A program made the position numbers and the translations under genes. From Lachnospiraceae bacterium (GTDB lineage: Bacteria > Bacillota > Clostridia > Lachnospirales > Lachnospiraceae): a stretch of 61,625 nucleotides of DNA. Positions 1 through 61,625 of this stretch are shown piece by piece. The notes under the pieces were generated by a model. It was given only the letters and a program-made list of their open reading frames with translations, searched no databases and had not been told where the DNA came from. Position 1 is the first letter of the stretch, and each line of letters starts with the position of its first letter. The DNA lies in contig JALFIB010000113.1 of assembly GCA_022776305.1 (NCBI GenBank), forward strand, positions 1-61,625, in the 5' to 3' direction.

Positions 1-333
1 GCCGCCTGCTGCCTGAGGCCAGATTCCCACCGTGTGATCCGTATAATACGGGGCGAATCCGCTTTTCTCGATCTCCTCCGGCGTCAGGCAGCGGGTTAAC
101 TGATGGACGATGGTAGCCACCATCTCCAGATGGGCTAGTTCTTCTGTACCTACGTCTGTCAGCACAGCGCTGACCGTCCTGTTGGGGGAGGTATAGCGCT
201 GGGACAGATAGCGCAGGGAGGCTCCGATTTCACCGTCGGGGCCGCCGTACTGACTCGCGATGATCTGTGCAAGCTTTGCATTGGGTGTCTTGATGTTTAC
301 AGGATACTGCAGTCTTTTTTCATAACTCCACAT
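1..333 (-). CDS. cotJC: Spore coat protein CotJC (manganese-catalase-like), 3' end outside window
   Basis: The reverse strand reads MWSYEKRLQYPVNIK from an ATG at 333 and stays open to the window edge, so only the N-terminal ~111 residues are present. The sequence (LAQIIASQYGGPDGEIGASLRYL, then an E-L-A-H-L-E-M helix) matches the ferritin-like di-manganese family that includes CotJC; the E-x-x-H pattern fits the family's metal ligands. A purine-rich GGAGGGG lies just before the ATG, and the gap from the cotJB stop is three bases. It is the last gene of cotJABC. A role in the inner spore coat is known for the family; activity is inferred. Confidence 0.9.
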   Translation of the reverse strand, partial: MWSYEKRLQYPVNIKTPNAKLAQIIASQYGGPDGEIGASLRYLSQRYTSPNRTVSAVLTDVGTEELAHLEMVATIVHQLTRCLTPEEIEKSGFAPYYTDHTVGIWPQAAGG

Positions 334-336
334 AAG

Positions 337-747
337 CTAACAATCCCCTCCTTCCCATGGCCATGGCTGATGGACCCATTTCCAAGAGCAGGATGAATCC
401 TCAATAGAGCTTACTGTCAGGGGCCCATACGCTTTTGCATATTCATCCATGGCGAATTTCCGTTTGCGGTTGTGCTGGTTGAAAAATTCTCTGGCTTTTT
501 CGTCATCGTCATGGGTATCGAGGTAGAGAAGTGCGTCATACATGGCAAAGCTTACCTCATTAATATAACAGAGGAGCTTTTGCCGGTTGTCAATGGGAAC
601 TTCACGTTTCCAACTGTTTTCCTCTGTACATCCGCATGGCTCGGAAGCGGATGGGCGCTCCGGGATAGAAGAAACACAGCGGTTGCGGTTTTGGGGGCGT
701 GAGCCATATGGTGTCATATTTCCGGTATAACAGATATTACGGTTCAT
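337..747 (-). CDS. cotJB: Spore coat protein CotJB
   Basis: A 136-residue protein. Residues ~55-130 (LLCYINEVSFAMYDALLYLD, a run of acidic residues, then YGPL) match the CotJB domain. The first ~45 residues form a polar Cys/Arg/Pro-rich extension, longer than the usual ~85-90-residue family member, so a later start is possible although no second start has a better ribosome site. The ATG overlaps the cotJA stop as ATGA, indicating translational coupling. The family helps assemble CotJA and CotJC into the coat; nothing else is known from this sequence. Confidence 0.88.
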   Translation of the reverse strand: MNRNICYTGNMTPYGSRPQNRNRCVSSIPERPSASEPCGCTEENSWKREVPIDNRQKLLCYINEVSFAMYDALLYLDTHDDDEKAREFFNQHNRKRKFAMDEYAKAYGPLTVSSIEDSSCSWKWVHQPWPWEGGDC

Positions 748-968
748 TCACATTTTCCTCCTTTCCCACAGAATGGTTTGTTAAGATCTGGGAAAATGGT
801 TCCGATTTTTAATGCTTTGCAGAGAGGATAGGTCTCATCCCATTTTTGATACGGTATATATCCCATGGCAAGAGGAGCACCTGACATGGATAAATGTTCA
901 TAAATTTCGCTGACAAGGGTATTGTGAGAGCGAGGACATCCGCAGCTCGTGCGACGTGGTTCCGGCAT
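744..968 (-). CDS. cotJA: Spore coat associated protein CotJA
   Basis: A 74-residue protein with the family signature LAMGYIPYQKWDETY followed by GTIFPDLNKPF. It heads the cotJABC operon. AAAGGGGAAT lies upstream of the ATG. Further upstream on the minus strand, CATATTCT (plus-strand 1014-1021) resembles a sigma-E -10 element, but I see no convincing matching -35, so mother-cell control is inferred from the family rather than shown. The N-terminal ~25 residues are Cys-containing and not conserved in the family as I know it. Confidence 0.88.
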   Translation of the reverse strand: MPEPRRTSCGCPRSHNTLVSEIYEHLSMSGAPLAMGYIPYQKWDETYPLCKALKIGTIFPDLNKPFCGKGGKCE

Positions 969-1104
969 ATATTCCCCTTTCTCTTCTACGAAGAAGAAGC
1001 TATTTTCTTTATCAGAATATGAAAAGATGGAAAAAGTGTGTAAAAAAGAAGGGAGGATTGTGGAATCCCCTGCCTTATGGCAAGAAATAAATTCTATGTA
1101 GTAC

Positions 1105-1133
1105 TGGAAAAAAGAAAAGAGATATGGTATGAT
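1105..1133 (+). promoter_or_regulatory. Candidate sigma-A promoter for ftsW-like gene
   Basis: TGGAAA (1105-1110), a 17-base spacer and TATGAT (1128-1133). The -35 matches 4 of 6 positions and the -10 matches 5 of 6. It lies 43 bases before the ATG at 1177. Confidence 0.4.
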
Positions 1134-1176
1134 TACCGGGTAATTTGTTGAAGAAGCACGGATGGAAGGTGTTTGA

Positions 1177-2397
1177 ATGGCGACCAGATCAAATAATTTG
1201 CGTCCTGTCCAGAAGAAAAAAACATCCGCAGGGACGGGAACTTCCGGCAGGCAGTATGTGCGAAAAGTAATAAGTACAGAACGCGATTATTTTGATTATA
1301 ATCTTTTAGCGATTGTGATCCTGCTGACTTGTTTTGGATTGGTGATGCTCTATAGTACCAGCGCGTACGAGGCGATGGTAGAGACAGGCGGAGATGATAT
1401 GTCTTATTTCCGTAAACAGGCGATCATCAGCGTAGGTGCACTGATATTGGCACTGGTAGGATCCCAGATCGATTACCATTTTTTGGCTCGATTTGCCATG
1501 CCCATTTACTGGGTGTCTATTGGATTTCTTGTTATTACAAAATTTATCGGACGTGAGGTCAATGGTGCGAAGCGGTGGATTTATTTCGGACCGATCTCTT
1601 TTCAGCCGGCTGAGTTGGCAAAACTAGCCATTATTTTATTTTTGCCCGTTTTGATCGTGAAAATGGGGCATAAGCTAAAGGGCTGGAAAGCCCCCCTGAC
1701 GGTTTTCGGTTTCGGTTTTTTGTCGGCAGCTTGTACGTATATTTTTACAGAGAACTTAAGCACGGCGATCATCATCGCGGGAATTACGGTGATCCTTGTT
1801 TTTATCGCCCACCCGAAGACGGCGCCTTTTGTTTTGGCGGCATGTGTTGGTGCTGTGTTAATTACGATCTTTGTGCTGGTGCTCGTAAATACTGCGGCAA
1901 ATTCCGACAGCTTCCGTATCCAGCGTATTAAGGTATGGCTGGATCCGGAGGCTTATTCCAGCCTTGGGGGATATCAGGTTATGCAGGCTCTGTATGCCAT
2001 TGGTTCCGGAGGATTTTTCGGGAAAGGACTGGGAAATAGCACACAGAAGCTGGGAGCTCTTCCTGAGGCCCAAAATGATATGATCTTTTCCATTATCTGT
2101 GAAGAATTAGGTGTGTTCGGAGCAGTTTTGGTTATACTGATGTTTGTATTGATGCTGTACCGTTTGTTCTTTATTGCACAAAATGCACCTGACTTGTTGG
2201 GATCACTGATCGTATCAGGGATTTTTGTTCACATCGCCTTACAGGTAGTTTTGAACATCGCGGTTGTGACGAACCTGATCCCTACCACCGGAATTACACT
2301 TCCTTTTGTCAGTTACGGAGGTACATCGATTTTGTTTTTGATGGCGGAGATGGCTTTGGCGCTGAGTGTGTCACGCCAGATACGTTTTCATTCATAA
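1177..2397 (+). CDS. ftsW: FtsW/RodA/SpoVE-family peptidoglycan glycosyltransferase
   Basis: A 406-residue SEDS-family polytopic membrane protein with about ten hydrophobic segments after a basic cytoplasmic N-terminus (~1-38). Hallmarks are NGAKRWI at ~129, FQPAELAKLA at ~142 and the C-terminal PFVSYGGTS at ~375. SEDS proteins polymerise lipid II into glycan strands together with a class B penicillin-binding protein, at the septum (FtsW), side wall (RodA) or spore cortex (SpoVE). Sequence alone does not separate these; no PBP or mur gene is adjacent. GGAAGGTG sits 7 bases before the ATG. Only 19 bases separate it from gltX. Confidence 0.88.
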   Translation: MATRSNNLRPVQKKKTSAGTGTSGRQYVRKVISTERDYFDYNLLAIVILLTCFGLVMLYSTSAYEAMVETGGDDMSYFRKQAIISVGALILALVGSQIDYHFLARFAMPIYWVSIGFLVITKFIGREVNGAKRWIYFGPISFQPAELAKLAIILFLPVLIVKMGHKLKGWKAPLTVFGFGFLSAACTYIFTENLSTAIIIAGITVILVFIAHPKTAPFVLAACVGAVLITIFVLVLVNTAANSDSFRIQRIKVWLDPEAYSSLGGYQVMQALYAIGSGGFFGKGLGNSTQKLGALPEAQNDMIFSIICEELGVFGAVLVILMFVLMLYRLFFIAQNAPDLLGSLIVSGIFVHIALQVVLNIAVVTNLIPTTGITLPFVSYGGTSILFLMAEMALALSVSRQIRFHS

Positions 2398-2416
2398 AAA
2401 AGAGGAGTAGAAGAGT

Positions 2417-3877
2417 ATGAGTAAAGTAAAGACAAGATTTGCACCGAGCCCTACGGGCAGGATGCATGTAGGAAACTTAAGGACTGCATTGTATGCATAC
2501 TTGATCGCAAAGCATGAAGGCGGTACTTTTATGCTGAGGATTGAGGATACCGATCAGGAGCGTTACGTGGAAGGCGCGGTTGACATTATTTACCGTACCT
2601 TGGAAAAGACCGGCCTGATCCATGATGAGGGGCCGGATAAAGACGGCGGATGCGGACCGTATGTACAGAGTGAACGCCAGAAATCAGGCATATATATGAA
2701 GTATGCCCAGATGCTGGTTGAAAAGGGAGAGGCATATTACTGCTTCTGCGATAAAGAACGTCTGGAATCTTTAAAACAAGAAGTGGCTGGAAAGGAGATC
2801 GTGGTATATGATAAGCACTGTCTCCATCTTTCTAAAGAAGAGGTAGAAGCAAAGCTTGCGGCTGGTGTGCCTTATGTGATCCGCCAGAATGTACCGCAGG
2901 AGGGTACCACCCGGTTTGTAGATGAGATTTACGGTACCATAGAAGTGCCAAATGCAGAGCTGGATGATATGATCTTGATCAAGTCAGACGGATTCCCTAC
3001 CTACAATTTTGCTAACGTTGTGGATGACCATCTGATGGGGATTACCCATGTTGTCAGGGGAAATGAGTACCTTTCCTCTGCACCGAAATACAACCGTCTT
3101 TATGAAGCCTTTGGATGGGAGGTGCCGGTTTACGTACATTGCCCTCTCATCACTAATGAAGAGCATAAAAAGCTTTCCAAGCGTTCCGGACATTCTTCTT
3201 ATGAGGATCTTCTGGATCAGGGCTTCGTATCTGAGGCAATTGTGAATTACGTTGCACTGCTGGGATGGTGTCCGGAGGACAATCGAGAGATCTTTTCCTT
3301 GGAAGAGTTGGTGGAGGCATTTGATTACCACCACATGAGTAAATCTCCGGCTGTTTTCGATGTCCAGAAGCTTCGCTGGATGAATGGTGAATATTTAAAA
3401 GCAATGGATGACGATAAATTCTACGAAGCAGCCCTTCCTTATTTGAAAAAAGCCATTTCAAAGGATCTTGATTTCAAGAAGATTGCCCAGATGGTAAAGA
3501 CAAGGATTGAGGTATATCCGGACATCGAGGAGATGGTGGATTTCTTTGAGAAGCTTCCGGAATATGACACAGCTATGTTTGCCCACAAAAAGTCAAAGAC
3601 CACACTGCAGAGCAGTTATGAAGTGCTGACAGAGCTTCTTCCAAAGCTGGAGGAGCAGGAAGACTTTTCCAATGATGCGCTCTTTGAGATGCTGAAGGCA
3701 TACGTAGATGAGAAGGGATGCAAAGTAAACTTTGTGATGTGGCCTATCCGTGTGGCTGTTTCAGGAAAACAGATGACACCGGCGGGAGCTACTGAGATCA
3801 TGGAAATCCTCGGAAAAGAGGAATCTGTCGCACGTATTAAAAAAGCAATTGAAATGTTAGGTGAGGCATGCAAATAA
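2417..3877 (+). CDS. gltX: Glutamyl-tRNA synthetase
   Basis: A 486-residue class I aminoacyl-tRNA synthetase. It opens with [14 protein letters not shown], where HVGN at 17-20 is the HIGH-type signature, and carries KLSKR (252-256) as the KMSKS-type loop. [12 protein letters not shown] is the glutamate-pocket segment. CFC plus a later Cys may form the zinc site. The C-terminal ~150 residues form the helical anticodon-binding region. The enzyme charges tRNA-Glu; in Firmicutes lacking GlnRS it usually also charges tRNA-Gln for later amidation. AGAGGAG precedes the ATG. It overlaps the next gene by 10 bases. Confidence 0.96.
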
Positions 3878-5700
3878 GCAATGCACAGTCAAGGGCGATC
3901 GCCCATGGAAAAGGTCCTGCCATGGTATTGGCAGGACCCGGATCCGGAAAAACCCTCGTAATTACACAGAGAACAAAATATCTTATTGAAAATTTCCATG
4001 TAAAACCACAGGAAATCTTAGTGATCACTTTTACGAAAGCCGCTGCTGATGAGATGCGCCAGCGTTTTTCAGTGATCTCACCTCATGCGGGAGTCACCTT
4101 TGGGACTTTTCATGCCGTTTTTTTCACTATCTTAAAGTATGCATATCGTTTTCATCCTTCCAATATTTTAAGCGAAGAAAAAAAGTACCAGATCCTGCAG
4201 CAGCTGCTCCGTGAGATGAAATGGAGCCCAGAGGATGAAAAAGAACTTCTGGCAGATCTGGCTTCAGAGATCAGTCTTGTAAAAAATGAACAGATCGACC
4301 TGTCCCATTATTATGCGAAATGTTGTTCGGAAGAAATATTCCGGACTATTTTTGAAAAATACGAACAAATACATAAACAGATGGGAATGCTGGATTTTGA
4401 CGATATGCTTGTCTACACCTATGACCTGCTGGTAAAAAGAGAAGATATTCTTTCATCTTGGCAAAATAAGTTTCGCTATATTCTGGTGGATGAGTTTCAG
4501 GATATTAATCTGCTCCAATACAAAATATTAAAGCTTTTGGCCGAGCCGGAGCGCAACCTTTTTATTGTGGGAGATGATGACCAGTCTATTTACCGTTTTC
4601 GGGGAGCAAAACCTGAGATCATGTTGAATTTTCCAAAAGATTATCCGGATGCAGAGAAGATACTGCTGGACAAAAATTTCCGTTCTGTTGCACCTGTGAT
4701 AAAAAGCGCGTTGTCTGTGATTGAGGAGAATGCCAGCCGTTATCCGAAAACGATCAGCCATGTGCGCCAAGGCGGAGAGAGCATTGATATCCGGGAGTTT
4801 GCAAATCAGGAGCATGAAAGCCTTTATTTGACCAAATGTATACAAAAAAGTGTGGAGAAGGGTGTGCCTCTTACGGAGATCGCAGTGTTATTCCGCACGA
4901 ATCAGGGAGCAGGGCCTTTTGCCCAGCGGCTGATGGAGTTTAATATTCCTTTCGAAATGCGCGATGCCCTGCCGAATATTTATGAACACTGGATCGCAAA
5001 GGACATACTGGCATACATGCATCTTGCGAAGAAAGGTTTTGACCGGCCCCAGTTTCTTCAGGTGATGAATCGTCCCAAACGGTACATCAGCCGTGACAGC
5101 ATAGATGCACCGGTTGTCTCCTTTGAAACTCTCCGCACATATTATGAAGAGAAGGATTGGATGCTGGACCGTATTGACAGGATGGAATTTGACCTTAAAT
5201 TGTTATCCGGTATGAAACCTTATGCAGCCATTAATTTTATCCGGTATGGGATGCATTATGAGGAATATCTGGAGGAATACGCGAAAGCAAGAAGGATGAA
5301 ACCGGAAGAATTGACAGACCTTGCCGATGAGATACAGCAAAGCGCAAAACCCTTTGGGACATATGAGGAATGGACCAGACATATTGAATCATACCGTGAA
5401 GCGCTGGAGGAAAGACGGAACAGCAGGGTAAAGCGAAAAGAAGATGCCATTACGCTGGCAACGCTACATAGTTCTAAAGGGCTGGAATTTCAGGAGGTTT
5501 TTCTGGTAGATGTCAATGACGGGATCATCCCTCATCGAAAAGCATCGCTGGAAGCAGATCTGGAAGAAGAGCGAAGGCTGCTGTATGTGGGAATGACGAG
5601 GGCAAAAGACAAGCTTCATCTGTTCTATATAAAAGAGCGGTTTGGAAAAGAAATGGAACCATCTCCATTTATCTTGAACCTGCTTCCAGAAGAATCATAA
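3868..5700 (+). CDS. Short UvrD/PcrA-type superfamily 1A DNA helicase
   Basis: A 610-residue SF1A helicase. Motifs are Walker A GPGSGKT (23-29), Ia [11 protein letters not shown], Walker B DEFQD (208-212), [35 protein letters not shown] and [14 protein letters not shown]. All helicase motifs look intact, so ATP-driven 3'-5' unwinding is expected. It is shorter than PcrA/UvrD (~720-750 residues): domain 2B is reduced and the C-terminal polymerase-binding tail is missing. The start overlaps gltX by 10 bases, with GGTGAGG just before it. It is probably an accessory repair helicase rather than the main PcrA. Confidence 0.88.
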
Positions 5701-5743
5701 GAGCAGGTTAAATCTGGAAGAAGGATAATTTTTTGAAATAAAA

Positions 5744-5795
5744 AGCACCCTGCAGATGCTACAGATACAAGAATCCGCAGACTGCAGGGTATTTT
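5744..5795. terminator. Bidirectional terminator between helicase and DUF1292 genes
   Basis: ACCCTGCAG (5747-5755) pairs with CTGCAGGGT (5782-5790). An A-run precedes the stem and ATTTTG follows it, so it can stop transcription from either of the converging genes. Confidence 0.7.
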
Positions 5796-5812
5796 GTCAT
5801 AGTAACGATATC

Positions 5813-6163
5813 TTATTCTTCTTCCTCAGCCGGAACAAGTTCGTCGTATTCCATGGAATCAAGCCACTCGTCAAAGCCGTCAGAAGCTGCCTCGTATTCC
5901 TCATCGTCTTCGATATTTTCAAGGACAGGCACACCGTTTTCTTCATGGAAACGGTAAATAAATACTTCGCCATCTTCATTCACACCCTGTTCATTCAGGG
6001 GAAGCAGTGCAATATAACTGTTGCCGGCTGCTTCATATACCGTAAGGATAGAGCATTCGATGGTCTCGTCATTGTCCAGTGTCAGTGTGATGGTAGCGCC
6101 GCCTGCGCCGCAGTCTTCGCCGCAGCTTGCGCAGTTTCCGCCGCAATTCTCAAAATCGCTCAT
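5813..6163 (-). CDS. DUF1292 family protein with N-terminal cysteine cluster
   Basis: The ORF opens at 6220, but the start at 6163 (MSDFENCGGNC) is chosen because TAAGAGAGGT lies 7 bases before it; this gives 116 residues. Residues ~25-75 (TITLTLDNDETIECSILTVY, then YIALLPL and FIYRFHEE) match DUF1292, a small beta-rich family of unknown function common in Firmicutes. Ahead of it is a cluster of four cysteines, CGGNCASCGEDC, which could bind metal. The C-terminus is very acidic. It stands alone, convergent with the helicase gene. Function unknown. Confidence 0.82.
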   Translation of the reverse strand: MSDFENCGGNCASCGEDCGAGGATITLTLDNDETIECSILTVYEAAGNSYIALLPLNEQGVNEDGEVFIYRFHEENGVPVLENIEDDEEYEAASDGFDEWLDSMEYDELVPAEEEE

Positions 6164-6466
6164 TTGCAGTACCTCTCTTATTTTGTATAATGTTGTGTCA
6201 AAAGATGCCATAGGAATCATCTTGTGCTCGTACTCTTAGAATCCCGGCATCCTTTGATCAGCATGTAAATGATGCTGTTTCTTACACTTTACCAGAATAT
6301 ACATGAATTGGCAAGCAAGATATAAAAAAGACAAGATTATGCTGTGAAAACGTGAAAAGAAATGGTATACTATTATTGGATTTTTATGCTTGGCATTTAA
6401 AATGATGTTATGGTTAAAAGGCGCCAAAGCAGTGTTACAATCACGAAAAAGAATTGGAGTTAAGAT
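6164..6466. other. 303-base intergenic stretch between diverging genes
   Basis: The stretch is AT-rich and separates the DUF1292 gene (leaving leftward) from exoA (leaving rightward). Apart from the candidate exoA promoter I see no gene, repeat or clear RNA structure. The minus ORF 6236-6538 runs into the exoA start and has no supporting feature. Confidence 0.6.
6343..6371 (+). promoter_or_regulatory. Candidate extended -10 promoter for exoA
   Basis: TATACT (6366-6371) is preceded by TGG, giving an extended -10 (TGnTATACT). The -35 position (TGTGAA) is poor, which is usual for extended -10 promoters. Confidence 0.45.
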
Positions 6467-7225
6467 ATGAAACTGATTTCTTGGAATGTAAATGGTCTTC
6501 GGGCATGTGTACAAAAAGGTTTTCTTGATTTCTTCCATGATTCAGATGCTGATATTTTTTGTATTCAGGAGACGAAGCTTCAGGAAGGACAGATCGACCT
6601 GAAGATGGAAGGATATGAGCAGTATTGGAATTACGCTAAGAAAAAAGGATATTCAGGGACAGCGGTATTTACAAAGAAAAAGCCCCTGTCTGTGACTTAC
6701 GGTTTGGGAATAGAAGAGCATGATCAGGAAGGTCGTGTGATCACCTTGGAGTTTGAGGAATTTTATTTCGTGACGGTGTACACTCCCAATTCCCAGAATG
6801 AGCTGGCACGTCTTGATTACAGGATGCAGTGGGAGGACGATTTCCTGTCATACTTAAAAAAACTGGAAGAAAAGAAACCTGTGGTATTCTGTGGGGATTT
6901 AAATGTCGCCCATAAGGAGATCGACCTGAAAAATCCTAAGACAAATAGGCGGAATGCCGGTTTTACAGACGAAGAGCGGGAAAAGTTTACGCAGCTTTTG
7001 GAACATGGGTTTATAGATACATTTCGGTATTTTTATCCGGATCAGGAAGGTATTTACAGCTGGTGGTCTTACCGGTTCCGCGCCAGAGAGAAGAATGCGG
7101 GGTGGCGTATTGACTACTTCTGTGTTTCAGAAGTGCTCAGGGAGAAACTGGAGGACGCGAAGATCCATACAGAGATTTTCGGTTCAGACCATTGTCCGGT
7201 AGAACTTGATCTATCAATTTCATAA
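6467..7225 (+). CDS. exoA: Exodeoxyribonuclease III (AP endonuclease)
   Basis: A 252-residue exonuclease III family protein. It opens [13 protein letters not shown], and has QETK with the metal-binding Glu at 35, GDLN with Asp144 and Asn146, and the C-terminal SDHCPV with the catalytic His. All key residues are present. It cuts DNA 5' of abasic sites and removes 3' blocking groups in base excision repair. TTGGAG lies upstream of the ATG. The following GH13-like gene begins 26 bases later and is probably co-transcribed. Confidence 0.95.
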
Positions 7226-7251
7226 CAGGAAAGGTAGCAAAAACAAATAAT

Positions 7252-9150
7252 ATGAGGCAGAGTTTGGAAGAAAATAGGTTCAAGGTAACAGAAGAGAATA
7301 TTGGGGTACAGGGAACAAGGATAGGAAAAGAGGGAGTGCACTTCGGATATACCGGAAGCAGTGAGGTGCCCCCCGTATTGCTGCTATATAAAAAAGGGAC
7401 ATCGGAAATTGCGGAGGAGATCCCTTTTCCTAAGGCAGCTTTAGGGGATCATTTTTATTCCATGACAGTAAAATTCTCCCCTTCAGAATATGAGTACAAT
7501 TTCCGGGATGGGGATATGATCATAACAGACCCGTATGCAAAAAAAATTTGCGGAAGGGAAATATTTGGGCAGGAGCCCTCTGAAGATCCCCATAGCCTTC
7601 GCGGAGGTTTTGTTTCGACGAAGTATAAGTGGGAGGATGATGTACTTCCACACATCCCTTATGAGGACGCTGTTATGTACCAGCTTCATCTCCGCGGGTT
7701 TACGATGCAGAAAAATTCCGGGGTGAGGAAGAAAGGGACATTTGCAGGATTAAAAGAAAAAATCCCCTATTTGGCAGAGCTGGGCATCAATCAAGTAAAA
7801 TTGCTGCCGGTATACGATTTCAATGAGATGGTGCCCAAAATGGTGCGGCAGAGGCCTTTGTCGATGGGGCAAGGTTCAAACATCATAGGCAAGAAGGGGG
7901 AACTTCCACCTTCCGGCGGATTAAAGGATCAGTATAAATTGAATTTCTGGGGGTACGGAGGCGGTTTCTATTTTGCCCCGAAAGCCTCTTACGCTTCCAC
8001 GCAAAATCCCGATATAGAGTTTAAGGACATGGTAAAATCTTTCCATTCCAACGGGATAGAGGTCATTTTAGAGTTTTCTTTTGAGGAAAATACAGATATA
8101 CAGATGATTTCCGACTGCCTTACATACTGGGCGAAGGAGTACCATGTAGATGGATTTTCTGTGATCGCACGGGAGAGTGTTCTCTCGGAGTTGGCCAGAC
8201 TTCCACTCTTTAGGACAAGAAAACTCATTGCAAACTGGTATCAGAATTCCGTGAAAAGCTGGAATAAAGAAAAGGGACATGCACTTTTGGCCGAATCAAA
8301 CGACGGATTTATGAATGATTGCAGGAAGGCTTTAAAAGGCGATGAAGACTGTTTAAGTGCATTTAGCCATCAGATCCGAAGCCGTGGCTCAGGGTGCGCG
8401 AAGATTTCTTATATGACCAACCATGACGGTTTTACCATGATGGACCTAGTTTCCTATGACAGGAAGCACAATCTGGATAACGGGGAACAGGACAGGGATG
8501 GAACGGAATACAATTTAAGCTGGAATTGCGGTCTTGAAGGACCTTCAAAAAAGAAAGAAATCGTATCCCTTCGCATGCGCCAAAGGAAAAACGCTTACGC
8601 TATAATGTTGTTTTCACAAGGTACACCAATGCTTTTAGCAGGAGATGAATTGGGCAATTCCCAGAATGGAAATAATAACCCTTATTGCCATGACAACAAA
8701 TTGTCCTGGGTGGACTGGAGCGGAAAAAAGAGGAATGAAGAGCTTCTCCAGTTTGTAAAGCAGGCCATCGCTTATCGGAAATCCCACAAGGTTTTCCATC
8801 AGGAGCGGGAATTAAAATGTGCAGACCAGCTTTCCACCGGTTTTCCGGATTTGTCTTTCCATGGGGACCGCGCCTGGTACGGGGATTTCGAAAAGCCAAA
8901 CAGGCATCTGGGATGTATGTATGCTAGCCAATATGTAGGAGAACGGGGCTTTGTATATGTGGCCTACAATTTCCATTGGAATCCTCAGGAGTTTGCGCTT
9001 CCTTTGTTGCCTAAAGGGGAGAACTGGTATAAAGTGATGGATACATCATTAAAAGATAGCTTTATTGATACGCCATCACAGGAAAAAATGCAGGATGTGA
9101 AATCTTTTACAGTCCCTGCGAGAACAATCGTGATTTTGGAAGGAAAATAA
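7252..9150 (+). CDS. GH13 glycogen-debranching-like protein with degenerate active site
   Basis: A 632-residue protein of the GlgX/isoamylase branch of family GH13. The N-terminal ~120 residues resemble the beta-sandwich (CBM48-like) domain, followed by a barrel, with typical C-terminal segments such as LFSQGTPMLLAGDELG and NNNPYCHDNKLSW. The catalytic regions are altered. Region I reads ILEFSFEEN where D-x-x-x-N-H is expected. Region II reads DGFSVIA (300-306) for DGFRFDL, losing the Arg and the nucleophile Asp. Region III reads LIANW with Asn328 for the acid Glu. Region IV keeps His391-Asp392. Hydrolysis is therefore unlikely. The nearest ribosome site (AGGAAAGG) is 17 bases from the ATG. 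Confidence 0.85.
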   Translation: MRQSLEENRFKVTEENIGVQGTRIGKEGVHFGYTGSSEVPPVLLLYKKGTSEIAEEIPFPKAALGDHFYSMTVKFSPSEYEYNFRDGDMIITDPYAKKICGREIFGQEPSEDPHSLRGGFVSTKYKWEDDVLPHIPYEDAVMYQLHLRGFTMQKNSGVRKKGTFAGLKEKIPYLAELGINQVKLLPVYDFNEMVPKMVRQRPLSMGQGSNIIGKKGELPPSGGLKDQYKLNFWGYGGGFYFAPKASYASTQNPDIEFKDMVKSFHSNGIEVILEFSFEENTDIQMISDCLTYWAKEYHVDGFSVIARESVLSELARLPLFRTRKLIANWYQNSVKSWNKEKGHALLAESNDGFMNDCRKALKGDEDCLSAFSHQIRSRGSGCAKISYMTNHDGFTMMDLVSYDRKHNLDNGEQDRDGTEYNLSWNCGLEGPSKKKEIVSLRMRQRKNAYAIMLFSQGTPMLLAGDELGNSQNGNNNPYCHDNKLSWVDWSGKKRNEELLQFVKQAIAYRKSHKVFHQERELKCADQLSTGFPDLSFHGDRAWYGDFEKPNRHLGCMYASQYVGERGFVYVAYNFHWNPQEFALPLLPKGENWYKVMDTSLKDSFIDTPSQEKMQDVKSFTVPARTIVILEGK

Positions 9151-9151
9151 C

Positions 9152-9739
9152 ATGAAATTGGCTGGACAGATAAGAATGATTACTTGGAAAAAAATAAAAG
9201 GCCATTTAAAGACGATTACGGAACACAAGCTTCTGGTGATGCGCCATTGTTTTAAAATCGGACTGTATAGGCAGGGGATCATGCATGACCTGTCAAAGTA
9301 TATGCCGTCGGAGCTTTTGATGGGATTTATGTATTATGATGATGGAAAAAGCAGCCCCAATAACGGCGAGAGAAGGGATAAGGGGTATTCGAATGCATGG
9401 ATGCACCACAAAGGACGCAACAGGCACCACTTTGAATACTGGACAGATTACTCTCTCCATCCGTCAGAGGCAAAGCACCCTTTGCAGGCAGTGGAAATGC
9501 CGCGCAAATACGTTGCGGAGATGCTGATGGACCGCATCTGTGCTTCCAAAAATTATAATAAAGAATCCTACACGCAGCATGATCCACTTTCTTATTTTGA
9601 ACACGGGAAAAGCCATTACCTTCTCCATCCCCAGACAGAAAAAGAACTCCACGGGATGCTGAGGATGCTGGACCAAAAAGGGGAGGAATACTTGTTTCAT
9701 TTTGTGAAAGAGTATTACCTGAAAGGTTACAAGATATAA
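9152..9739 (+). CDS. DUF5662 family protein
   Basis: A 195-residue soluble protein rich in His, Tyr and Met. Conserved-looking patches are HKLLVMRHCFK, HDLSKY and WMHHKGRNRHHFEYW. These match the family I know as DUF5662, sometimes misnamed catalase. The H...HD...H spacing is reminiscent of metal-dependent HD-type hydrolases, but that is only a resemblance. The start is one base after the GH13-like stop, with GGAAGG inside that gene's end, so the two are translationally coupled. No enzymatic role can be stated. Confidence 0.72.
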   Translation: MKLAGQIRMITWKKIKGHLKTITEHKLLVMRHCFKIGLYRQGIMHDLSKYMPSELLMGFMYYDDGKSSPNNGERRDKGYSNAWMHHKGRNRHHFEYWTDYSLHPSEAKHPLQAVEMPRKYVAEMLMDRICASKNYNKESYTQHDPLSYFEHGKSHYLLHPQTEKELHGMLRMLDQKGEEYLFHFVKEYYLKGYKI

Positions 9740-9810
9740 AATGGATGAGGATACCGGAAAAGCATCATAAGGTTTTCGGATATCCATAAAACTATGATCT
9801 ATTTTTCGTA

Positions 9811-9867
9811 TAAAAAGTGTGTTTCTTATCAGGATATTTTATATCGAGATAAAAACACACTTTTTTA
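9811..9867. terminator. Bidirectional terminator between DUF5662 gene and luxS
   Basis: AAAAAGTGTGTTTCTTATC (9812-9830) pairs with GATAAAAACACACTTTTTT (9848-9866) with one bulge. It has an A-run on one side and a T-run on the other, between converging genes. Confidence 0.85.
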
Positions 9868-9871
9868 AAGC

Positions 9872-10354
9872 TTATGATTCAGGATAGATCAGGCGTTCCT
9901 CTGTGATCTGGTCTAAAACTTCTGTCAGATATTTGTCTGCCAGGTAATTAGCCATCGGAAGATTCATATCTAGATAATTTCCGCAGTCTTTTGCGCAGGC
10001 ACCCGGTACTTCTCCGCGGAAATCCCGGATGAAGGTGAACATCTCTTTCATAAGCATCACAATATCCTTTGAATCATAATCGCCGGAAAGGAGTAGATAG
10101 AAACCGGTACGGCATCCCATGGGGCCAAAATAAATAGTCTTAGACGCAAAGTCCGGATGGTTTCTGAGAAAAGTAGCGCCAAGATGCTCGATGGTATGGA
10201 CTTCTGCGGTGTTCATAACAGGTTCCTTATTCGGTCTTGTCATACGGATGTCAAAAGTGGTGATTACTTCACTGCCGGCGTGGTCTTTTCTTGAAACGTA
10301 AAGCCCCGGGAGGAGTTTAATGTGGTCAATGGTAAAGCTTGCTATTTTTTCCAT
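9872..10354 (-). CDS. luxS: S-ribosylhomocysteine lyase LuxS
   Basis: A 160-residue protein with the metal motif HTIEHL (His53, His57), the catalytic Cys81 in GPMGCRTGFY, and the third metal ligand Cys124 in AKDCGN. Length and all active residues are standard. LuxS cleaves S-ribosylhomocysteine to homocysteine and DPD, the precursor of autoinducer-2, in the activated methyl cycle. No pfs or metK gene is next to it. GAAAGGAAAT precedes the ATG. It diverges from trpS. Confidence 0.97.
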   Translation of the reverse strand: MEKIASFTIDHIKLLPGLYVSRKDHAGSEVITTFDIRMTRPNKEPVMNTAEVHTIEHLGATFLRNHPDFASKTIYFGPMGCRTGFYLLLSGDYDSKDIVMLMKEMFTFIRDFRGEVPGACAKDCGNYLDMNLPMANYLADKYLTEVLDQITEERLIYPES

Positions 10355-10440
10355 GGTGGATTTCCTTTCTCTTCATGATTGATAGGCCATAATGATGGAG
10401 CTGTATAGCCTTCCGTTTTATTCTCAATATGCCTGAATTG

Positions 10441-10469
10441 ATTTTAACAGAATTCACAGCATCATACAA
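10441..10469 (-). promoter_or_regulatory. Candidate luxS promoter
   Basis: On the minus strand, TTGTAT (10469-10464), 17 bases, TAAAAT (10446-10441). The -10 is good; the -35 keeps only TTG. Confidence 0.35.
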
Positions 10470-10471
10470 CC

Positions 10472-10500
10472 TTGACTTTACTATACGAAAGTGATAAAAT
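10472..10500 (+). promoter_or_regulatory. trpS promoter
   Basis: TTGACT (10472-10477), 17-base spacer, TAAAAT (10495-10500). The predicted leader to the ATG at 10554 is only ~47 bases, too short for a T-box. Confidence 0.75.
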
Positions 10501-10553
10501 TTCGTAGATATGTAAATAAAAAACAGATTTGTACAATCTGGGAGGAGTTACCG

Positions 10554-11558
10554 ATGATCAACGATAAAAAAGTGCTTTTTAGCGGTATGCAGGCAACAGG
10601 AAATTTGACACTAGGAAATTATCTCGGAGCACTGAAAAACTGGGTGACATTAAGTGATGAATACGAATGCTTTTATTCCGTTGTAGATATGCATTCCATC
10701 ACGGTACGGCAGGATCCGGCAACACTGCGTAAGCGTGCCCGTGCATTACTGACATTGTATATAGCAGCCGGCCTTGATCCGGAGAAGAACTGTATTTATT
10801 ACCAATCCCACGTATCAGGACATGCGGAGCTGGCATGGATCCTGAACTGTTTTACTTATATGGGTGAGCTGAATCGTATGACCCAGTTTAAGGATAAGGC
10901 AGCGAAGCATGCAGATAATATCAATGCAGGATTATTTACCTACCCGGTACTGATGGCAGCGGATATTCTTTTGTATCAGGCTGACGTGGTGCCGGTGGGC
11001 ATTGACCAGATGCAGCATCTTGAGCTGACACGTGATATTGCACAGCGTTTTAATACTATCTACGGTGATGTATTTACCATTCCGGAAGCTTATATTGGCA
11101 AATCAGGAGCGAAGATCATGAGCCTTCAGGAGCCTTCCAAGAAGATGAGTAAATCAGATGAAAATCCAAACGGAAGCATTTACTTGATGGATGATCCGGA
11201 TACTATACGAAGAAAATGTAAACGTGCAGTGACAGATTCCGTAGGAGAGATCCGCTACTGTGAGGAACAGCCAGGCCTTCATAACCTGATCGATATTTAC
11301 TGTGCATGTCTGAATAAGACACCAGAAGAAGTGGTGAAAGAATTCTCCGGATGTGGATACGGCCAGTTTAAAGAAGCAGTGGGAGAGGCAGTGGTATCCG
11401 TACTGGAGCCGCTCCAGACCCGCGTAAAAGAGCTTGAAAAAGACAAGGCTTATCTGGACGGAGTGATCAAAAACAATGCAGAGAAGGCAAATTATTTTGC
11501 CCAGAAAACATTAAGGAAAGTACAGAAAAAAGTAGGATTCCCGGAAAAAATCAGATAA
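10554..11558 (+). CDS. trpS: Tryptophanyl-tRNA synthetase
   Basis: The ORF track opens at 10491, but GGAGGAG at 10541-10547 and the family N-terminus (MINDKKVLFSGMQATG) place the start at 10554, giving 334 residues. The HIGH-type signature is LTLGN in the GMQATGNLTLGNYLG segment and the KMSKS loop is KKMSKSDEN. The GxDQxxH-type pocket appears as GIDQMQHLELTRD. It charges tRNA-Trp. The upstream ORF codons lie over the promoter -10 region and are not translated. Confidence 0.97.
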   Translation: MINDKKVLFSGMQATGNLTLGNYLGALKNWVTLSDEYECFYSVVDMHSITVRQDPATLRKRARALLTLYIAAGLDPEKNCIYYQSHVSGHAELAWILNCFTYMGELNRMTQFKDKAAKHADNINAGLFTYPVLMAADILLYQADVVPVGIDQMQHLELTRDIAQRFNTIYGDVFTIPEAYIGKSGAKIMSLQEPSKKMSKSDENPNGSIYLMDDPDTIRRKCKRAVTDSVGEIRYCEEQPGLHNLIDIYCACLNKTPEEVVKEFSGCGYGQFKEAVGEAVVSVLEPLQTRVKELEKDKAYLDGVIKNNAEKANYFAQKTLRKVQKKVGFPEKIR

Positions 11559-11599
11559 TAGGGCATGATGTCCATTTTCCACGTCGCAACGACAAAAAA

Positions 11600-11645
11600 T
11601 CAGGTCCCATGGATCCATCAGATAAGATGGTCCAGTGGGACCTGT
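11600..11645. terminator. Terminator at the convergence of trpS and the RluA gene
   Basis: CAGGTCCCA (11601-11609) pairs with TGGGACCTG (11636-11644), with an inner TGGATCCATC/GATGGTCCA stem. On the minus strand it is followed by ATTTTTTG, so it mainly ends the pot-rluA run. Its left part covers the last codons of the RluA gene. Confidence 0.8.
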
Positions 11646-12517
11646 TTCATGTCTTCGGGAAGATCTGAAGTAAAATCAAGTGTTTCTCCCGTGATAGGAT
11701 GGCAGAAGGTGAGACGGCTGGAGTGCAGTGCCTGACGCTGTATCAAATCCATGGAATCCGGATTGTAAAGGAAATCTCCGATCAAGGGATGTCCGATATA
11801 TTTCATATGGACACGGATCTGGTGGGTCCGTCCTGTTTCCAAGCGTACCGAGGCGAGGGAGAGACCATTTGCTTTTTTTACACAGCGAAAATGTGTGACG
11901 GCTTTTTCGCCTCGTTCAAAATCCACGCATCGCATAATAGCAGAGCCATCTGTTCGTGCAATGGGGGCATCAATGGTGCCTTCCGGGGGAAGCTCACCTT
12001 CCACAATCGCCAAGTATTCCCTATGGATCTTTCTGTCGGATGACATCTTTGACAGGATCGCTCCGCTTACCATGTTTTTGGCAATGATCAGAAGGCCGCT
12101 GGTATCCCGGTCCAGACGGTTGATACATCGATAGACAAAGGGAATGTTTTGGGAAGAAAAGTAGTACATCACTGTGTTTGCCAATGTATTCTCGTGGTTA
12201 TTGACAGAAGGATGGATAGGTGTATCCCTTTCCTTATTGATGACCATCAGATCCTCGTCCTCGTAGATGATATCCAGAGGCATGGGAACCGGCAGGATTC
12301 CGGGAGAAGATTCTTCCTCAATGACACGTATGACAAGCTGGTCGCCGGCTTTCAGTTTTTGATTGGTATAGGCCCAGATTCCGTTTAACAAAATTCCGCA
12401 CTCGGTGCGCTTTAAATGTGTCAGGACATGATGAGAGCAGCCGTGAGTGCGGAGAAATTGTTCAATACTCATAGTTTCCGTGGCCAGATCGATTTTCCAG
12501 GAAAATATTCGTTTCAT
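11618..12517 (-). CDS. RluA-family rRNA/tRNA pseudouridine synthase
   Basis: A 299-residue protein. An S4-like RNA-binding domain (~15-70) is followed by a catalytic domain with NRLDRDTSGLLI, whose second Asp is the nucleophile of the RluA/RluD family; LETGRTHQIRVH and GHPLIGD are also conserved. It converts specific uridines to pseudouridine in 23S rRNA or tRNA; the exact site cannot be told from sequence. Only 8 bases separate it from the flavin reductase gene, so it probably lies at the end of the pot transcript. The canonical HRLD reads NRLD here. Confidence 0.9.
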   Translation of the reverse strand: MKRIFSWKIDLATETMSIEQFLRTHGCSHHVLTHLKRTECGILLNGIWAYTNQKLKAGDQLVIRVIEEESSPGILPVPMPLDIIYEDEDLMVINKERDTPIHPSVNNHENTLANTVMYYFSSQNIPFVYRCINRLDRDTSGLLIIAKNMVSGAILSKMSSDRKIHREYLAIVEGELPPEGTIDAPIARTDGSAIMRCVDFERGEKAVTHFRCVKKANGLSLASVRLETGRTHQIRVHMKYIGHPLIGDFLYNPDSMDLIQRQALHSSRLTFCHPITGETLDFTSDLPEDMKQVPLDHLI

Positions 12518-12525
12518 AAAGTTCT

Positions 12526-13035
12526 TTAGGATTCTTTCACAAGAATTTTTTTGATCTCACAAATATACATGGTATGGAAATCTTTGTCCGGATACCATTT
12601 TTCGATGATCTCCTGATCGAGGAAGGATTCCGGAGCATATGGCTGGGCAAACAGCTTTTCGCAGATCAATACCAGCTTTGCTTCTTCAAAATAAGGAGTT
12701 TCACTGTCGCGCAGGACAGTCAGACCGGTTTTTTTGATCTTATCTTCATCGCGCCCTGATACGCGTCCCAAGTACCCGTATTCTTCTTTATGTCCTTCTG
12801 GAAGGATAGAAAGGGAAAGGGTGTTGGAGCTGTCGATAAATTCTTTTGTATAGCGCTGCGGGCGGATAACGATAAAGGCCACATCCTTTCCCCACATAAC
12901 GCCCAGACCGCCCCAGGAGGCAGTCATGGTATTGCAGGATCCGTCTTCTTTGCCGGCAGTGACTAAAAGCCACTGCTTCCCTATGAGGTCAAAAGGGTTT
13001 TCTTTTAATTCTGTAATCTTGATTTCTTGAAACAT
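12526..13035 (-). CDS. Flavin reductase family FMN-binding protein
   Basis: A 169-residue split-barrel flavoprotein. CNTMTASWGGLGVMWGKDVA is the FMN-binding segment and FIVIRPQRYTKEFI follows, as in the flavin reductase-like family (DIM6/NTAB). Members reduce FMN with NAD(P)H or use bound FMN for other reductions; the partner here is unknown. AAAGGAG lies before the ATG. It begins 28 bases after potD with no terminator between, so transcription may continue from the polyamine operon. A link to polyamines is only positional. Confidence 0.88.
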   Translation of the reverse strand: MFQEIKITELKENPFDLIGKQWLLVTAGKEDGSCNTMTASWGGLGVMWGKDVAFIVIRPQRYTKEFIDSSNTLSLSILPEGHKEEYGYLGRVSGRDEDKIKKTGLTVLRDSETPYFEEAKLVLICEKLFAQPYAPESFLDQEIIEKWYPDKDFHTMYICEIKKILVKES

Positions 13036-13063
13036 AGAAGGCTCCTTTCTGTTGAAAGCAGGT

Positions 13064-14134
13064 TTAGCTTGATTTTACTTTATTCCAGTATTCATTGTAA
13101 ATGTTATCCACTTCATCACCAAGATAGTGGAAGGTCTCACACCGTTCAAGATCTTCTTCTGGCGGGAATGCGATGGTGCTGTTGCGGATATCCTCGTCTT
13201 CAATCAGCTCACGTGCTGCAGTATTTGGCGTAGAGTAGGTGATATAATCAAAGTTCATCAGTGCGATCTCTGGATCACAAAGGAAGTTGATAAACGCTTC
13301 GGCATTTTCTTTGTTCTTTGCATTTTTTGGGATAACCCAGCTATCGATCCAGATATTGGATCCTTCTTCCGGGATTACATATTCCAGATCCTCGTTTTCA
13401 CGCTGGGTATAAATGGCTTCACCGGAATAGATCACGCCAAGAGCTGCCTCATTGCCGATCATTTTATCACGTACCTGATCGATGACGTAAGCTTGTACAA
13501 GGGGTTTTTGCTGGATCAAAGTGTCAGCAGCTTCAGAGATCTCATCCTCATTTGTACTATTGAGAGAGTAACCGAGGCGTTTCAGCGCGATTCCCAGAGC
13601 ATCACGGACGCTGTCCTGCATCAGGATATTATCTTTATATTTTTCATCCCAGAGAATGTCCCAGCTGGTGACTGGTTCATCTACCATGGTCTTATTGTAC
13701 AAAATACCTACAGTACCCCAGCAATATGGTACAGAATACTTATTCTCCGGATCAAATTCCTGAGAGGATTTCATATATTCATCTCCGATATTCTTGATAT
13801 TCGGTACATGGTCAAAATTAATCTCTGCTAAGAGGTCATTTTGAATCATTTTCTGGATCATATAGTCTGATGGACAAACCACATCATAGGAGACTGCTCC
13901 GGTTTCAATTTTTGGATACATGATCTCATTTGTCTCAAATTCTTCATAAACCACTTCAATACCTGTTTGTTCGGTGAAAAGTTCAAGCACCTCAGGATCC
14001 AAGTATTCTCCCCAGTTATATACCACAACTTGTCCGGCATCTGCAGATTTTTTGTTGCCTCCTCCACAGCCGGTAAGAAGCATTGCCGGTACGAGTCCGG
14101 CCAGAGCGATGGTAAGTAAATTTCTTTTTCTCAC
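13064..14134 (-). CDS. potD: Spermidine/putrescine ABC transporter, substrate-binding lipoprotein
   Basis: A 356-residue protein with a lipoprotein signal peptide: basic MRKR, a hydrophobic core and lipobox LLTGC with Cys23. The mature part (VVVYNWGEYLDPEVLELF, VVCPSDYMIQKM, WIDSWVIPKNAKNKENAEAFINF) matches PotD/PotF. It captures polyamines outside the membrane and delivers them to PotBC. It is the last transporter gene of the operon, 47 bases after potC. Spermidine versus putrescine preference cannot be read from the sequence. Confidence 0.94.
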   Translation of the reverse strand: MRKRNLLTIALAGLVPAMLLTGCGGGNKKSADAGQVVVYNWGEYLDPEVLELFTEQTGIEVVYEEFETNEIMYPKIETGAVSYDVVCPSDYMIQKMIQNDLLAEINFDHVPNIKNIGDEYMKSSQEFDPENKYSVPYCWGTVGILYNKTMVDEPVTSWDILWDEKYKDNILMQDSVRDALGIALKRLGYSLNSTNEDEISEAADTLIQQKPLVQAYVIDQVRDKMIGNEAALGVIYSGEAIYTQRENEDLEYVIPEEGSNIWIDSWVIPKNAKNKENAEAFINFLCDPEIALMNFDYITYSTPNTAARELIEDEDIRNSTIAFPPEEDLERCETFHYLGDEVDNIYNEYWNKVKSS

Positions 14135-14181
14135 AATTTTCCTCCTTCAAAATGGTATGGCAAATTTCGGCGGTTGCTGTA

Positions 14182-14997
14182 TCACGCCCTTGCCACTTCA
14201 TTCGTTTTCTTTTTTGGTTTATAATTAATGATAAACAGGAGCAGGAGCACCGCCACGAAGACAAGTGTGGAGAGTGCATACATCTCTGGTTTGATCCCTT
14301 TTCGTACTTCTGAATATATTTTGGTGGAAAGGGTGTCTACACCGGGGCCTTTTACAAAGTGGGTGATGATAAAATCATCCAATGACAGTGTAAATGCCAG
14401 CAAAAAGCCGGAGAGCACGCCGGGCATGATATCCGGCAGTACCACTTTGAAAAAAGCGTAAAGCGGTGAGGCGCCGATATCCAACGCTGCTTCATAAGTA
14501 GAAATATTTACCTGCCGGAGCTTAGGCATGACGCTTAAAATCACGTAAGGCAGATTGAAGGTAATGTGGCCAATCAGGATCGTCCCAAATCCGAAGGTAA
14601 GGCTGGCGCCGAACATGGAAAGGAAATTCCCTGCTGCAATGAAAAGAAGCATCAACGAAATACCTGTTACGATCTCCGCATTCAGCATAGGGATATTGGC
14701 CATGCTCATCCAAAAAGTACGCGTACGGCTCTTCATGGAATGTAAGGCTATGGATGCCATGGTTCCGATCACTGTGGCAATCAGGGCCGACAATAGCGCA
14801 ATGAGAAGCGTATTATACAGCGCTTGAAGGATCTGCTCATTGTCAAACAATGAAACGTACCATTTTAAGGAAAAGCCTCCCCATTTTGCTCTGGTTTTTG
14901 ATGCGTTAAAGGAGAGTACAATCAGGGTGCCGATAGGGGCATACAGCAAAATGAAGATGAACACGAGATACAGTTTTTTAAAAAAATTCCGGATCAA
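14182..14997 (-). CDS. potC: Spermidine/putrescine ABC transporter permease PotC
   Basis: A 271-residue permease with six hydrophobic segments and the EAA loop YEAALDIGASPLYAFFKVVLP, which docks to the PotA ATPase. The start codon is TTG at 14997-14995, overlapping the potB TGA as TTGA; GAGAGGGGG upstream supports it. The tight overlap indicates coupled translation of the two permease subunits. The C-terminus is a short basic tail. Confidence 0.94.
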   Translation of the reverse strand: MIRNFFKKLYLVFIFILLYAPIGTLIVLSFNASKTRAKWGGFSLKWYVSLFDNEQILQALYNTLLIALLSALIATVIGTMASIALHSMKSRTRTFWMSMANIPMLNAEIVTGISLMLLFIAAGNFLSMFGASLTFGFGTILIGHITFNLPYVILSVMPKLRQVNISTYEAALDIGASPLYAFFKVVLPDIMPGVLSGFLLAFTLSLDDFIITHFVKGPGVDTLSTKIYSEVRKGIKPEMYALSTLVFVAVLLLLFIINYKPKKKTNEVARA

Positions 14998-15818
14998 AAT
15001 GCTACCCCCTCTCCATCTTTGTCGTATTTACGCATGATCGCCATGCTAATTAAGATAAACACCATCAGGACGAGGGAAAGGCCGCTACCCACATTCCAGT
15101 TGCTTCCCTGCTTGAATTTCTGTTCGATGACATTTCCGATCAGGAGGATCTTTGCACCGCCTAAAAGGTCGCTGATGACGAAAGTCGTCAGTGCAGGTAC
15201 GAACACCATGGTGATTCCGCTGATCACTCCCGGCAGGCTGAGCGGGAAGGTAATACGGATAAATGTCTGGAAACCGTTTGCCCCAAGATCCCGGGCTGCG
15301 TTGATCACGTTTTTATCAATTTTGATCAAGCTGTTGTAAATGGGAAGGAGCATAAAGGGTAAAAAGTTATATACCATACCAAGTACAATGGCGTAGGGCG
15401 TGTTAATGATATTTAATGTCGGTAGATGAAGCGCATTTAAGATCATATTGATGACGCCGTTTTTTTCCAGCAAAGTCTGCCATGCAAGGGTGCGGAGAAG
15501 GAAATTCATCCACATAGGTACGATGAAGATCATAACGATCAGTCCGTTGGCATTAAAATTTAAATTACAAAGAATCATGGCCAGCGGATATGCCATAATA
15601 AGGCAAATGATTGTACTGATCAGGGAAAGGACCAGTGCATACACCAGCGCTTTGATGTTTTCCGGAGTCCCCATCTGGGCGATGTTGTTTAAAGTGAATC
15701 CCCCGTCAGCGTCTGTCAGTCCATAATAAACGATAATGGCAAGAGGGATCATGATAAACGCGATGGTCCAGACAAGGAATGGGCCGGAGAACAGCCATTT
15801 TGATTTACCTTTACTCAT
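14994..15818 (-). CDS. potB: Spermidine/putrescine ABC transporter permease PotB
   Basis: The track opens at 15839, but [12 protein letters not shown] at 15818 is preferred: GGAGGCGG lies upstream and the result overlaps potA by only 8 bases. This gives 274 residues with about six membrane segments and the EAA-type loop [25 protein letters not shown]. It pairs with PotC to form the membrane channel. The longer form starting at 15839 cannot be excluded. Confidence 0.92.
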
Positions 15819-16884
15819 CAATTGGGACCGCCTCCTCATCTTCAGATTCCGGTTTGTTCATGATCTGAATGTCAAAAGGATCAATATGGAGTCCTACCTT
15901 TGTACCCACCGGGAACAAGTCTGTGCTGTGTACAAGCCACTCGTAGCCGTTTGCCATGACTTCCATTTCATAATGGACGCCTTTAAAGATAAGATGTGTG
16001 ACTACGCCCTGAATCGTTCCCTCTTCCGGTTTTAAGAGGTCGATGTCCTCCGGACGGATCACCACATCCACAGGATAGTTCCGCCCGAAACCTTCGTCTA
16101 CACACTGGAAGCGTGCGCCAAGGATCTCCACAAGGCGGTCCTCGATCATGGTACCTCCGATGATATTGCTGTCACCGATAAAGTCAGCTACAAAAGCGTT
16201 CTGGGGTTCATTGTAAATATCCTCCGGTGTGCCGATCTGCTGGATATACCCCTGATTCATTACAACAATGGTATCGGACATGGTCAAAGCTTCTTCCTGG
16301 TCATGGGTGACGTAGATGAAAGTAATACCAAGTTCGTTTTTCAGCCGGATCAGTTCGTACTGCATATCCTGCCTGAGCTTGAGGTCAAGCGCCCCTAAAG
16401 GCTCGTCCAGAAGAAGTACCTTTGGTTCGTTTACGATAGCACGGGCAATGGCAATACGCTGTTGTTGTCCCCCGCTTAAAGAATCCGGCATCCTGTTTTC
16501 ATAGCCTTCCAGATTTACCAGCTTTAATGCATACTTAATCTTGTCATCAATGTAGGCCTTGCTTTTCTTCTTTATTTTAAGGCCGAAAGCAATATTTTCA
16601 GCGATGGTCATATGGGTAAAGAGTGCATATTTTTGGAATACCGTATTCAACTGGCGTTTATTCGGAGGAAGGTGTGTAATGTCTGTCCCATTGAAAATGA
16701 CAGATCCTTTGTCCGGATTTTCAAAGCCTCCCAGAATACGGAGGGTAGTCGTTTTGCCGCAGCCGCTTGGGCCGAGGAGGGTGAGAAATTCATTCTCTCT
16801 GATATAGAGATTCAAATCATCCAAAACAGTTTCACCGTCAAATGATTTTGTAATACCAACCAGATCAATCAGTTTATTGCTCAT
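15811..16884 (-). CDS. potA: Spermidine/putrescine ABC transporter ATP-binding protein
   Basis: A 357-residue ATPase with Walker A GPSGCGKT (38-45), signature LSGGQQQR, Walker B LLLDEP and the switch His in [12 protein letters not shown]-terminal TOBE-type beta domain (from ~240: [11 protein letters not shown]) is typical of PotA. The Q-loop reads [10 protein letters not shown]. It powers import through PotBC. It lies 12 bases after the regulator gene, in the same transcript. Confidence 0.95.
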
Positions 16885-16896
16885 TTGTGCCTCCTG

Positions 16897-17436
16897 TCAG
16901 AAACTTGGCGGAGAGCTGACCCAGATCAGCTCGGCACCAGTCTTTCCGTTTGCTGTGATGTAATGTTGTGTATTTGGTATAAAATAAAAGGCTTCCCCTT
17001 TTTTTGCTTTATAGATCCGTTTGCCCAAATGGATGGTAATGCTGCCGTGAAGGACATAGCCAAATTCCTCCCCTTCATGGGGGATATCGGGATATGTAGA
17101 ACCGCCCGGTTCCAGTGTAAGGCGGATGGGTTCCATGATGTTCTTTTGGGCATTTGGAATGATCCATTCAATCTTATTTTTCAGGTCCGTATCGATTTTT
17201 TCAAAAAAATCCTGATCGTGGAAGACAATCTGTTCATCGGCAGGTGTGCTGAAAAATTCTTGCAGGTCCGTTCCAAGGCACTGCAGGATATCTACCAGCG
17301 TTGCGATGGACGGTGAAGTGAGGTCGCGTTCGATCTGGGAGATAAATCCCTTAGAGAGCTCCGCCCGGTCTGCCAGTTCTTCCTGCGTCAAGTTTTTTGC
17401 GACGCGGAGGTCTTTGAGTTTCGTTCCGATTTTCAT
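16897..17436 (-). CDS. XRE-cupin transcriptional regulator of the polyamine operon
   Basis: The track extends to 17529, but GGAGG six bases before MKIGTKLKDL fixes the start at 17436 (179 residues). Residues 5-60 form an XRE helix-turn-helix (LTQEELADRAELSKGFISQIE). Residues ~105-175 are a cupin fold (HEGEEFGYVLHGSITIHLG). This architecture is that of PuuR-like regulators, which sense polyamines or related small molecules. It heads the pot operon, with a perfect palindrome between promoter and gene, which suggests autoregulation. The ligand is inferred from context. Confidence 0.9.
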   Translation of the reverse strand: MKIGTKLKDLRVAKNLTQEELADRAELSKGFISQIERDLTSPSIATLVDILQCLGTDLQEFFSTPADEQIVFHDQDFFEKIDTDLKNKIEWIIPNAQKNIMEPIRLTLEPGGSTYPDIPHEGEEFGYVLHGSITIHLGKRIYKAKKGEAFYFIPNTQHYITANGKTGAELIWVSSPPSF

Positions 17437-17480
17437 AAGCTGCCTCCAATCATCAGAAACACAGTAGATATAAACAAAAA

Positions 17481-17497
17481 GTTTAGTTTTACTAAAC
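17481..17497. promoter_or_regulatory. Palindromic operator in front of the pot operon
   Basis: GTTTAGT-TTT-ACTAAAC is a perfect 7-base inverted repeat. It lies just downstream of the predicted start of transcription of the minus-strand promoter, a position suited to repression by the XRE-cupin protein encoded next to it. Confidence 0.7.
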
Positions 17498-17509
17498 GCA
17501 CTATTGATG

Positions 17510-17537
17510 ATTATACTCTTACAAGACAAAGTGTCAA
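17510..17537 (-). promoter_or_regulatory. Promoter of the regulator-potABCD operon
   Basis: On the minus strand, TTGACA (17537-17532), 16-base spacer, TATAAT (17515-17510). Both boxes are perfect consensus. Confidence 0.85.
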
Positions 17538-17569
17538 TAGATTTCTCAAAAGTTTTTCATTCATTTTAC

Positions 17570-17598
17570 TTAACAAAGAATCTCATCTGTGATATGAT
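17570..17598 (+). promoter_or_regulatory. Promoter of the lactonase-like gene
   Basis: TTAACA (17570-17575), 17-base spacer, TATGAT (17593-17598), each matching 5 of 6 positions. It diverges from the pot promoter. Confidence 0.75.
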
Positions 17599-17652
17599 TG
17601 GGTAAGACTGAATGAAAAGGCAGATTGATGAAGGTTTGCAGGAGGTTTCATG

Positions 17653-18708
17653 ATGGAAAAACAGGGTAAATATGTGGCATATGTAGGAACGTATACCCAT
17701 GGAAGCAGTATAGGCATCCATGTTTACGATATTGATCTTGAAAATGCATATATGACAGAGCGGGAAGTGATACCGGTAAATAATGCTTCCCATATGGTGA
17801 AATCATACAATGGAAAATATCTGTATTCCATAGCAGATGAGGGTGTTGAGGTGCTGAAGATCCTTCCCAACGGAAGCCTTGCCCCCATCAATAAGGTTGG
17901 GATAGACGGTATGCGCGGTTGCTATCTTTCTACCGATAAAAACGGTAAATTCCTTTATGTAGGAGGATACCATGACGGAAAGGTTACAGTTGTACACACC
18001 CATAAGGACGGTAGGCTGGGGTCTGTCATGGATGGGATTTTCCACAAAGGTCTGGGCAGCGTAGCAGAACGGAATTTCCGTCCCCACGTAAGCTGTGTGA
18101 TCCCTACGCCGGATGACAAATATCTTTGCGCTGTGGACAACGGTATTGATCAGGTCAAGTTATATAAAGTAAATGAAAAGACAGGAAAACTAAAATTATA
18201 TGACATCCTGCGGTGTAAGCTGGATTCAGGCCCGCGTCTTTTGACCTTCAGCAAAGACGGGCGTTTTGCTTATATCAACGCAGAGCTGACAAATGAGATC
18301 TGTGTATATAAGTATAGCGGTGAAGGAAAATCCCCTGAGTTTGAAAAGATTCAGGAGATCTCTGTGCTGCGCGACAAGGAGACAAGAGGAAGCGCGTGCT
18401 GTGCTATGAAAATTTCACCCAGTGGAAAGTATCTCTATGCTTCGACAGCCGGGGAAAATACGGCAGCAGTTTTTGGGATCGATCAGGAGACAGGTATGCT
18501 GAAACGGCTTTGCTGCCTGCCGATCAGCGGAGATTATCCGAAGGATATTGATGTGCTTCCGGGAGAGAACACCATGGTAGTGTTAAACCATGAGACGAAT
18601 GATATCCGGTTTTTTACTATTGATTATGAGAAAGGGCTTCTTGTGATGAAGGGACGTCCCATTAAAGTGGAGACGCCCAACTGTATCCTTATCTCACGAT
18701 ATGAGTAG
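17653..18708 (+). CDS. Lactonase-family (YkgB/Pgl-type) beta-propeller protein
   Basis: Two ATGs are in tandem (17650, 17653); AGGAGG at ~17640 is better spaced for the second, giving 351 residues. Repeated blades with the pattern SPSGKYLYAS, STDKNGKFLYVGG and TPDDKYLCAVDNG mark a seven-bladed propeller of the 6-phosphogluconolactonase / 3-carboxymuconate cyclase family. Members hydrolyse sugar lactones, but many remain uncharacterised, and no pentose-phosphate gene is adjacent. No signal peptide is seen, so it is cytosolic. It has its own promoter and terminator. Confidence 0.85.
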   Translation: MEKQGKYVAYVGTYTHGSSIGIHVYDIDLENAYMTEREVIPVNNASHMVKSYNGKYLYSIADEGVEVLKILPNGSLAPINKVGIDGMRGCYLSTDKNGKFLYVGGYHDGKVTVVHTHKDGRLGSVMDGIFHKGLGSVAERNFRPHVSCVIPTPDDKYLCAVDNGIDQVKLYKVNEKTGKLKLYDILRCKLDSGPRLLTFSKDGRFAYINAELTNEICVYKYSGEGKSPEFEKIQEISVLRDKETRGSACCAMKISPSGKYLYASTAGENTAAVFGIDQETGMLKRLCCLPISGDYPKDIDVLPGENTMVVLNHETNDIRFFTIDYEKGLLVMKGRPIKVETPNCILISRYE

Positions 18709-18780
18709 TAGGTCGTAGGCCAAGGTATGAACGAAAGGCCGTATAATAGAAAAATTTAAGACAGATCATGTGATAGGGAA

Positions 18781-18828
18781 AAAGGCTGTATCCACTCCTA
18801 AGAAAGGAGAACGGATGCAGCCCTTTTC
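18781..18828. terminator. Bidirectional terminator between lactonase-like gene and aroC
   Basis: GGCTGTATCC (18784-18793) pairs with GGATGCAGCC (18813-18822) with one G-U pair, around an inner CTCCT/AGGAG stem. It has flanking A-run and T-run. Confidence 0.85.
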
Positions 18829-18844
18829 ATTAATGGTCTCTATA

Positions 18845-19960
18845 TTATTTTAAATGGTCTGTGCCATAGATTTTTTTAATATGCTCCATGCGGGAAGCCA
18901 TGGACAATAACAGGTGGTCTGCAATGGTGAGGGCCGCCATGGATTCTACAACTACAACAGCGCGGGAAACGATGATAGGATCATGCCTTCCGTGGATGGA
19001 CGATTCATGGCAGGCCCCGTCGCGTCCCAGCATAGTCTGGGTCTGGGCGATAGAAGGTGTTGGCTTGAAGGATGCACGTAAAAATACTGTGGTCCCGTCA
19101 CTGATTCCGCCTAAGATACCGCCGCTGTGGTTTGTCGCCTTTTTTGGTTTTCCCTGCGCATCTGTGGTATAGCAGTCGTTATTCTGGGAACCAAGGCTTT
19201 TGGCTACCTCCGTTCCGTCACCGATTTCCACTGCCTTTACAGCCCCAATGGACATCACTGCTTTTGCAAGGTTTGCATCTAGTTTTTCAAATACAGGCTC
19301 ACCAAGCCCTGCCGGAAGGTTTGTTGCGATACACTCAACGGTACCGCCGCTGGAATCCAGTGATTTAATACACTGGTCGAGATATTTTTGAGCCTCCTCG
19401 GCAGCAACAGCATCAGGCATACGCAGTGCATTTTTTTCAGCTTCATCGAGATCCATCCGGGAACGGTCGATAGAAACGGGGCCGATGGAGCTGACATATG
19501 CTTTAACTTCAATGCCTAATTCTGCAAGAAGCTTGCATGCCACTGCACCGGCAGCGACACGTCCGAGGGTTTCCCGTCCTGAGGAACGCCCTCCGCCACG
19601 ATAATCACGGAATCCGTATTTATGGTCATATGTAAAATCTGCATGACCGGGGCGGTAAAGCTCCGCGATGGGACCGTAATCTTTGGAACGCTGGTCTTTG
19701 TTATGGACGATGAGAGAGATGGGAGTTCCTGTGGTCAGGCCTTCAAATACTCCGGACATGATCTCCACTGCATCAGATTCTGACCGGGCTGTTGTATATT
19801 TATTCTGACCGGGCTTTCTTCTGTCTAAATAAACTTGTATATCTTCCTCACACAAAGGGATTCCGGCAGGGCAGCCGTCAATGACGACGCCGATCCCTTT
19901 TCCGTGGGACTCTCCCCATGTACTGATTTTAAAAATTGTGCCAAATACTGAACCTGCCAT
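18845..19960 (-). CDS. aroC: Chorismate synthase
   Basis: The track opens at 20086 with 42 non-homologous residues. The family N-terminus MAGSVFGTIFKISTWGESHG and a GAAGGAAGG site place the start at 19960 (371 residues). GESHGKGIG, GGGRSSGRETLGRVAAGAVA and the C-terminal GRHDPIIVSRA are the FMN/substrate signatures. It converts EPSP to chorismate with reduced FMN, the last common step of aromatic biosynthesis. No other aro gene is nearby. Its promoter overlaps the region where the false upstream codons lie. Confidence 0.96.
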   Translation of the reverse strand: MAGSVFGTIFKISTWGESHGKGIGVVIDGCPAGIPLCEEDIQVYLDRRKPGQNKYTTARSESDAVEIMSGVFEGLTTGTPISLIVHNKDQRSKDYGPIAELYRPGHADFTYDHKYGFRDYRGGGRSSGRETLGRVAAGAVACKLLAELGIEVKAYVSSIGPVSIDRSRMDLDEAEKNALRMPDAVAAEEAQKYLDQCIKSLDSSGGTVECIATNLPAGLGEPVFEKLDANLAKAVMSIGAVKAVEIGDGTEVAKSLGSQNNDCYTTDAQGKPKKATNHSGGILGGISDGTTVFLRASFKPTPSIAQTQTMLGRDGACHESSIHGRHDPIIVSRAVVVVESMAALTIADHLLLSMASRMEHIKKIYGTDHLK

Positions 19961-19996
19961 GGTAAACCTTCCTTCTGTTGATGTAATGTATCTTCC

Positions 19997-20026
19997 AGTA
20001 TAGTATAAGAAAGAAGTATTTGGCAA
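19997..20026 (-). promoter_or_regulatory. Candidate aroC promoter
   Basis: On the minus strand, TTGCCA (20026-20021), 18-base spacer, TATACT (20002-19997), each 5 of 6 matches. It lies inside the ORF-track extension, supporting the shorter aroC. Confidence 0.55.
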
Positions 20027-20079
20027 GCAAATCCTTTGAAAGAGCATATGATAAAAAGAAAAGAAGAAAGAGGATCGCC

Positions 20080-20265
20080 ATGGCACAGATAAATAAATGT
20101 ATCGGTTTTACCCATACCATTGAAAAGGGGGATACTCTGTACCTGCTGGGGAAAAAATATAAAGTGAGAGTATCGGCGCTGATTTTTGCAAATCCATATC
20201 TGGATATTTATAATCTTCAGGTAGGCGACCAGATCTGTATCCCAAAATATCCGCCTCTTTCTTAA
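20080..20265 (+). CDS. Small LysM domain protein
   Basis: The start at 20080 (MAQINKCIGF) follows AGAGGATC, giving 61 residues; the longer ORF from 20020 begins with an improbable basic stretch. Almost the whole protein is one LysM module: HTIEKGDTLYLLGKKYKVRVSALIFANP, ending VGDQICIP. LysM binds N-acetylglucosamine in peptidoglycan. No signal peptide is visible, which for such tiny LysM proteins suggests a spore-envelope or cytosolic location rather than the usual wall protein; this is inference. It diverges from aroC. Confidence 0.8.
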   Translation: MAQINKCIGFTHTIEKGDTLYLLGKKYKVRVSALIFANPYLDIYNLQVGDQICIPKYPPLS

Positions 20266-20302
20266 AAAAATATAAAGGCGGCATAAAACACCGGGGGGAC
20301 AA

Positions 20303-20331
20303 TTGACAAAAATAAATTCAAAATTTATAAT
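20303..20331 (+). promoter_or_regulatory. Promoter of the rhomboid-like/LTA-synthase-like gene pair
   Basis: TTGACA (20303-20308), 17-base spacer, TATAAT (20326-20331). Perfect consensus in both boxes and spacing. Confidence 0.88.
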
Positions 20332-20388
20332 GAACGAGTATGATTTACTGAATAATTACGAAAAATGTTGAGAGAAAGAGGATGCCCT

Positions 20389-21204
20389 ATGAATTTTTTA
20401 GATAAGATGGAGCGCAAATATGGCAAGTATGCAATTAAGAACCTTCCGGCCATCATAGTTGCTTTATATGCAGCTGGCTATATTATTTCAGCGTTGATGC
20501 CGGAATTATTGTCTTATTTGACTCTGAGTCCATACTTGATTCTCCACGGACAGGTATGGAGGGTGATTTCCTGGGTTCTAGTCCCGCCGGGAAGCCTTGA
20601 TTTGTTCACCATCATTATGCTGTATTTTTATTTTTCTTTAGGCCGTACCCTTGAATATACCTGGGGGGCTTTCCGGTTTAATGTTTACATTTTTTCCGGA
20701 ATTATTTTTACTGTGATCGGGGCATTTTTACTTTACTTCATGGGCGGAAGCGGATATTTCAGCACATATTATATTAATATGTCTATCTTCCTCGCTTTTG
20801 CCATCACATATCCGGACATGGAAGTGCTTTTGTACTTCCTGATTCCCATCAAAATGAAGTGGATGGGTGTGGTCTATGGGTTCTTTATTGTACTGTCCCT
20901 GATTCAGGGAAGCTGGGCAGACCGTATTTCCATTGTGATGTCTCTTCTGAACTTTTTGATTTTCTTTGTGATGTCACGAAACCTGAAGCGCTACTCTCCG
21001 AAAGAAGTGCATCGGAGAAATGAATTTAAAAGAAGTGTGCAGAAGGTACAGCCTAAGCAGGGCACACGGCATAAATGTGCAGTCTGCGGACGGACTGAAA
21101 AGGATGGAGACCATTTAGAGTTCCGTTATTGCTCAAAATGTGACGGAAATTATGAATACTGTCAGGATCATCTTTTTACACACCAGCATATCAAAGCAAA
21201 GTAA
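20389..21204 (+). CDS. Rhomboid-like membrane protein with C-terminal zinc ribbon, protease residues absent
   Basis: The start at 20389 (MNFLDKMERKYGK) follows AGAGGATG, giving 271 residues. About six hydrophobic segments carry the rhomboid scaffold pattern (GQVWRVISWVLVPP, GRTLEYTWGAFRFNVYIFSG). The serine-protease motif G-x-S-G is missing (the segment reads YYINMSIFLAF) and there is no catalytic His in the later segments, so it is probably a non-proteolytic rhomboid relative. A soluble tail has CAVC (230-233) and CSKC (248-251) plus further Cys/His, a likely zinc site. It is 12 bases from the LTA-synthase-like gene, with which it likely forms an operon. Confidence 0.8.
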   Translation: MNFLDKMERKYGKYAIKNLPAIIVALYAAGYIISALMPELLSYLTLSPYLILHGQVWRVISWVLVPPGSLDLFTIIMLYFYFSLGRTLEYTWGAFRFNVYIFSGIIFTVIGAFLLYFMGGSGYFSTYYINMSIFLAFAITYPDMEVLLYFLIPIKMKWMGVVYGFFIVLSLIQGSWADRISIVMSLLNFLIFFVMSRNLKRYSPKEVHRRNEFKRSVQKVQPKQGTRHKCAVCGRTEKDGDHLEFRYCSKCDGNYEYCQDHLFTHQHIKAK

Positions 21205-21216
21205 GGTAATATTTAA

Positions 21217-23208
21217 ATGAAGGAAAGAAATAAAAAATTACATTTTCAAGGAAGAAAAGCTGCGGTAGCAATCATTGTCACCGCAGCTATGCTTATTATT
21301 ACAGGACTTGCAGTGGCAGGGGAGGGTATGGACGGATGTATGCTTGCCGTTGCAGTGCTCCTTTCTCTGGGAGCCGGTGCCTTTGTGCTCTGGCCGATTT
21401 CTTATGGCATTGTTATATCTGTCATTGTATCTATCCTCATACCCTTCGGAGCATTTACGGCTTTGGAGAATTACACACATGTCCTGACGGATCTGGACAT
21501 ACCGATCATTATTTTAAACCTGTTGTTTTTTTATTTCTTATACGGAACGACTATTTTTTTGTCAGGAAGTGTGAAGATGGGGCTTACTCTGGGCACATTG
21601 GTTCCCATGATTTTTGGGCTGGCAAATTATTACGTAGTGAGCTTTCGTTCTTCCCCTATTGTCCCATGGGATTTCCTTTCCATCGGGACAGCTATGTCTG
21701 TGGCAGACAATTATTCTTTTACACTGACATGGAAAGCTGCTTTCGTAGTGATGAGTTTTTTATGGATGATCTTGATCGCCTCTAAGTCTTCTGTGAGAAT
21801 CAAAAAGAAAAAGATCAGGATCCCGGCTGCTTTTTTATGTGTATTGATGTTATGCATGTATATATCCGGGATTCAAAAAGCAAGTGTACAAAGCTTTTTC
21901 GGTATGGATACTACGCTGTTTACTTTAAACGTCCTGTACCGCAATAATGGAATTGCCGCAGCTTTTTTGGGAAATCTCCGCTTTTTGAATATTGAAGAGC
22001 CTTCAGGTTATTCTTCGGCAAAAGTCGAAGAGATCCAGAAAAAATATGAATCCCTTCCGGAAAGCACAGGTCAGGCAGATGGGCCGGAGATGAAGGATGA
22101 ATCAGAATACCCAAATGTTGTAGTGATCATGGATGAAGCTTTTTCAGATCTTTCCATATGGGGGGATTTTGAGACAAGTGAAGAAGTGATACCCTTCTTT
22201 AAGAGTCTGCAGGAGGAAGCAGTGGGGGGAGAAGTGTACGTTTCCGTAAAGGGAGGCAATACGGCAAATTCTGAATTTGAATTTCTTACGGGGGATACCA
22301 TGGGATTTTTGCCCACCGGCAGTGTGCCGTACCAGCAGTATATCCACGATGAAACACCTTCGCTGGTTTCTTACCTGAAGTCATTAGGTTACAATACCAC
22401 GGCGATCCACCCCTATAATGCTTCCGGATGGGACCGGGATGAGGTATATGATTATTTTGGGTTTGATGAGTTTTTAAGCCTCCGCTCTTTTGACGATCCG
22501 GAAAAAATGAGAGGTTATGTCAGTGACAATGCAGCCTTCGACAAGATTATGGAACAATTTGAAAACAAAGCAGATGGAGAGAAGAACTTTATTTTTGAAG
22601 TCACGATGCAGAACCATGGAGGATACAGCAAAGCCAGCCCTGATTTTTATTCCTATATAAAGATTGAAGGTGTTGGATCAAAGACAACCAGTGTCCTTGC
22701 CACAGAAAAATATTTGACGCTGATGAATGAGACAGATAAAGCACTGGAAAGATTGATCAATTATTTTGAAGAGCTGGACGAGCCTGTGGTTGTCCTCATG
22801 TTTGGCGACCATCAGCCTTCAGATTATATCACCAATGTGGTACAGCGGATCTGCGGAGTGAATAGTGATGAGACTCTTGATTATGAACAGCAGGGATACC
22901 GCGTTCCTTTTATGATATGGAGTAATTACGGCCTTGAGCACCAATATTACGATGGGATCAGTGTAAATTATTTAGGAGGGATCCTGTTAGAGCATTCCGG
23001 CATCCCGCTCACCGGGTATCAGTCTTTTTTAAAGGATCTGATGGAGACGCTGCCAGTCGTAAATGGGAATGTATATCGGGACAGTGAGGGAACATTTTAC
23101 ACGTATTCCAGTGATAAATATTCAGAATTGTTGAATGAATATAAAATTTTGCAGTATAATCATCTTGTAGATAAAAAGAATAGGGATAATACGTTTTTTG
23201 GCGGATGA
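21217..23208 (+). CDS. LTA synthase / phosphoglycerol transferase family membrane enzyme
   Basis: A 663-residue protein with about six N-terminal membrane segments (to ~240) and an extracellular sulfatase-fold domain. The nucleophile is Thr349 in GGNTANSEFEFLTG, the equivalent of the LtaS catalytic Thr. NVVVIMDEAFSD supplies a metal Glu, and TMQNHGGY and FGDHQPS supply further metal ligands. The family moves glycerol-phosphate or similar groups from lipids to surface polymers. The substrate here is unknown; it could build lipoteichoic-like polymers. It shares the promoter of the rhomboid-like gene. Confidence 0.88.
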   Translation: MKERNKKLHFQGRKAAVAIIVTAAMLIITGLAVAGEGMDGCMLAVAVLLSLGAGAFVLWPISYGIVISVIVSILIPFGAFTALENYTHVLTDLDIPIIILNLLFFYFLYGTTIFLSGSVKMGLTLGTLVPMIFGLANYYVVSFRSSPIVPWDFLSIGTAMSVADNYSFTLTWKAAFVVMSFLWMILIASKSSVRIKKKKIRIPAAFLCVLMLCMYISGIQKASVQSFFGMDTTLFTLNVLYRNNGIAAAFLGNLRFLNIEEPSGYSSAKVEEIQKKYESLPESTGQADGPEMKDESEYPNVVVIMDEAFSDLSIWGDFETSEEVIPFFKSLQEEAVGGEVYVSVKGGNTANSEFEFLTGDTMGFLPTGSVPYQQYIHDETPSLVSYLKSLGYNTTAIHPYNASGWDRDEVYDYFGFDEFLSLRSFDDPEKMRGYVSDNAAFDKIMEQFENKADGEKNFIFEVTMQNHGGYSKASPDFYSYIKIEGVGSKTTSVLATEKYLTLMNETDKALERLINYFEELDEPVVVLMFGDHQPSDYITNVVQRICGVNSDETLDYEQQGYRVPFMIWSNYGLEHQYYDGISVNYLGGILLEHSGIPLTGYQSFLKDLMETLPVVNGNVYRDSEGTFYTYSSDKYSELLNEYKILQYNHLVDKKNRDNTFFGG

Positions 23209-23211
23209 GTA

Positions 23212-23241
23212 TTGACAAGTTGATTTGCCAAAGAGTATATT
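23212..23241 (+). promoter_or_regulatory. lysA promoter
   Basis: TTGACA (23212-23217), 18-base spacer, TATATT (23236-23241). The leader of ~50 bases is too short for a lysine riboswitch. Confidence 0.7.
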
Positions 23242-23297
23242 AATACAAAAATGAAAGGCCTGAGTGAGAAGACCGGGTTGATGAGGAGTGTACCATT

Positions 23298-24566
23298 ATG
23301 AAAAAACCGTTTGTGTCAAAAGAAAAGCTTGAGGAGATCGTACAGCAGTTTCCTACCCCTTTTCACCTGTATGATGAAAAAGGGATCCGTGAAAATGTAA
23401 AAGAACTTTATGATGCATTTTCATGGAATAAAGGATATAAAGAATTTTTTGCAGTAAAAGCAACACCAAATCCGTTTTTGATCAATATCCTCCATGAGTA
23501 TGGATGTGGTACGGATTGCTCATCCATGACAGAGCTGATGCTGTCTGAGGTACTGGGGATCAAAGGCCACGACGTTATGTTTTCTTCCAATGATACTCCG
23601 GTGGATGAGTTTAAAAAAGCTGCGGAGATTGGCGGTATCATTAATTTAGATGATATAACACATATTGAAAAAGTGGAACAGGCAGTGGGACAGCTCCCAA
23701 AGACTATGTCCTGCCGTTATAATCCGGGCGGACTGTTTAAGATCAGTAATGACATCATGGATAATCCCGGGGATGCAAAATATGGTATGACTACAGAGCA
23801 GATTGAAGAGGCATTCCGCATTATGAAGTCAAAGGGTGTGGAAGAGTTCGGTATCCATGCGTTCCTTGCAAGCAATACGGTGACAAATGATTACTATCCG
23901 ATGCTGGCTAAGGTATTGTTTGAGCTTGCGGTATCTCTCCATGAAAAAACAGGTGCGAAGATTAAATTTATCAACCTCTCCGGCGGAATCGGTATTCCTT
24001 ACCGTCCGGATCAAGAAAAAAATGATATCCGCAAGATTGCTGCTGGTGTAAAACGGGTATATGACGAAGTGCTGGTTCCTGCAGGCATGGGAGACGTTGC
24101 TTTGTATACAGAGCTGGGACGTTACATGCTTGGACCTTATGGATGCCTTGTGACCCGTGCCATCAATGAGAAGCATACACATAAAGAATACATCGGTGTT
24201 GATGCCTGTGCAGTAAACCTTATGCGCCCGGCCATGTATGGTGCATACCATCACATTACGGTTATGGGCAAAGAGAATGAGCCTTGTGACCATGTGTACG
24301 ATGTGACAGGTTCCCTCTGTGAAAACAACGATAAGTTTGCCATTGACCGTCACCTGCCGAAAATTGATATGGGAGATCTTCTTGTTATCCATGATACAGG
24401 AGCCCATGGGTACTCTATGGGATATAATTACAATGGAAAGCTTCGTTCAGCAGAGATCCTTTTGAAAGAAGACGGCACAGCGCAGATGATCCGCCGTGCG
24501 GAGACTCCGAAGGATTATTTTGCAACCTATGATTTCTGTGATATTTTAAAGGATATGAAATATTAA
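23298..24566 (+). CDS. lysA: Diaminopimelate decarboxylase
   Basis: A 422-residue fold-III PLP enzyme. AVKATPN carries the PLP lysine (Lys54), NLSGGIGIPY is the glycine-rich phosphate loop, ELGRYMLGPYG is the family motif and GSLCENND supplies the catalytic Cys from the dimer partner. The C-terminal GAHGYSMGYNYNGKLR matches LysA. It decarboxylates meso-diaminopimelate to L-lysine. Related ornithine/arginine or carboxynorspermidine decarboxylases share the fold, but the GPYG and CEN motifs favour LysA. Single-gene transcription unit. Confidence 0.88.
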   Translation: MKKPFVSKEKLEEIVQQFPTPFHLYDEKGIRENVKELYDAFSWNKGYKEFFAVKATPNPFLINILHEYGCGTDCSSMTELMLSEVLGIKGHDVMFSSNDTPVDEFKKAAEIGGIINLDDITHIEKVEQAVGQLPKTMSCRYNPGGLFKISNDIMDNPGDAKYGMTTEQIEEAFRIMKSKGVEEFGIHAFLASNTVTNDYYPMLAKVLFELAVSLHEKTGAKIKFINLSGGIGIPYRPDQEKNDIRKIAAGVKRVYDEVLVPAGMGDVALYTELGRYMLGPYGCLVTRAINEKHTHKEYIGVDACAVNLMRPAMYGAYHHITVMGKENEPCDHVYDVTGSLCENNDKFAIDRHLPKIDMGDLLVIHDTGAHGYSMGYNYNGKLRSAEILLKEDGTAQMIRRAETPKDYFATYDFCDILKDMKY

Positions 24567-24629
24567 AAATAGCTTGCAATTCAATTTGAAATGTGATACT
24601 ATAATCGACGTGCTGATAAAGCATGTCAT

Positions 24630-24711
24630 GCCGCTGTGGCGGAATTGGCAGACGCACTTGACTCAAAATCAAGCGGGTAACACCGTGCCGGTTCGAGTCC
24701 GGCCAGCGGCA
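24630..24711 (+). tRNA. tRNA-Leu (anticodon CAA)
   Basis: The acceptor stem GCCGCTG pairs with CAGCGGC, followed by discriminator A. The anticodon stem CTTGA/TCAAG holds loop CTCAAAA, giving anticodon CAA. The long variable arm (CGGGTAACACCGT) and the T-loop GTTCGAGTC fit a class II leucine tRNA. CCA is not encoded. A strong terminator follows. Confidence 0.96.
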
Positions 24712-24715
24712 GATC

Positions 24716-24749
24716 AAAAATCCTGAAGCATTTGCTTCAGGATTTTTTT
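24716..24749 (+). terminator. Terminator of tRNA-Leu
   Basis: TCCTGAAGC (24721-24729) pairs with GCTTCAGGA (24734-24742), followed by seven Ts. Confidence 0.93.
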
Positions 24750-24817
24750 ACGGGGAAATTTCAATATCTATAACGGAAAAATCATAGCGATGAGGAAAAG
24801 AACATGACTGTGGAAAC

Positions 24818-24867
24818 GCCGGCTTGATGGGAGTATATTCGTGCCAGCTTGCTGGGAGGATATTCAT
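24818..24867. repeat. Two-copy 25-base tandem repeat
   Basis: GCCGGCTTGATGGGAG... (24818-24842) and GCCAGCTTGCTGGGAG... (24843-24867) match at 21 of 25 positions. The second copy ends at the first base of the -35 box of the next gene. Confidence 0.75.
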
Positions 24868-24895
24868 TGACAATGGGAAGAACAAATTGTACAAT
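24867..24895 (+). promoter_or_regulatory. Promoter of the zinc-finger gene and polA
   Basis: TTGACA (24867-24872), 17-base spacer, TACAAT (24890-24895). Confidence 0.8.
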
Positions 24896-24931
24896 TATTC
24901 TCAAACAAAAAGCCTGGTCATTGGAGGTCTG

Positions 24932-25459
24932 ATGGACATGAATTGTATGGAAGCGAGAAGAATGGTAACTCCTTTCATAAAAAAAGAGCTGTCGGATAAA
25001 GAAGCTGAACAATTTTTAAAACATATCGAGCACTGCAGCGACTGCATGGATGAATTGGATATATATTTCACAGTATATAAAGCCCTTGACACGCTGGATT
25101 CCGGTAACCATACAGAGTATGATTTTCGGAAATTGCTCCACGAGGAGATACGATCTGTGAAACGGGGAATACTGAGAAGAAAAGTGTTTCATATCATGCA
25201 GGGAACACTGCTTGTCTTTGTTGAGATCCTTTTATTGTTAAGTGTTTATACTACTTTTGAGGTCCAAAAAGTGCAGATGGAACAGAGTACCTTCCATAAA
25301 GCGATCCATAGCCTGCATGCCGGAGATGGGCTTCATTTTCGTGCAATAGAGGAGAAGGAAGAAGCTGAAAAGACCTTAGAATTGCAGCAAACCCCAGAGA
25401 CTGGGATGACAGAGACATCAGAGATGACAGAGACTGAAGAAATGGCAGAAAACAAGTAG
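24932..25459 (+). CDS. Membrane-anchored zf-HC2-type zinc-finger protein (anti-sigma-like)
   Basis: GGAGG six bases before ATG 24932 and the promoter position exclude the longer ORF-track start; the protein is 175 residues (MDMNCMEARRMV...). Residues ~28-42 contain H-I-E-H-C-S-D-C-M, the H-x-x-x-C-x-x-C pattern of zf-HC2 anti-sigma proteins. One hydrophobic segment lies at ~90-110 (GTLLVFVEILLLLSVYTTF). The rest is an outer Glu/Thr/Met-rich tail. No sigma gene is adjacent. The tail ends at a TAG beyond which the same reading frame continues in the same composition. Confidence 0.78.
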   Translation: MDMNCMEARRMVTPFIKKELSDKEAEQFLKHIEHCSDCMDELDIYFTVYKALDTLDSGNHTEYDFRKLLHEEIRSVKRGILRRKVFHIMQGTLLVFVEILLLLSVYTTFEVQKVQMEQSTFHKAIHSLHAGDGLHFRAIEEKEEAEKTLELQQTPETGMTETSEMTETEEMAENK

Positions 25460-25564
25460 ATTACAAAGGCCACGTAGATGACAGAAAACAAAGAAATTGT
25501 AAAGAGCACGGTGACGATAGATGCCACAAAGGCTATAAAAACCACAGAATCGACGAAAAAATAA
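25460..25564 (+). pseudogene. Decayed in-frame continuation of the zinc-finger protein tail
   Basis: After the TAG at 25457-25459 the frame continues ITKAT, a second TAG (25475-25477), then MTENKEIVKSTVTIDATKAIKTTE and stops at TAA 25562. The Thr/Lys/Glu composition continues the C-terminal tail of the gene upstream, which suggests a once longer, now shortened protein. It is not independently translated as far as I can see. Confidence 0.55.
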
Positions 25565-25580
25565 GATGCAGGGGTGCAGT

Positions 25581-28226
25581 ATGGCAGAAAAAGAAAAAAT
25601 TGTTTTGATTGATGGACATAGTATTTTGAACCGGGCATTTTATGGCCTTCCTGTCCTGACCAACAGTGAGGGGCTCCATACAAATGCAGTATATGGATTT
25701 TTAAATATTTTTTTCAAAGTATTGGAAACGGAACATGCATCTTACGGTGCGGTAGCCTTTGACCTAAAAGCGCCCACCTTCCGGCATAAGATGTATGAAG
25801 GATATAAAGGGACACGAAAGCCCATGCCGGAAGAACTGCGGGAGCAGGTGCCCCTTATGAAAGAAATGCTTCAGGCGATGGGTGTGCCAGTCATGCAGCT
25901 TGAAGGGTATGAAGCGGATGATATTTTGGGAACGGTTTCATCTCAGATGGAAAAAAAAGGCTTTGAAGTCTGTATTGTATCCGGGGACAGGGACTTACTG
26001 CAGCTTGCAAGAAAGGATGTCAGGATCCTTATACCGAAGACAAAGGCTACAGGTACTGAGATAGAAGAGTATTATGAGAAGGACGTTTTGGAAAAATACC
26101 AGGTAACTCCCATCCAGTTCATTGATGTGAAAGCATTGATGGGAGATGCTTCTGACAATATTCCCGGAGTTCCGGGAATCGGCGAAAAAACAGCTACAAA
26201 ATTGATTGCACAGTATGGTTCCATTGAAGAGGCGTATGCTCATGTGGACGAGATCAGACCTGCAAAGGCAAGGGAAGCCTTGCGCGACCACTATGATATG
26301 GCACAGATGAGCAAGGTGCTTGCAACCATTGATCTGGAAGCTCCTTTTACACTTGATGAACAGCGGGCACAGCTGGATCATTTGTATACAAAAGAAGCCC
26401 TTGAACTGTGCAGGAAACTTGAGTTTAAAAATTTGTTGGGTCGTTTCCAGACTGAGGAGGAAGCACCTTCAAAAGAGGAGAATTTCCGTTGCATCAGTGA
26501 TTTTTCTGAAGCCGAATCCCTTTTTGGAAGTGCAGCCGGAAAACAAGCAGCTTTTTTCATCGTACAGGAAAAGAGTAGCTTTTTAGGTGCTGCCCTGTGC
26601 TTGTCGGCGGATGAATCTTATTTTATCCCGGCGGAAGGTTTCTTAACGAGAGAATATCTTTGCCAAAAAATTTCCGACCTGACAATTCAGGCCGATAGGG
26701 TCATTACACTCCATTTAAAAGAACAGCTGCCTTCGCTGTCTATACTGCCGGAGAACAGGGGAAAGCTGTTTGATGAAGCCATTGCAGCCTATCTGCTGAA
26801 TCCCTTAAAAGACAGTTATGAGCCGGAAGACATTGCGCGTGAGCATCTGGACTGCCTGATTCCTTCACGAAATGAATTGTTCGGAAAAGACATGCTGGCA
26901 AAAGTGTGGGAAGAGAAAAAGGATGCATTTATCCATTATATATGTAGGGCGGTTAAAGTATTGTATGAAGCCTGCCCTGTTTTAGACCAGCGTCTCACGG
27001 ATGCAGGGATGAAACAATTATTTGATGAGGTAGAGATGCCGTTGGTGTACACTCTTTCTGATATGGAAAGAGAAGGTATCCGGGTCAAAGCCGAAGAACT
27101 GAAAGCTTACGGCAGCCAGCTGGAAGGCCGTATTGAAGAATTGGAGCAGATGATCTATGAAGCTGCAGGGGAGAAATTTAATATTAATTCACCCAAGCAG
27201 CTGGGTGTGGTATTGTTTGAAAAGCTGCAGCTGCCCCATGGCAAGAAGACAAAGACAGGATATTCTACAGCGGCGGAAGTGCTGGAAAAGCTTGCACCGG
27301 AATTTCCTATTGTCTCGGAAATTTTAGAGTATAGGCAGATGACAAAACTGAAATCTACCTATGCAGATGGGCTTGCAAACTTTATTTCATCTGATGGAAG
27401 GATCCATGGAAAATTCCATCAGACGATCACAGCTACAGGCCGTATCAGCAGTACCGATCCAAATCTGCAGAATATACCTATTCGTATGGAACTTGGGCGG
27501 CTGATCCGGAAGGTATTCGTTCCGGATGAAGGATTCGTATTTTTAGATGCGGATTATTCCCAGATCGAGCTGCGTGTTCTGGCACATTTATCGGATGATG
27601 AAAAGCTGATCGAGGCTTATCGTAATGCACAGGATATCCATACGATCACTGCTTCACAGGTGTTCCATGTAGCACCGGAGGAAGTGACGCCTCTTTTGCG
27701 CCGAAATGCTAAGGCAGTCAATTTCGGGATTGTCTATGGAATCAGTTCCTTTGGATTAAGCCAGGACCTGAGTATTACAAGAAAAGAAGCGCAGGAGTAT
27801 ATTGAGCAGTATTTTAAGACTTATCCCGGCATTAAGAGGTTCTTGGATCAAGCAGTGGAAGAAGCAAAAGAAAAAGGGTTTGTGACAACCATGTTTGGAA
27901 GAAGGCGTCCTGTGCCGGAATTGAAATCTTCAAATTTTATGCAGCGTTCTTTCGGTGAGCGTGTGGCTATGAATGCGCCTATTCAGGGAACTGCGGCGGA
28001 TATTATCAAAATTGCCATGAACCGTGTCAATGAATGGCTTAGATCCCGCCATATGAAGTCCAGGCTGATTCTCCAAGTCCATGATGAGCTTCTTGTGGAG
28101 ACGGCAGTAGATGAATTGGAAGAGGTGCGCGAGATGATGGTGCGGGAAATGCAGAATGCAGCTGAACTGAAAGTGCGCCTTGAAGTGGATATCCACGATG
28201 GAAAAAATTGGTATGAGGCAAAATAA
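25581..28226 (+). CDS. polA: DNA polymerase I
   Basis: The start at 25581 (MAEKEKIVLIDGHS) follows GGGGTG, giving 881 residues. The 5' nuclease domain (~1-290) has LIDGHS, YEADDILG and GDASDNIPGVPGIGEKTA. The middle domain has the exonuclease fold position but lacks the DxE, N-x-x-F/Y-D and Y-x-x-x-D motifs, so proofreading is absent, as in many Firmicutes. Polymerase motifs are A DADYSQIELR, B RRNAKAVNFGIVYG and C QVHDELL. It acts in Okazaki fragment maturation and repair. It is followed by coaE, a common pairing. Confidence 0.97.
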   Translation: MAEKEKIVLIDGHSILNRAFYGLPVLTNSEGLHTNAVYGFLNIFFKVLETEHASYGAVAFDLKAPTFRHKMYEGYKGTRKPMPEELREQVPLMKEMLQAMGVPVMQLEGYEADDILGTVSSQMEKKGFEVCIVSGDRDLLQLARKDVRILIPKTKATGTEIEEYYEKDVLEKYQVTPIQFIDVKALMGDASDNIPGVPGIGEKTATKLIAQYGSIEEAYAHVDEIRPAKAREALRDHYDMAQMSKVLATIDLEAPFTLDEQRAQLDHLYTKEALELCRKLEFKNLLGRFQTEEEAPSKEENFRCISDFSEAESLFGSAAGKQAAFFIVQEKSSFLGAALCLSADESYFIPAEGFLTREYLCQKISDLTIQADRVITLHLKEQLPSLSILPENRGKLFDEAIAAYLLNPLKDSYEPEDIAREHLDCLIPSRNELFGKDMLAKVWEEKKDAFIHYICRAVKVLYEACPVLDQRLTDAGMKQLFDEVEMPLVYTLSDMEREGIRVKAEELKAYGSQLEGRIEELEQMIYEAAGEKFNINSPKQLGVVLFEKLQLPHGKKTKTGYSTAAEVLEKLAPEFPIVSEILEYRQMTKLKSTYADGLANFISSDGRIHGKFHQTITATGRISSTDPNLQNIPIRMELGRLIRKVFVPDEGFVFLDADYSQIELRVLAHLSDDEKLIEAYRNAQDIHTITASQVFHVAPEEVTPLLRRNAKAVNFGIVYGISSFGLSQDLSITRKEAQEYIEQYFKTYPGIKRFLDQAVEEAKEKGFVTTMFGRRRPVPELKSSNFMQRSFGERVAMNAPIQGTAADIIKIAMNRVNEWLRSRHMKSRLILQVHDELLVETAVDELEEVREMMVREMQNAAELKVRLEVDIHDGKNWYEAK

Positions 28227-28299
28227 AAGCTTATTCGGTTGAAAAAGGTTGGAATGGCCTGAACAAAAGAAGAAAAACAGGTATTTAAGGGAATATGAC

Positions 28300-28905
28300 A
28301 TGAAAATTCTTGGGATCACCGGCGGGGTAGGCGCCGGCAAAAGCACTATATTAAGTTATCTGGAAAGGCAGTATAAAGCACGTGTGATACAGGCGGATGA
28401 GGTGGGAAAACAACTCCAGCAGCCGGGAGAAGGATGTTACAATCAGATTGTAGAATCATTCGGAGGAGAAATCCTATGGCCGGACGGATCCATCTGCCGC
28501 GAAAAACTTGCTGCAGAAGTTTTTTCCAATGAAGAAAAGCTTTCCCTCCTAAACAAGATCGTACATCCTGCAGTAAAGGCATACATTGTCTCAGAGATAG
28601 AAAAAGAAAGGGGACGAGGAATAGTCCCCTTTTTTGTCATAGAAGCGGCATTACTGATTGAAGACAGGTACGATCTGGTCTGCGATGAGATATGGTATAT
28701 CCATACGGATGCCAAGGTGCGAGCACGGCGTCTCGCCTCAAGCAGAGGTTACAGCAACGAGAAAACAAAAAAGATCATGGGAAATCAGCTGGATGAGTCG
28801 GAATATCGCGCAAAATGTAATTTTGTCATTGACAACAGCAGTGATTTTGTGGAAAATACCTATGAACAAATAGATAAAGGATTGAGAGAGCATGGATTTT
28901 TGTAG
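28300..28905 (+). CDS. coaE: Dephospho-CoA kinase
   Basis: The start at 28300 (MKILGITGGVGAGKS) follows TAAGGGAA, giving 201 residues. The P-loop is GGVGAGKS (8-15); QADEVGKQLQQPG is the substrate-contact region, and HPAVKAYI and IEAALLIED are family segments. It phosphorylates dephospho-CoA, the last step of CoA synthesis. It overlaps walJ by 14 bases. Confidence 0.95.
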   Translation: MKILGITGGVGAGKSTILSYLERQYKARVIQADEVGKQLQQPGEGCYNQIVESFGGEILWPDGSICREKLAAEVFSNEEKLSLLNKIVHPAVKAYIVSEIEKERGRGIVPFFVIEAALLIEDRYDLVCDEIWYIHTDAKVRARRLASSRGYSNEKTKKIMGNQLDESEYRAKCNFVIDNSSDFVENTYEQIDKGLREHGFL

Positions 28906-29689
28906 TATTGCCAGCGGAAGCAGCGGAAACTGCATCTTTGCAGGTACGGATCACACAGGTATTTTGATCGATGCGGGGATCAGCGGGAAAAAAGTGGTGG
29001 CAGGGCTGCATTCTATTGAGCATAAACCGGAGGAACTGGATGGGATCTTGATCACCCATGAGCATTCGGACCATATCAAAGGTCTTGGTGTCCTCGCAAG
29101 GAAGTATGGGATCCCGATCTACTGCTCCAAAGGAACGAAGCGTGCGATGCTGGGACAGAAGATGCTTGGAAAGGTGGATGAATCCTTGTTTCAGGAGATC
29201 GTACCTGACGAAGGATTTTCTGTGGGAGATATGGAGATACTTCCTTTTCGCGTTTCCCACGATGCAGCTGAGCCGGTGGCATATCGGCTGGCATCTGGTA
29301 AAAAATCAGTGGCTGTAGCCACAGACTTGGGATACTATGATGATTATATCGTAGACCACCTGAAACATCTGGATGCGGTGCTGATTGAGTCGAACCATGA
29401 TGTAAATATGCTTCAGGTAGGGATCTATCCTTATTATTTAAAACAAAGGATCTTAGGACAGAAAGGGCATCTTTCCAATGATAATGCAGGCAGGCTGTTA
29501 GGAGAGATCCTGCATGATGATATGAAGGCAGTCATGCTGGGACACTTAAGTAAAGAAAACAATTACGAAGCACTTGCACTTGCCACGGTCTGTGCTGAGA
29601 TCACCATGGGGGACAATCCATATAAAGCAGAAGATTTCCCTATACAGATCGCAAAGAGGGACGAGCCGTCGCAATTGATAGCAGTATAG
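28892..29689 (+). CDS. walJ: MBL-fold metallohydrolase WalJ/YycJ
   Basis: A 265-residue metallo-beta-lactamase fold protein. THEHSDH (His56, His58, Asp60, His61) is the metal motif and SGSSGNCIF the family opening; VAIESNHD-like (IESNHDVNM) also fits YycJ. In bacilli the gene sits with walRK and the protein is a 5'-3' exonuclease linked to mismatch repair and wall control. Here it follows polA-coaE instead, with no walRK in view, favouring the DNA-repair role. The start overlaps coaE, with GAGAG just upstream. Confidence 0.88.
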   Translation: MDFCSIASGSSGNCIFAGTDHTGILIDAGISGKKVVAGLHSIEHKPEELDGILITHEHSDHIKGLGVLARKYGIPIYCSKGTKRAMLGQKMLGKVDESLFQEIVPDEGFSVGDMEILPFRVSHDAAEPVAYRLASGKKSVAVATDLGYYDDYIVDHLKHLDAVLIESNHDVNMLQVGIYPYYLKQRILGQKGHLSNDNAGRLLGEILHDDMKAVMLGHLSKENNYEALALATVCAEITMGDNPYKAEDFPIQIAKRDEPSQLIAV

Positions 29690-29707
29690 CTGAAAGGATG
29701 AGAGATT

Positions 29708-29980
29708 ATGAAAAAGACGATTATTACAGTAGTTGGAAAAGACACCGTTGGTATCATTGCAAAAGTATGTACATATCTTGCGGAAAACAATGTGAACATT
29801 TTAGATATTTCACAGACCATTGTACAAGGATTTTTTAATATGATGATGGTGGCAGACGCGACACAGTCACCCAAAAGCGGCGTCCAGATTGCTGAGGAAC
29901 TTGAAGCTGTGGGAAAAGAGATCGGTGTAGTGATCCGCTGCCAGCATGAAGATATTTTTAATATGATGCATCGTATTTAA
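29708..29980 (+). CDS. ACT domain protein (UPF0237)
   Basis: A 90-residue single ACT domain: TVVGKDTVGIIAKVCTYLAENNVNILDISQ, then FFNMMMVAD. This is the UPF0237 family, possibly a small-molecule sensor. AAAGGATGAG lies upstream of the ATG. It precedes the UPF0210 gene by 136 bases; the two families are repeatedly neighbours, so a joint function is likely, but the ligand is unknown. Confidence 0.88.
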   Translation: MKKTIITVVGKDTVGIIAKVCTYLAENNVNILDISQTIVQGFFNMMMVADATQSPKSGVQIAEELEAVGKEIGVVIRCQHEDIFNMMHRI

Positions 29981-30116
29981 CCGAAGCAGTTATTCGGTTA
30001 TGAGCAAGTAGCAAAGCGGATTGCGAATATCCGTTTGACAAGGAACGGAAACATCGGGACAGAAAAGACAGGATTTTTGCCTTATATAAAAAGGCGTTCT
30101 GATAAAAGGAGAAATC

Positions 30117-31481
30117 ATGATCAATATTTTTGAAGTTAACGAGACAAATAAGATGATCACGCAGGAAAACCTCGATGTACGTACAATTACATTGGGTATC
30201 AGCCTCATGGATTGTATTGACAGCGACCTGCAGGTTTTAAATGAGAAAATATACCGAAAAATAACAACAACTGCAAAAAATCTCGTATCTACCGGAGAAG
30301 AAATAGAAAAAGAATATGGGATCCCCATTGTAAATAAACGAATTTCCGTTACCCCTATTGCTTTGGTGGGCGGAAGTGCATGCAAATGCCCGGAAGACTT
30401 TGTGACTATTGCGAAAACACTGGATCGCGCTGCAAAGGAAGTGGGTGTAAACTTTCTGGGAGGTTATTCTGCATTAGTTTCCAAGGGGATGACGAAAGCA
30501 GACCAATATCTCATTGAGTCCATCCCGGAAGCACTGGCAAATACAGAACGCGTGTGCAGTTCCGTCAATGTAGGTTCCACAAAGTGCGGCATTGACATGG
30601 ATGCAGTGCGTCTGATCGGCCAGATGATCCTTAAGACAGCAGAACTCACAAAGGAACAGGATTCCCTTGGATGTGCAAAATTCGTCGTATTTTGTAATGC
30701 GCCTGATGATAATCCTTTCATGGCAGGTGCTTTCCACGGAGTCACGGAAGCAGATGCAGTGATTAACGTGGGCGTCAGCGGTCCCGGTGTGGTAAAACAT
30801 GCCCTTTCCCATGTGAGAGGTGCAGATTTTGAAACACTTTGTGAGACCATCAAAAAGACTGCATTTAAAGTAACACGCGTGGGACAGCTGGTAGCTCAGG
30901 AGGCTTCCAGACGTCTCGGCATTCCTTTTGGAATTATCGATCTCAGCCTTGCACCTACACCGGCCATCGGAGACAGCGTGGCTGATATCCTCTGTGAGAT
31001 CGGGCTGGAGTATGCAGGTGCTCCCGGCACCACTGCAGCCCTTGCCCTTCTAAACGATCAGGTGAAAAAAGGCGGTGTGATGGCATCCTCTTATGTAGGC
31101 GGATTAAGCGGGGCATTTATCCCGGTCAGTGAGGATCAGGGAATGATCGACTCTGTACAGGCAGGGGCCCTTACCATGGAAAAGTTGGAGGCAATGACTT
31201 GTGTCTGCTCCGTAGGCCTTGATATGATCGCGATTCCGGGTGATACGCCGGCGTCTACGATTTCCGGCATTATCGCGGATGAGATGGCGATCGGCATGGT
31301 AAACCAGAAAACGACAGCAGTGCGTGTGATCCCGGTGATCGGCAAAGGAGTAGGGGAGATCGTTGAATTTGGAGGACTGTTGGGATATGCACCTATCATG
31401 CCTGTAAATAAGTTTTCCTGCGAATCCTTTATCAATCGGAAAGGCCGCATCCCAGCCCCGATCCACAGTTTCAAGAATTAG
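30117..31481 (+). CDS. PFL family protein (UPF0210)
   Basis: A 454-residue protein recognised as UPF0210: [57 protein letters not shown] and IAIPGDTP are characteristic. It is distantly related to pyruvate formate-lyase-like proteins by name only; the glycyl-radical motif is not present. It follows the ACT protein and ends at a strong terminator. AAAGGAG precedes the ATG. Function unknown; metabolite-sensing or enzymatic roles are both possible. Confidence 0.87.
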
Positions 31482-31796
31482 AAAATACAAACAGTATACA
31501 GGTTTTAGGATATACCGCAGCGGCAGATACGGATTCTCGCCGCTGCGGTTTTTTGCGTTATAGGATAGACCCTGCCACGTGGGAGCGCAAAAATTATTCA
31601 TTATGACTTGAAATGTACAAAATTTAGTACAACATTTATTACAGCATTTGTGAGACCGATTTCAGCCTTTACCCATCTAATTGATGAAAGAGTTATAAGC
31701 CATGCGCTACGATGCGTTTGCCCGTGAGTGGTAATATGGCTGAATGACCTGGACAGCATGCATGTAAGAAAAAACGGCCGGAGGAAAGGAAAACAT
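31482..31796. other. 315-base intergenic stretch
   Basis: It holds the terminator at 31514-31555, then ~240 bases with no ORF that has a ribosome site. TGTAC (31614-31618) and GTACA (31627-31631) form a small inverted repeat after TTGAAA, but no good -10 follows. The last bases carry GGAGGAAAGG for the hybrid gene. Confidence 0.6.
31514..31555 (+). terminator. Terminator of the UPF0210 gene
   Basis: ACCGCAGCGGC (31514-31524) pairs with GCCGCTGCGGT (31539-31549), followed by a run of Ts. Confidence 0.94.
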
Positions 31797-33116
31797 ATGG
31801 ACAGACAACAACTGGGAGAATTGATTCTTGCTTCATCTGAGACCATGTACCGTGTGGCAAAATCGCTCCTTAGAAGAGATGCAGAGTGTGAGGATGCCAT
31901 TTCGGAAGCAATCGTAAAAGCTTTTGAAAAAATCCACACACTTCGTTTTGACCGGTACGGAAAGATCTGGCTGATCAGGATATTGATGAATGAATGTTAT
32001 AAGATCATGCGCAGGGAACAAAAGACCGTATCGCTGGAGGAATACCCTTTGGAGGGGAAAACAGAAGAGGGGGAAGATGAAACCTTTGAGATTCTTGATA
32101 CAAATATTGTGGAACGTGAGGAGAAAGACATAAATGGGCACAAATGTATTTTCCTGAAACGTGCTGCCCACGAGGGATTAGGGGTGGATTTTGACAGGAT
32201 CCTCTATGTGTCCTATCCGGAAGGAAACTTGATTCTCCAGATATATACGGCAGATAATGTGTCCGACGAAGAATTAATGAAATTTGTGGAAGGTATCAGC
32301 CTTGCAGAGTTTCCACAAGAAAAACAGAATGATTTTTGTGAGCCGCAAAGCTGGTCTGATTATTTATTGATGCTGAAAGAGGAGGATTATGCAGTTGCAG
32401 AGAGTGATTTCAAGCTGGAGGCTACGAAGCAGGAAATGGATCATCTCCATTCTGTGGGAAGCGAAGTAGACTTGGGAGACATGATCGCTGAAGATGAAGA
32501 GGGGAATAGTATTGAAACAAATGCTCTTACCGCTTGCGTGAAGGATGTGCAGATAGCAGAAGACTTAAGCTTGCTTGACTTTGATTACGTGGATGAAGAC
32601 CTGAAAGGACAGACAGATGAAAGCGGAAAGCTGCGTCCTGTAACGATACAGTATATGAAAGATGGTGACGGTATATCTACAGTAGATGAGACATTAAAAA
32701 CAGAAGAAATACAACAGTGTCTGGTATATGTGACGGTAGATTATAAAAACGCAGGTGATGTGACCCTTTATAACATACTTTTCTTTGCAAACATATTGAA
32801 GCTGCAGGAAACAGAAAAAGGCTACAGGATTTTTGACAGGGCAAGCCAGATGCAGGATCTGGATTGTGACACAGTTGTGAGTTCCGGCATGACAGATTCA
32901 CCGGAAATGGCCTATTTTGATGTCCACGGGGGAAACGGCAATGGGTCTAATTATATTGACGTCCTAGAACCGGGAGAAAGTAAAACCGTCCATATAGGAT
33001 TTTTGGCGAATAAGGATGAACTGGATCTGCTGTATCTGAACCTTGATGCAAGCGGAGCCGGTTATGAGTTTACGGAAAATAGCCTGAAAATCGGTTACGT
33101 GGATATCAGGCAGTAA
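31797..33116 (+). CDS. Hybrid protein: ECF sigma region 2 fused to anti-sigma-type outer domain, no membrane segment
   Basis: The start at 31797 (MDRQQLGELIL) follows GGAGGAAAGG; 439 residues. Residues ~1-75 are sigma-70 region 2 of an ECF factor (YRVAKSLLRRDAECEDAISEAIVKAFE, then KIWLIRILMNECYKIMRR). From ~105 (NGHKCIFLKRA, YPEGNLILQIYTADNVSDEELMKF) it resembles the DUF4367/DUF4179-type outer domain of cognate anti-sigma proteins, ending in the PGESKTVHIGF...GYVDIRQ module. Sigma region 4, the anti-sigma N-terminus and the membrane helix are all absent. The simplest origin is an in-frame deletion joining two neighbouring genes, at about 32050-32110. It may be inert or a soluble regulator. 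Confidence 0.72.
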   Translation: MDRQQLGELILASSETMYRVAKSLLRRDAECEDAISEAIVKAFEKIHTLRFDRYGKIWLIRILMNECYKIMRREQKTVSLEEYPLEGKTEEGEDETFEILDTNIVEREEKDINGHKCIFLKRAAHEGLGVDFDRILYVSYPEGNLILQIYTADNVSDEELMKFVEGISLAEFPQEKQNDFCEPQSWSDYLLMLKEEDYAVAESDFKLEATKQEMDHLHSVGSEVDLGDMIAEDEEGNSIETNALTACVKDVQIAEDLSLLDFDYVDEDLKGQTDESGKLRPVTIQYMKDGDGISTVDETLKTEEIQQCLVYVTVDYKNAGDVTLYNILFFANILKLQETEKGYRIFDRASQMQDLDCDTVVSSGMTDSPEMAYFDVHGGNGNGSNYIDVLEPGESKTVHIGFLANKDELDLLYLNLDASGAGYEFTENSLKIGYVDIRQ

Positions 33117-33169
33117 AGCTCACAATTCCATCAAATATCTTATAAAAAAATTAAATCGCCGCTCTTCAG

Positions 33170-33198
33170 TTGACATAAAAATATTACTTTGCTATGAT
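33170..33198 (+). promoter_or_regulatory. Promoter of the NlpC/P60 gene
   Basis: TTGACA (33170-33175), 17-base spacer, TATGAT (33193-33198). Confidence 0.85.
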
Positions 33199-33265
33199 AC
33201 TTTAGTAACAAATAGTAATATTTTTGTAACAATGTTGCAAAAAGAATGGAGGCGAGTAGAAAAAG

Positions 33266-34648
33266 ATGAGAAGAAGGGTTTGGAAGCTTGCACCGTGTAT
33301 TTTAGCAGCAGGAATGATGCTCTCAGTACCGGTTCAGGCCGAAGAAGCTGAAACGGCTCCTGTGGAGACGGAAGCGGAAACTGTGGAAGGATCTGAGGAC
33401 ACAGGTACACCGGTAGAAACAGAAACTGCTGCTGATCAGGAAACTTCCGAACAGGCAGAAACAGAAAGCAAAGACAGGACGGGAGAACTTGTATTTGCCC
33501 AGTGTGAGGAGTATGTCAACGTCCGCAGCGGAGCCGACACTGACTGTGAAGTAGTTGCCAAGATGTATAATTATGATTCTGCAACTATTATAGGTCAGGA
33601 AGGGGATTGGTATAAGATCCAATCCGGAAATGCTGTGGGATATGTCAAAGCAGAGTATATCGCTACGGATGAAGAGGCAGAAGCCATTGCGGCAGAGGTT
33701 GCATACAACGTAGCAGCTGTACATCCGGAAGAGTTAAATATCCGGACAAATCCTACAGAAGAAGCTGATGTTTTAGGTATCGCACACCAGTCAGAAGAAT
33801 TGGAAGTTGTGGATTACAGCGGTGACTGGATGAAAGTTGCTCTTGGGGACGATGTATACGGCTATGTAAACGCATATTATGTGGAATATAAGACGTATTA
33901 TCCTACAGCGGAGACGCTGGAAGAAGAGCAGGAAAGACTGCGCTCTGAGCAGGAAGCAGCCCAGTGGGCAGAGAGCCAGCCGGCAGAGTCATGGGAGGAA
34001 ACATCAGAAGAATCTTGGACAAGTACGGAAACACAGCCGGAAGAAACATGGGTAGAACCAGAGGTTCAGCCTGAAACCCAGCCGGAGGAAACTTGGACGC
34101 AGACAGAGGCTCAGCCTGAGACACAGCCGGAGCAGGCTTGGACAGAGACAGAAACCCAGCCTGAGACACAGCCGGAGCAGACTTGGACGGAGACGGAAGC
34201 CCAGCCTGAGACACAGCCGGAGCAGACTTGGACGGAGACAGAAGCCCAGCCTGAGACGCAGCCGGAGACAGAGGCTCCCTCCTCTGATTCAAGTACGGGA
34301 CAAGCCATTGCAGACTATGCCGTTCAGTTTGTAGGAAATCCATACGTATGGGGCGGTACCAGCCTGACAAATGGTGCAGATTGTTCCGGATTTACACAGT
34401 CTGTGTTCGCAAACTTTGGAATCAGCCTGTCACGTACTGCAGCGGCACAGTCCGGAAACGGTACAGCAGTATCTCTGGATAGCCTGCAGGCAGGTGATCT
34501 GGTATTTTACAGCAGCGGAAGCGGAATCGACCATGTAGCCATCTACATCGGAGGAGGCCAGATCGTCCACGCGGCTAACTCAAATTCCGGCATCATTATT
34601 TCAAACTGCTATTACAGCACACCAGTATGTGCTGTGAGATGCTGGTAA
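33266..34648 (+). CDS. Secreted SH3 / NlpC-P60 peptidoglycan endopeptidase with repeat linker
   Basis: A 460-residue secreted protein. The signal peptide MRRRVWKLAPCILAAGMMLSVPVQA is followed by a Thr/Glu-rich stretch, two bacterial SH3 domains (~74-130 and ~142-205), an acidic coiled region, a 15-residue Trp/Thr/Glu/Gln/Pro repeat region (five copies, ~262-336) and a C-terminal NlpC/P60 domain (~346-460). The catalytic Cys is in GADCSGFTQ and the His in DHVAIYIG, with a third polar residue near IVHAAN. It probably cuts stem peptides during wall turnover. GGAGG is 13 bases from the ATG, slightly far. Own promoter and terminator. Confidence 0.92.
   Translation: MRRRVWKLAPCILAAGMMLSVPVQAEEAETAPVETEAETVEGSEDTGTPVETETAADQETSEQAETESKDRTGELVFAQCEEYVNVRSGADTDCEVVAKMYNYDSATIIGQEGDWYKIQSGNAVGYVKAEYIATDEEAEAIAAEVAYNVAAVHPEELNIRTNPTEEADVLGIAHQSEELEVVDYSGDWMKVALGDDVYGYVNAYYVEYKTYYPTAETLEEEQERLRSEQEAAQWAESQPAESWEETSEESWTSTETQPEETWVEPEVQPETQPEETWTQTEAQPETQPEQAWTETETQPETQPEQTWTETEAQPETQPEQTWTETEAQPETQPETEAPSSDSSTGQAIADYAVQFVGNPYVWGGTSLTNGADCSGFTQSVFANFGISLSRTAAAQSGNGTAVSLDSLQAGDLVFYSSGSGIDHVAIYIGGGQIVHAANSNSGIIISNCYYSTPVCAVRCW
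34049..34273 (+). repeat. Five 45-base coding tandem repeats
   Basis: Each unit encodes WTETEAQPETQPEQT or a close variant. Units 3 to 5 differ at only a few bases, so expansion is recent. It forms the flexible linker of the NlpC/P60 protein. Confidence 0.92.
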
Positions 34649-34705
34649 TCATGCCGTCAATGGAAGCAACTGACGATCACGTCAGAAGTGAAATGAGATG
34701 AAACA

Positions 34706-34751
34706 CAAAACGCAGCCCTTATTCGAAAAGAGTAAGCGGCTGCGTTTTTTA
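34706..34751 (+). terminator. Terminator of the NlpC/P60 gene
   Basis: AACGCAGCC (34709-34717) pairs with GGCTGCGTT (34738-34746), followed by six Ts. It also faces the end of tmcAL. Confidence 0.9.
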
Positions 34752-34807
34752 TCATGACGGGGAAAAAGGGTATACTGCCTGTACAAATGGGCTTTCGGCA
34801 GGTGATG

Positions 34808-36079
34808 TCATGGCAGGATGATGGGGCTTGTTTCCCATTCAGTCCGAAATGGCACATGGTATTTGCAGGACACTACGCTTCGGTACAGATGGGAAGCATA
34901 GAGATCCTGTTTCCACATATTCAATCCGGCGCCCTGAAGCAGACTATCTGCTTTGGCTGGCTTTGTGAGGAAGGGCAAATCACTGTTTTCTTTTATCGCA
35001 TGCAGCAGAGAAACTGCATTTTTAGAAAACCCCAGAACCTTGGCATAAAAAACAGTTCCTTTTTGGCGGAATGAATCCACAGCATCTGTCCGGATATCCA
35101 ATAGTAGATGGACCAATGCGCGATTTATGCGTGCTTTCGTGACTTGCTTTGTTTTCAAGCTTTCTGACAGTTCGTCAAAGGATTTTCCGATGGAGGGAAA
35201 ACGGAGGTTCTGGATGCGCTCTGAAAGATCCAAGCTTATATCAAGAATATGGCTGAAGGATTGTTCTGTTAGAAGCTTGTTAACTATAAAAGGAAGCATG
35301 TCATCTGCAAAGACAGTGCGCTTTAAAGAATCTAAAAACAGAGGACGGCAGCTTACCGGAATGAAAGGAAGCAATTCTTCCATATCTTCCTCCCTTTGGA
35401 TTCCTTCTCTTAGCGCACTGGCAGAGCAAAACACTCCGTCAAGGGAAGTGCTGTTATAACTGCTCCCGAAACGCAGCAGCGGTATCGGCATGATCCTGCT
35501 TTTTGTTTTTTTTAGCGCTTTACAGTATTCGATCCCTAAAATATTGTTGGGAGAGGATAGAAAACTTGAGAGGTAGGATTGTGTATTTCCTGAATCGTTC
35601 TGTATGCAGCTGAAAGTATTGCTTTCCAATGTCCGAATCAGCGCTTCACTTCGTGCTTTCGGATAGGTGAACCCTTCTTTCAAAAAAGCTTTCAGCATCT
35701 TAGAATAAGCTTCCGGCTCTTCGAGGAGCAGATCGGCTGTAGCTTGAAAAAGAGCCAGATCGTCATGTTCTGCCCCGAATACAAGGGTATCGACCACGCC
35801 GATGCGGTTCAGAAGGGCAATGGCGCCTTCCGCGAAAAACTCGGCGCTTCCGGAAGCGTAGCAGACCGGAAGCTCAATGACCAGATCTGCACCGCATTGA
35901 AGGGCCATCTGAGTCCTTGTGTATTTGTCAAAAACAGCAGGAGTTCCCCGCTGTACAAAGTCAGGGCTCATGATGACCATCGCGTAATCAGCACCTGATA
36001 TTTTTTTTGCCTGTGCTATGTGGTATGCATGGCCGGTGTGAAAGGGATTGTATTCCGCTATGATTCCAACTGTACGCAT
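34808..36079 (-). CDS. tmcAL: tRNA(Met) cytidine acetate ligase
   Basis: A 423-residue nucleotidyltransferase of the YlbM/TmcAL family. It opens MRTVGIIAEYNPFHTGHAYH, with the HxGH-type nucleotide-binding motif (HTGH), and has DLVIELPVCYASGSAEFFAEG and ILGIEYCKAL. TmcAL uses ATP and acetate to form ac4C at the wobble position of elongator tRNA-Met. It lies divergently from pta-ackA, which interconvert acetate and acetyl-CoA, so substrate supply and use are neighbours. A weak promoter (TTGCAC-17-TAAAAT) lies upstream. Confidence 0.92.
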   Translation of the reverse strand: MRTVGIIAEYNPFHTGHAYHIAQAKKISGADYAMVIMSPDFVQRGTPAVFDKYTRTQMALQCGADLVIELPVCYASGSAEFFAEGAIALLNRIGVVDTLVFGAEHDDLALFQATADLLLEEPEAYSKMLKAFLKEGFTYPKARSEALIRTLESNTFSCIQNDSGNTQSYLSSFLSSPNNILGIEYCKALKKTKSRIMPIPLLRFGSSYNSTSLDGVFCSASALREGIQREEDMEELLPFIPVSCRPLFLDSLKRTVFADDMLPFIVNKLLTEQSFSHILDISLDLSERIQNLRFPSIGKSFDELSESLKTKQVTKARINRALVHLLLDIRTDAVDSFRQKGTVFYAKVLGFSKNAVSLLHAIKENSDLPFLTKPAKADSLLQGAGLNMWKQDLYASHLYRSVVSCKYHVPFRTEWETSPIILP

Positions 36080-36130
36080 TTCATTTACTCCTGAAAATGT
36101 TTTATTTTCAATACAATAGAAATAAACACT

Positions 36131-36159
36131 ATTTTACCAGACAAAAAAGGGAGGTGCAA
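36131..36159 (-). promoter_or_regulatory. Candidate tmcAL promoter
   Basis: On the minus strand, TTGCAC (36159-36154), 17 bases, TAAAAT (36136-36131). The -35 is weak. Confidence 0.33.
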
Positions 36160-36172
36160 CGCAAATTTCATC

Positions 36173-36201
36173 TTGTCCACTGTAAGATTTTGGGTTATAA
36201 T
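36173..36201 (+). promoter_or_regulatory. pta-ackA promoter
   Basis: TTGTCC (36173-36178), 17-base spacer, perfect TATAAT (36196-36201). Confidence 0.75.
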
Positions 36202-36222
36202 TATTCATAATGCGAAATGGTT

Positions 36223-36236
36223 CAGAGTATACTCTG
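36223..36236. promoter_or_regulatory. Palindrome between the pta promoter and start codon
   Basis: CAGAGTATACTCTG is a perfect 14-base palindrome about 21 bases after the -10 box, in the early leader. It is a candidate repressor site; no cognate regulator is in the window. Confidence 0.5.
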
Positions 36237-36281
36237 GACTTTTGCAATCATGTAAATACAAGCGAAAGGAGTCCATGAGTC

Positions 36282-37277
36282 ATGGCAATTATTGATGTTC
36301 TGAAAGAGAAAGCAAAAGCAGACAAAAAAACGATCGTTTTACCGGAGAGTGAAGACAGAAGAACATATGAAGCAGCTGCAAAGATCCTGAAGGAAGGCAT
36401 TGCAGATATTATTCTGGTAGGTTCCGAGGACGTTGTTAAGAAAAACGGCGAAGGTCTGGATCTTACAGGTGTGAAGGTTGTTGATCCGGCTACATCTGAA
36501 AGAACGGCTGCATATATTGATAAGCTCGTTGAGCTGAGATCTAAAAAAGGAATGACACCGGAGCAGGCAAAAGAGATCCTTTTGAACCAGTACCTGTACT
36601 ACGGCGTTATGATGGTAAAGATGGGAGATGCAGACGGTATGGTATCAGGCGCATGCCATTCCACAGCTGATACATTAAGACCGTGCCTTCAGATCCTGAA
36701 GACAAAACCGGGTACAAAACTTGTTTCCGCATTCTTCCTGATGGAAGTTCCGAACTGTGAGTTCGGTGAGAACGGTACATTCGTATTTGCTGACTGCGGT
36801 CTGAACCAGAACCCGAACCCGGAAGAGCTGGCAGCTATCGCAGCATCTTCTGCAGAGTCCTTCAAATCTCTGGTAGGAGCAGAGCCGAAGGTAGCTTTCC
36901 TGTCCCATTCTTCAAAGGGCAGCGCAAAGCATGCTGATATCGATAAAGTAACTGCAGCAGTTAAGATCGCAAAAGAAGAAAATCCGGATCTTATGCTGGA
37001 CGGCGAGCTTCAGCTTGATGCAGCTATCGTTCCGAGCGTAGGCGAATCAAAAGCTCCGGGCAGCCCGGTAGCAGGACATGCCAACGTTCTGATCTTCCCG
37101 GATCTGGATGCAGGAAACATCGGATACAAACTTGTACAGAGACTGGCTAAGGCAGAAGCATACGGCCCGGTTACACAGGGTATCGCAGCTCCGGTCAATG
37201 ACCTGTCCCGTGGATGCTCCGCTGATGATATCGTTGGTGTAGTAGCCATCACAGCAGTTCAGTGCCAGAACAAATAA
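36282..37277 (+). CDS. pta: Phosphate acetyltransferase
   Basis: A 331-residue short-type Pta lacking the N-terminal DRTGG domain. IVLPESEDRRTYEAAAKIL, GMVSGACHSTADTLRP, ADCGLNQNP and APGSPVAGHANVLIFPDL are family segments. It converts acetyl-CoA plus phosphate to acetyl-phosphate. With ackA 36 bases downstream it forms the ATP-yielding acetate route of fermenters. AAAGGAG lies upstream. Codon use favours common codons, consistent with high expression. Confidence 0.97.
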   Translation: MAIIDVLKEKAKADKKTIVLPESEDRRTYEAAAKILKEGIADIILVGSEDVVKKNGEGLDLTGVKVVDPATSERTAAYIDKLVELRSKKGMTPEQAKEILLNQYLYYGVMMVKMGDADGMVSGACHSTADTLRPCLQILKTKPGTKLVSAFFLMEVPNCEFGENGTFVFADCGLNQNPNPEELAAIAASSAESFKSLVGAEPKVAFLSHSSKGSAKHADIDKVTAAVKIAKEENPDLMLDGELQLDAAIVPSVGESKAPGSPVAGHANVLIFPDLDAGNIGYKLVQRLAKAEAYGPVTQGIAAPVNDLSRGCSADDIVGVVAITAVQCQNK

Positions 37278-37313
37278 TTACAGAAAGCTACATATTTTTA
37301 GGAGGATATTAAG

Positions 37314-38516
37314 ATGAATGTATTAGTAATCAACTGCGGAAGTTCTTCCCTGAAATTCCAGCTGATTAATTCCGATACTGAGGCTGTTGCGGCAAAGGGT
37401 CTTTGCGAGCGTATCGGTATTGACGGAAGACTGGTTTACCAGCCGTCAGGCGGAGAAAAAGAAGTGACAGAAGCTCCCATGCCGACCCATACAGAGGCGA
37501 TCAAGATGGTACTTGATGCCCTTGTAAATCCCTCTACAGGTGTATTGAAGAGCCTTGATGAAGTAGAAGCAATCGGCCATCGTGTACTTCACGGCGGTTC
37601 CAAGATTACACAGTCCCGTATCATCGATGACGAAGTAATCTCTGTAATCGACGAGTGCTGCGACCTTGGACCGCTTCACAATCCGGCAAACCTTATGGGT
37701 ATCCGTGCATGTATGGAACTGATGCCGGGCAAGCCAAACGTAGCTGTTTTCGATACTGCTTTCCATCAGACCATGCCGGCAAAAGCATACCGTTATGCTA
37801 TACCGACAAAATTCTATGAGAAATATGCAGTTCGTAAGTATGGTTTCCACGGAACATCACACAGCTTCGTTTCCAAAGAGACCATCAAATTCCTTGGTCT
37901 TGACAAAGACAATTCAAAAGTAGTTGTTTGCCATCTGGGCAACGGTGCTTCTATCAGTGCAGTTGAGAACGGTAAATGTGTTGATACATCCATGGGTCTT
38001 ACTCCTCTTGAAGGACTTATCATGGGAACGCGTTCCGGTGACCTTGATCCGGCAGTTCTTGAGTTTGTATGCAAGAAAGAAAATATCGACGTAGCAGAGA
38101 TGGTACGCATCCTGAATAAAGAATCAGGTGTTATGGCTCTGTCCAACGGCCTTTCCAGCGACTTCCGTGATCTTGAAGATGCAATGAACGACGGCAATGA
38201 AGCAGCAACACTTGCCATTGACGCATTCTGCTACCGTGTGGCAAAATACGTTGGTTCTTACGTAGCAGCCATGAACGGTGTGGATGCTATCGCATTTACA
38301 GGCGGTATCGGTGAGAATGCAGGACTGGTTCGTGGAAAAGTACTTGCTTACCTTGGATACCTTGGAATCACTATGGATGAAGAGATGAACAAAAAGCGTG
38401 GAGAGAACTTCGTACTTTCTACACCGGATTCCAAAGTAAAAGTTGCTGTTATCCCGACCAATGAGGAGCTTGCTATCTGCCGTGAGACAGTAGAGCTTGT
38501 AAACGCAGCGAAATAA
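37314..38516 (+). CDS. ackA: Acetate kinase
   Basis: A 400-residue protein of the acetokinase family: opening VLVINCGSSSLKFQL, then GHRVLHGG, FDTAFHQTMP, HLGNGASISA, GTRSGDLDP and FTGGIGENA. All phosphate- and acetate-contact motifs are present. It turns acetyl-phosphate and ADP into acetate and ATP. TAGGAGG precedes the ATG. It ends at a hairpin before the yceD promoter. Confidence 0.98.
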   Translation: MNVLVINCGSSSLKFQLINSDTEAVAAKGLCERIGIDGRLVYQPSGGEKEVTEAPMPTHTEAIKMVLDALVNPSTGVLKSLDEVEAIGHRVLHGGSKITQSRIIDDEVISVIDECCDLGPLHNPANLMGIRACMELMPGKPNVAVFDTAFHQTMPAKAYRYAIPTKFYEKYAVRKYGFHGTSHSFVSKETIKFLGLDKDNSKVVVCHLGNGASISAVENGKCVDTSMGLTPLEGLIMGTRSGDLDPAVLEFVCKKENIDVAEMVRILNKESGVMALSNGLSSDFRDLEDAMNDGNEAATLAIDAFCYRVAKYVGSYVAAMNGVDAIAFTGGIGENAGLVRGKVLAYLGYLGITMDEEMNKKRGENFVLSTPDSKVKVAVIPTNEELAICRETVELVNAAK

Positions 38517-38541
38517 TACGAGGTTTTATTCCTTTTAAAAT

Positions 38542-38612
38542 GACAGAACAGGCCTTTGCACATGATTCTTCTCGAAAGGGGAGGATGTGCAGGGGCTTTC
38601 TGTTACCTTTTG
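38542..38612 (+). terminator. Terminator of ackA
   Basis: GACAGAA and TTGCACAT on the left (38542-38563) pair with ATGTGCA and TTCTGT on the right (to 38603), followed by TTACCTTTTG. It is a long stem with internal mismatches. Confidence 0.6.
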
Positions 38613-38635
38613 TATATTGAAAGTAAAAAAACATG

Positions 38636-38664
38636 TTGACAAATCAATATCTAGTAGGTATAAT
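38636..38664 (+). promoter_or_regulatory. yceD-rpmF promoter
   Basis: TTGACA (38636-38641), 17-base spacer, TATAAT (38659-38664); perfect consensus. Confidence 0.9.
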
Positions 38665-38692
38665 TTAAAAAGTGTGTTAGGAGGAATATGCC

Positions 38693-39184
38693 TTGATGGA
38701 CCTTACTGAAGTGATTTTGACAGAGGGAAAGGTAATACAGCGGGAAGTCGAACTTGGTATTGATTTTTTTTCGTACAAATTCGGCGATTTTAAGATTTCA
38801 AGGAAGTCTCCTGTGTCTATTCGCATTGAGAACATGGGTGACAGGAAACTGGTCTTAGAGGGAACCGTAGACGTTGAGGTGTTGATTCCCTGTGCACGTT
38901 GTCTGGAGCTGGTTGCGACCGGACTTCATATTCAGTTTGATTATGAAACTGAACTAGATGAGAAAGATTATATTGATGGATATAACCTGGATGTGGATCA
39001 GCTTGTTCACGATGAGGCATTGCTTTGCTGGCCGGAGAGAATCCTGTGCCGGGAAGACTGCAAAGGGCTTTGCAGCACTTGTGGACAAAATCTGAACAAT
39101 GGCTCATGTGACTGCAAGCGAACAGATTTAGATCCAAGAATGGCCAAGATCCTTGATATTTTCAGTAATTTTAAGGAGGTGTGA
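38693..39184 (+). CDS. DUF177 (YceD) family protein
   Basis: About 163 residues. The start is TTG at 38693 (8 bases after AGGAGG) or ATG at 38696. CARCLE near the middle and ERILCREDCKGLCSTCGQNLN near the end give the paired cysteine motifs of DUF177. The family sits next to rpmF across bacteria and is linked to 23S rRNA processing. It is four bases from rpmF, sharing its transcript. Confidence 0.9.
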   Translation: MMDLTEVILTEGKVIQREVELGIDFFSYKFGDFKISRKSPVSIRIENMGDRKLVLEGTVDVEVLIPCARCLELVATGLHIQFDYETELDEKDYIDGYNLDVDQLVHDEALLCWPERILCREDCKGLCSTCGQNLNNGSCDCKRTDLDPRMAKILDIFSNFKEV

Positions 39185-39187
39185 TTC

Positions 39188-39367
39188 GTGTCTATCTGTC
39201 CAAAGAATAAAACTTCCAAGGCTAGAAGAGACAAGAGAAGAGCTAACTGGAAAATGTCTGCTCCGAATCTTGTAAAGTGCAGCAAATGTGGCGAGCTGAT
39301 GCTTCCGCACAGAGTTTGCAAGGCCTGCGGAACTTACAACAAAAAAGAGATTATTGCAATGGATTAA
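39188..39367 (+). CDS. rpmF: 50S ribosomal protein L32
   Basis: This gene is absent from the ORF track because it starts at GTG and has only 59 residues. AAGGAGGTG lies 7 bases upstream of the GTG at 39188. The protein reads MSICPKNKTSKARRDKRRAN, then WKMSAPNLVKCSKCGELML, with zinc-ribbon cysteines 31, 34, 44 and 47. It is the zinc-type L32. It follows yceD and ends at a hairpin terminator before the plsX promoter. Confidence 0.96.
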   Translation: MSICPKNKTSKARRDKRRANWKMSAPNLVKCSKCGELMLPHRVCKACGTYNKKEIIAMD

Positions 39368-39383
39368 TTCTTTGCAGTGGGTG

Positions 39384-39415
39384 TAGGCATCTTGTAGAAG
39401 ATGCCTATTTTTCTG
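39384..39415 (+). terminator. Terminator of rpmF
   Basis: AGGCATCTT (39385-39393) pairs with AAGATGCCT (39397-39405), followed by ATTTTTCT. Confidence 0.9.
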
Positions 39416-39444
39416 TTGATTTTTATTATGATGTCTAGTATAGT
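39416..39444 (+). promoter_or_regulatory. plsX-acpP promoter
   Basis: TTGATT (39416-39421), 17-base spacer, TATAGT (39439-39444), directly after the rpmF terminator. Confidence 0.65.
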
Positions 39445-39469
39445 AGAATAGAAATGCGGGAGGTATTAT

Positions 39470-40498
39470 ATGGCAGAAATAGTACGTGTGGTTGTTGATG
39501 CCATGGGCGGAGACAATGCTCCGGTTGAAATCGTAAAAGGTGCCGTACAGGCTGTGACGAAGCATGAGAACATCCATATCATATTGACGGGCATTGAGGA
39601 TGTGGTACAAAAAGAACTGGCAAAGTATTCATATCCCAAAGATCGGGTCGAAGTAGTGCATACATCAATGGTGATTGAGACTGCAGAACCTCCGGTAGCG
39701 GCTATTCGAAGCAAAAAAGATTCTTCTATAGTAGTAGGGATGATGATGGTCCGCCGCGGAGAGGCAGATGCATTTGTATCTGCAGGCAGTTCAGGGGCGA
39801 TTCTTGTGGGCGGACAGACCATTGTGGGACGCATCAAAGGAATTGAAAGACCGGCCCTTGCTCCCCTTATTCCCACAAAGGATGGGGTAGCTTTATTGAT
39901 CGATTGCGGCGCAAATGTTGATGCCAGATCTTCTCATCTGGTGCAGTTTGCAAAGATGGGCTCCATTTATATGGAAAATGTTCTCGGTATTAAAAATCCA
40001 CGTGTTGGAATTGTAAATATCGGTGCAGAGGAGGAAAAAGGGAACGCTCTTGTAAAAGAGACATTCCCGCTCTTAAAACAATGTAGTGATATTAATTTTA
40101 CAGGCAGTGTGGAAGCCAGGGATATACCGGATGGTGTATGTGATGTGGTTGTCTGTGAGGCATTTGTAGGGAACGTTATTTTAAAACTTTATGAGGGTGT
40201 TGGAGCGACCCTGATCAAGAAGATCAAAGGAAGCATGATGCAGAATCTCAGGTCTAAGATCGGTGCACTGCTTGTGAAGCCTGCACTGAAGAGTACATTA
40301 AAATCCTTTGATGCCACGGAATACGGTGGGGCTCCCCTGTTAGGGTTGAAAGGACTTGTGGTGAAAACACACGGAAGCTCTACGGCAAAAGAAGTGGAAC
40401 ATTCCATTTACCAGTGTGTGCAGTTCAAAGAACAGCACATCAATGAAAAAATCAAAGAACATATCATAATAGAAGATACAAAAAAAGGAGAGAAATGA
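39470..40498 (+). CDS. plsX: Phosphate acyltransferase PlsX
   Basis: A 342-residue protein opening VVVDAMGGDNAPVEIVKG, with SAGSSGAILVGG, DCGANVDARSSHLVQFAKMG and CEAFVGNVILKLYEG. PlsX turns acyl-ACP into acyl-phosphate, the acyl donor for PlsY, which is encoded near the other end of this window. GGGAGG precedes the ATG. acpP, whose product is its substrate carrier, starts 4 bases after its stop. Confidence 0.97.
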   Translation: MAEIVRVVVDAMGGDNAPVEIVKGAVQAVTKHENIHIILTGIEDVVQKELAKYSYPKDRVEVVHTSMVIETAEPPVAAIRSKKDSSIVVGMMMVRRGEADAFVSAGSSGAILVGGQTIVGRIKGIERPALAPLIPTKDGVALLIDCGANVDARSSHLVQFAKMGSIYMENVLGIKNPRVGIVNIGAEEEKGNALVKETFPLLKQCSDINFTGSVEARDIPDGVCDVVVCEAFVGNVILKLYEGVGATLIKKIKGSMMQNLRSKIGALLVKPALKSTLKSFDATEYGGAPLLGLKGLVVKTHGSSTAKEVEHSIYQCVQFKEQHINEKIKEHIIIEDTKKGEK

Positions 40499-40501
40499 TA
40501 T

Positions 40502-40732
40502 ATGGAATTTGAAAAATTGCAGAACATTATTGCAGAGGTTTTAAATGTGGATGCGGATGAGATTACGCCTGACACTACGTTTGTAGATGATCTGGGAGCT
40601 GATTCGTTAGATGTTTTCCAGATCATCATGGGTATCGAGGAAGAGTTTGATATTGAAATCCCTAATGAAAAGGCAGAAAAGATCGTTTCAGTGGGAGATG
40701 CTGCTGAAGCTATAAGAAATGCAATAGGATAA
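40502..40732 (+). CDS. acpP: Acyl carrier protein
   Basis: A 76-residue acidic protein with the phosphopantetheine attachment site [10 protein letters not shown], Ser35. [16 protein letters not shown] is typical of helix III. It carries growing acyl chains for fatty-acid synthesis and feeds PlsX. AAAGGAGAG lies upstream. A small hairpin separates it from rnc. Confidence 0.97.
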
Positions 40733-40736
40733 ATGA

Positions 40737-40765
40737 GAGGGGGGCTTATAAAGCCTCCTTTTTAA
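40737..40765 (+). terminator. Terminator/attenuator between acpP and rnc
   Basis: AGGGGGGCTT pairs with AAGCCTCCTT around a 3-base loop, followed by TTTT. It may let abundant acpP mRNA end here while some transcription continues into rnc-smc-ftsY. Confidence 0.65.
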
Positions 40766-40785
40766 AAGGATGAAAGAGGAAAAAA

Positions 40786-41502
40786 ATGACTGAATTTAAC
40801 CATGAAAAATTAGAAAGTATCATTGGATATACCTTTCATGACCCGGCTATGCTCAGGCAGGCAATGTGCCACAGCTCTTATGCAAATGAACACAGGGCTG
40901 AGATGCTTCATGACAATGAACGCCTTGAGTTTTTGGGAGATGCTGTTTTAGAAGTGATCAGCAGTGATTTCCTGTTCCACCAATATCCAGATATGCCGGA
41001 GGGGAAAATGACGAAGCTGCGTGCCAGTATTGTCTGTGAACCTACTCTGGCTATGTGTGCCAAAGAGATTGGATTAGAAAAGCATCTTCTTCTGGGCAAA
41101 GGAGAGGAACACACGGGAGGAAGATTCCGCAATTCTATTATTTCCGATGCCATGGAGGCTTTGATCGGGGCGATTTACTTAGACGGTGGTTTTGCTAATG
41201 CAAAAGAATTTGTAGAACGTTTTGTCCTGACGGATATTGAACATAAAAAACTCTTTTATGATAGCAAGACTATTTTGCAGGAAATTGTTCAGCGTGATTT
41301 CAAAGAAGAAGAGATCAGTTATGTGATTACGGGAGAAGAAGGGCCGGATCATGCAAAGCGATTTATTGTGGATGTAAGGATCGGTGACCGTACCATGGGA
41401 ACAGGCAGCGGGAGCACAAAGAAAGCAGCTGAGCAAGAAGCCGCGTATCGCGCGATTATTGGATTGAAAGGGAAAAATCAGAATGTATCTGAAAAGTATT
41501 GA
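40786..41502 (+). CDS. rnc: Ribonuclease III
   Basis: A 238-residue protein. The RNase III domain has HSSYANEH and NERLEFLGDAVLE, the signature with metal-binding acidic residues, plus the second acidic site in ISDAMEALIGAIYLDGG. A C-terminal double-strand RNA-binding domain runs from ~160 (TILQEIVQRDF) to GSTKKAAEQEAAYRAI. It processes rRNA precursors and structured mRNAs. AAAGAGG lies upstream. The 3' end overlaps smc by 20 bases. Confidence 0.97.
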   Translation: MTEFNHEKLESIIGYTFHDPAMLRQAMCHSSYANEHRAEMLHDNERLEFLGDAVLEVISSDFLFHQYPDMPEGKMTKLRASIVCEPTLAMCAKEIGLEKHLLLGKGEEHTGGRFRNSIISDAMEALIGAIYLDGGFANAKEFVERFVLTDIEHKKLFYDSKTILQEIVQRDFKEEEISYVITGEEGPDHAKRFIVDVRIGDRTMGTGSGSTKKAAEQEAAYRAIIGLKGKNQNVSEKY

Positions 41503-44500
41503 AGTACACGGATTCAAATCCTTTGCAAATAAAATAGTGTTTCAATTCCACAACGGGATTACGGCTATTGTAGGACCAAACGGAAGCGGTAAGAGCAACG
41601 TGGCCGATGCTGTGCGTTGGGTGCTGGGAGAACAGAGTGCAAAACAGCTGAGGGGCGCAAGCATGCAGGATGTCATATTTGCAGGTACTGAGACCAGAAA
41701 GCCTCTGGGCTACGCTTCTGTCTCCATAACGCTGGATAATTCAGACCACAGGCTTCCTGTTTCTTATGATGAAGTGACGGTGACGAGGCGCGTTTACCGC
41801 TCCGGTGAGAGCGAATACCTGCTGAACGGCACTCAGGTACGTTTAAAAGACATTAATGAAATGTTTTACGACACAGGTATCGGCAAAGAAGGATACTCTA
41901 TTATCGGTCAGGGACAGATTGATAAGATCTTAAACGGTAAACCGGAAGAGCGGCGTGAGCTGTTTGATGAGGCAGCAGGAATCGTTAAGTTTAAAAGGCG
42001 CAAAAATACGGCGCAGAAAAAGCTGGAAGCAGAACGTCAGAACCTTGTCCGCGTAAATGATATTTTGTCTGAATTGACAAGGCAGCTGGGACCATTGGAA
42101 AAACAAGCCCAGACGGCAAAGATTTATTTACAGAAGAGGGACGAGCTGAAGCGTTATGATGTGAACCTTTTCCTTTTGGAGTTTGAACGGTTAAAACGTG
42201 AATTGCAGGAAGTTGAGGAAAAACAGCAGCTTGCCCAGAACCAGCTGGAGGAGACGAAAGCAGAGTACGAAAAAGCAAAAGAGGAATACGAAGAGATAGA
42301 AGCACAGCTGGAAAAGCTGGATGTGACCCTGCAAGAAAAACGCGATGAAGTTTCTCAGGGAAAGATCCGAAGGACCCAATTTGAAAATCAGATCCAGCTG
42401 TTGGGAGAGCAGATCAACACAGCAAAAACAAGTGATGAACATCTACAGTCACGGATCCGTTCCATTCGCCAGCAGATCGAAGAGCATGAAACACAGGAAA
42501 ACCGGGAAAAGGAAGAACTAGCCGGACTTACTACGCGTCTTCAGGAGGTTTCCCAAAAAGAAAAAGAGGCAGACTGCACAGTATCAGATATACGATCTGA
42601 GATAGGAAGATTGGAGCAGGCAGTCGAGAAGGGAAAGGGCAGCATTATTGAGCTCCTAAACCAGAGGGCTACGGTAAAGGGCCGGATGCAGCGTTACGGT
42701 GCTATGCTGGAGCAGGCCCAGATAAGAAAGGCCCAGCTGTCACAAGAAGCTTTGAAGCTGAAAAGTGAAAAAGCAGAGCAGGAAGTGATCTGCCAGGAAG
42801 TGGAAAGCGAATATAATGAAATTACAGCCCGCATTGAGAAACTGACGGAGCAAAGTGATAAAGTGAATGAGACACTTGCCACGGTCCAGCAGCAGCTTCA
42901 GCAGTACAACAGGCAGATCGAACAGCAACAGACAGAATACCACAGGGAATCCTCACGGCTGGAATCCTTAAAAAACATTGCAGAGCGGTATGACGGGTAT
43001 GGCAACAGCATCCGCCGTATTATGGAGCAAAAAGACCATGATCCGGGAATACTTGGTGTGGTAGCGGATATCATTAAAGTAGGAAAAGAATACGAAACTG
43101 CCATTGAGACTGCCCTTGGAGGCAGTATCCAGAATATCGTGACAGATACGGAAGAGACGGCCAAGAAACAGATTGAATTTTTAAAGAGAAATAAATTCGG
43201 AAGGGCTACTTTCCTGCCCCTCTCAGGAATCACAGGCAAAGGTAACTTTTCCACCCCGCAGGCTTTAAAAGAGCAGGGAGTGATCGGTCTGGCTAGTGAA
43301 CTGGTAAGTGCAGACCAAAAATATTCCGGGCTGATCCAGTCACTTCTTGGGAAAACTGTGGTGGTCGACCATGTGGACAACGCGATTTCCCTTGCAAGAA
43401 AGTACCGCCATTCTCTAAGGATCGTAACTACTGATGGAGAATTGATGAGTCCAGGCGGTTCCATGAGCGGAGGAGCATTTAAAAACTCAAGCAATCTTCT
43501 GGGAAGACGCCGTGAGATTGAAGAACTGGAAGGACAGGTGGCAAAACGAAAAGCCGCTCTCCTTGACCTGCAGAAAAAAATCGATGAATGCCGCATCAAC
43601 AGGAATGGGCTGCGGGATGAGGTTGTAAAACTAAAGGATGAACTGCAGACAGAGTACTTGAAGCAGAATACGGCTAAAATGCGTTTAAACGAATTAAACG
43701 AAAAGAACGGAAGCACGGATCAAGGTTATCGACGCATTCAGTCTGAGGCTGCGGAGATTGACCAGCAGATCAAAGAAATAAAGGAGAAGCAGTCCGAAGA
43801 GCAGCAGGAGCTGCAACAGTCTGAGAAAACAGAACATGAGACAGAACAAGAGATTTTAGAGAGACAAAAGGAACTGGAAGAAAAACGGAAAGAGGAACAG
43901 TCTGCTCTTTCAAACACAGAAGAAGTCCATCTGGAAATATCCCAGCTTGGCCAGAAGCTGCAGTTTATCCGCCAGAATATGGACCGCATTAAGCAAGAAA
44001 AAGACCAGCTTTTACAAGACCAGCAGCAATTTGAGGCAGATATTACAGATGCTTTAAAGAGCGTAGGGGAGAAAGAATCACAGATCGCAAAGATCAAAGA
44101 AACGCTTTTGGAAGCAGAAAAAACAGAAGCCTTGATGCAGGAAGAGATAGAAGCCCTGTCAAAAGAGCGGGAAGAGAAAAATGTGGTCCATAAGAAGTTC
44201 TTTGCAAGCCGGGAAGAACTCTCGGAGCGTATCAGCTTGATCGATCGGGAGAATTTCAGGCTTACCTCCCAAATGGAGAAGATGGAGGAACAAAAAGAAC
44301 ATCTGATCAATTATATGTGGGAAGAGTATGGGCTGACATTTAGCGGCGCGCAAGAATTAAGAGAAGAGGAATGTGGCAGCGCTGCATCATTAAAGAAAAA
44401 TATTTCCAATTTAAAGAGTGAGATAAAAGCCCTTGGGAATGTAAATGTCAACGCAATTGAGGATTACAAAGAGCTTTCTGAGCGTCATACCTTCCTTTCT

Positions 44501-45043
44501 GCCCAGCATGAGGACTTGATTAAAGCAGAGGAAGCCTTGATGAAGATCATTGAGGAGCTGGACAATGGTATGAGGATCCAGTTTAAAGAGCAGTTTGCAA
44601 GGATACAGACAGAATTCGACAAAGCATTTAAACAGCTTTTCGGAGGCGGAAGGGGAACTTTGGAACTGGTGGAGGATGAAGACATTCTGGATGCAGGTAT
44701 CCGGATCATAGCCCAGCCGCCTGGTAAAAAGCTTCAGAATATGATGCAGCTTTCCGGAGGGGAAAAATCCCTGACTGCCATTGCCCTTCTTTTTGCGATC
44801 CAAAACCTGAAACCATCGCCGTTCTGCCTCTTGGACGAGATTGAAGCTGCGCTGGATGAGAGCAACGTGGACCGCTATGCCGGATATCTCCATAAGTTGA
44901 CAAAAAATACACAATTTATTATTATTACACATAGAAGAGGGACCATGTCGGCGGCAGACCGGTTGTATGGAATCACCATGCAGGAAAAAGGCGTGTCGGC
45001 ACTTGTATCGGTAAACCTCATTGAAAATGACTTAGATGAATGA
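41483..45043 (+). CDS. smc: Chromosome segregation protein SMC
   Basis: An 1186-residue ATPase. The N-terminal head has Walker A GPNGSGKS (31-38) and [12 protein letters not shown]. Long coiled-coil arms (~165-500 and ~680-1000) flank a hinge (~505-680) ending in GGSMSGGAF. The C-terminal head has the signature [17 protein letters not shown] and Walker [14 protein letters not shown]. It forms a ring with ScpA/ScpB and compacts newly replicated DNA. It starts inside rnc and ends in an ATGA junction region with ftsY. Confidence 0.97.
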
Positions 45044-45063
45044 CCGGATTGGAGCGTGATGTT

Positions 45064-45996
45064 ATGGAAGAAAAAAAAGGATTTTTTAAACGTCTGGTAG
45101 CCGGATTGGCGAAAACACGTGACAATATTGTCTCTGGGATTGACGCGATTTTTAATGGCTTCTCCAACATTGACGATGACTTTTATGATGAGATCGAAGA
45201 GATCCTTGTCATGGGAGATATTGGAATAAACGCCACAACGGCAATTCTGGACAACCTGAAAGAAAAGGTAAAGGAACAAAATATCAAGGAACCCGCTGAA
45301 TGCAAACAGCTTCTGATCGACAGTATCAAGAAACAGATGGATGTGGGCGAGACTGCATATGAATTTGAAAAACGCAAGTCGGTGGTCCTTGTGATCGGCG
45401 TGAACGGTGTAGGAAAAACCACAAGCGTAGGGAAACTTGCCGGAAAACTGAAAGATCAGGGTAAAAAGGTTGTACTTGCAGCTGCAGATACATTCCGTGC
45501 AGCGGCTGGAGAACAGCTTACGGAATGGGCACACCGTGCTAATGTGGATGTGATCGGAGGTCAGGAAGGTTCCGATCCGGCGTCTGTAGTATACGATGCC
45601 ATTATGGCAGCAAAAGCAAGAAATGCGGATGTGCTTCTTTGCGATACAGCAGGGCGCCTTCACAACAAAAAGAATCTGATGAACGAGCTGGGAAAGATCA
45701 ACCGTGTGATCGAGCGGGAATACCCGGAAGCATTCCGGGAAACCCTTGTGGTGCTGGACGGGACAACGGGACAGAATGCCCTTGCCCAGGCCAGAGAATT
45801 CAAAGCAGTGACGGATATTACAGGCATTATCCTGACGAAGCTGGACGGTACCGCAAAGGGCGGTATTGCTGTGGCAATCCAATCGGAGCTTGGTATTCCG
45901 GTAAAATATATTGGTGTGGGCGAGTCCATCGACGACTTGCAGAAGTTTGATGCGGACCAGTTTGTAAACGCCTTATTTGACGTAAAAGAAAAGTAA
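45064..45996 (+). CDS. ftsY: Signal recognition particle receptor FtsY
   Basis: The track opens at 45040 (overlapping the smc stop as ATGA), but MEEKKGFFKRLVAGL at 45064 matches the usual family N-terminus and TTGGAG lies upstream; 310 residues. The NG domain has GVNGVGKTT, DTFRAAAGEQL, DTAGRLHNKKNLM and TKLDGTAKGG. It has almost no acidic A domain, as in other Gram-positives. It docks SRP-bound ribosomes at the membrane. ffh is encoded 1.8 kb downstream. Confidence 0.95.
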   Translation: MEEKKGFFKRLVAGLAKTRDNIVSGIDAIFNGFSNIDDDFYDEIEEILVMGDIGINATTAILDNLKEKVKEQNIKEPAECKQLLIDSIKKQMDVGETAYEFEKRKSVVLVIGVNGVGKTTSVGKLAGKLKDQGKKVVLAAADTFRAAAGEQLTEWAHRANVDVIGGQEGSDPASVVYDAIMAAKARNADVLLCDTAGRLHNKKNLMNELGKINRVIEREYPEAFRETLVVLDGTTGQNALAQAREFKAVTDITGIILTKLDGTAKGGIAVAIQSELGIPVKYIGVGESIDDLQKFDADQFVNALFDVKEK

Positions 45997-46110
45997 TCGT
46001 TATATTGGCTGTATTGGCATATGCCTGAGAAATAGGTTATTGGGATGTAAAAATACAATAGGCATGCATGGCAAGGGACAGCCATAGACAGATAGGAAGG
46101 ACAGACTACA

Positions 46111-47328
46111 ATGGACATGTTAACATTAGAAGCATTTGAAGAAGCTTCCGAGTGCGTGAAGCGTGTAACACAGGAGACGAAGCTGATCTACAGCGAATAC
46201 TTAAGCGCTCAGACTGGGAACAAGGTGTATTTGAAGCCTGAAAACATGCAGGTAACCGGCGCTTACAAGATCCGCGGTGCTTTTTATAAGATCAGTACGT
46301 TGTCAGAGGAAGACCGCCAGAAAGGCCTGATCACTGCATCAGCCGGCAACCACGCTCAGGGGGTTGCCTATGCAGCGAAAGCATTTGGATGCAAGGCAGT
46401 GATCGTGATGCCGGCGACCACACCGCTGATCAAAGTGAACCGTACAAAGAGTTATGGCGCAGAGGTGGTGCTCCACGGCGGCGTGTATGATGAGGCCTGT
46501 GAGTATGCGTATAAGCTTGCAGAAGAAAACGGTTACACCTTCATTCATCCTTTTGACGATCCTGCAGTTGCAACGGGTCAGGGAACTATCGCCATGGAGA
46601 TCATCAAAGAGCTTCCTCTTGTGGACTACATTCTTGTGCCCATCGGTGGCGGCGGGTTAGCCACAGGAGTGTCCACCCTCGCAAAATTGTTGAATCCAAA
46701 GATTAAGGTGATCGGCGTGGAGCCGGAAGAGGCAGCCTGTATGAAAGCATCTCTGGAGGCAGGAAAAGTAGTTACGCTGCCAAGCGCAAATACCATTGCA
46801 GACGGTACTGCAGTGAAGACTCCGGGAGCCAATATTTTCCCATATATCCAAAAGAATATTGACGATATCATTACAGTCAGCGATGATGAGCTGATCGTAG
46901 CCTTCCTTGATATGGTAGAAAACCATAAGATCATTGTGGAGAATTCCGGTCTTTTGACCGTAGCTGCATTAAAACATCTTGACGTTAAAAATAAAAAAGT
47001 TGTCTCTGTTTTAAGTGGCGGCAATATGGATGTGATCACGATGTCTTCTGTGGTCCAGCATGGACTGATCCAGAGAGACAGGATCTTTACGATTTCGGTA
47101 CTTCTTCCGGATCGCCCGGGTGAGCTGGTGCGTGTGGCATCCGTCATTGCCGAGGAGCAGGGAAATGTGATCCGTCTGGACCATAACCAGTTTGTAAGTA
47201 CCAATCGAAATGCAGCAGTGGAGCTTACCATCACGCTGGAAGCATTCGGAACTGACCATAAGGCACGCATCATAAAAGCATTGGAAGACCATGGGTATAC
47301 ACCGGTACTGAAGACGGCGAATCTGTAA
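46111..47328 (+). CDS. ilvA: Threonine ammonia-lyase with C-terminal ACT domain
   Basis: A 405-residue fold-II PLP enzyme. VTGAYKIRGA carries the PLP Lys53, SAGNHAQG and PIGGGGLATG are the substrate and phosphate loops. The C-terminal ~75 residues (ISVLLPDRPGELVRVASVIAEE) form a single ACT domain. This short single-ACT form is often the catabolic or less feedback-sensitive type; it makes 2-oxobutyrate and ammonia from threonine. GGAAGG lies upstream. It stands alone between ftsY and ylxM. Confidence 0.92.
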   Translation: MDMLTLEAFEEASECVKRVTQETKLIYSEYLSAQTGNKVYLKPENMQVTGAYKIRGAFYKISTLSEEDRQKGLITASAGNHAQGVAYAAKAFGCKAVIVMPATTPLIKVNRTKSYGAEVVLHGGVYDEACEYAYKLAEENGYTFIHPFDDPAVATGQGTIAMEIIKELPLVDYILVPIGGGGLATGVSTLAKLLNPKIKVIGVEPEEAACMKASLEAGKVVTLPSANTIADGTAVKTPGANIFPYIQKNIDDIITVSDDELIVAFLDMVENHKIIVENSGLLTVAALKHLDVKNKKVVSVLSGGNMDVITMSSVVQHGLIQRDRIFTISVLLPDRPGELVRVASVIAEEQGNVIRLDHNQFVSTNRNAAVELTITLEAFGTDHKARIIKALEDHGYTPVLKTANL

Positions 47329-47362
47329 GATGGATGGATTGCCAGTTAGGCAAAAAAGTTTT

Positions 47363-47404
47363 GCATAGGTGTCAATAAAAAATACTTGACACCTATGCTT
47401 TTTT
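47363..47404 (+). terminator. Terminator of ilvA, overlapping the ylxM promoter
   Basis: GCATAGGTGTCAA (47363-47375) pairs perfectly with TTGACACCTATGC (47386-47398), followed by six Ts. The right arm begins with the -35 hexamer of the next promoter. Confidence 0.85.
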
Positions 47405-47414
47405 CGTATATGAT
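47386..47414 (+). promoter_or_regulatory. ylxM-ffh promoter
   Basis: TTGACA (47386-47391), 17-base spacer, TATGAT (47409-47414). The -35 lies inside the terminator stem. Confidence 0.8.
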
Positions 47415-47430
47415 AGCAAAGGTGATGGAC

Positions 47431-47775
47431 ATGGATGAGGTTTTAAAGCAATCGCTGTTGTTTGATTTTTACGGCGAACTGCTAACGGAACACCAGAGGA
47501 ATGTATACGAAGAGGTTGTGCAGAACGATCTGTCCTATTCAGAAGCGGCAGAGGCGTTTGGGGTGAGCCGGCAGGGGATACACGAGATTGTAAAGCGATG
47601 CAACAAGATGCTGGAGGGATACGAGCAAAAGCTCCACCTTGTAGAGAAGTTTGTGAGGATCCGTGAGAGCGTGAAAGAGATTCAGACATTGTCCGGACAG
47701 TATGAAGGGATTGACAAAGAGGTGCTGGCGAAAGAGGTGCTTAGCATTTCGGAGAAGATTTTAGAGGAGTTGTAA
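47431..47775 (+). CDS. ylxM: YlxM-family helix-turn-helix protein (UPF0122)
   Basis: The ORF track opens at a TTG inside the promoter. AAAGGTG is best placed for MDEVLKQSLLFDFYG at 47431 (114 residues); 47425 is also possible. LTEHQRNVYEEVVQNDLSYSEAAEAFGVSRQGIHEIVKRC resembles sigma region 4. The family is found immediately before ffh and is thought to modulate SRP. It is one base from ffh. Confidence 0.92.
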   Translation: MDEVLKQSLLFDFYGELLTEHQRNVYEEVVQNDLSYSEAAEAFGVSRQGIHEIVKRCNKMLEGYEQKLHLVEKFVRIRESVKEIQTLSGQYEGIDKEVLAKEVLSISEKILEEL

Positions 47776-47776
47776 T

Positions 47777-49126
47777 ATGGCTTTTGAAAGCTTATCGGAA
47801 AAGCTGCAGAATGTATTCAAAAACCTGCGCAGCAAAGGGCGGCTGACCGAGGCGGATGTCAAGACGGCGCTTCGCGAAGTAAAAATGGCTCTTCTGGAAG
47901 CAGATGTAAGCTTCAAGGTTGTAAAGCAGTTTATTAAATCTGTACAGGAAAAAGCAGTAGGACAGGATGTTATGAATGGCTTGAATCCCGGACAGATGGT
48001 CATAAAGATTGTAAATGATGAACTGGTTGCACTGATGGGCTCTGAGACCACAGAGATCGCTTTAAAGCCCGGCGCGGAGATCACAGTGATCATGATGGCA
48101 GGCCTTCAAGGTGCAGGTAAGACTACGACGGCAGCAAAGCTTGCCGGAAAGTTCAAGTCAAAAGGGCGTAAGCCGCTGCTTGTGGCATGCGATGTCTACC
48201 GTCCTGCAGCCATCAAACAGCTGCAGGTAAATGGGGAAAAGCAAGGAGTTGAGGTGTTTTCCCTCGGTGACAAAGTGAGCCCTGTGGAAATTGCAAAAGC
48301 AGCTGTCTCACACGCAAAAAAGAATAATTTCAATACAGTTATGCTGGATACAGCAGGACGTCTTCATGTTGATGAAGATATGATGCATGAACTTCAGGAG
48401 ATAAAAGAAAAGGTGGGCGTAGACCAGACGATCTTGGTGGTGGACGCCATGACTGGACAGGATGCAGTGAATGTTGCATCCATGTTTGAGGAAAAGATCG
48501 GTATCGACGGTGTGATTCTCACAAAGCTTGACGGAGACACAAGAGGCGGTGCTGCACTTTCTATTAAAGCCACATGCGGTAAGCCGATCTTATACGCCGG
48601 CATGGGAGAGAAACTCTCAGATCTGGAGCAGTTCTATCCGGATCGTATGGCATCCAGAATCCTCGGAATGGGCGATGTGCTGACACTCATTGAGAAAGCA
48701 CAAGAATCCATAGATGAAGAAAAAGCGAAATCTATGGAACAGAAGCTCCGCAAAGCACAGTTTGGCTTTGACGATTATCTGGAGAGCATGAAGCAGATGA
48801 AAAACATGGGTGGAATTTCCAGTGTACTCGGCATGATGCCAGGCATGGGCGGAGCCCAGATGAAACAGCTGGAAGATGCCATAGATGAAAAGAAGATGAA
48901 CCAGATCGAGGCCATCATCCTTTCTATGACTCCTAAGGAGCGTTCCAATCCGGAAGTGCTGAACCTTTCAAGAAAACGAAGGATAGCCGCCGGTGCAGGA
49001 GTCGACATCAGTGAAGTAAATAAATTGGTGAAGCAGTTTGAACAGGGACGCAAGATGATGAAGCAATACTCCGGTATGCTCGGAGGCAAAGTAGGTAAAA
49101 GAGGTAAGTTTAAACTTCCCTTTTAA
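47777..49126 (+). CDS. ffh: Signal recognition particle protein Ffh
   Basis: A 449-residue SRP54 GTPase. The N domain (1-85) is followed by the G domain with GLQGAGKTT, DVYRPAAIKQL, DTAGRLHVDEDM and TKLDGDTRGG, then a Met-rich M domain (~300-435, LGMMPGMGGAQMKQLEDAIDE, SRKRRIAAGAG) that binds 4.5S RNA and signal peptides. It pairs with FtsY. GAGGAG lies at the end of ylxM. Confidence 0.98.
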   Translation: MAFESLSEKLQNVFKNLRSKGRLTEADVKTALREVKMALLEADVSFKVVKQFIKSVQEKAVGQDVMNGLNPGQMVIKIVNDELVALMGSETTEIALKPGAEITVIMMAGLQGAGKTTTAAKLAGKFKSKGRKPLLVACDVYRPAAIKQLQVNGEKQGVEVFSLGDKVSPVEIAKAAVSHAKKNNFNTVMLDTAGRLHVDEDMMHELQEIKEKVGVDQTILVVDAMTGQDAVNVASMFEEKIGIDGVILTKLDGDTRGGAALSIKATCGKPILYAGMGEKLSDLEQFYPDRMASRILGMGDVLTLIEKAQESIDEEKAKSMEQKLRKAQFGFDDYLESMKQMKNMGGISSVLGMMPGMGGAQMKQLEDAIDEKKMNQIEAIILSMTPKERSNPEVLNLSRKRRIAAGAGVDISEVNKLVKQFEQGRKMMKQYSGMLGGKVGKRGKFKLPF

Positions 49127-49165
49127 CAAATATAGTTCATTATTTTTTAAGGAGGTGAAATTACA

Positions 49166-49411
49166 ATGGCAGTAAAGATTAGACTTAGAAGAATGGGTCA
49201 GAAGAAGGCACCTTTCTATAGAATCGTTGTAGCTGATTCCAGATCACCGAGAGATGGAAGATGTATCGAGGAGATCGGTACTTACAATCCGAACACAGAT
49301 CCGAGTGAGTTCAAGATTAACGAGGAGTTGGCTAAGAAGTGGCTTGCAAACGGCGCTCAGCCGACAGAGGTTGTCAGCAAACTCTTCAAGGTAGCTGGTA
49401 TCGAGAAGTAA
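49166..49411 (+). CDS. rpsP: 30S ribosomal protein S16
   Basis: An 81-residue basic protein opening [32 protein letters not shown], the S16 signature. AAGGAGGTG lies upstream. It is in the usual ffh-rpsP-khpA-rimM-trmD-rplS order. Confidence 0.98.
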
Positions 49412-49427
49412 GATAGAGGTGAGCTGA

Positions 49428-49658
49428 ATGAAAGATTTAGTTGAAGTAATTGCAAAGTCTCTAGTCGAAAATCCAGACGAAGTAGTTGTTACTGAGAAGG
49501 AAAGCGGAAAAGCTCTCGTATTAGAGTTGAAGGTCGCACCTTCCGATATGGGCAAGGTGATTGGCAAGCAAGGACGGATCGCAAAGGCTATCCGCTCCGT
49601 TGTAAAAGCTGCAGCATCCAAAGAAGACAAAAAGGTGATTGTAGATATTTTACAGTAG
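49428..49658 (+). CDS. khpA: KH-domain RNA-binding protein KhpA
   Basis: A 76-residue protein with a KH fold and the G-x-x-G loop in GKVIGKQGRIAKAIRSVV. KhpA pairs with KhpB (Jag/EloR) to bind RNAs affecting cell elongation in streptococci. GAGGTG lies upstream. An elaborate hairpin follows. Confidence 0.95.
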   Translation: MKDLVEVIAKSLVENPDEVVVTEKESGKALVLELKVAPSDMGKVIGKQGRIAKAIRSVVKAAASKEDKKVIVDILQ

Positions 49659-49770
49659 CAGTTCCAAACGGCAGCAGGCTGGGGAGACCTGGCAGCCACA
49701 GACAAAGCTGTGCATGCAGCGTATGATACCATACAAGTCTGTGGCCTGCAGTTTTGAACTGTATTTTTTT
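49659..49770 (+). terminator. Large branched hairpin and terminator after khpA
   Basis: CAGTTCCAAAC (49659-49669) can pair with TTTTGAACTG (49752-49761) and CCACAGAC (49696-49703) pairs with GTCTGTGG (49737-49744), followed by seven Ts. The left strand has an extra ~17 bases that could form a side hairpin. Confidence 0.7.
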
Positions 49771-49892
49771 ACCGTTCACAGCCGAGCGAAATTTCATAAA
49801 ACAAGTGTGAAATGCAAAGCATTCTGGTGGTTGGCTCTGAACAGTCACCTTGCTGCATTGAAACAAAAAACATCTATGTATTTGGAGGACAT

Positions 49893-50402
49893 ATGCAGGA
49901 TATATTACAAGTGGGAGCTGTGACCAATACACACGGGATTGCAGGGGAAGTGAAGGTTTTCCCCACCACAGATGACCCGAAACGTTTTAAAAAATTGAAA
50001 CATGTGCTGGTTGATTCCGGAAACGGGATGAAAGAGCTGGAGATAACAGGCGTTAAATTTTTTAAAAACATGGTGATCCTAAAGTTTAAAGGTTTGGACC
50101 GAATTGAAGATGTGATGGCATACAAAGGGAAGAATTTGTATGTGACCAGAGAAAACGCCGTAAAACTGAAAAAAAATGAGTACTTTATTGCTGATTTAGT
50201 GGGAATGGATGTTTTTACCGAGGATGGAGAACGCCTTGGTAGTTTAAGGAATGTGATACAGACAGGCGCAAATGACGTGTACGAAGTGGCGATGGAAAAT
50301 GGGAAAGATGTTCTGATCCCGGCTATCCGCCAGTGTATTATAGATGTAAACGTAGAAGAAGCAAAAATGACTGTCCATCTTCTGGAGGGATTGCTGGAAT
50401 GA
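49893..50402 (+). CDS. rimM: 16S rRNA processing protein RimM
   Basis: The start at 49893 (MQDILQVGAVTNTHGIAGEV) follows TTGGAGG, giving 169 residues. The N-terminal RimM domain and C-terminal PRC-barrel (YFIADLVGMDVFTEDGERLG) are present. RimM aids 30S head assembly. It overlaps trmD as ATGA. The 234-base gap before it carries the hairpin described above; no clear own promoter is visible after it. Confidence 0.95.
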   Translation: MQDILQVGAVTNTHGIAGEVKVFPTTDDPKRFKKLKHVLVDSGNGMKELEITGVKFFKNMVILKFKGLDRIEDVMAYKGKNLYVTRENAVKLKKNEYFIADLVGMDVFTEDGERLGSLRNVIQTGANDVYEVAMENGKDVLIPAIRQCIIDVNVEEAKMTVHLLEGLLE

Positions 50403-51190
50403 ATTATTATGTAATGACGCTGTTTCCGGAAATGATCCAGCAAGGGATGAATACCAGCATTATCGGAAGGGCAATGGCAAAGGGGCTGCTTTCGCTGGAA
50501 ACAGTGAATATCCGTGATTATTCCGTGACGGGAAATGGCAGGATCGATGATTATCCCTATGGGGGAGGCGCCGGCATGGTCATGCAGGCAGAACCGGTTT
50601 ACAGGGCTTATGAAGCATTGCGAGAAAAAATTGGATCAAAACCACGTCTGATCTATCTGACACCTCAGGGTAAAGTTTTTAATCAGAAAATGGCAGAAGA
50701 GTTTGCCAAGGAAGAGGATCTTATCTTTTTATGCGGCCATTATGAAGGGATCGACGAACGTGTTTTAGAAGAAATTGCTACGGATTTCGTCTCCATCGGT
50801 GACTATGTGCTGACCGGAGGAGAACTTCCTTCTATGGTTATGATGGATTCCATTGCAAGAATGGTACCGGGTGTACTGAGCAATCAGGAGTCAGGCCAAT
50901 TTGAGAGCTTTCAAGGCAACCTTCTGGAATATCCCCAGTACAGCCGTCCGGAAGAGTGGAGAGGAAAAATAGTACCTCCCGTACTTCTTTCGGGACATCA
51001 CGGAAATGTAGACAGATGGAGAAGAAACCAGTCTATCCTGCGTACCTTGAGAAGCCGTCCGGAGTTATTGCTGGAAGTCGATTTTGACAAAAAGGATAGA
51101 AAGTTTCTGCAGTCACTTGTCCGTGGCGAGGCAGAAGAAACGATTACGGAAGAAGAGAAGAGTTTTTTAGCAAAACTTCTTGCATTTTAG
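50399..51190 (+). CDS. trmD: tRNA (guanine-N1)-methyltransferase
   Basis: The start at 50399 overlaps the rimM stop (ATGA); 263 residues. MNYYVMTLFPEMIQQGM, YPYGGGAGMVMQAEP, CGHYEGIDERVLE and the SPOUT knot IGDYVLTGGELP are the family motifs. It methylates G37 of tRNAs using S-adenosylmethionine, preventing frameshifting. Confidence 0.98.
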   Translation: MNYYVMTLFPEMIQQGMNTSIIGRAMAKGLLSLETVNIRDYSVTGNGRIDDYPYGGGAGMVMQAEPVYRAYEALREKIGSKPRLIYLTPQGKVFNQKMAEEFAKEEDLIFLCGHYEGIDERVLEEIATDFVSIGDYVLTGGELPSMVMMDSIARMVPGVLSNQESGQFESFQGNLLEYPQYSRPEEWRGKIVPPVLLSGHHGNVDRWRRNQSILRTLRSRPELLLEVDFDKKDRKFLQSLVRGEAEETITEEEKSFLAKLLAF

Positions 51191-51285
51191 GATAAACCAT
51201 GGTAGAATGAAATGCGTTGTGAGAAAGAGATGGTCCTCTGTTACAGATTGTATTAAGAACATCCGAGAATATAAGGAGGCACACA

Positions 51286-51633
51286 ATGAACGAAATTATC
51301 AGAAACATCGAAGCTGCCCAGCTGAAGGCAGAAGCACCGCAATTTCGCGTCGGAGATACTGTTAAAGTTTACGGTAAGATCAAAGAGGGAAACCGTGAAA
51401 GAATTCAGGTATTTGAAGGCATCGTTATTAAGAAGCAGGGCGGAAGCGTAAGAGAGACATTTACAGTTCGTAAGAACTCAAACGGTGTTGGTGTTGAAAA
51501 GACCTGGCCGTTACATTCTCCGAACGTTGAGAAGGTAGAAGTTGTTAGACACGGTAAAGTAAGACGTGCAAAACTGACATACCTCAGAGGACGTGTAGGA
51601 AAGAGAGCCAAAGTAAAAGAACTGGTGAAATAA
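51286..51633 (+). CDS. rplS: 50S ribosomal protein L19
   Basis: A 115-residue protein with [26 protein letters not shown] and FPLHSP-like [35 protein letters not shown] precedes the ATG. The 95 bases after trmD show no obvious promoter. A strong hairpin follows. Confidence 0.98.
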
Positions 51634-51642
51634 TGAATGGAT

Positions 51643-51680
51643 CAGGGACAATTACATCATGTGAATTGTCCCTGTTTGCG
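51643..51680 (+). terminator. Terminator of rplS
   Basis: CAGGGACAATT (51643-51653) pairs with AATTGTCCCTG (51664-51674), followed by TTTGCGTTTT. Confidence 0.8.
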
Positions 51681-51710
51681 TTTTCGCAGAGAGAATAAAA
51701 GGAGTTTTCA

Positions 51711-52322
51711 ATGAGAAAAAGAAAAAACCAGACAAAGCAGCAGCCTGTGATGGAATTTGCAGGCCCTGTGATGAATCCGAAAAAAAAGCATTCTGTAGTC
51801 CGTAATATTTTCTTGTGGACCTTTGAAATCCTTGTTATCATTCTTTTTGCATATGTTGTGGTATACTTTTTTGGACAGTCAAGGACAAATATCGGACAGT
51901 CCATGGAAGTTACGCTCTCAGGCGGTGATACCGTACTGCTGAATGTTTTAGCTTATCAGGTGGGGTCTCCGAAGCGCGGGGATGTGGTCGCATTCAAACC
52001 GAACGGAAGCACAACTGGCCATTCAAGCATAAAGCGCATTATTGGTCTTCCGGGGGAAACGGTGCAGATCAAAGATGGGATGATCTATATAAACGGTGAA
52101 GTGTATCTTGAAAAGAAGAGCTATCCCGTTATGACGAATCCCGGCATGGCCAGCGAAGAGATCAAACTGGGGGATCGTGAGTATTTTGTGTTGGGTGACA
52201 ACCGCAACAACAGTGAGGACAGCCGGTTCGCAGATGTGGGACTGGTTAAGAGCGATTATATAGAGGGAAAAGTCTGGTTTGTGATCTCGCCTTCTGAACA
52301 TCGCGGATTATTAAAAGACTGA
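51711..52322 (+). CDS. lepB: Signal peptidase I, paralog 1
   Basis: A 203-residue protein with a basic N-terminus, one membrane helix (~33-55) and the catalytic Ser64 in IGQSMEVTL and Lys108 in IKRIIGLPGE. GDNRNNSEDSR is the conserved C-terminal box. The usual SMxPTL reads SMEVTL here, losing the Pro. It cleaves signal peptides of exported proteins. AAAGGAG lies upstream; it is followed by rbgA 10 bases later. Confidence 0.93.
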   Translation: MRKRKNQTKQQPVMEFAGPVMNPKKKHSVVRNIFLWTFEILVIILFAYVVVYFFGQSRTNIGQSMEVTLSGGDTVLLNVLAYQVGSPKRGDVVAFKPNGSTTGHSSIKRIIGLPGETVQIKDGMIYINGEVYLEKKSYPVMTNPGMASEEIKLGDREYFVLGDNRNNSEDSRFADVGLVKSDYIEGKVWFVISPSEHRGLLKD

Positions 52323-52332
52323 GAGGTATCTT

Positions 52333-53184
52333 ATGAATTACCAATGGTATCCGGGACATATGACGAAAGCAAAGCGGATGATGCAGGAAGATATGAAATT
52401 GATCGATCTGGTCATCGAGCTGACTGACGCCAGAGTTCCCCTATCCAGCAGAAATCCTGATATCGATGAGCTTGGGAAGAATAAAGCACGGCTGATCCTG
52501 CTGAATAAATCTGACCTTGCAGATGAGAGGCAGAATGAAGTCTGGGCAGCATATTTTAAAGAAAAAGGGTATTTTACGGCTAAGATCGATGCCAGGAGCG
52601 GTGCCGGAATGAAACAGATACAGGAGATTATACGGGAAGCCTCTAAAGAAAAGACAGAACGGGACCGGAAACGCGGCATTTTAAACAGGCCTGTGCGTGC
52701 CATGGTAGTCGGAATCCCCAATGTCGGAAAGTCTACTTTTATCAATACCTTTGCCGGAAAGGCATGTGCCAAGACAGGAAATAAACCTGGAGTGACGAAG
52801 GGAAAACAGTGGATTCGGTTAAATAAAAATGTAGAACTTCTTGATACGCCGGGCATCCTTTGGCCGAAGTTTGAAGATCAAAGTGTGGGACTGAAACTTG
52901 CTGTGATAGGTTCAATCAAAGATGAACTCTTACAGACGGAAGAATTGGCAATGTGGATCATTTCCTTTTTGCGCGGCCGGTATGCCGGGTTCCTTTCCAA
53001 ACGTTACCAGATTGAGGAATTAGGTACAGAACCGGAAATCTTGGAAAAGATCGCCTTTGCAAGGGGATGCAGGCTGAAAGGAGACCTTCCGGATTACCAG
53101 AAAGCGGCAGCCTTGCTGGTGGACGACTTAAGAAGCGGAAAGCTTGGAAGGATCACGCTGGAATGTCCGGAAACCTTGTCTTAA
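52333..53184 (+). CDS. rbgA: Ribosome biogenesis GTPase RbgA (YlqF)
   Basis: A 283-residue circularly permuted GTPase. It opens NYQWYPGHMTKAKR, and the G motifs come in the order G4 NKSD, G1 GIPNVGKST, G3 DTPG. It joins the late 50S particle and is needed for L16 incorporation. GAGGTATC lies before the ATG. It sits between signal peptidase paralogs. Confidence 0.97.
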   Translation: MNYQWYPGHMTKAKRMMQEDMKLIDLVIELTDARVPLSSRNPDIDELGKNKARLILLNKSDLADERQNEVWAAYFKEKGYFTAKIDARSGAGMKQIQEIIREASKEKTERDRKRGILNRPVRAMVVGIPNVGKSTFINTFAGKACAKTGNKPGVTKGKQWIRLNKNVELLDTPGILWPKFEDQSVGLKLAVIGSIKDELLQTEELAMWIISFLRGRYAGFLSKRYQIEELGTEPEILEKIAFARGCRLKGDLPDYQKAAALLVDDLRSGKLGRITLECPETLS

Positions 53185-53227
53185 AATAAGTTTGTAAGAA
53201 TGAATGAAAAAGAAAGTGGTGATTAAG

Positions 53228-53815
53228 ATGAGCAATGAAAACATTCCTCAGGAAAACAGAGATGGAGGAGAAGCGAAGACAGATATGAAAAAAGAGATTT
53301 TGAGCTGGATATTTTATATTGGATTTGTCATCGTTTTGACGTATCTCATTATTACTTTTGTGGGACAAAGAACTGTGGTAGACGGAAGGTCTATGAATCC
53401 TACACTCAATGACCGGGATAATTTGATCGTAGAAAAGTTGTCCTATCGTTTCAGCGATCCGCAGCGTTTTGATATTATCGTGTTCCCGCCTCAGGGGGCT
53501 CCAAATGAGCATTATATCAAACGTATCATCGGCCTTCCGGGAGAGACTGTGCAGATCGATGAAGAAGGAAATATTTACATCAACGGCGAGATCCTGGAAG
53601 AAGATTATGGTCTTGAAACTATAGCAAATCCGGGACGCGCGAGCGAACCGATCACACTGGGAGACGATGAATATTTCGTACTGGGTGATAACAGGAACAA
53701 CAGTACCGACAGCCGTTCAGAGAAAGTGGGAAATGTAAAGCGTGATACGATCACAGGGCGTGCATGGCTGCGGATCTGGCCGCTGTCTGGTATCGGGTTT
53801 TTAAAACATCAGTAA
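53228..53815 (+). CDS. lepB: Signal peptidase I, paralog 2
   Basis: The track starts at 53204, but AAAGTGGTGA supports 53228 (MSNENIPQEN), giving 195 residues; the first ATG remains possible. One membrane helix (~25-46), Ser55 in DGRSMNPTL and Lys98 in YIKRIIGLPGE. GDNRNNSTDSR is intact. A polar, acidic N-terminal stretch of ~20 residues distinguishes it from the others. It is 16 bases ahead of paralog 3. Confidence 0.92.
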   Translation: MSNENIPQENRDGGEAKTDMKKEILSWIFYIGFVIVLTYLIITFVGQRTVVDGRSMNPTLNDRDNLIVEKLSYRFSDPQRFDIIVFPPQGAPNEHYIKRIIGLPGETVQIDEEGNIYINGEILEEDYGLETIANPGRASEPITLGDDEYFVLGDNRNNSTDSRSEKVGNVKRDTITGRAWLRIWPLSGIGFLKHQ

Positions 53816-53831
53816 ATGGTGGTGAGGTAAA

Positions 53832-54383
53832 TTGCGTCAGAAACAGAAGAAAAGGAAAAGCATATGGAAAGAAATGATCAGCTGGTTTTTCTATCTGGTT
53901 CTTGTTTTTGGCGCAATTTTTCTGATTGTGCATTATGTGGGAGACAAGACTGTGGTGACTGGTGAGTCTATGAGTCCTACATTAAGCGACGGGGACAGCC
54001 TGATCGTCGATAAGATCTCTTATCATTTTATCGATCCGCGAAGATATGATATTGTTGTGTTCCCGTTTCAGTATCAGGAAGATACATTTTACATAAAAAG
54101 GATCATTGGCCTTCCTGGAGAGACGGTACAGATTTCGGAAGGAAAGGTCTACGTGAACGGTAAAGTTTTAAATGACCCATATGCTTATGAAGAGATCCGT
54201 AATCCGGGTCTTGCATCAGGACCTGTTACATTAGGACAGGATGAGTATTTTGTGCTGGGCGATAATCGGAACAACAGCATTGACAGCCGTGAACCAAGTG
54301 TGGGTGTGGTTTCCCGGGATGATATTGTGGGAAGAGCTGTGTTTTGCATATGGCCGGCGAACAAGATCGGCTTTTTAGGTTGA
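53832..54383 (+). CDS. lepB: Signal peptidase I, paralog 3
   Basis: It starts at TTG 53832, just after GGTGAGG; 183 residues. A very basic N-terminus, membrane helix (~16-36), Ser46 in GESMSPTL and Lys89 in YIKRIIGLPGE; GDNRNNSIDSR is intact. It is closest to paralog 2 in sequence and directly follows it, which suggests a tandem duplication. Confidence 0.92.
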   Translation: MRQKQKKRKSIWKEMISWFFYLVLVFGAIFLIVHYVGDKTVVTGESMSPTLSDGDSLIVDKISYHFIDPRRYDIVVFPFQYQEDTFYIKRIIGLPGETVQISEGKVYVNGKVLNDPYAYEEIRNPGLASGPVTLGQDEYFVLGDNRNNSIDSREPSVGVVSRDDIVGRAVFCIWPANKIGFLG

Positions 54384-54457
54384 TAGGGCGAAATGAGATG
54401 GATGATTGAGACAAAAATATAAGAGAGAATGGGCTCTTAAGTAAACTGGAGCGTAAA

Positions 54458-55219
54458 ATGAAAAGTATTTCTGAAATTAAAAATGAATTTATGCAGGCCG
54501 ATGAACAGGCTCTTGAGGAACTGTATGAAAAGTATGCAGAGGATACCAGGAGTGGGGTCATCGGCTTGATTGCAACATATAAGAAAAAATCACAAAAGCT
54601 GCAGGCAGAATATGATAGGCTTGACGCAATGATGGCCTATGAACGGCAGTATGAGGCAAGTGGTTTCATCTGTGGGATTGATGAAGCAGGACGTGGGCCT
54701 CTTGCAGGTCCGGTGGTAGCAGGGGCTGTGATCCTTCCTAAGGGTTGCCGGATTTTATATTTAAACGACTCAAAGAAACTGACGGAGAAACGAAGAGAAG
54801 AGCTGTTTGATGAGATCAAAGAGAAAGCGGTCTGCTGGGGGGTGGGCATTGTATCACCTGCAAGGATCGACGAGATCAATATCCTGCAGGCAACGTATGA
54901 AGCCATGAGAGATGCAGTCAGCCAGCTGGATCCTGCACCAAACCTTCTTTTGAATGATGCGGTTACGATTCCACAGGTCAACATTCCGCAAGTCCCGATC
55001 ATAAAAGGGGACGCCAAGAGCCTTTCCATTGCAGCTGCCAGTGTACTGGCAAAAGTGACAAGGGACCGGCTGATGAAAGAATACGATAAAGTTATGCCGG
55101 AATACGGTTTTTCTTCTCATAAAGGTTATGGATCAGCTGCGCATATCGAAGCTCTTAAAAAGTATGGCCCATCTCCCATTCACAGGAAATCATTTATCGG
55201 AAATTTTGTAGAGGTGTAA
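54458..55219 (+). CDS. rnhB: Ribonuclease HII
   Basis: A 253-residue protein with an N-terminal helical extension (~1-65) before CGIDEAGRGPLAGPVVAGAV, then NDSKKLTEKRRE, LLNDAVTIP and KGDAKSLSIAAASVLAKV. The Asp/Glu metal ligands are present. It nicks RNA at ribonucleotides embedded in DNA. CTGGAG lies upstream of the ATG. Confidence 0.96.
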   Translation: MKSISEIKNEFMQADEQALEELYEKYAEDTRSGVIGLIATYKKKSQKLQAEYDRLDAMMAYERQYEASGFICGIDEAGRGPLAGPVVAGAVILPKGCRILYLNDSKKLTEKRREELFDEIKEKAVCWGVGIVSPARIDEINILQATYEAMRDAVSQLDPAPNLLLNDAVTIPQVNIPQVPIIKGDAKSLSIAAASVLAKVTRDRLMKEYDKVMPEYGFSSHKGYGSAAHIEALKKYGPSPIHRKSFIGNFVEV

Positions 55220-55227
55220 TCAGCATA

Positions 55228-55581
55228 TTGAATAAAAGGGCAGTGGGAACGAAATATGAAGAAAAAGCAGCGTTATATTTGAAAGACCATGGGTATGAGA
55301 TCATACAGAAAAACTATCGCTGTAAAATAGGAGAAATAGACATTGTGGCATCCCAAGGGCCTTATCTGGTGTTTGTAGAGGTAAAGTACAGAATGGATGC
55401 ACATTCAGGAAGCGCATTGGATGCAGTAGGATATGGCAAACAACAAAAGATTTTAAAGACGGCAAAATGGTATCTGATGGAGCATAAAATTTCTTTTACC
55501 CATCCCTGCCGTTTTGATGTGGTTGCTTTTGACGGAGAAAGGATCAGCCTGTTACAGGATGCCTTTCAATATGGAGCATAG
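55228..55581 (+). CDS. YraN family (UPF0102) endonuclease-like protein
   Basis: It starts at TTG 55228 after GAGGTG; 117 residues. GTKYEEKAALYLKDHGYEIIQKNYRCKIGEIDIVA and FVEVKYR give the E-x-D...E-x-K pattern of a restriction-endonuclease-like fold. The family follows rnhB in many genomes. Its function is unproven; DNA processing is plausible. Confidence 0.9.
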   Translation: MNKRAVGTKYEEKAALYLKDHGYEIIQKNYRCKIGEIDIVASQGPYLVFVEVKYRMDAHSGSALDAVGYGKQQKILKTAKWYLMEHKISFTHPCRFDVVAFDGERISLLQDAFQYGA

Positions 55582-55594
55582 ATGAGGGAAGAAC

Positions 55595-56467
55595 ATGATG
55601 ACAGAAAGAAAAGAACTGAAACTGGTACGCAAGAAGGGAAATACTGTTTTGGAAGAAAAATGGAAAAACGGAGTGCTTTATTTTGCTTTTCCCCAGCTTT
55701 CGAAACTGACTTTCTGTGTACACGGGTTTTCTTCAAGGATCGGTGGTGTCAGTGAAGGAGAGTTTGCCCAGATGAACCTCAGTTTTACGAGAGGCGACAA
55801 GGAAGAATGCGTGAGGGAAAATTATAGGCGGATTTCTTCTGCTGTTGGGTTTGACCATGAAAAGATCGTCTGCTCAGACCAGACACATACCAACCATGTG
55901 CGTGTGGTGACTAGTCAGGACTGTGGTAAGGGATATTTACGCCCGAAGGATTATAAAGATATTGACGGTCTTATCACAAATGAACCGAGCGTGGTACTTG
56001 CTACTTTTTATGCAGATTGTGTTCCGCTGTATTTTGTGGATCCTGTTTCTAAGGTGATCGGGCTTTCACATTCCGGATGGAGAGGTACGGTAGCTGATAT
56101 AGCATCCGAAACAGTTCGTCTTATGACCGAGATTTACGGTTCAAAACCGGAAAACATTCTGGCTGCCATTGGTCCTTCTATTTGTCAGGACTGCTACGAA
56201 GTCAGTGAAGATGTGATAGAGCAGTTTCGTGAAAAGTATGACCGTTCCCTTTGGGAAAAACTGTTTTACAGAAAGGAAAATGGAAAGTACCAGCTGAACC
56301 TTTGGGAAGCCTGCAGACAGAATATGCTTAGTGCGGGCATCCTTCCAGAACATATTGAAGTGACGGATTTATGCACCTGCTGCAACCCAGAAATACTGTT
56401 TTCCCATCGCGCATCACAGGGGAGGCGGGGAAACCTTGCAGCCTTCCTTTCTATAAAAGAAAACTAG
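55595..56467 (+). CDS. pgeF: Purine nucleoside phosphorylase / laccase-domain protein (YfiH/PgeF family)
   Basis: A 290-residue protein starting at one of two adjacent ATGs after GAGGGAAG. QTHTNHV, ADCVPLYFVD and HSGWRGTV hold the Cys/His zinc site of the YfiH/LACC1 family. Members act as adenosine/purine phosphorylases; E. coli PgeF removes wrong peptidoglycan precursors. Which role applies here cannot be read out. It closes the translation/secretion gene block. Confidence 0.9.
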   Translation: MMTERKELKLVRKKGNTVLEEKWKNGVLYFAFPQLSKLTFCVHGFSSRIGGVSEGEFAQMNLSFTRGDKEECVRENYRRISSAVGFDHEKIVCSDQTHTNHVRVVTSQDCGKGYLRPKDYKDIDGLITNEPSVVLATFYADCVPLYFVDPVSKVIGLSHSGWRGTVADIASETVRLMTEIYGSKPENILAAIGPSICQDCYEVSEDVIEQFREKYDRSLWEKLFYRKENGKYQLNLWEACRQNMLSAGILPEHIEVTDLCTCCNPEILFSHRASQGRRGNLAAFLSIKEN

Positions 56468-56527
56468 GAAAAAGAACCAGAAAGACCTGAATGGTATAAA
56501 AGATAAAAACAATACAAAAAAGCAATC

Positions 56528-56596
56528 AAAAAAGAGGCAGCTGCAAAATATAAGGATAGAGATTTCTAAACTATATTTTACAAAGCCTCTTTTTTA
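56528..56596. terminator. Bidirectional terminator between pgeF and prs
   Basis: AAAAAAGAGGC (56528-56538) pairs with GCCTCTTTTTT (56585-56595), with an inner AAAATATA/TATATTTT stem. Confidence 0.88.
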
Positions 56597-56600
56597 TGGT

Positions 56601-57776
56601 TTATTTTCTATTTTGCATTTTTAAGAGAAGTTCATTGATCTTCTCGGTAGGTGTCTCAATCTTGCTGAGTGTCTGGTCATGATTCAGGGATTCAATGATG
56701 GTTGCCAAAAATCTTGTCATGTCTGCTTCGGCATAATATGGTTTTGTCAAGAGTGCAGGATCCCTGTAATTGAGGTTGGTAGTAACCACCTTCGTAATAT
56801 AGCCTTTTTCATAAAAATCATCAAATTTTTCAAATCCGTCTGTAAAGAGACCGAAAGTGGTACATACAAAAACACGTTTCGCTCCTCGTTCCTTGACTTG
56901 TTTTGCAACATCAAGCATACTGTCTCCGGAGGAGATCATATCATCGACAATGATCACGTCCTTGCCTTTCACAGAATCCCCCAGGAATTCATGGGCAACA
57001 ATGGGGTTTTTTCCATTTACAATAGTGGAATAATCACGTCTCTTGTAGAACATACCCATATCCACACCAAGAATATTGGAGAAGTATACAGCACGGCTCA
57101 TAGCGCCTTCATCCGGGCTGATGATCATCAGATGGTTGTTGTCTACTGAAAAATCCTCCACTGTGTCAAAAAGGGCTTTTAAGAACTGGTATGTGGGCAT
57201 GAAAGAATCAAAACCGCTGAGCGGGATCGCATTCTGGACACGCGGGTCATGGGCATCAAACGTGATAATATTCTGCACACCCATATCGATCAGTTCCTGA
57301 AGAGCCAGTGAACAGTCTAAAGACTCACGCTTGGAACGCTTATGCTGCCTGCCTTCATACAGAAATGGCATGACGACATTGATACGCTTCGCCTTTCCGG
57401 TAGCAGCAGAGATGATTCGTTTTAGATCCTGATAGTGATTGTCCGGTGACATATGGTTCTCGTATCCGCAGACACGATAAGTCAGGCTGTAATTGCATAC
57501 GTCAACGAGAATATATAAATCAGCACCTCTGACAGAGTCATTGATCTGGCCTTTTCCTTCGCCTGTGCCAAAACGGGGGCAGTGGCAGTCAAGAAGATAA
57601 GAATCTGCAATATATCCGGGCAGATAAGCAGCTTCCAAGTATACATTTTTAGAATTTTTTCTGGATTCTACTAAATGGCGGTCAACTGCCATACCCAGAT
57701 CACGACATCCTTCTAGTGCGGCAATTTTTAATGTGCCAACGGGTAAAATATGGTCCATTCTATCGATATCAGACAT
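56601..57776 (-). CDS. prs: Ribose-phosphate pyrophosphokinase, long divergent subtype
   Basis: A 391-residue protein, ~75 longer than common Prs. FDAHDPRVQNAIP stands where DLHAxQIQGFF is usual, YKRRDY is the catalytic flexible loop and VIIVDDMISSGDSM the PRPP loop. It converts ribose-5-phosphate and ATP to PRPP for nucleotides, His and Trp. The N-terminal extension (~1-80, LPGYIADSYLLDCHCPRFGTGEG) is not in the standard enzyme. GGAGG precedes the ATG. The genome may carry another, canonical Prs. Confidence 0.87.
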   Translation of the reverse strand: MSDIDRMDHILPVGTLKIAALEGCRDLGMAVDRHLVESRKNSKNVYLEAAYLPGYIADSYLLDCHCPRFGTGEGKGQINDSVRGADLYILVDVCNYSLTYRVCGYENHMSPDNHYQDLKRIISAATGKAKRINVVMPFLYEGRQHKRSKRESLDCSLALQELIDMGVQNIITFDAHDPRVQNAIPLSGFDSFMPTYQFLKALFDTVEDFSVDNNHLMIISPDEGAMSRAVYFSNILGVDMGMFYKRRDYSTIVNGKNPIVAHEFLGDSVKGKDVIIVDDMISSGDSMLDVAKQVKERGAKRVFVCTTFGLFTDGFEKFDDFYEKGYITKVVTTNLNYRDPALLTKPYYAEADMTRFLATIIESLNHDQTLSKIETPTEKINELLLKMQNRK

Positions 57777-57812
57777 GAAATACCTCCATAATCAGTTTTT
57801 CGTCGCATCATA

Positions 57813-57841
57813 TTTATACCATTTTGTTTTTGAAGCGTCAA
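57813..57841 (-). promoter_or_regulatory. prs promoter
   Basis: On the minus strand, TTGACG (57841-57836), 17-base spacer, TATAAA (57818-57813). Confidence 0.75.
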
Positions 57842-57922
57842 GGAATATGAAGGAAATTGTCGCAGAAAGTAAAAAAATGGGAAAACGATTAAGTAATGGA
57901 AGCTGCTTTAGGAAGGTGCGGG

Positions 57923-57951
57923 TTGCATTTTGTCCTTGGAAATAGTATGAT
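57923..57951 (+). promoter_or_regulatory. Candidate promoter of DUF512-der-plsY-gpsA
   Basis: TTGCAT (57923-57928), 17-base spacer, TATGAT (57946-57951). Confidence 0.6.
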
Positions 57952-57985
57952 TACGTTAATGAAAAAAAGGTAAAGTGAAGAGAAC

Positions 57986-59371
57986 ATGAAAAAGAAGAAC
58001 ATTGGACATAAGATAAAAGAAGTGGTTCCCGGCAGTATAGCTGAGGAACTTGAGGTGGAAGCAGGAGATACACTGATTGAGGTAAACGGGCAGCCGGTGG
58101 AAGACGTTTTTGATTATCATTATCTCACAAACGAAGAGTATCTGACTGTGCTGATCCGCAAGGCAGACGGTGAAGAATGGGAGCTGGAGATCGAAAAAGA
58201 ATTTGAGGAAGATCTGGGAATCGTTTTTGAAAATTCTTTGATGGATGAATACAGATCCTGCAGGAATAAATGTATTTTTTGTTTTATCGACCAGATGCCA
58301 AAGGGAATGAGGGATACGCTTTATTTTAAAGACGACGATTCAAGGCTGTCCTTTTTACAGGGAAATTACGTTACATTGACGAATATGAGTGACCACGATA
58401 TTGACCGGATCATTCAATATCATCTGGAGCCTATCAATATTTCTTTTCATACAATGAATCCGAAGCTGCGGTGCAAAATGCTGAACAACCGTTTTGCAGG
58501 AGACATTTTTCCCAAGGTAAAACGGCTTGCAGAGGCAGGGATCGAGATGAATGGGCAGATCGTGCTGTGCAAAGGGATCAACGATGGACAGGAACTGGAA
58601 TACTCCATAGAACAGCTGACGGACTATATGCCCTGTCTGAAAAGTGTTTCTGTGGTGCCGGTAGGGCTCACGAAGTTCAGGGAAGGATTGTACCCATTAG
58701 AGCCTTTTGATGGGAAGGATGCTGCTATGGTGATTGACTGCATTGAGAGATGGCAGAAAAAAATTTACAAAAGCAGTGGCTGCCATTTTATACATGCATC
58801 CGATGAATGGTATATTTTAGCCGGCAGGGATTTTCCGGAAGAAGAGCGGTACGACGGGTATCTCCAGCTGGAAAATGGCGTGGGGATGATGCGGCTTCTC
58901 TATGAAGAGACAAGACAGCAGATTCTTGGCATGGAAGGGGCGGAAGAGGAAAAGGTTTCTTCTATTTTAAAAGCAGGGAAACGTGAGATATCACTGGCAA
59001 CAGGGAAGCTTGCGGCCCCCCATATGGAGCGTCTTTATAGCTTAGTGAAGGAAAAATACTCAAATGTGGTGCTGCACATTTATGAAATAGAAAACCGCTT
59101 TTTCGGAGAGCGGATCACGGTTTCCGGGCTCATCACAGGCACAGACCTTTCTATGCAGCTGAAAGGGAAGGAATTAGGGACAGAGCTTTTACTCCCCGTC
59201 AGTATGATGCGGAGCGGAGAAAAAGTATTTCTTGATGACATGACGGTGGAACAGCTGGAAAATGCTTTACAAATCAAAGTTCGTATTGTAAAATCAAGCG
59301 GATGTGATTTTGTGAAGGCCCTTTTGGGCTTGGACGATGAGGAGATGGAAAAGGAGGACGCGGATGAGTAA
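57986..59371 (+). CDS. DUF512 protein with PDZ and radical-SAM-like domains
   Basis: A 461-residue protein. An N-terminal PDZ-like domain (~8-75, [23 protein letters not shown]) is followed by [27 protein letters not shown], a C-x-x-x-C-x-x-C iron-sulfur cluster motif of the radical SAM type, then the DUF512 region (~270-440). The family is found almost always beside der in Clostridia, and here overlaps it by 8 bases. The substrate is unknown; a ribosome or RNA modification role is guessed from context only. Confidence 0.9.
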
Positions 59372-60692
59372 ACCGATAGTAGCGATCGTCGGAAGGCCTA
59401 ATGTCGGCAAGTCCACATTATTTAATGCCTTGGCCGGCGAAAATATTTCCATAGTAAAAGATACACCCGGTGTGACACGTGACAGGATCTATGCGGATGT
59501 GGAGTGGCTGAACGTTAATTTTACGTTGATAGATACGGGAGGCATCGAGCCTGACAGCAGTGATATCATTCTTTCCCAGATGAGGGAGCAGGCTCAGATC
59601 GCAATTGACACGGCAGATGTTATCATGTTTATGGTGGACTGCAAGCAAGGCCTTGTGGATGCAGATGCGAAAGTGGCAGATATGCTGCGCAGATCTCATA
59701 AACCGGTAGTTCTCGTTGTAAATAAAGTAGATAGTTTTAATAAATATATGGCAGATGTCTATGAGTTCTACAACCTAGGCATAGGAGATCCACACCCTAT
59801 TTCTGCCAGCAATAAGATGGGTATCGGCGACATGCTGGATCAGGTGATCGCCCATTTCCACATGGAAGAGATGGAAGAGGCTGAGGATGACCGCCCCCGC
59901 ATTGCCATTGTAGGAAAACCGAATGTGGGCAAATCTTCCCTGATCAATAAGCTTTCCGGGGAGAACAGGCTGATCGTTTCCAACATCGCAGGAACTACGC
60001 GTGATGCAGTGGATACGGTAGTGACATGGAAGGACAAGGAATACGTTTTTATTGATACCGCAGGGCTCCGGAGAAAAAGCAAGGTAAAAGAAGAACTGGA
60101 GCGCTACAGCATTATCCGCACCGTTACAGCTGTTGAGCGGGCCGATGTGGTCGTGATCATGATCGATGCAACGGAAGGCGTGACGGAGCAGGATGCTAAA
60201 ATTGCAGGAATTGCCCATGACAGGGGAAAAGGAATCGTCATTGCTGTCAACAAATGGGATGCAATTGAAAAAGATGATAAGACCATTTATAAGTATACAA
60301 ATGACATCCGTCAGGTGCTCTCTTATATGCCTTATGCGGAGATTATTTTTATCTCGGCAGAGACGGGACAACGTCTTCCAAGGCTTTTTGAGACCATCGA
60401 AATGGTCATTGAAAACCAGACGCTTCGTGTGGCTACCGGCGTGTTAAATGAGATCATGGCGGAAGCAGTTGCCCTTCAGCAGCCGCCGTCTGATAAAGGA
60501 AAGAGGCTGAAATTGTATTATATTACACAGGTATCTGTGAAGCCTCCCACATTTGTTATATTTGTAAATGATAAGCAGCTGATGCATTTTTCTTATACAA
60601 GATATTTGGAGAATAAGATCAGGGATACGTTCGGGTTTAAGGGAACGTCTCTGAAATTCATAATCAGGGAGCGAAAGGACAAAGAAGGCTGA
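59364..60692 (+). CDS. der: Ribosome biogenesis GTPase Der (EngA)
   Basis: The start at 59364 ([17 protein letters not shown]) follows AAGGAGG; 442 residues. Two GTPase domains in tandem: GRPNVGKST with DTGG and NKVD, then GKPNVGKSS with DTAG and NKWD, and a C-terminal KH-like domain (from ~350). It is needed for 50S maturation. It overlaps DUF512 by 8 bases and plsY by one base. Confidence 0.98.
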
Positions 60693-61339
60693 TGGAACGT
60701 TTGATATGTTTAGCGATCGGATACGTTTTTGGGCTTTTCCAGACAAGCTATATTTATGGCCACATGCATGGGATTGATATCCGTAAGCACGGCAGTGGGA
60801 ATGCGGGAACAACCAATATGCTCCGTACTCTCGGAACGAAGGCGGGCGCCATTACATTGCTGGGTGATGCGTTAAAGTGTATTCTGGCTGTTTTGCTGGT
60901 AAGAACCATATTTGCTGATCAATACGGGGATATCCTACCGCTGCTGAGCTTTTATACGGCGGCAGGAGTGATCTTAGGACATAATTTTCCCTTCTATCTG
61001 AATTTCCGCGGAGGAAAGGGGATTGCAGCCACTGCCGGATTGATCCTTTCCCTTAATATGTATATGTCCTTGCTGGGATTAGCTACATTTGTTGCAGCAT
61101 TTTTGCTGACCCATTACGTTTCCCTTGGTTCCCTTTGCGTTTACACAGGTTTTATGATCGAGCTTTTGGTGTTTGGGCAATGCGGCGTATTTGGAATGTC
61201 ACAGGCCCATTTAAACGAAATGTATGTGATCGGTGCCGTACTTACGGTCATGGCATTTTGGATGCATAGGGAAAATATAAAACGTTTGCTCCATCACGAG
61301 GAGAGGAAAACGTATCTTTTCAAAAAGGATAAGCAGTAA
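60692..61339 (+). CDS. plsY: Glycerol-3-phosphate acyltransferase PlsY
   Basis: A 215-residue membrane protein with about five helices. SGNAGTTNMLRTLG, GHNFPFYLNFRGGKGIA and the terminal basic tail match PlsY; motif 1 is IRKHGSGNAGTTN. It uses acyl-phosphate made by PlsX to form lysophosphatidate. gpsA, which makes the acceptor, follows 13 bases later. Confidence 0.95.
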   Translation: MERLICLAIGYVFGLFQTSYIYGHMHGIDIRKHGSGNAGTTNMLRTLGTKAGAITLLGDALKCILAVLLVRTIFADQYGDILPLLSFYTAAGVILGHNFPFYLNFRGGKGIAATAGLILSLNMYMSLLGLATFVAAFLLTHYVSLGSLCVYTGFMIELLVFGQCGVFGMSQAHLNEMYVIGAVLTVMAFWMHRENIKRLLHHEERKTYLFKKDKQ

Positions 61340-61352
61340 TTTGGGAGGAGCC

Positions 61353-61625
61353 ATGGCAAAAGTCGGTGTGATCGGCGCAGGAAGCTGGGGAACAGCCCTT
61401 GCGATTTTATTAAATGAAAATGGAAACGATGTGACACTCTGGTCCCATAGGGAAGAAGAGGCAGAACGGATAAGGCAGACGCGCCATATTTCCAAGCTTC
61501 CCGATATTGATATTCCGGAAGGCATTTCGGTGACTTCTCGGCTGGAAGAAGCGGTGTCTGATAAAGAAGTTTTAGTTTTAGTAGTACCATCAAATTGCGT
61601 GCGAGAGACTTCGGAAAAAATGAAG
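61353..61625 (+). CDS. gpsA: Glycerol-3-phosphate dehydrogenase GpsA, 5' part only
   Basis: It begins at ATG 61353 after TTGGGAGGAG and runs off the window; 91 codons are visible. MAKVGVIGAGSWGTALAILL is the NAD-binding Rossmann start, followed by TLWSHREEEA and VLVLVVPSN. It makes sn-glycerol-3-phosphate from DHAP for PlsY. It is not in the ORF track because no stop is reached. Confidence 0.95.
   Translation, partial: MAKVGVIGAGSWGTALAILLNENGNDVTLWSHREEEAERIRQTRHISKLPDIDIPEGISVTSRLEEAVSDKEVLVLVVPSNCVRETSEKMK

Follow-up and report, generated by a model that had tools for sequence, protein, structure and literature searches.

A Lachnospiraceae clade of GlgX-like proteins lacking the GH13 catalytic residues, with a possible non-catalytic role in glycogen metabolism

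The Lachnospiraceae, which rank with the most abundant bacteria of the human gut, possess genes for glycogen storage. The closest described systems for the GlgX-like protein analysed here are bacterial GlgX and archaeal TreX (GH13_11), with which it shares the fold, the domain order, the GNNN-Y-C-D and N-x-x-N loops and the WGY platform. In the S. venezuelae GlgX-acarbose complex the ligand is contacted by Trp222, Tyr224, His271, Asp342, Glu378, Trp380 and His449, while Arg212, Glu470, Asn534 and Tyr536 provide outer contacts (PMC9530166). Plant ISA2, the partner of ISA1, is an isoamylase-type protein that has lost its catalytic residues lineage-wide and is kept under selection; it is non-catalytic yet alters polyglucan structure (PMC12510319). 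In the rBAT and 4F2hc ectodomains, too, a GH13 barrel has been turned to a non-enzymatic use, although they belong to another GH13 subfamily and are animal membrane proteins with a transporter function (PMC8537225). Within the glycogen metabolism of gut bacteria, GlgD beside GlgC is a non-catalytic paralogue, but its fold and step are unrelated and it is described as a subunit working with a catalytic partner (PMC10395257). Some species in a survey of gut commensals were recorded with two homologues of glgX (PMC10395257). Our searches of open-access literature yielded no description of an inactive GlgX clade in bacteria, nor of a pseudo-GlgX that is both family-wide and stand-alone.

Catalytic residues of the GlgX-like protein

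The window, as we call the whole stretch of DNA analysed, comprises 61,625 nucleotides from a Lachnospiraceae bacterium (assembly GCA_022776305.1, contig JALFIB010000113.1, positions 1 to 61,625 of the forward strand). On its plus strand, on which all features of the protein lie, the open reading frame 7252–9150 encodes a GlgX/isoamylase-like protein of 632 residues, hereafter P0001. Its translation is stop-free, in keeping with the intact frame of 632 codons reported in the initial annotation; the start may lie a few codons 3' of position 7252, as relatives begin near residue 5. The resemblance to GlgX and isoamylase noted at that stage is borne out by TIGR02100 and by PDB matches to isoamylase, GlgX and TreX in sequence and fold. 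The TIGR02100 match is strong (E=6e-95), yet its 318.7 bits are half of the curated cut-off of 640.9 (NCBIfam). By sequence, the nearest PDB entry is the isoamylase 4j7r (E=1e-67). The Pfam GH13 model barely matches P0001; the homology to GH13_11 runs over the whole length, both by sequence and by fold. An N-terminal β-sandwich (residues ~11–119; 7282–7608), delineated from the secondary structure and confidence of an AlphaFold model, occupies the position that a CBM48-like domain has in GlgX, and a Pfam search of P0001 returned no CBM48 match.

At regions I to IV, the canonical GlgX encoded in this genome (L002) has the sequences VVFNHTAE, VDGFRFDLA, VKLIAEAW and TCHDGFT. In the translation and alignment of P0001, region I is ILEFSFEEN (residues 272–280; 8065–8091), with the catalytic-site His replaced, region II is VDGFSVI (residues 299–305; 8146–8166), with Ser303 for the Arg and Ile305 for the nucleophile Asp, and region III is KLIANWY (residues 324–330; 8221–8241), with Asn328 for the acid/base Glu. 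Only His391-Asp392 of region IV (8422–8427) are present, and this pair is lost in about half of the relatives (His is kept in 60/102, Asp in 50/102). Each of these residue calls had been made initially, and each is found as stated. A further feature, not listed at that time, is a deletion in which the loop joining regions I and II has been lost: ~30 residues are absent from P0001 at the junction 8092–8103, corresponding to columns ~273–303 of L002.

To place these replacements in a wider set, residues were tallied in a single alignment of 102 distinct homologues, gathered from related genomes, GTDB contigs and 40 further genera, together with 60 canonical GlgX proteins. The full catalytic triad, made up of the Asp nucleophile, the Glu acid/base and the Asp of region IV, is present in none of the 102 homologues versus 60/60 canonical GlgX, a loss far beyond chance. 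No carboxylate of the triad is left in 41 of the homologues, one is left in 60 (mostly the region IV Asp) and two in a single protein; the nucleophile Asp occurs in 2/102 and the acid Glu in 10/102, never both together. The region I His is found in 0/102, and the region I–II loop is gapped in 102/102. Within the clade, the acid-Glu column outranks only 14% of columns in conservation and the nucleophile column 23%. Judged by its residues, the GlgX-like clade is close to shown to be non-catalytic for GH13 chemistry, which upholds the original view of P0001 as a pseudoenzyme with regard to the GH13 mechanism.

We considered whether the protein could instead be a cryptic enzyme that cleaves or transfers glucan by means of other residues and so replaces a missing debrancher. 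Five acidic residues, D398, E412, D416, E429 and D525, are nearly invariant in the clade, as such an activity would lead one to expect. However, most of the conserved acids of the clade are also conserved in active GlgX, which marks them as structural, and the 102-homologue alignment contains no clade-specific conserved acid at the β-4 or β-5 catalytic positions. A shift of the catalytic residues to another part of the barrel, which the initial annotation had named as a possible refutation, was rejected on this basis and because nucleophile and acid never occur together. We regard a cryptic activity as very unlikely.

Predicted fold and retained glucan contacts

The AlphaFold model of P0001 (pLDDT 86, pTM 0.88) finds its best Foldseek matches in the PDB among rice and Arabidopsis ISA1/ISA2, Streptomyces GlgX and TreX. 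In sequence, P0001 matches ISA1 at E values of 1e-64 to 1e-65 and ISA2 at 1e-32 to 1e-35. When residue numbers are transferred by offsets that hold at the catalytic positions (the mapping is not a superposition, and Arg212 was left out), the non-catalytic glucan contacts of S. venezuelae GlgX are 87–100% retained in the 102 homologues. The WGY motif (residues 233–235; 7948–7956) supplies the Trp and Tyr whose counterparts in GlgX touch glucan at subsite -1 (PMC9530166), and W233 is kept in 102/102 and Y235 in 99/102 proteins. E412 is kept in 99/102, N476 in 102/102, and position 478 is Tyr or Trp in 102/102. In conservation, the columns of W233, Y235, E412, N476 and Y478 rank above 85–100% of the columns of the clade. 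N476 and Y478, which match GlgX glucan contacts, lie in the motif GNNNPYCHD (residues 473–481; 8668–8694), whose three central Asn residues and D481 are found in all 102 proteins. The residues N407, N410, E412, D416, N425 and E429 cluster in an invariant loop spanning residues 400–429 (8449–8538). This loop and that formed by residues 470–485 hold many of the invariant residues and are modelled with low confidence, so that the cleft may not be pre-formed; a ligand or a partner may order these loops.

The clade also has near-invariant residues of its own, namely N231, K244, D525, P532, S535 and W542. Four of them, D525, P532, S535 and W542, constitute a C-terminal signature (8824–8877) that is 99–100% conserved in the clade and unconserved in canonical GlgX. 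Glycan binding by P0001 is plausible from the retained contacts. The remaining cleft would hold α-1,4-glucan chains through the Trp and Tyr of the WGY platform together with two invariant loops, GNNN-Y and N-x-E, and the C-terminal surface carrying D525, S535 and W542 may be the site of a partner or effector.

Selection, distribution and glycogen genes

The catalytic-less proteins form one clade in the tree (support 100) beside clostridial GlgX, with GlgX/TreX as its sister clade; GlgX/TreX differ from it in the intact triad, the region I His and the region I–II loop, all missing from the 102 members. The clade was unchanged when the columns of regions I–III and IV were removed and a mixture model was used, and convergence or a long-branch artefact was rejected on that result. 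Its position beside clostridial GlgX, in a tree that does not include ISA2, and the closer sequence match to ISA1 than to ISA2 make shared descent with plant ISA2 less likely and suggest an apparently independent origin. By Nei-Gojobori estimation, dN/dS is ~0.08–0.15 in pairs with moderate dS and about 0.10 in the closest pairs, compared with about 0.01–0.09 for pairs of canonical GlgX, which indicates purifying selection somewhat weaker than that on GlgX.

Full-length single matches to the clade profile (E<1e-150, only such matches being counted) were obtained in at least 205 of 299 genomes, whose assignment to Lachnospiraceae is inferred, the named relatives being nearly all Lachnospiraceae; shorter members of about 570 residues are present in further genomes. 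Most sampled Lachnospiraceae genera are represented. No member was found in about 213 genomes of the same order and 375 of the same class belonging to other families, in which we obtained only canonical-type matches that are split at the loop. The clade is ancient and of single origin and, as far as these searches reach, restricted to Lachnospiraceae. The original judgement that the gene is maintained rather than decaying is sustained by the single clade, its presence in most sampled genera and the purifying selection across relatives. The loss of the catalytic residues and of the loop would also be expected of a decaying pseudogene or an assembly artefact, but intact open reading frames in about 100 independent genomes, which form one clade with dN/dS about 0.1, refute this and leave it a negligible probability.

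The search for a second, intact debranching enzyme, suggested in the initial annotation, revealed one GlgX in the window's genome (G000:C110). We surveyed glycogen genes in 80 selected genomes. Among those with both types in a first scan, a real GlgX was confirmed in 20/20 (E about 1e-190). Among those with only the non-catalytic gene (about 99% complete), 36/36 have no GlgX over the TIGR02100 family cut-off; in each, the best TIGR02100 match is the non-catalytic gene itself (E 1e-41 to 1e-77). All 80 genomes carry GlgA and GlgP, with or without the non-catalytic gene, so that this co-occurrence gives no tie to glycogen. GlgB occurs in 40 of the 41 genomes checked. Type I pullulanase and GDE_C are both absent, as is GlgX, from 25 of the 36 genomes (e.g. 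G161, G182, G204, G329 and G340), all of which possess GlgA, GlgB and GlgP. The distance between GlgB and the GlgX-like gene varies: they lie about 5–11 kb apart in three genera (G193:C21, G178:C7, G351:C4) and far apart in complete genomes, for instance G161, G329 and G340.

These distributions bear on two of the alternatives. Like ISA2, the protein could be a regulatory subunit that joins the cell's canonical GlgX in a heteromer and tunes its activity. The ISA2 precedent (PMC12510319), the ISA1/ISA2 complexes among the top fold matches and the presence of both proteins in the window's genome and in the 20 genomes with two types are consistent with such an arrangement. The 36 GlgX-free genomes, however, exclude an obligate GlgX subunit and leave a facultative one, so that we consider this reading unlikely as a whole; frequent occurrence without any catalytic paralogue is also a difference from plant ISA2. 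The cryptic enzyme discussed above could draw on the 25 genomes in which GlgA, GlgB and GlgP occur but GlgX, type I pullulanase and GDE_C are all missing. Yet a further 8 genomes with GlgA, GlgB and GlgP have neither the non-catalytic gene nor any of the three debranchers, which indicates that a missing debrancher is tolerated and that the non-catalytic gene is not simply a substitute.

The protein, kept under selection and often in genomes without GlgX, probably has a non-enzymatic task such as binding or organising glycogen. The best-supported function, which we hold with about even confidence, is to bind glucan and to act in glycogen metabolism as a scaffold or regulator, a role that would fall to an ancient non-catalytic clade of GlgX paralogues. 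Debranching chemistry would have been lost in the clade and the protein retained for a non-catalytic role other than that of an obligate GlgX subunit: it might tether GlgP, GlgB or GlgA to the glycogen particle, or mask chain ends. More tentatively, P0001 could be a glycogen-organising pseudo-debrancher, a family-wide bacterial counterpart of ISA2 that is independent of a catalytic paralogue, has outlived GlgX in many Lachnospiraceae and persists in genomes with GlgA, GlgB and GlgP and no known debrancher; this specific proposal is possible rather than probable. A gene of this kind is easily taken for glgX by homology alone, so that genome surveys may credit a bacterium with a debranching enzyme that it does not encode. 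Two testable questions follow. One is by what means glycogen loses its branches where GlgA, GlgB and GlgP are encoded without a recognised debrancher; the other is what role a stand-alone non-catalytic isoamylase has, a problem that is also open for plant ISA2.

Gene neighbourhood and DUF5662

The GlgX-like gene is part of a widely shared block in the order gltX, UvrD helicase, DUF1292 (minus strand), xth, GlgX-like gene, DUF5662, luxS and trpS. In the window, the exodeoxyribonuclease III gene xth (6467–7225, plus strand; TIGR00633) lies upstream and is conserved in the close clade, and the DUF1292 gene (5813–6220; PF06949, E=3.4e-20) is kept on the minus strand in 61 loci. A plus-strand frame at 5756–6190 has no family match and appears to be a shadow of the DUF1292 gene. 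Downstream, the DUF5662 protein of 195 residues (9152–9739, plus strand; PF18907, E=1.8e-35) is the same-strand neighbour in 62/93 loci and thus a frequent operon mate; its start lies 1 nt past the GlgX-like stop (TAA c ATG), and in 55/93 loci it lies within 100 nt downstream or overlaps. The translational coupling to DUF5662 proposed initially is supported in the window and in these 55 loci. However, much of the linkage is plain synteny of the shared block, and other lineages have TraX-like or Ogt partners. DUF5662 was found in 69/80 genomes, including some without the non-catalytic gene, and some genomes with that gene have no DUF5662; an obligate partnership was rejected for this reason.

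At nine loci (L065, L156, L159, L162, L164, L165, L178, L179 and L181) a membrane protein of ~236 residues, called TraX-like from sequence resemblance, replaces DUF5662 downstream, often with a start/stop overlap. In four Lachnospiraceae genera the GlgX-like frame runs stop-free into a complete O6-methylguanine-DNA methyltransferase (Ogt; PF02870 and PF01035, with the PCHR motif), giving open frames of 793–883 residues (L182, 6027–8675, plus; L197, 692–3130, plus; L198, 654–3065, minus; L200, 590–2968, minus).

These DUF5662, TraX-like and Ogt partners and fusions do not point to glycogen, and at the loci examined no glycogen gene adjoins the GlgX-like gene. The fold could have been recruited to bind a different ligand or partner outside glycogen metabolism, for example together with DUF5662, DNA-repair or envelope proteins, as the neighbouring xth, UvrD-type helicase, DUF1292, DUF5662 and luxS genes, the TraX-like loci and the Ogt fusions would suggest. 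Against this, the partners vary by lineage, the upstream block is ordinary synteny and the invariant residues are those that contact glucan in GlgX. We therefore judge a function outside glycogen rather doubtful, and continue to favour the glucan-binding scaffold or regulator.

For DUF5662 itself, we found no paper in the open-access literature searched. Its model has a pLDDT of 91 and gave no significant fold match in the PDB, HD-type matches having E values above 6. The DUF5662 core is almost invariant and rich in His and Asp (H18, H25, H45-D46, H85-H86, H92-H93 and D127-R128), and within it the motif formed by H45-D46 and D127 resembles that of HD hydrolases.
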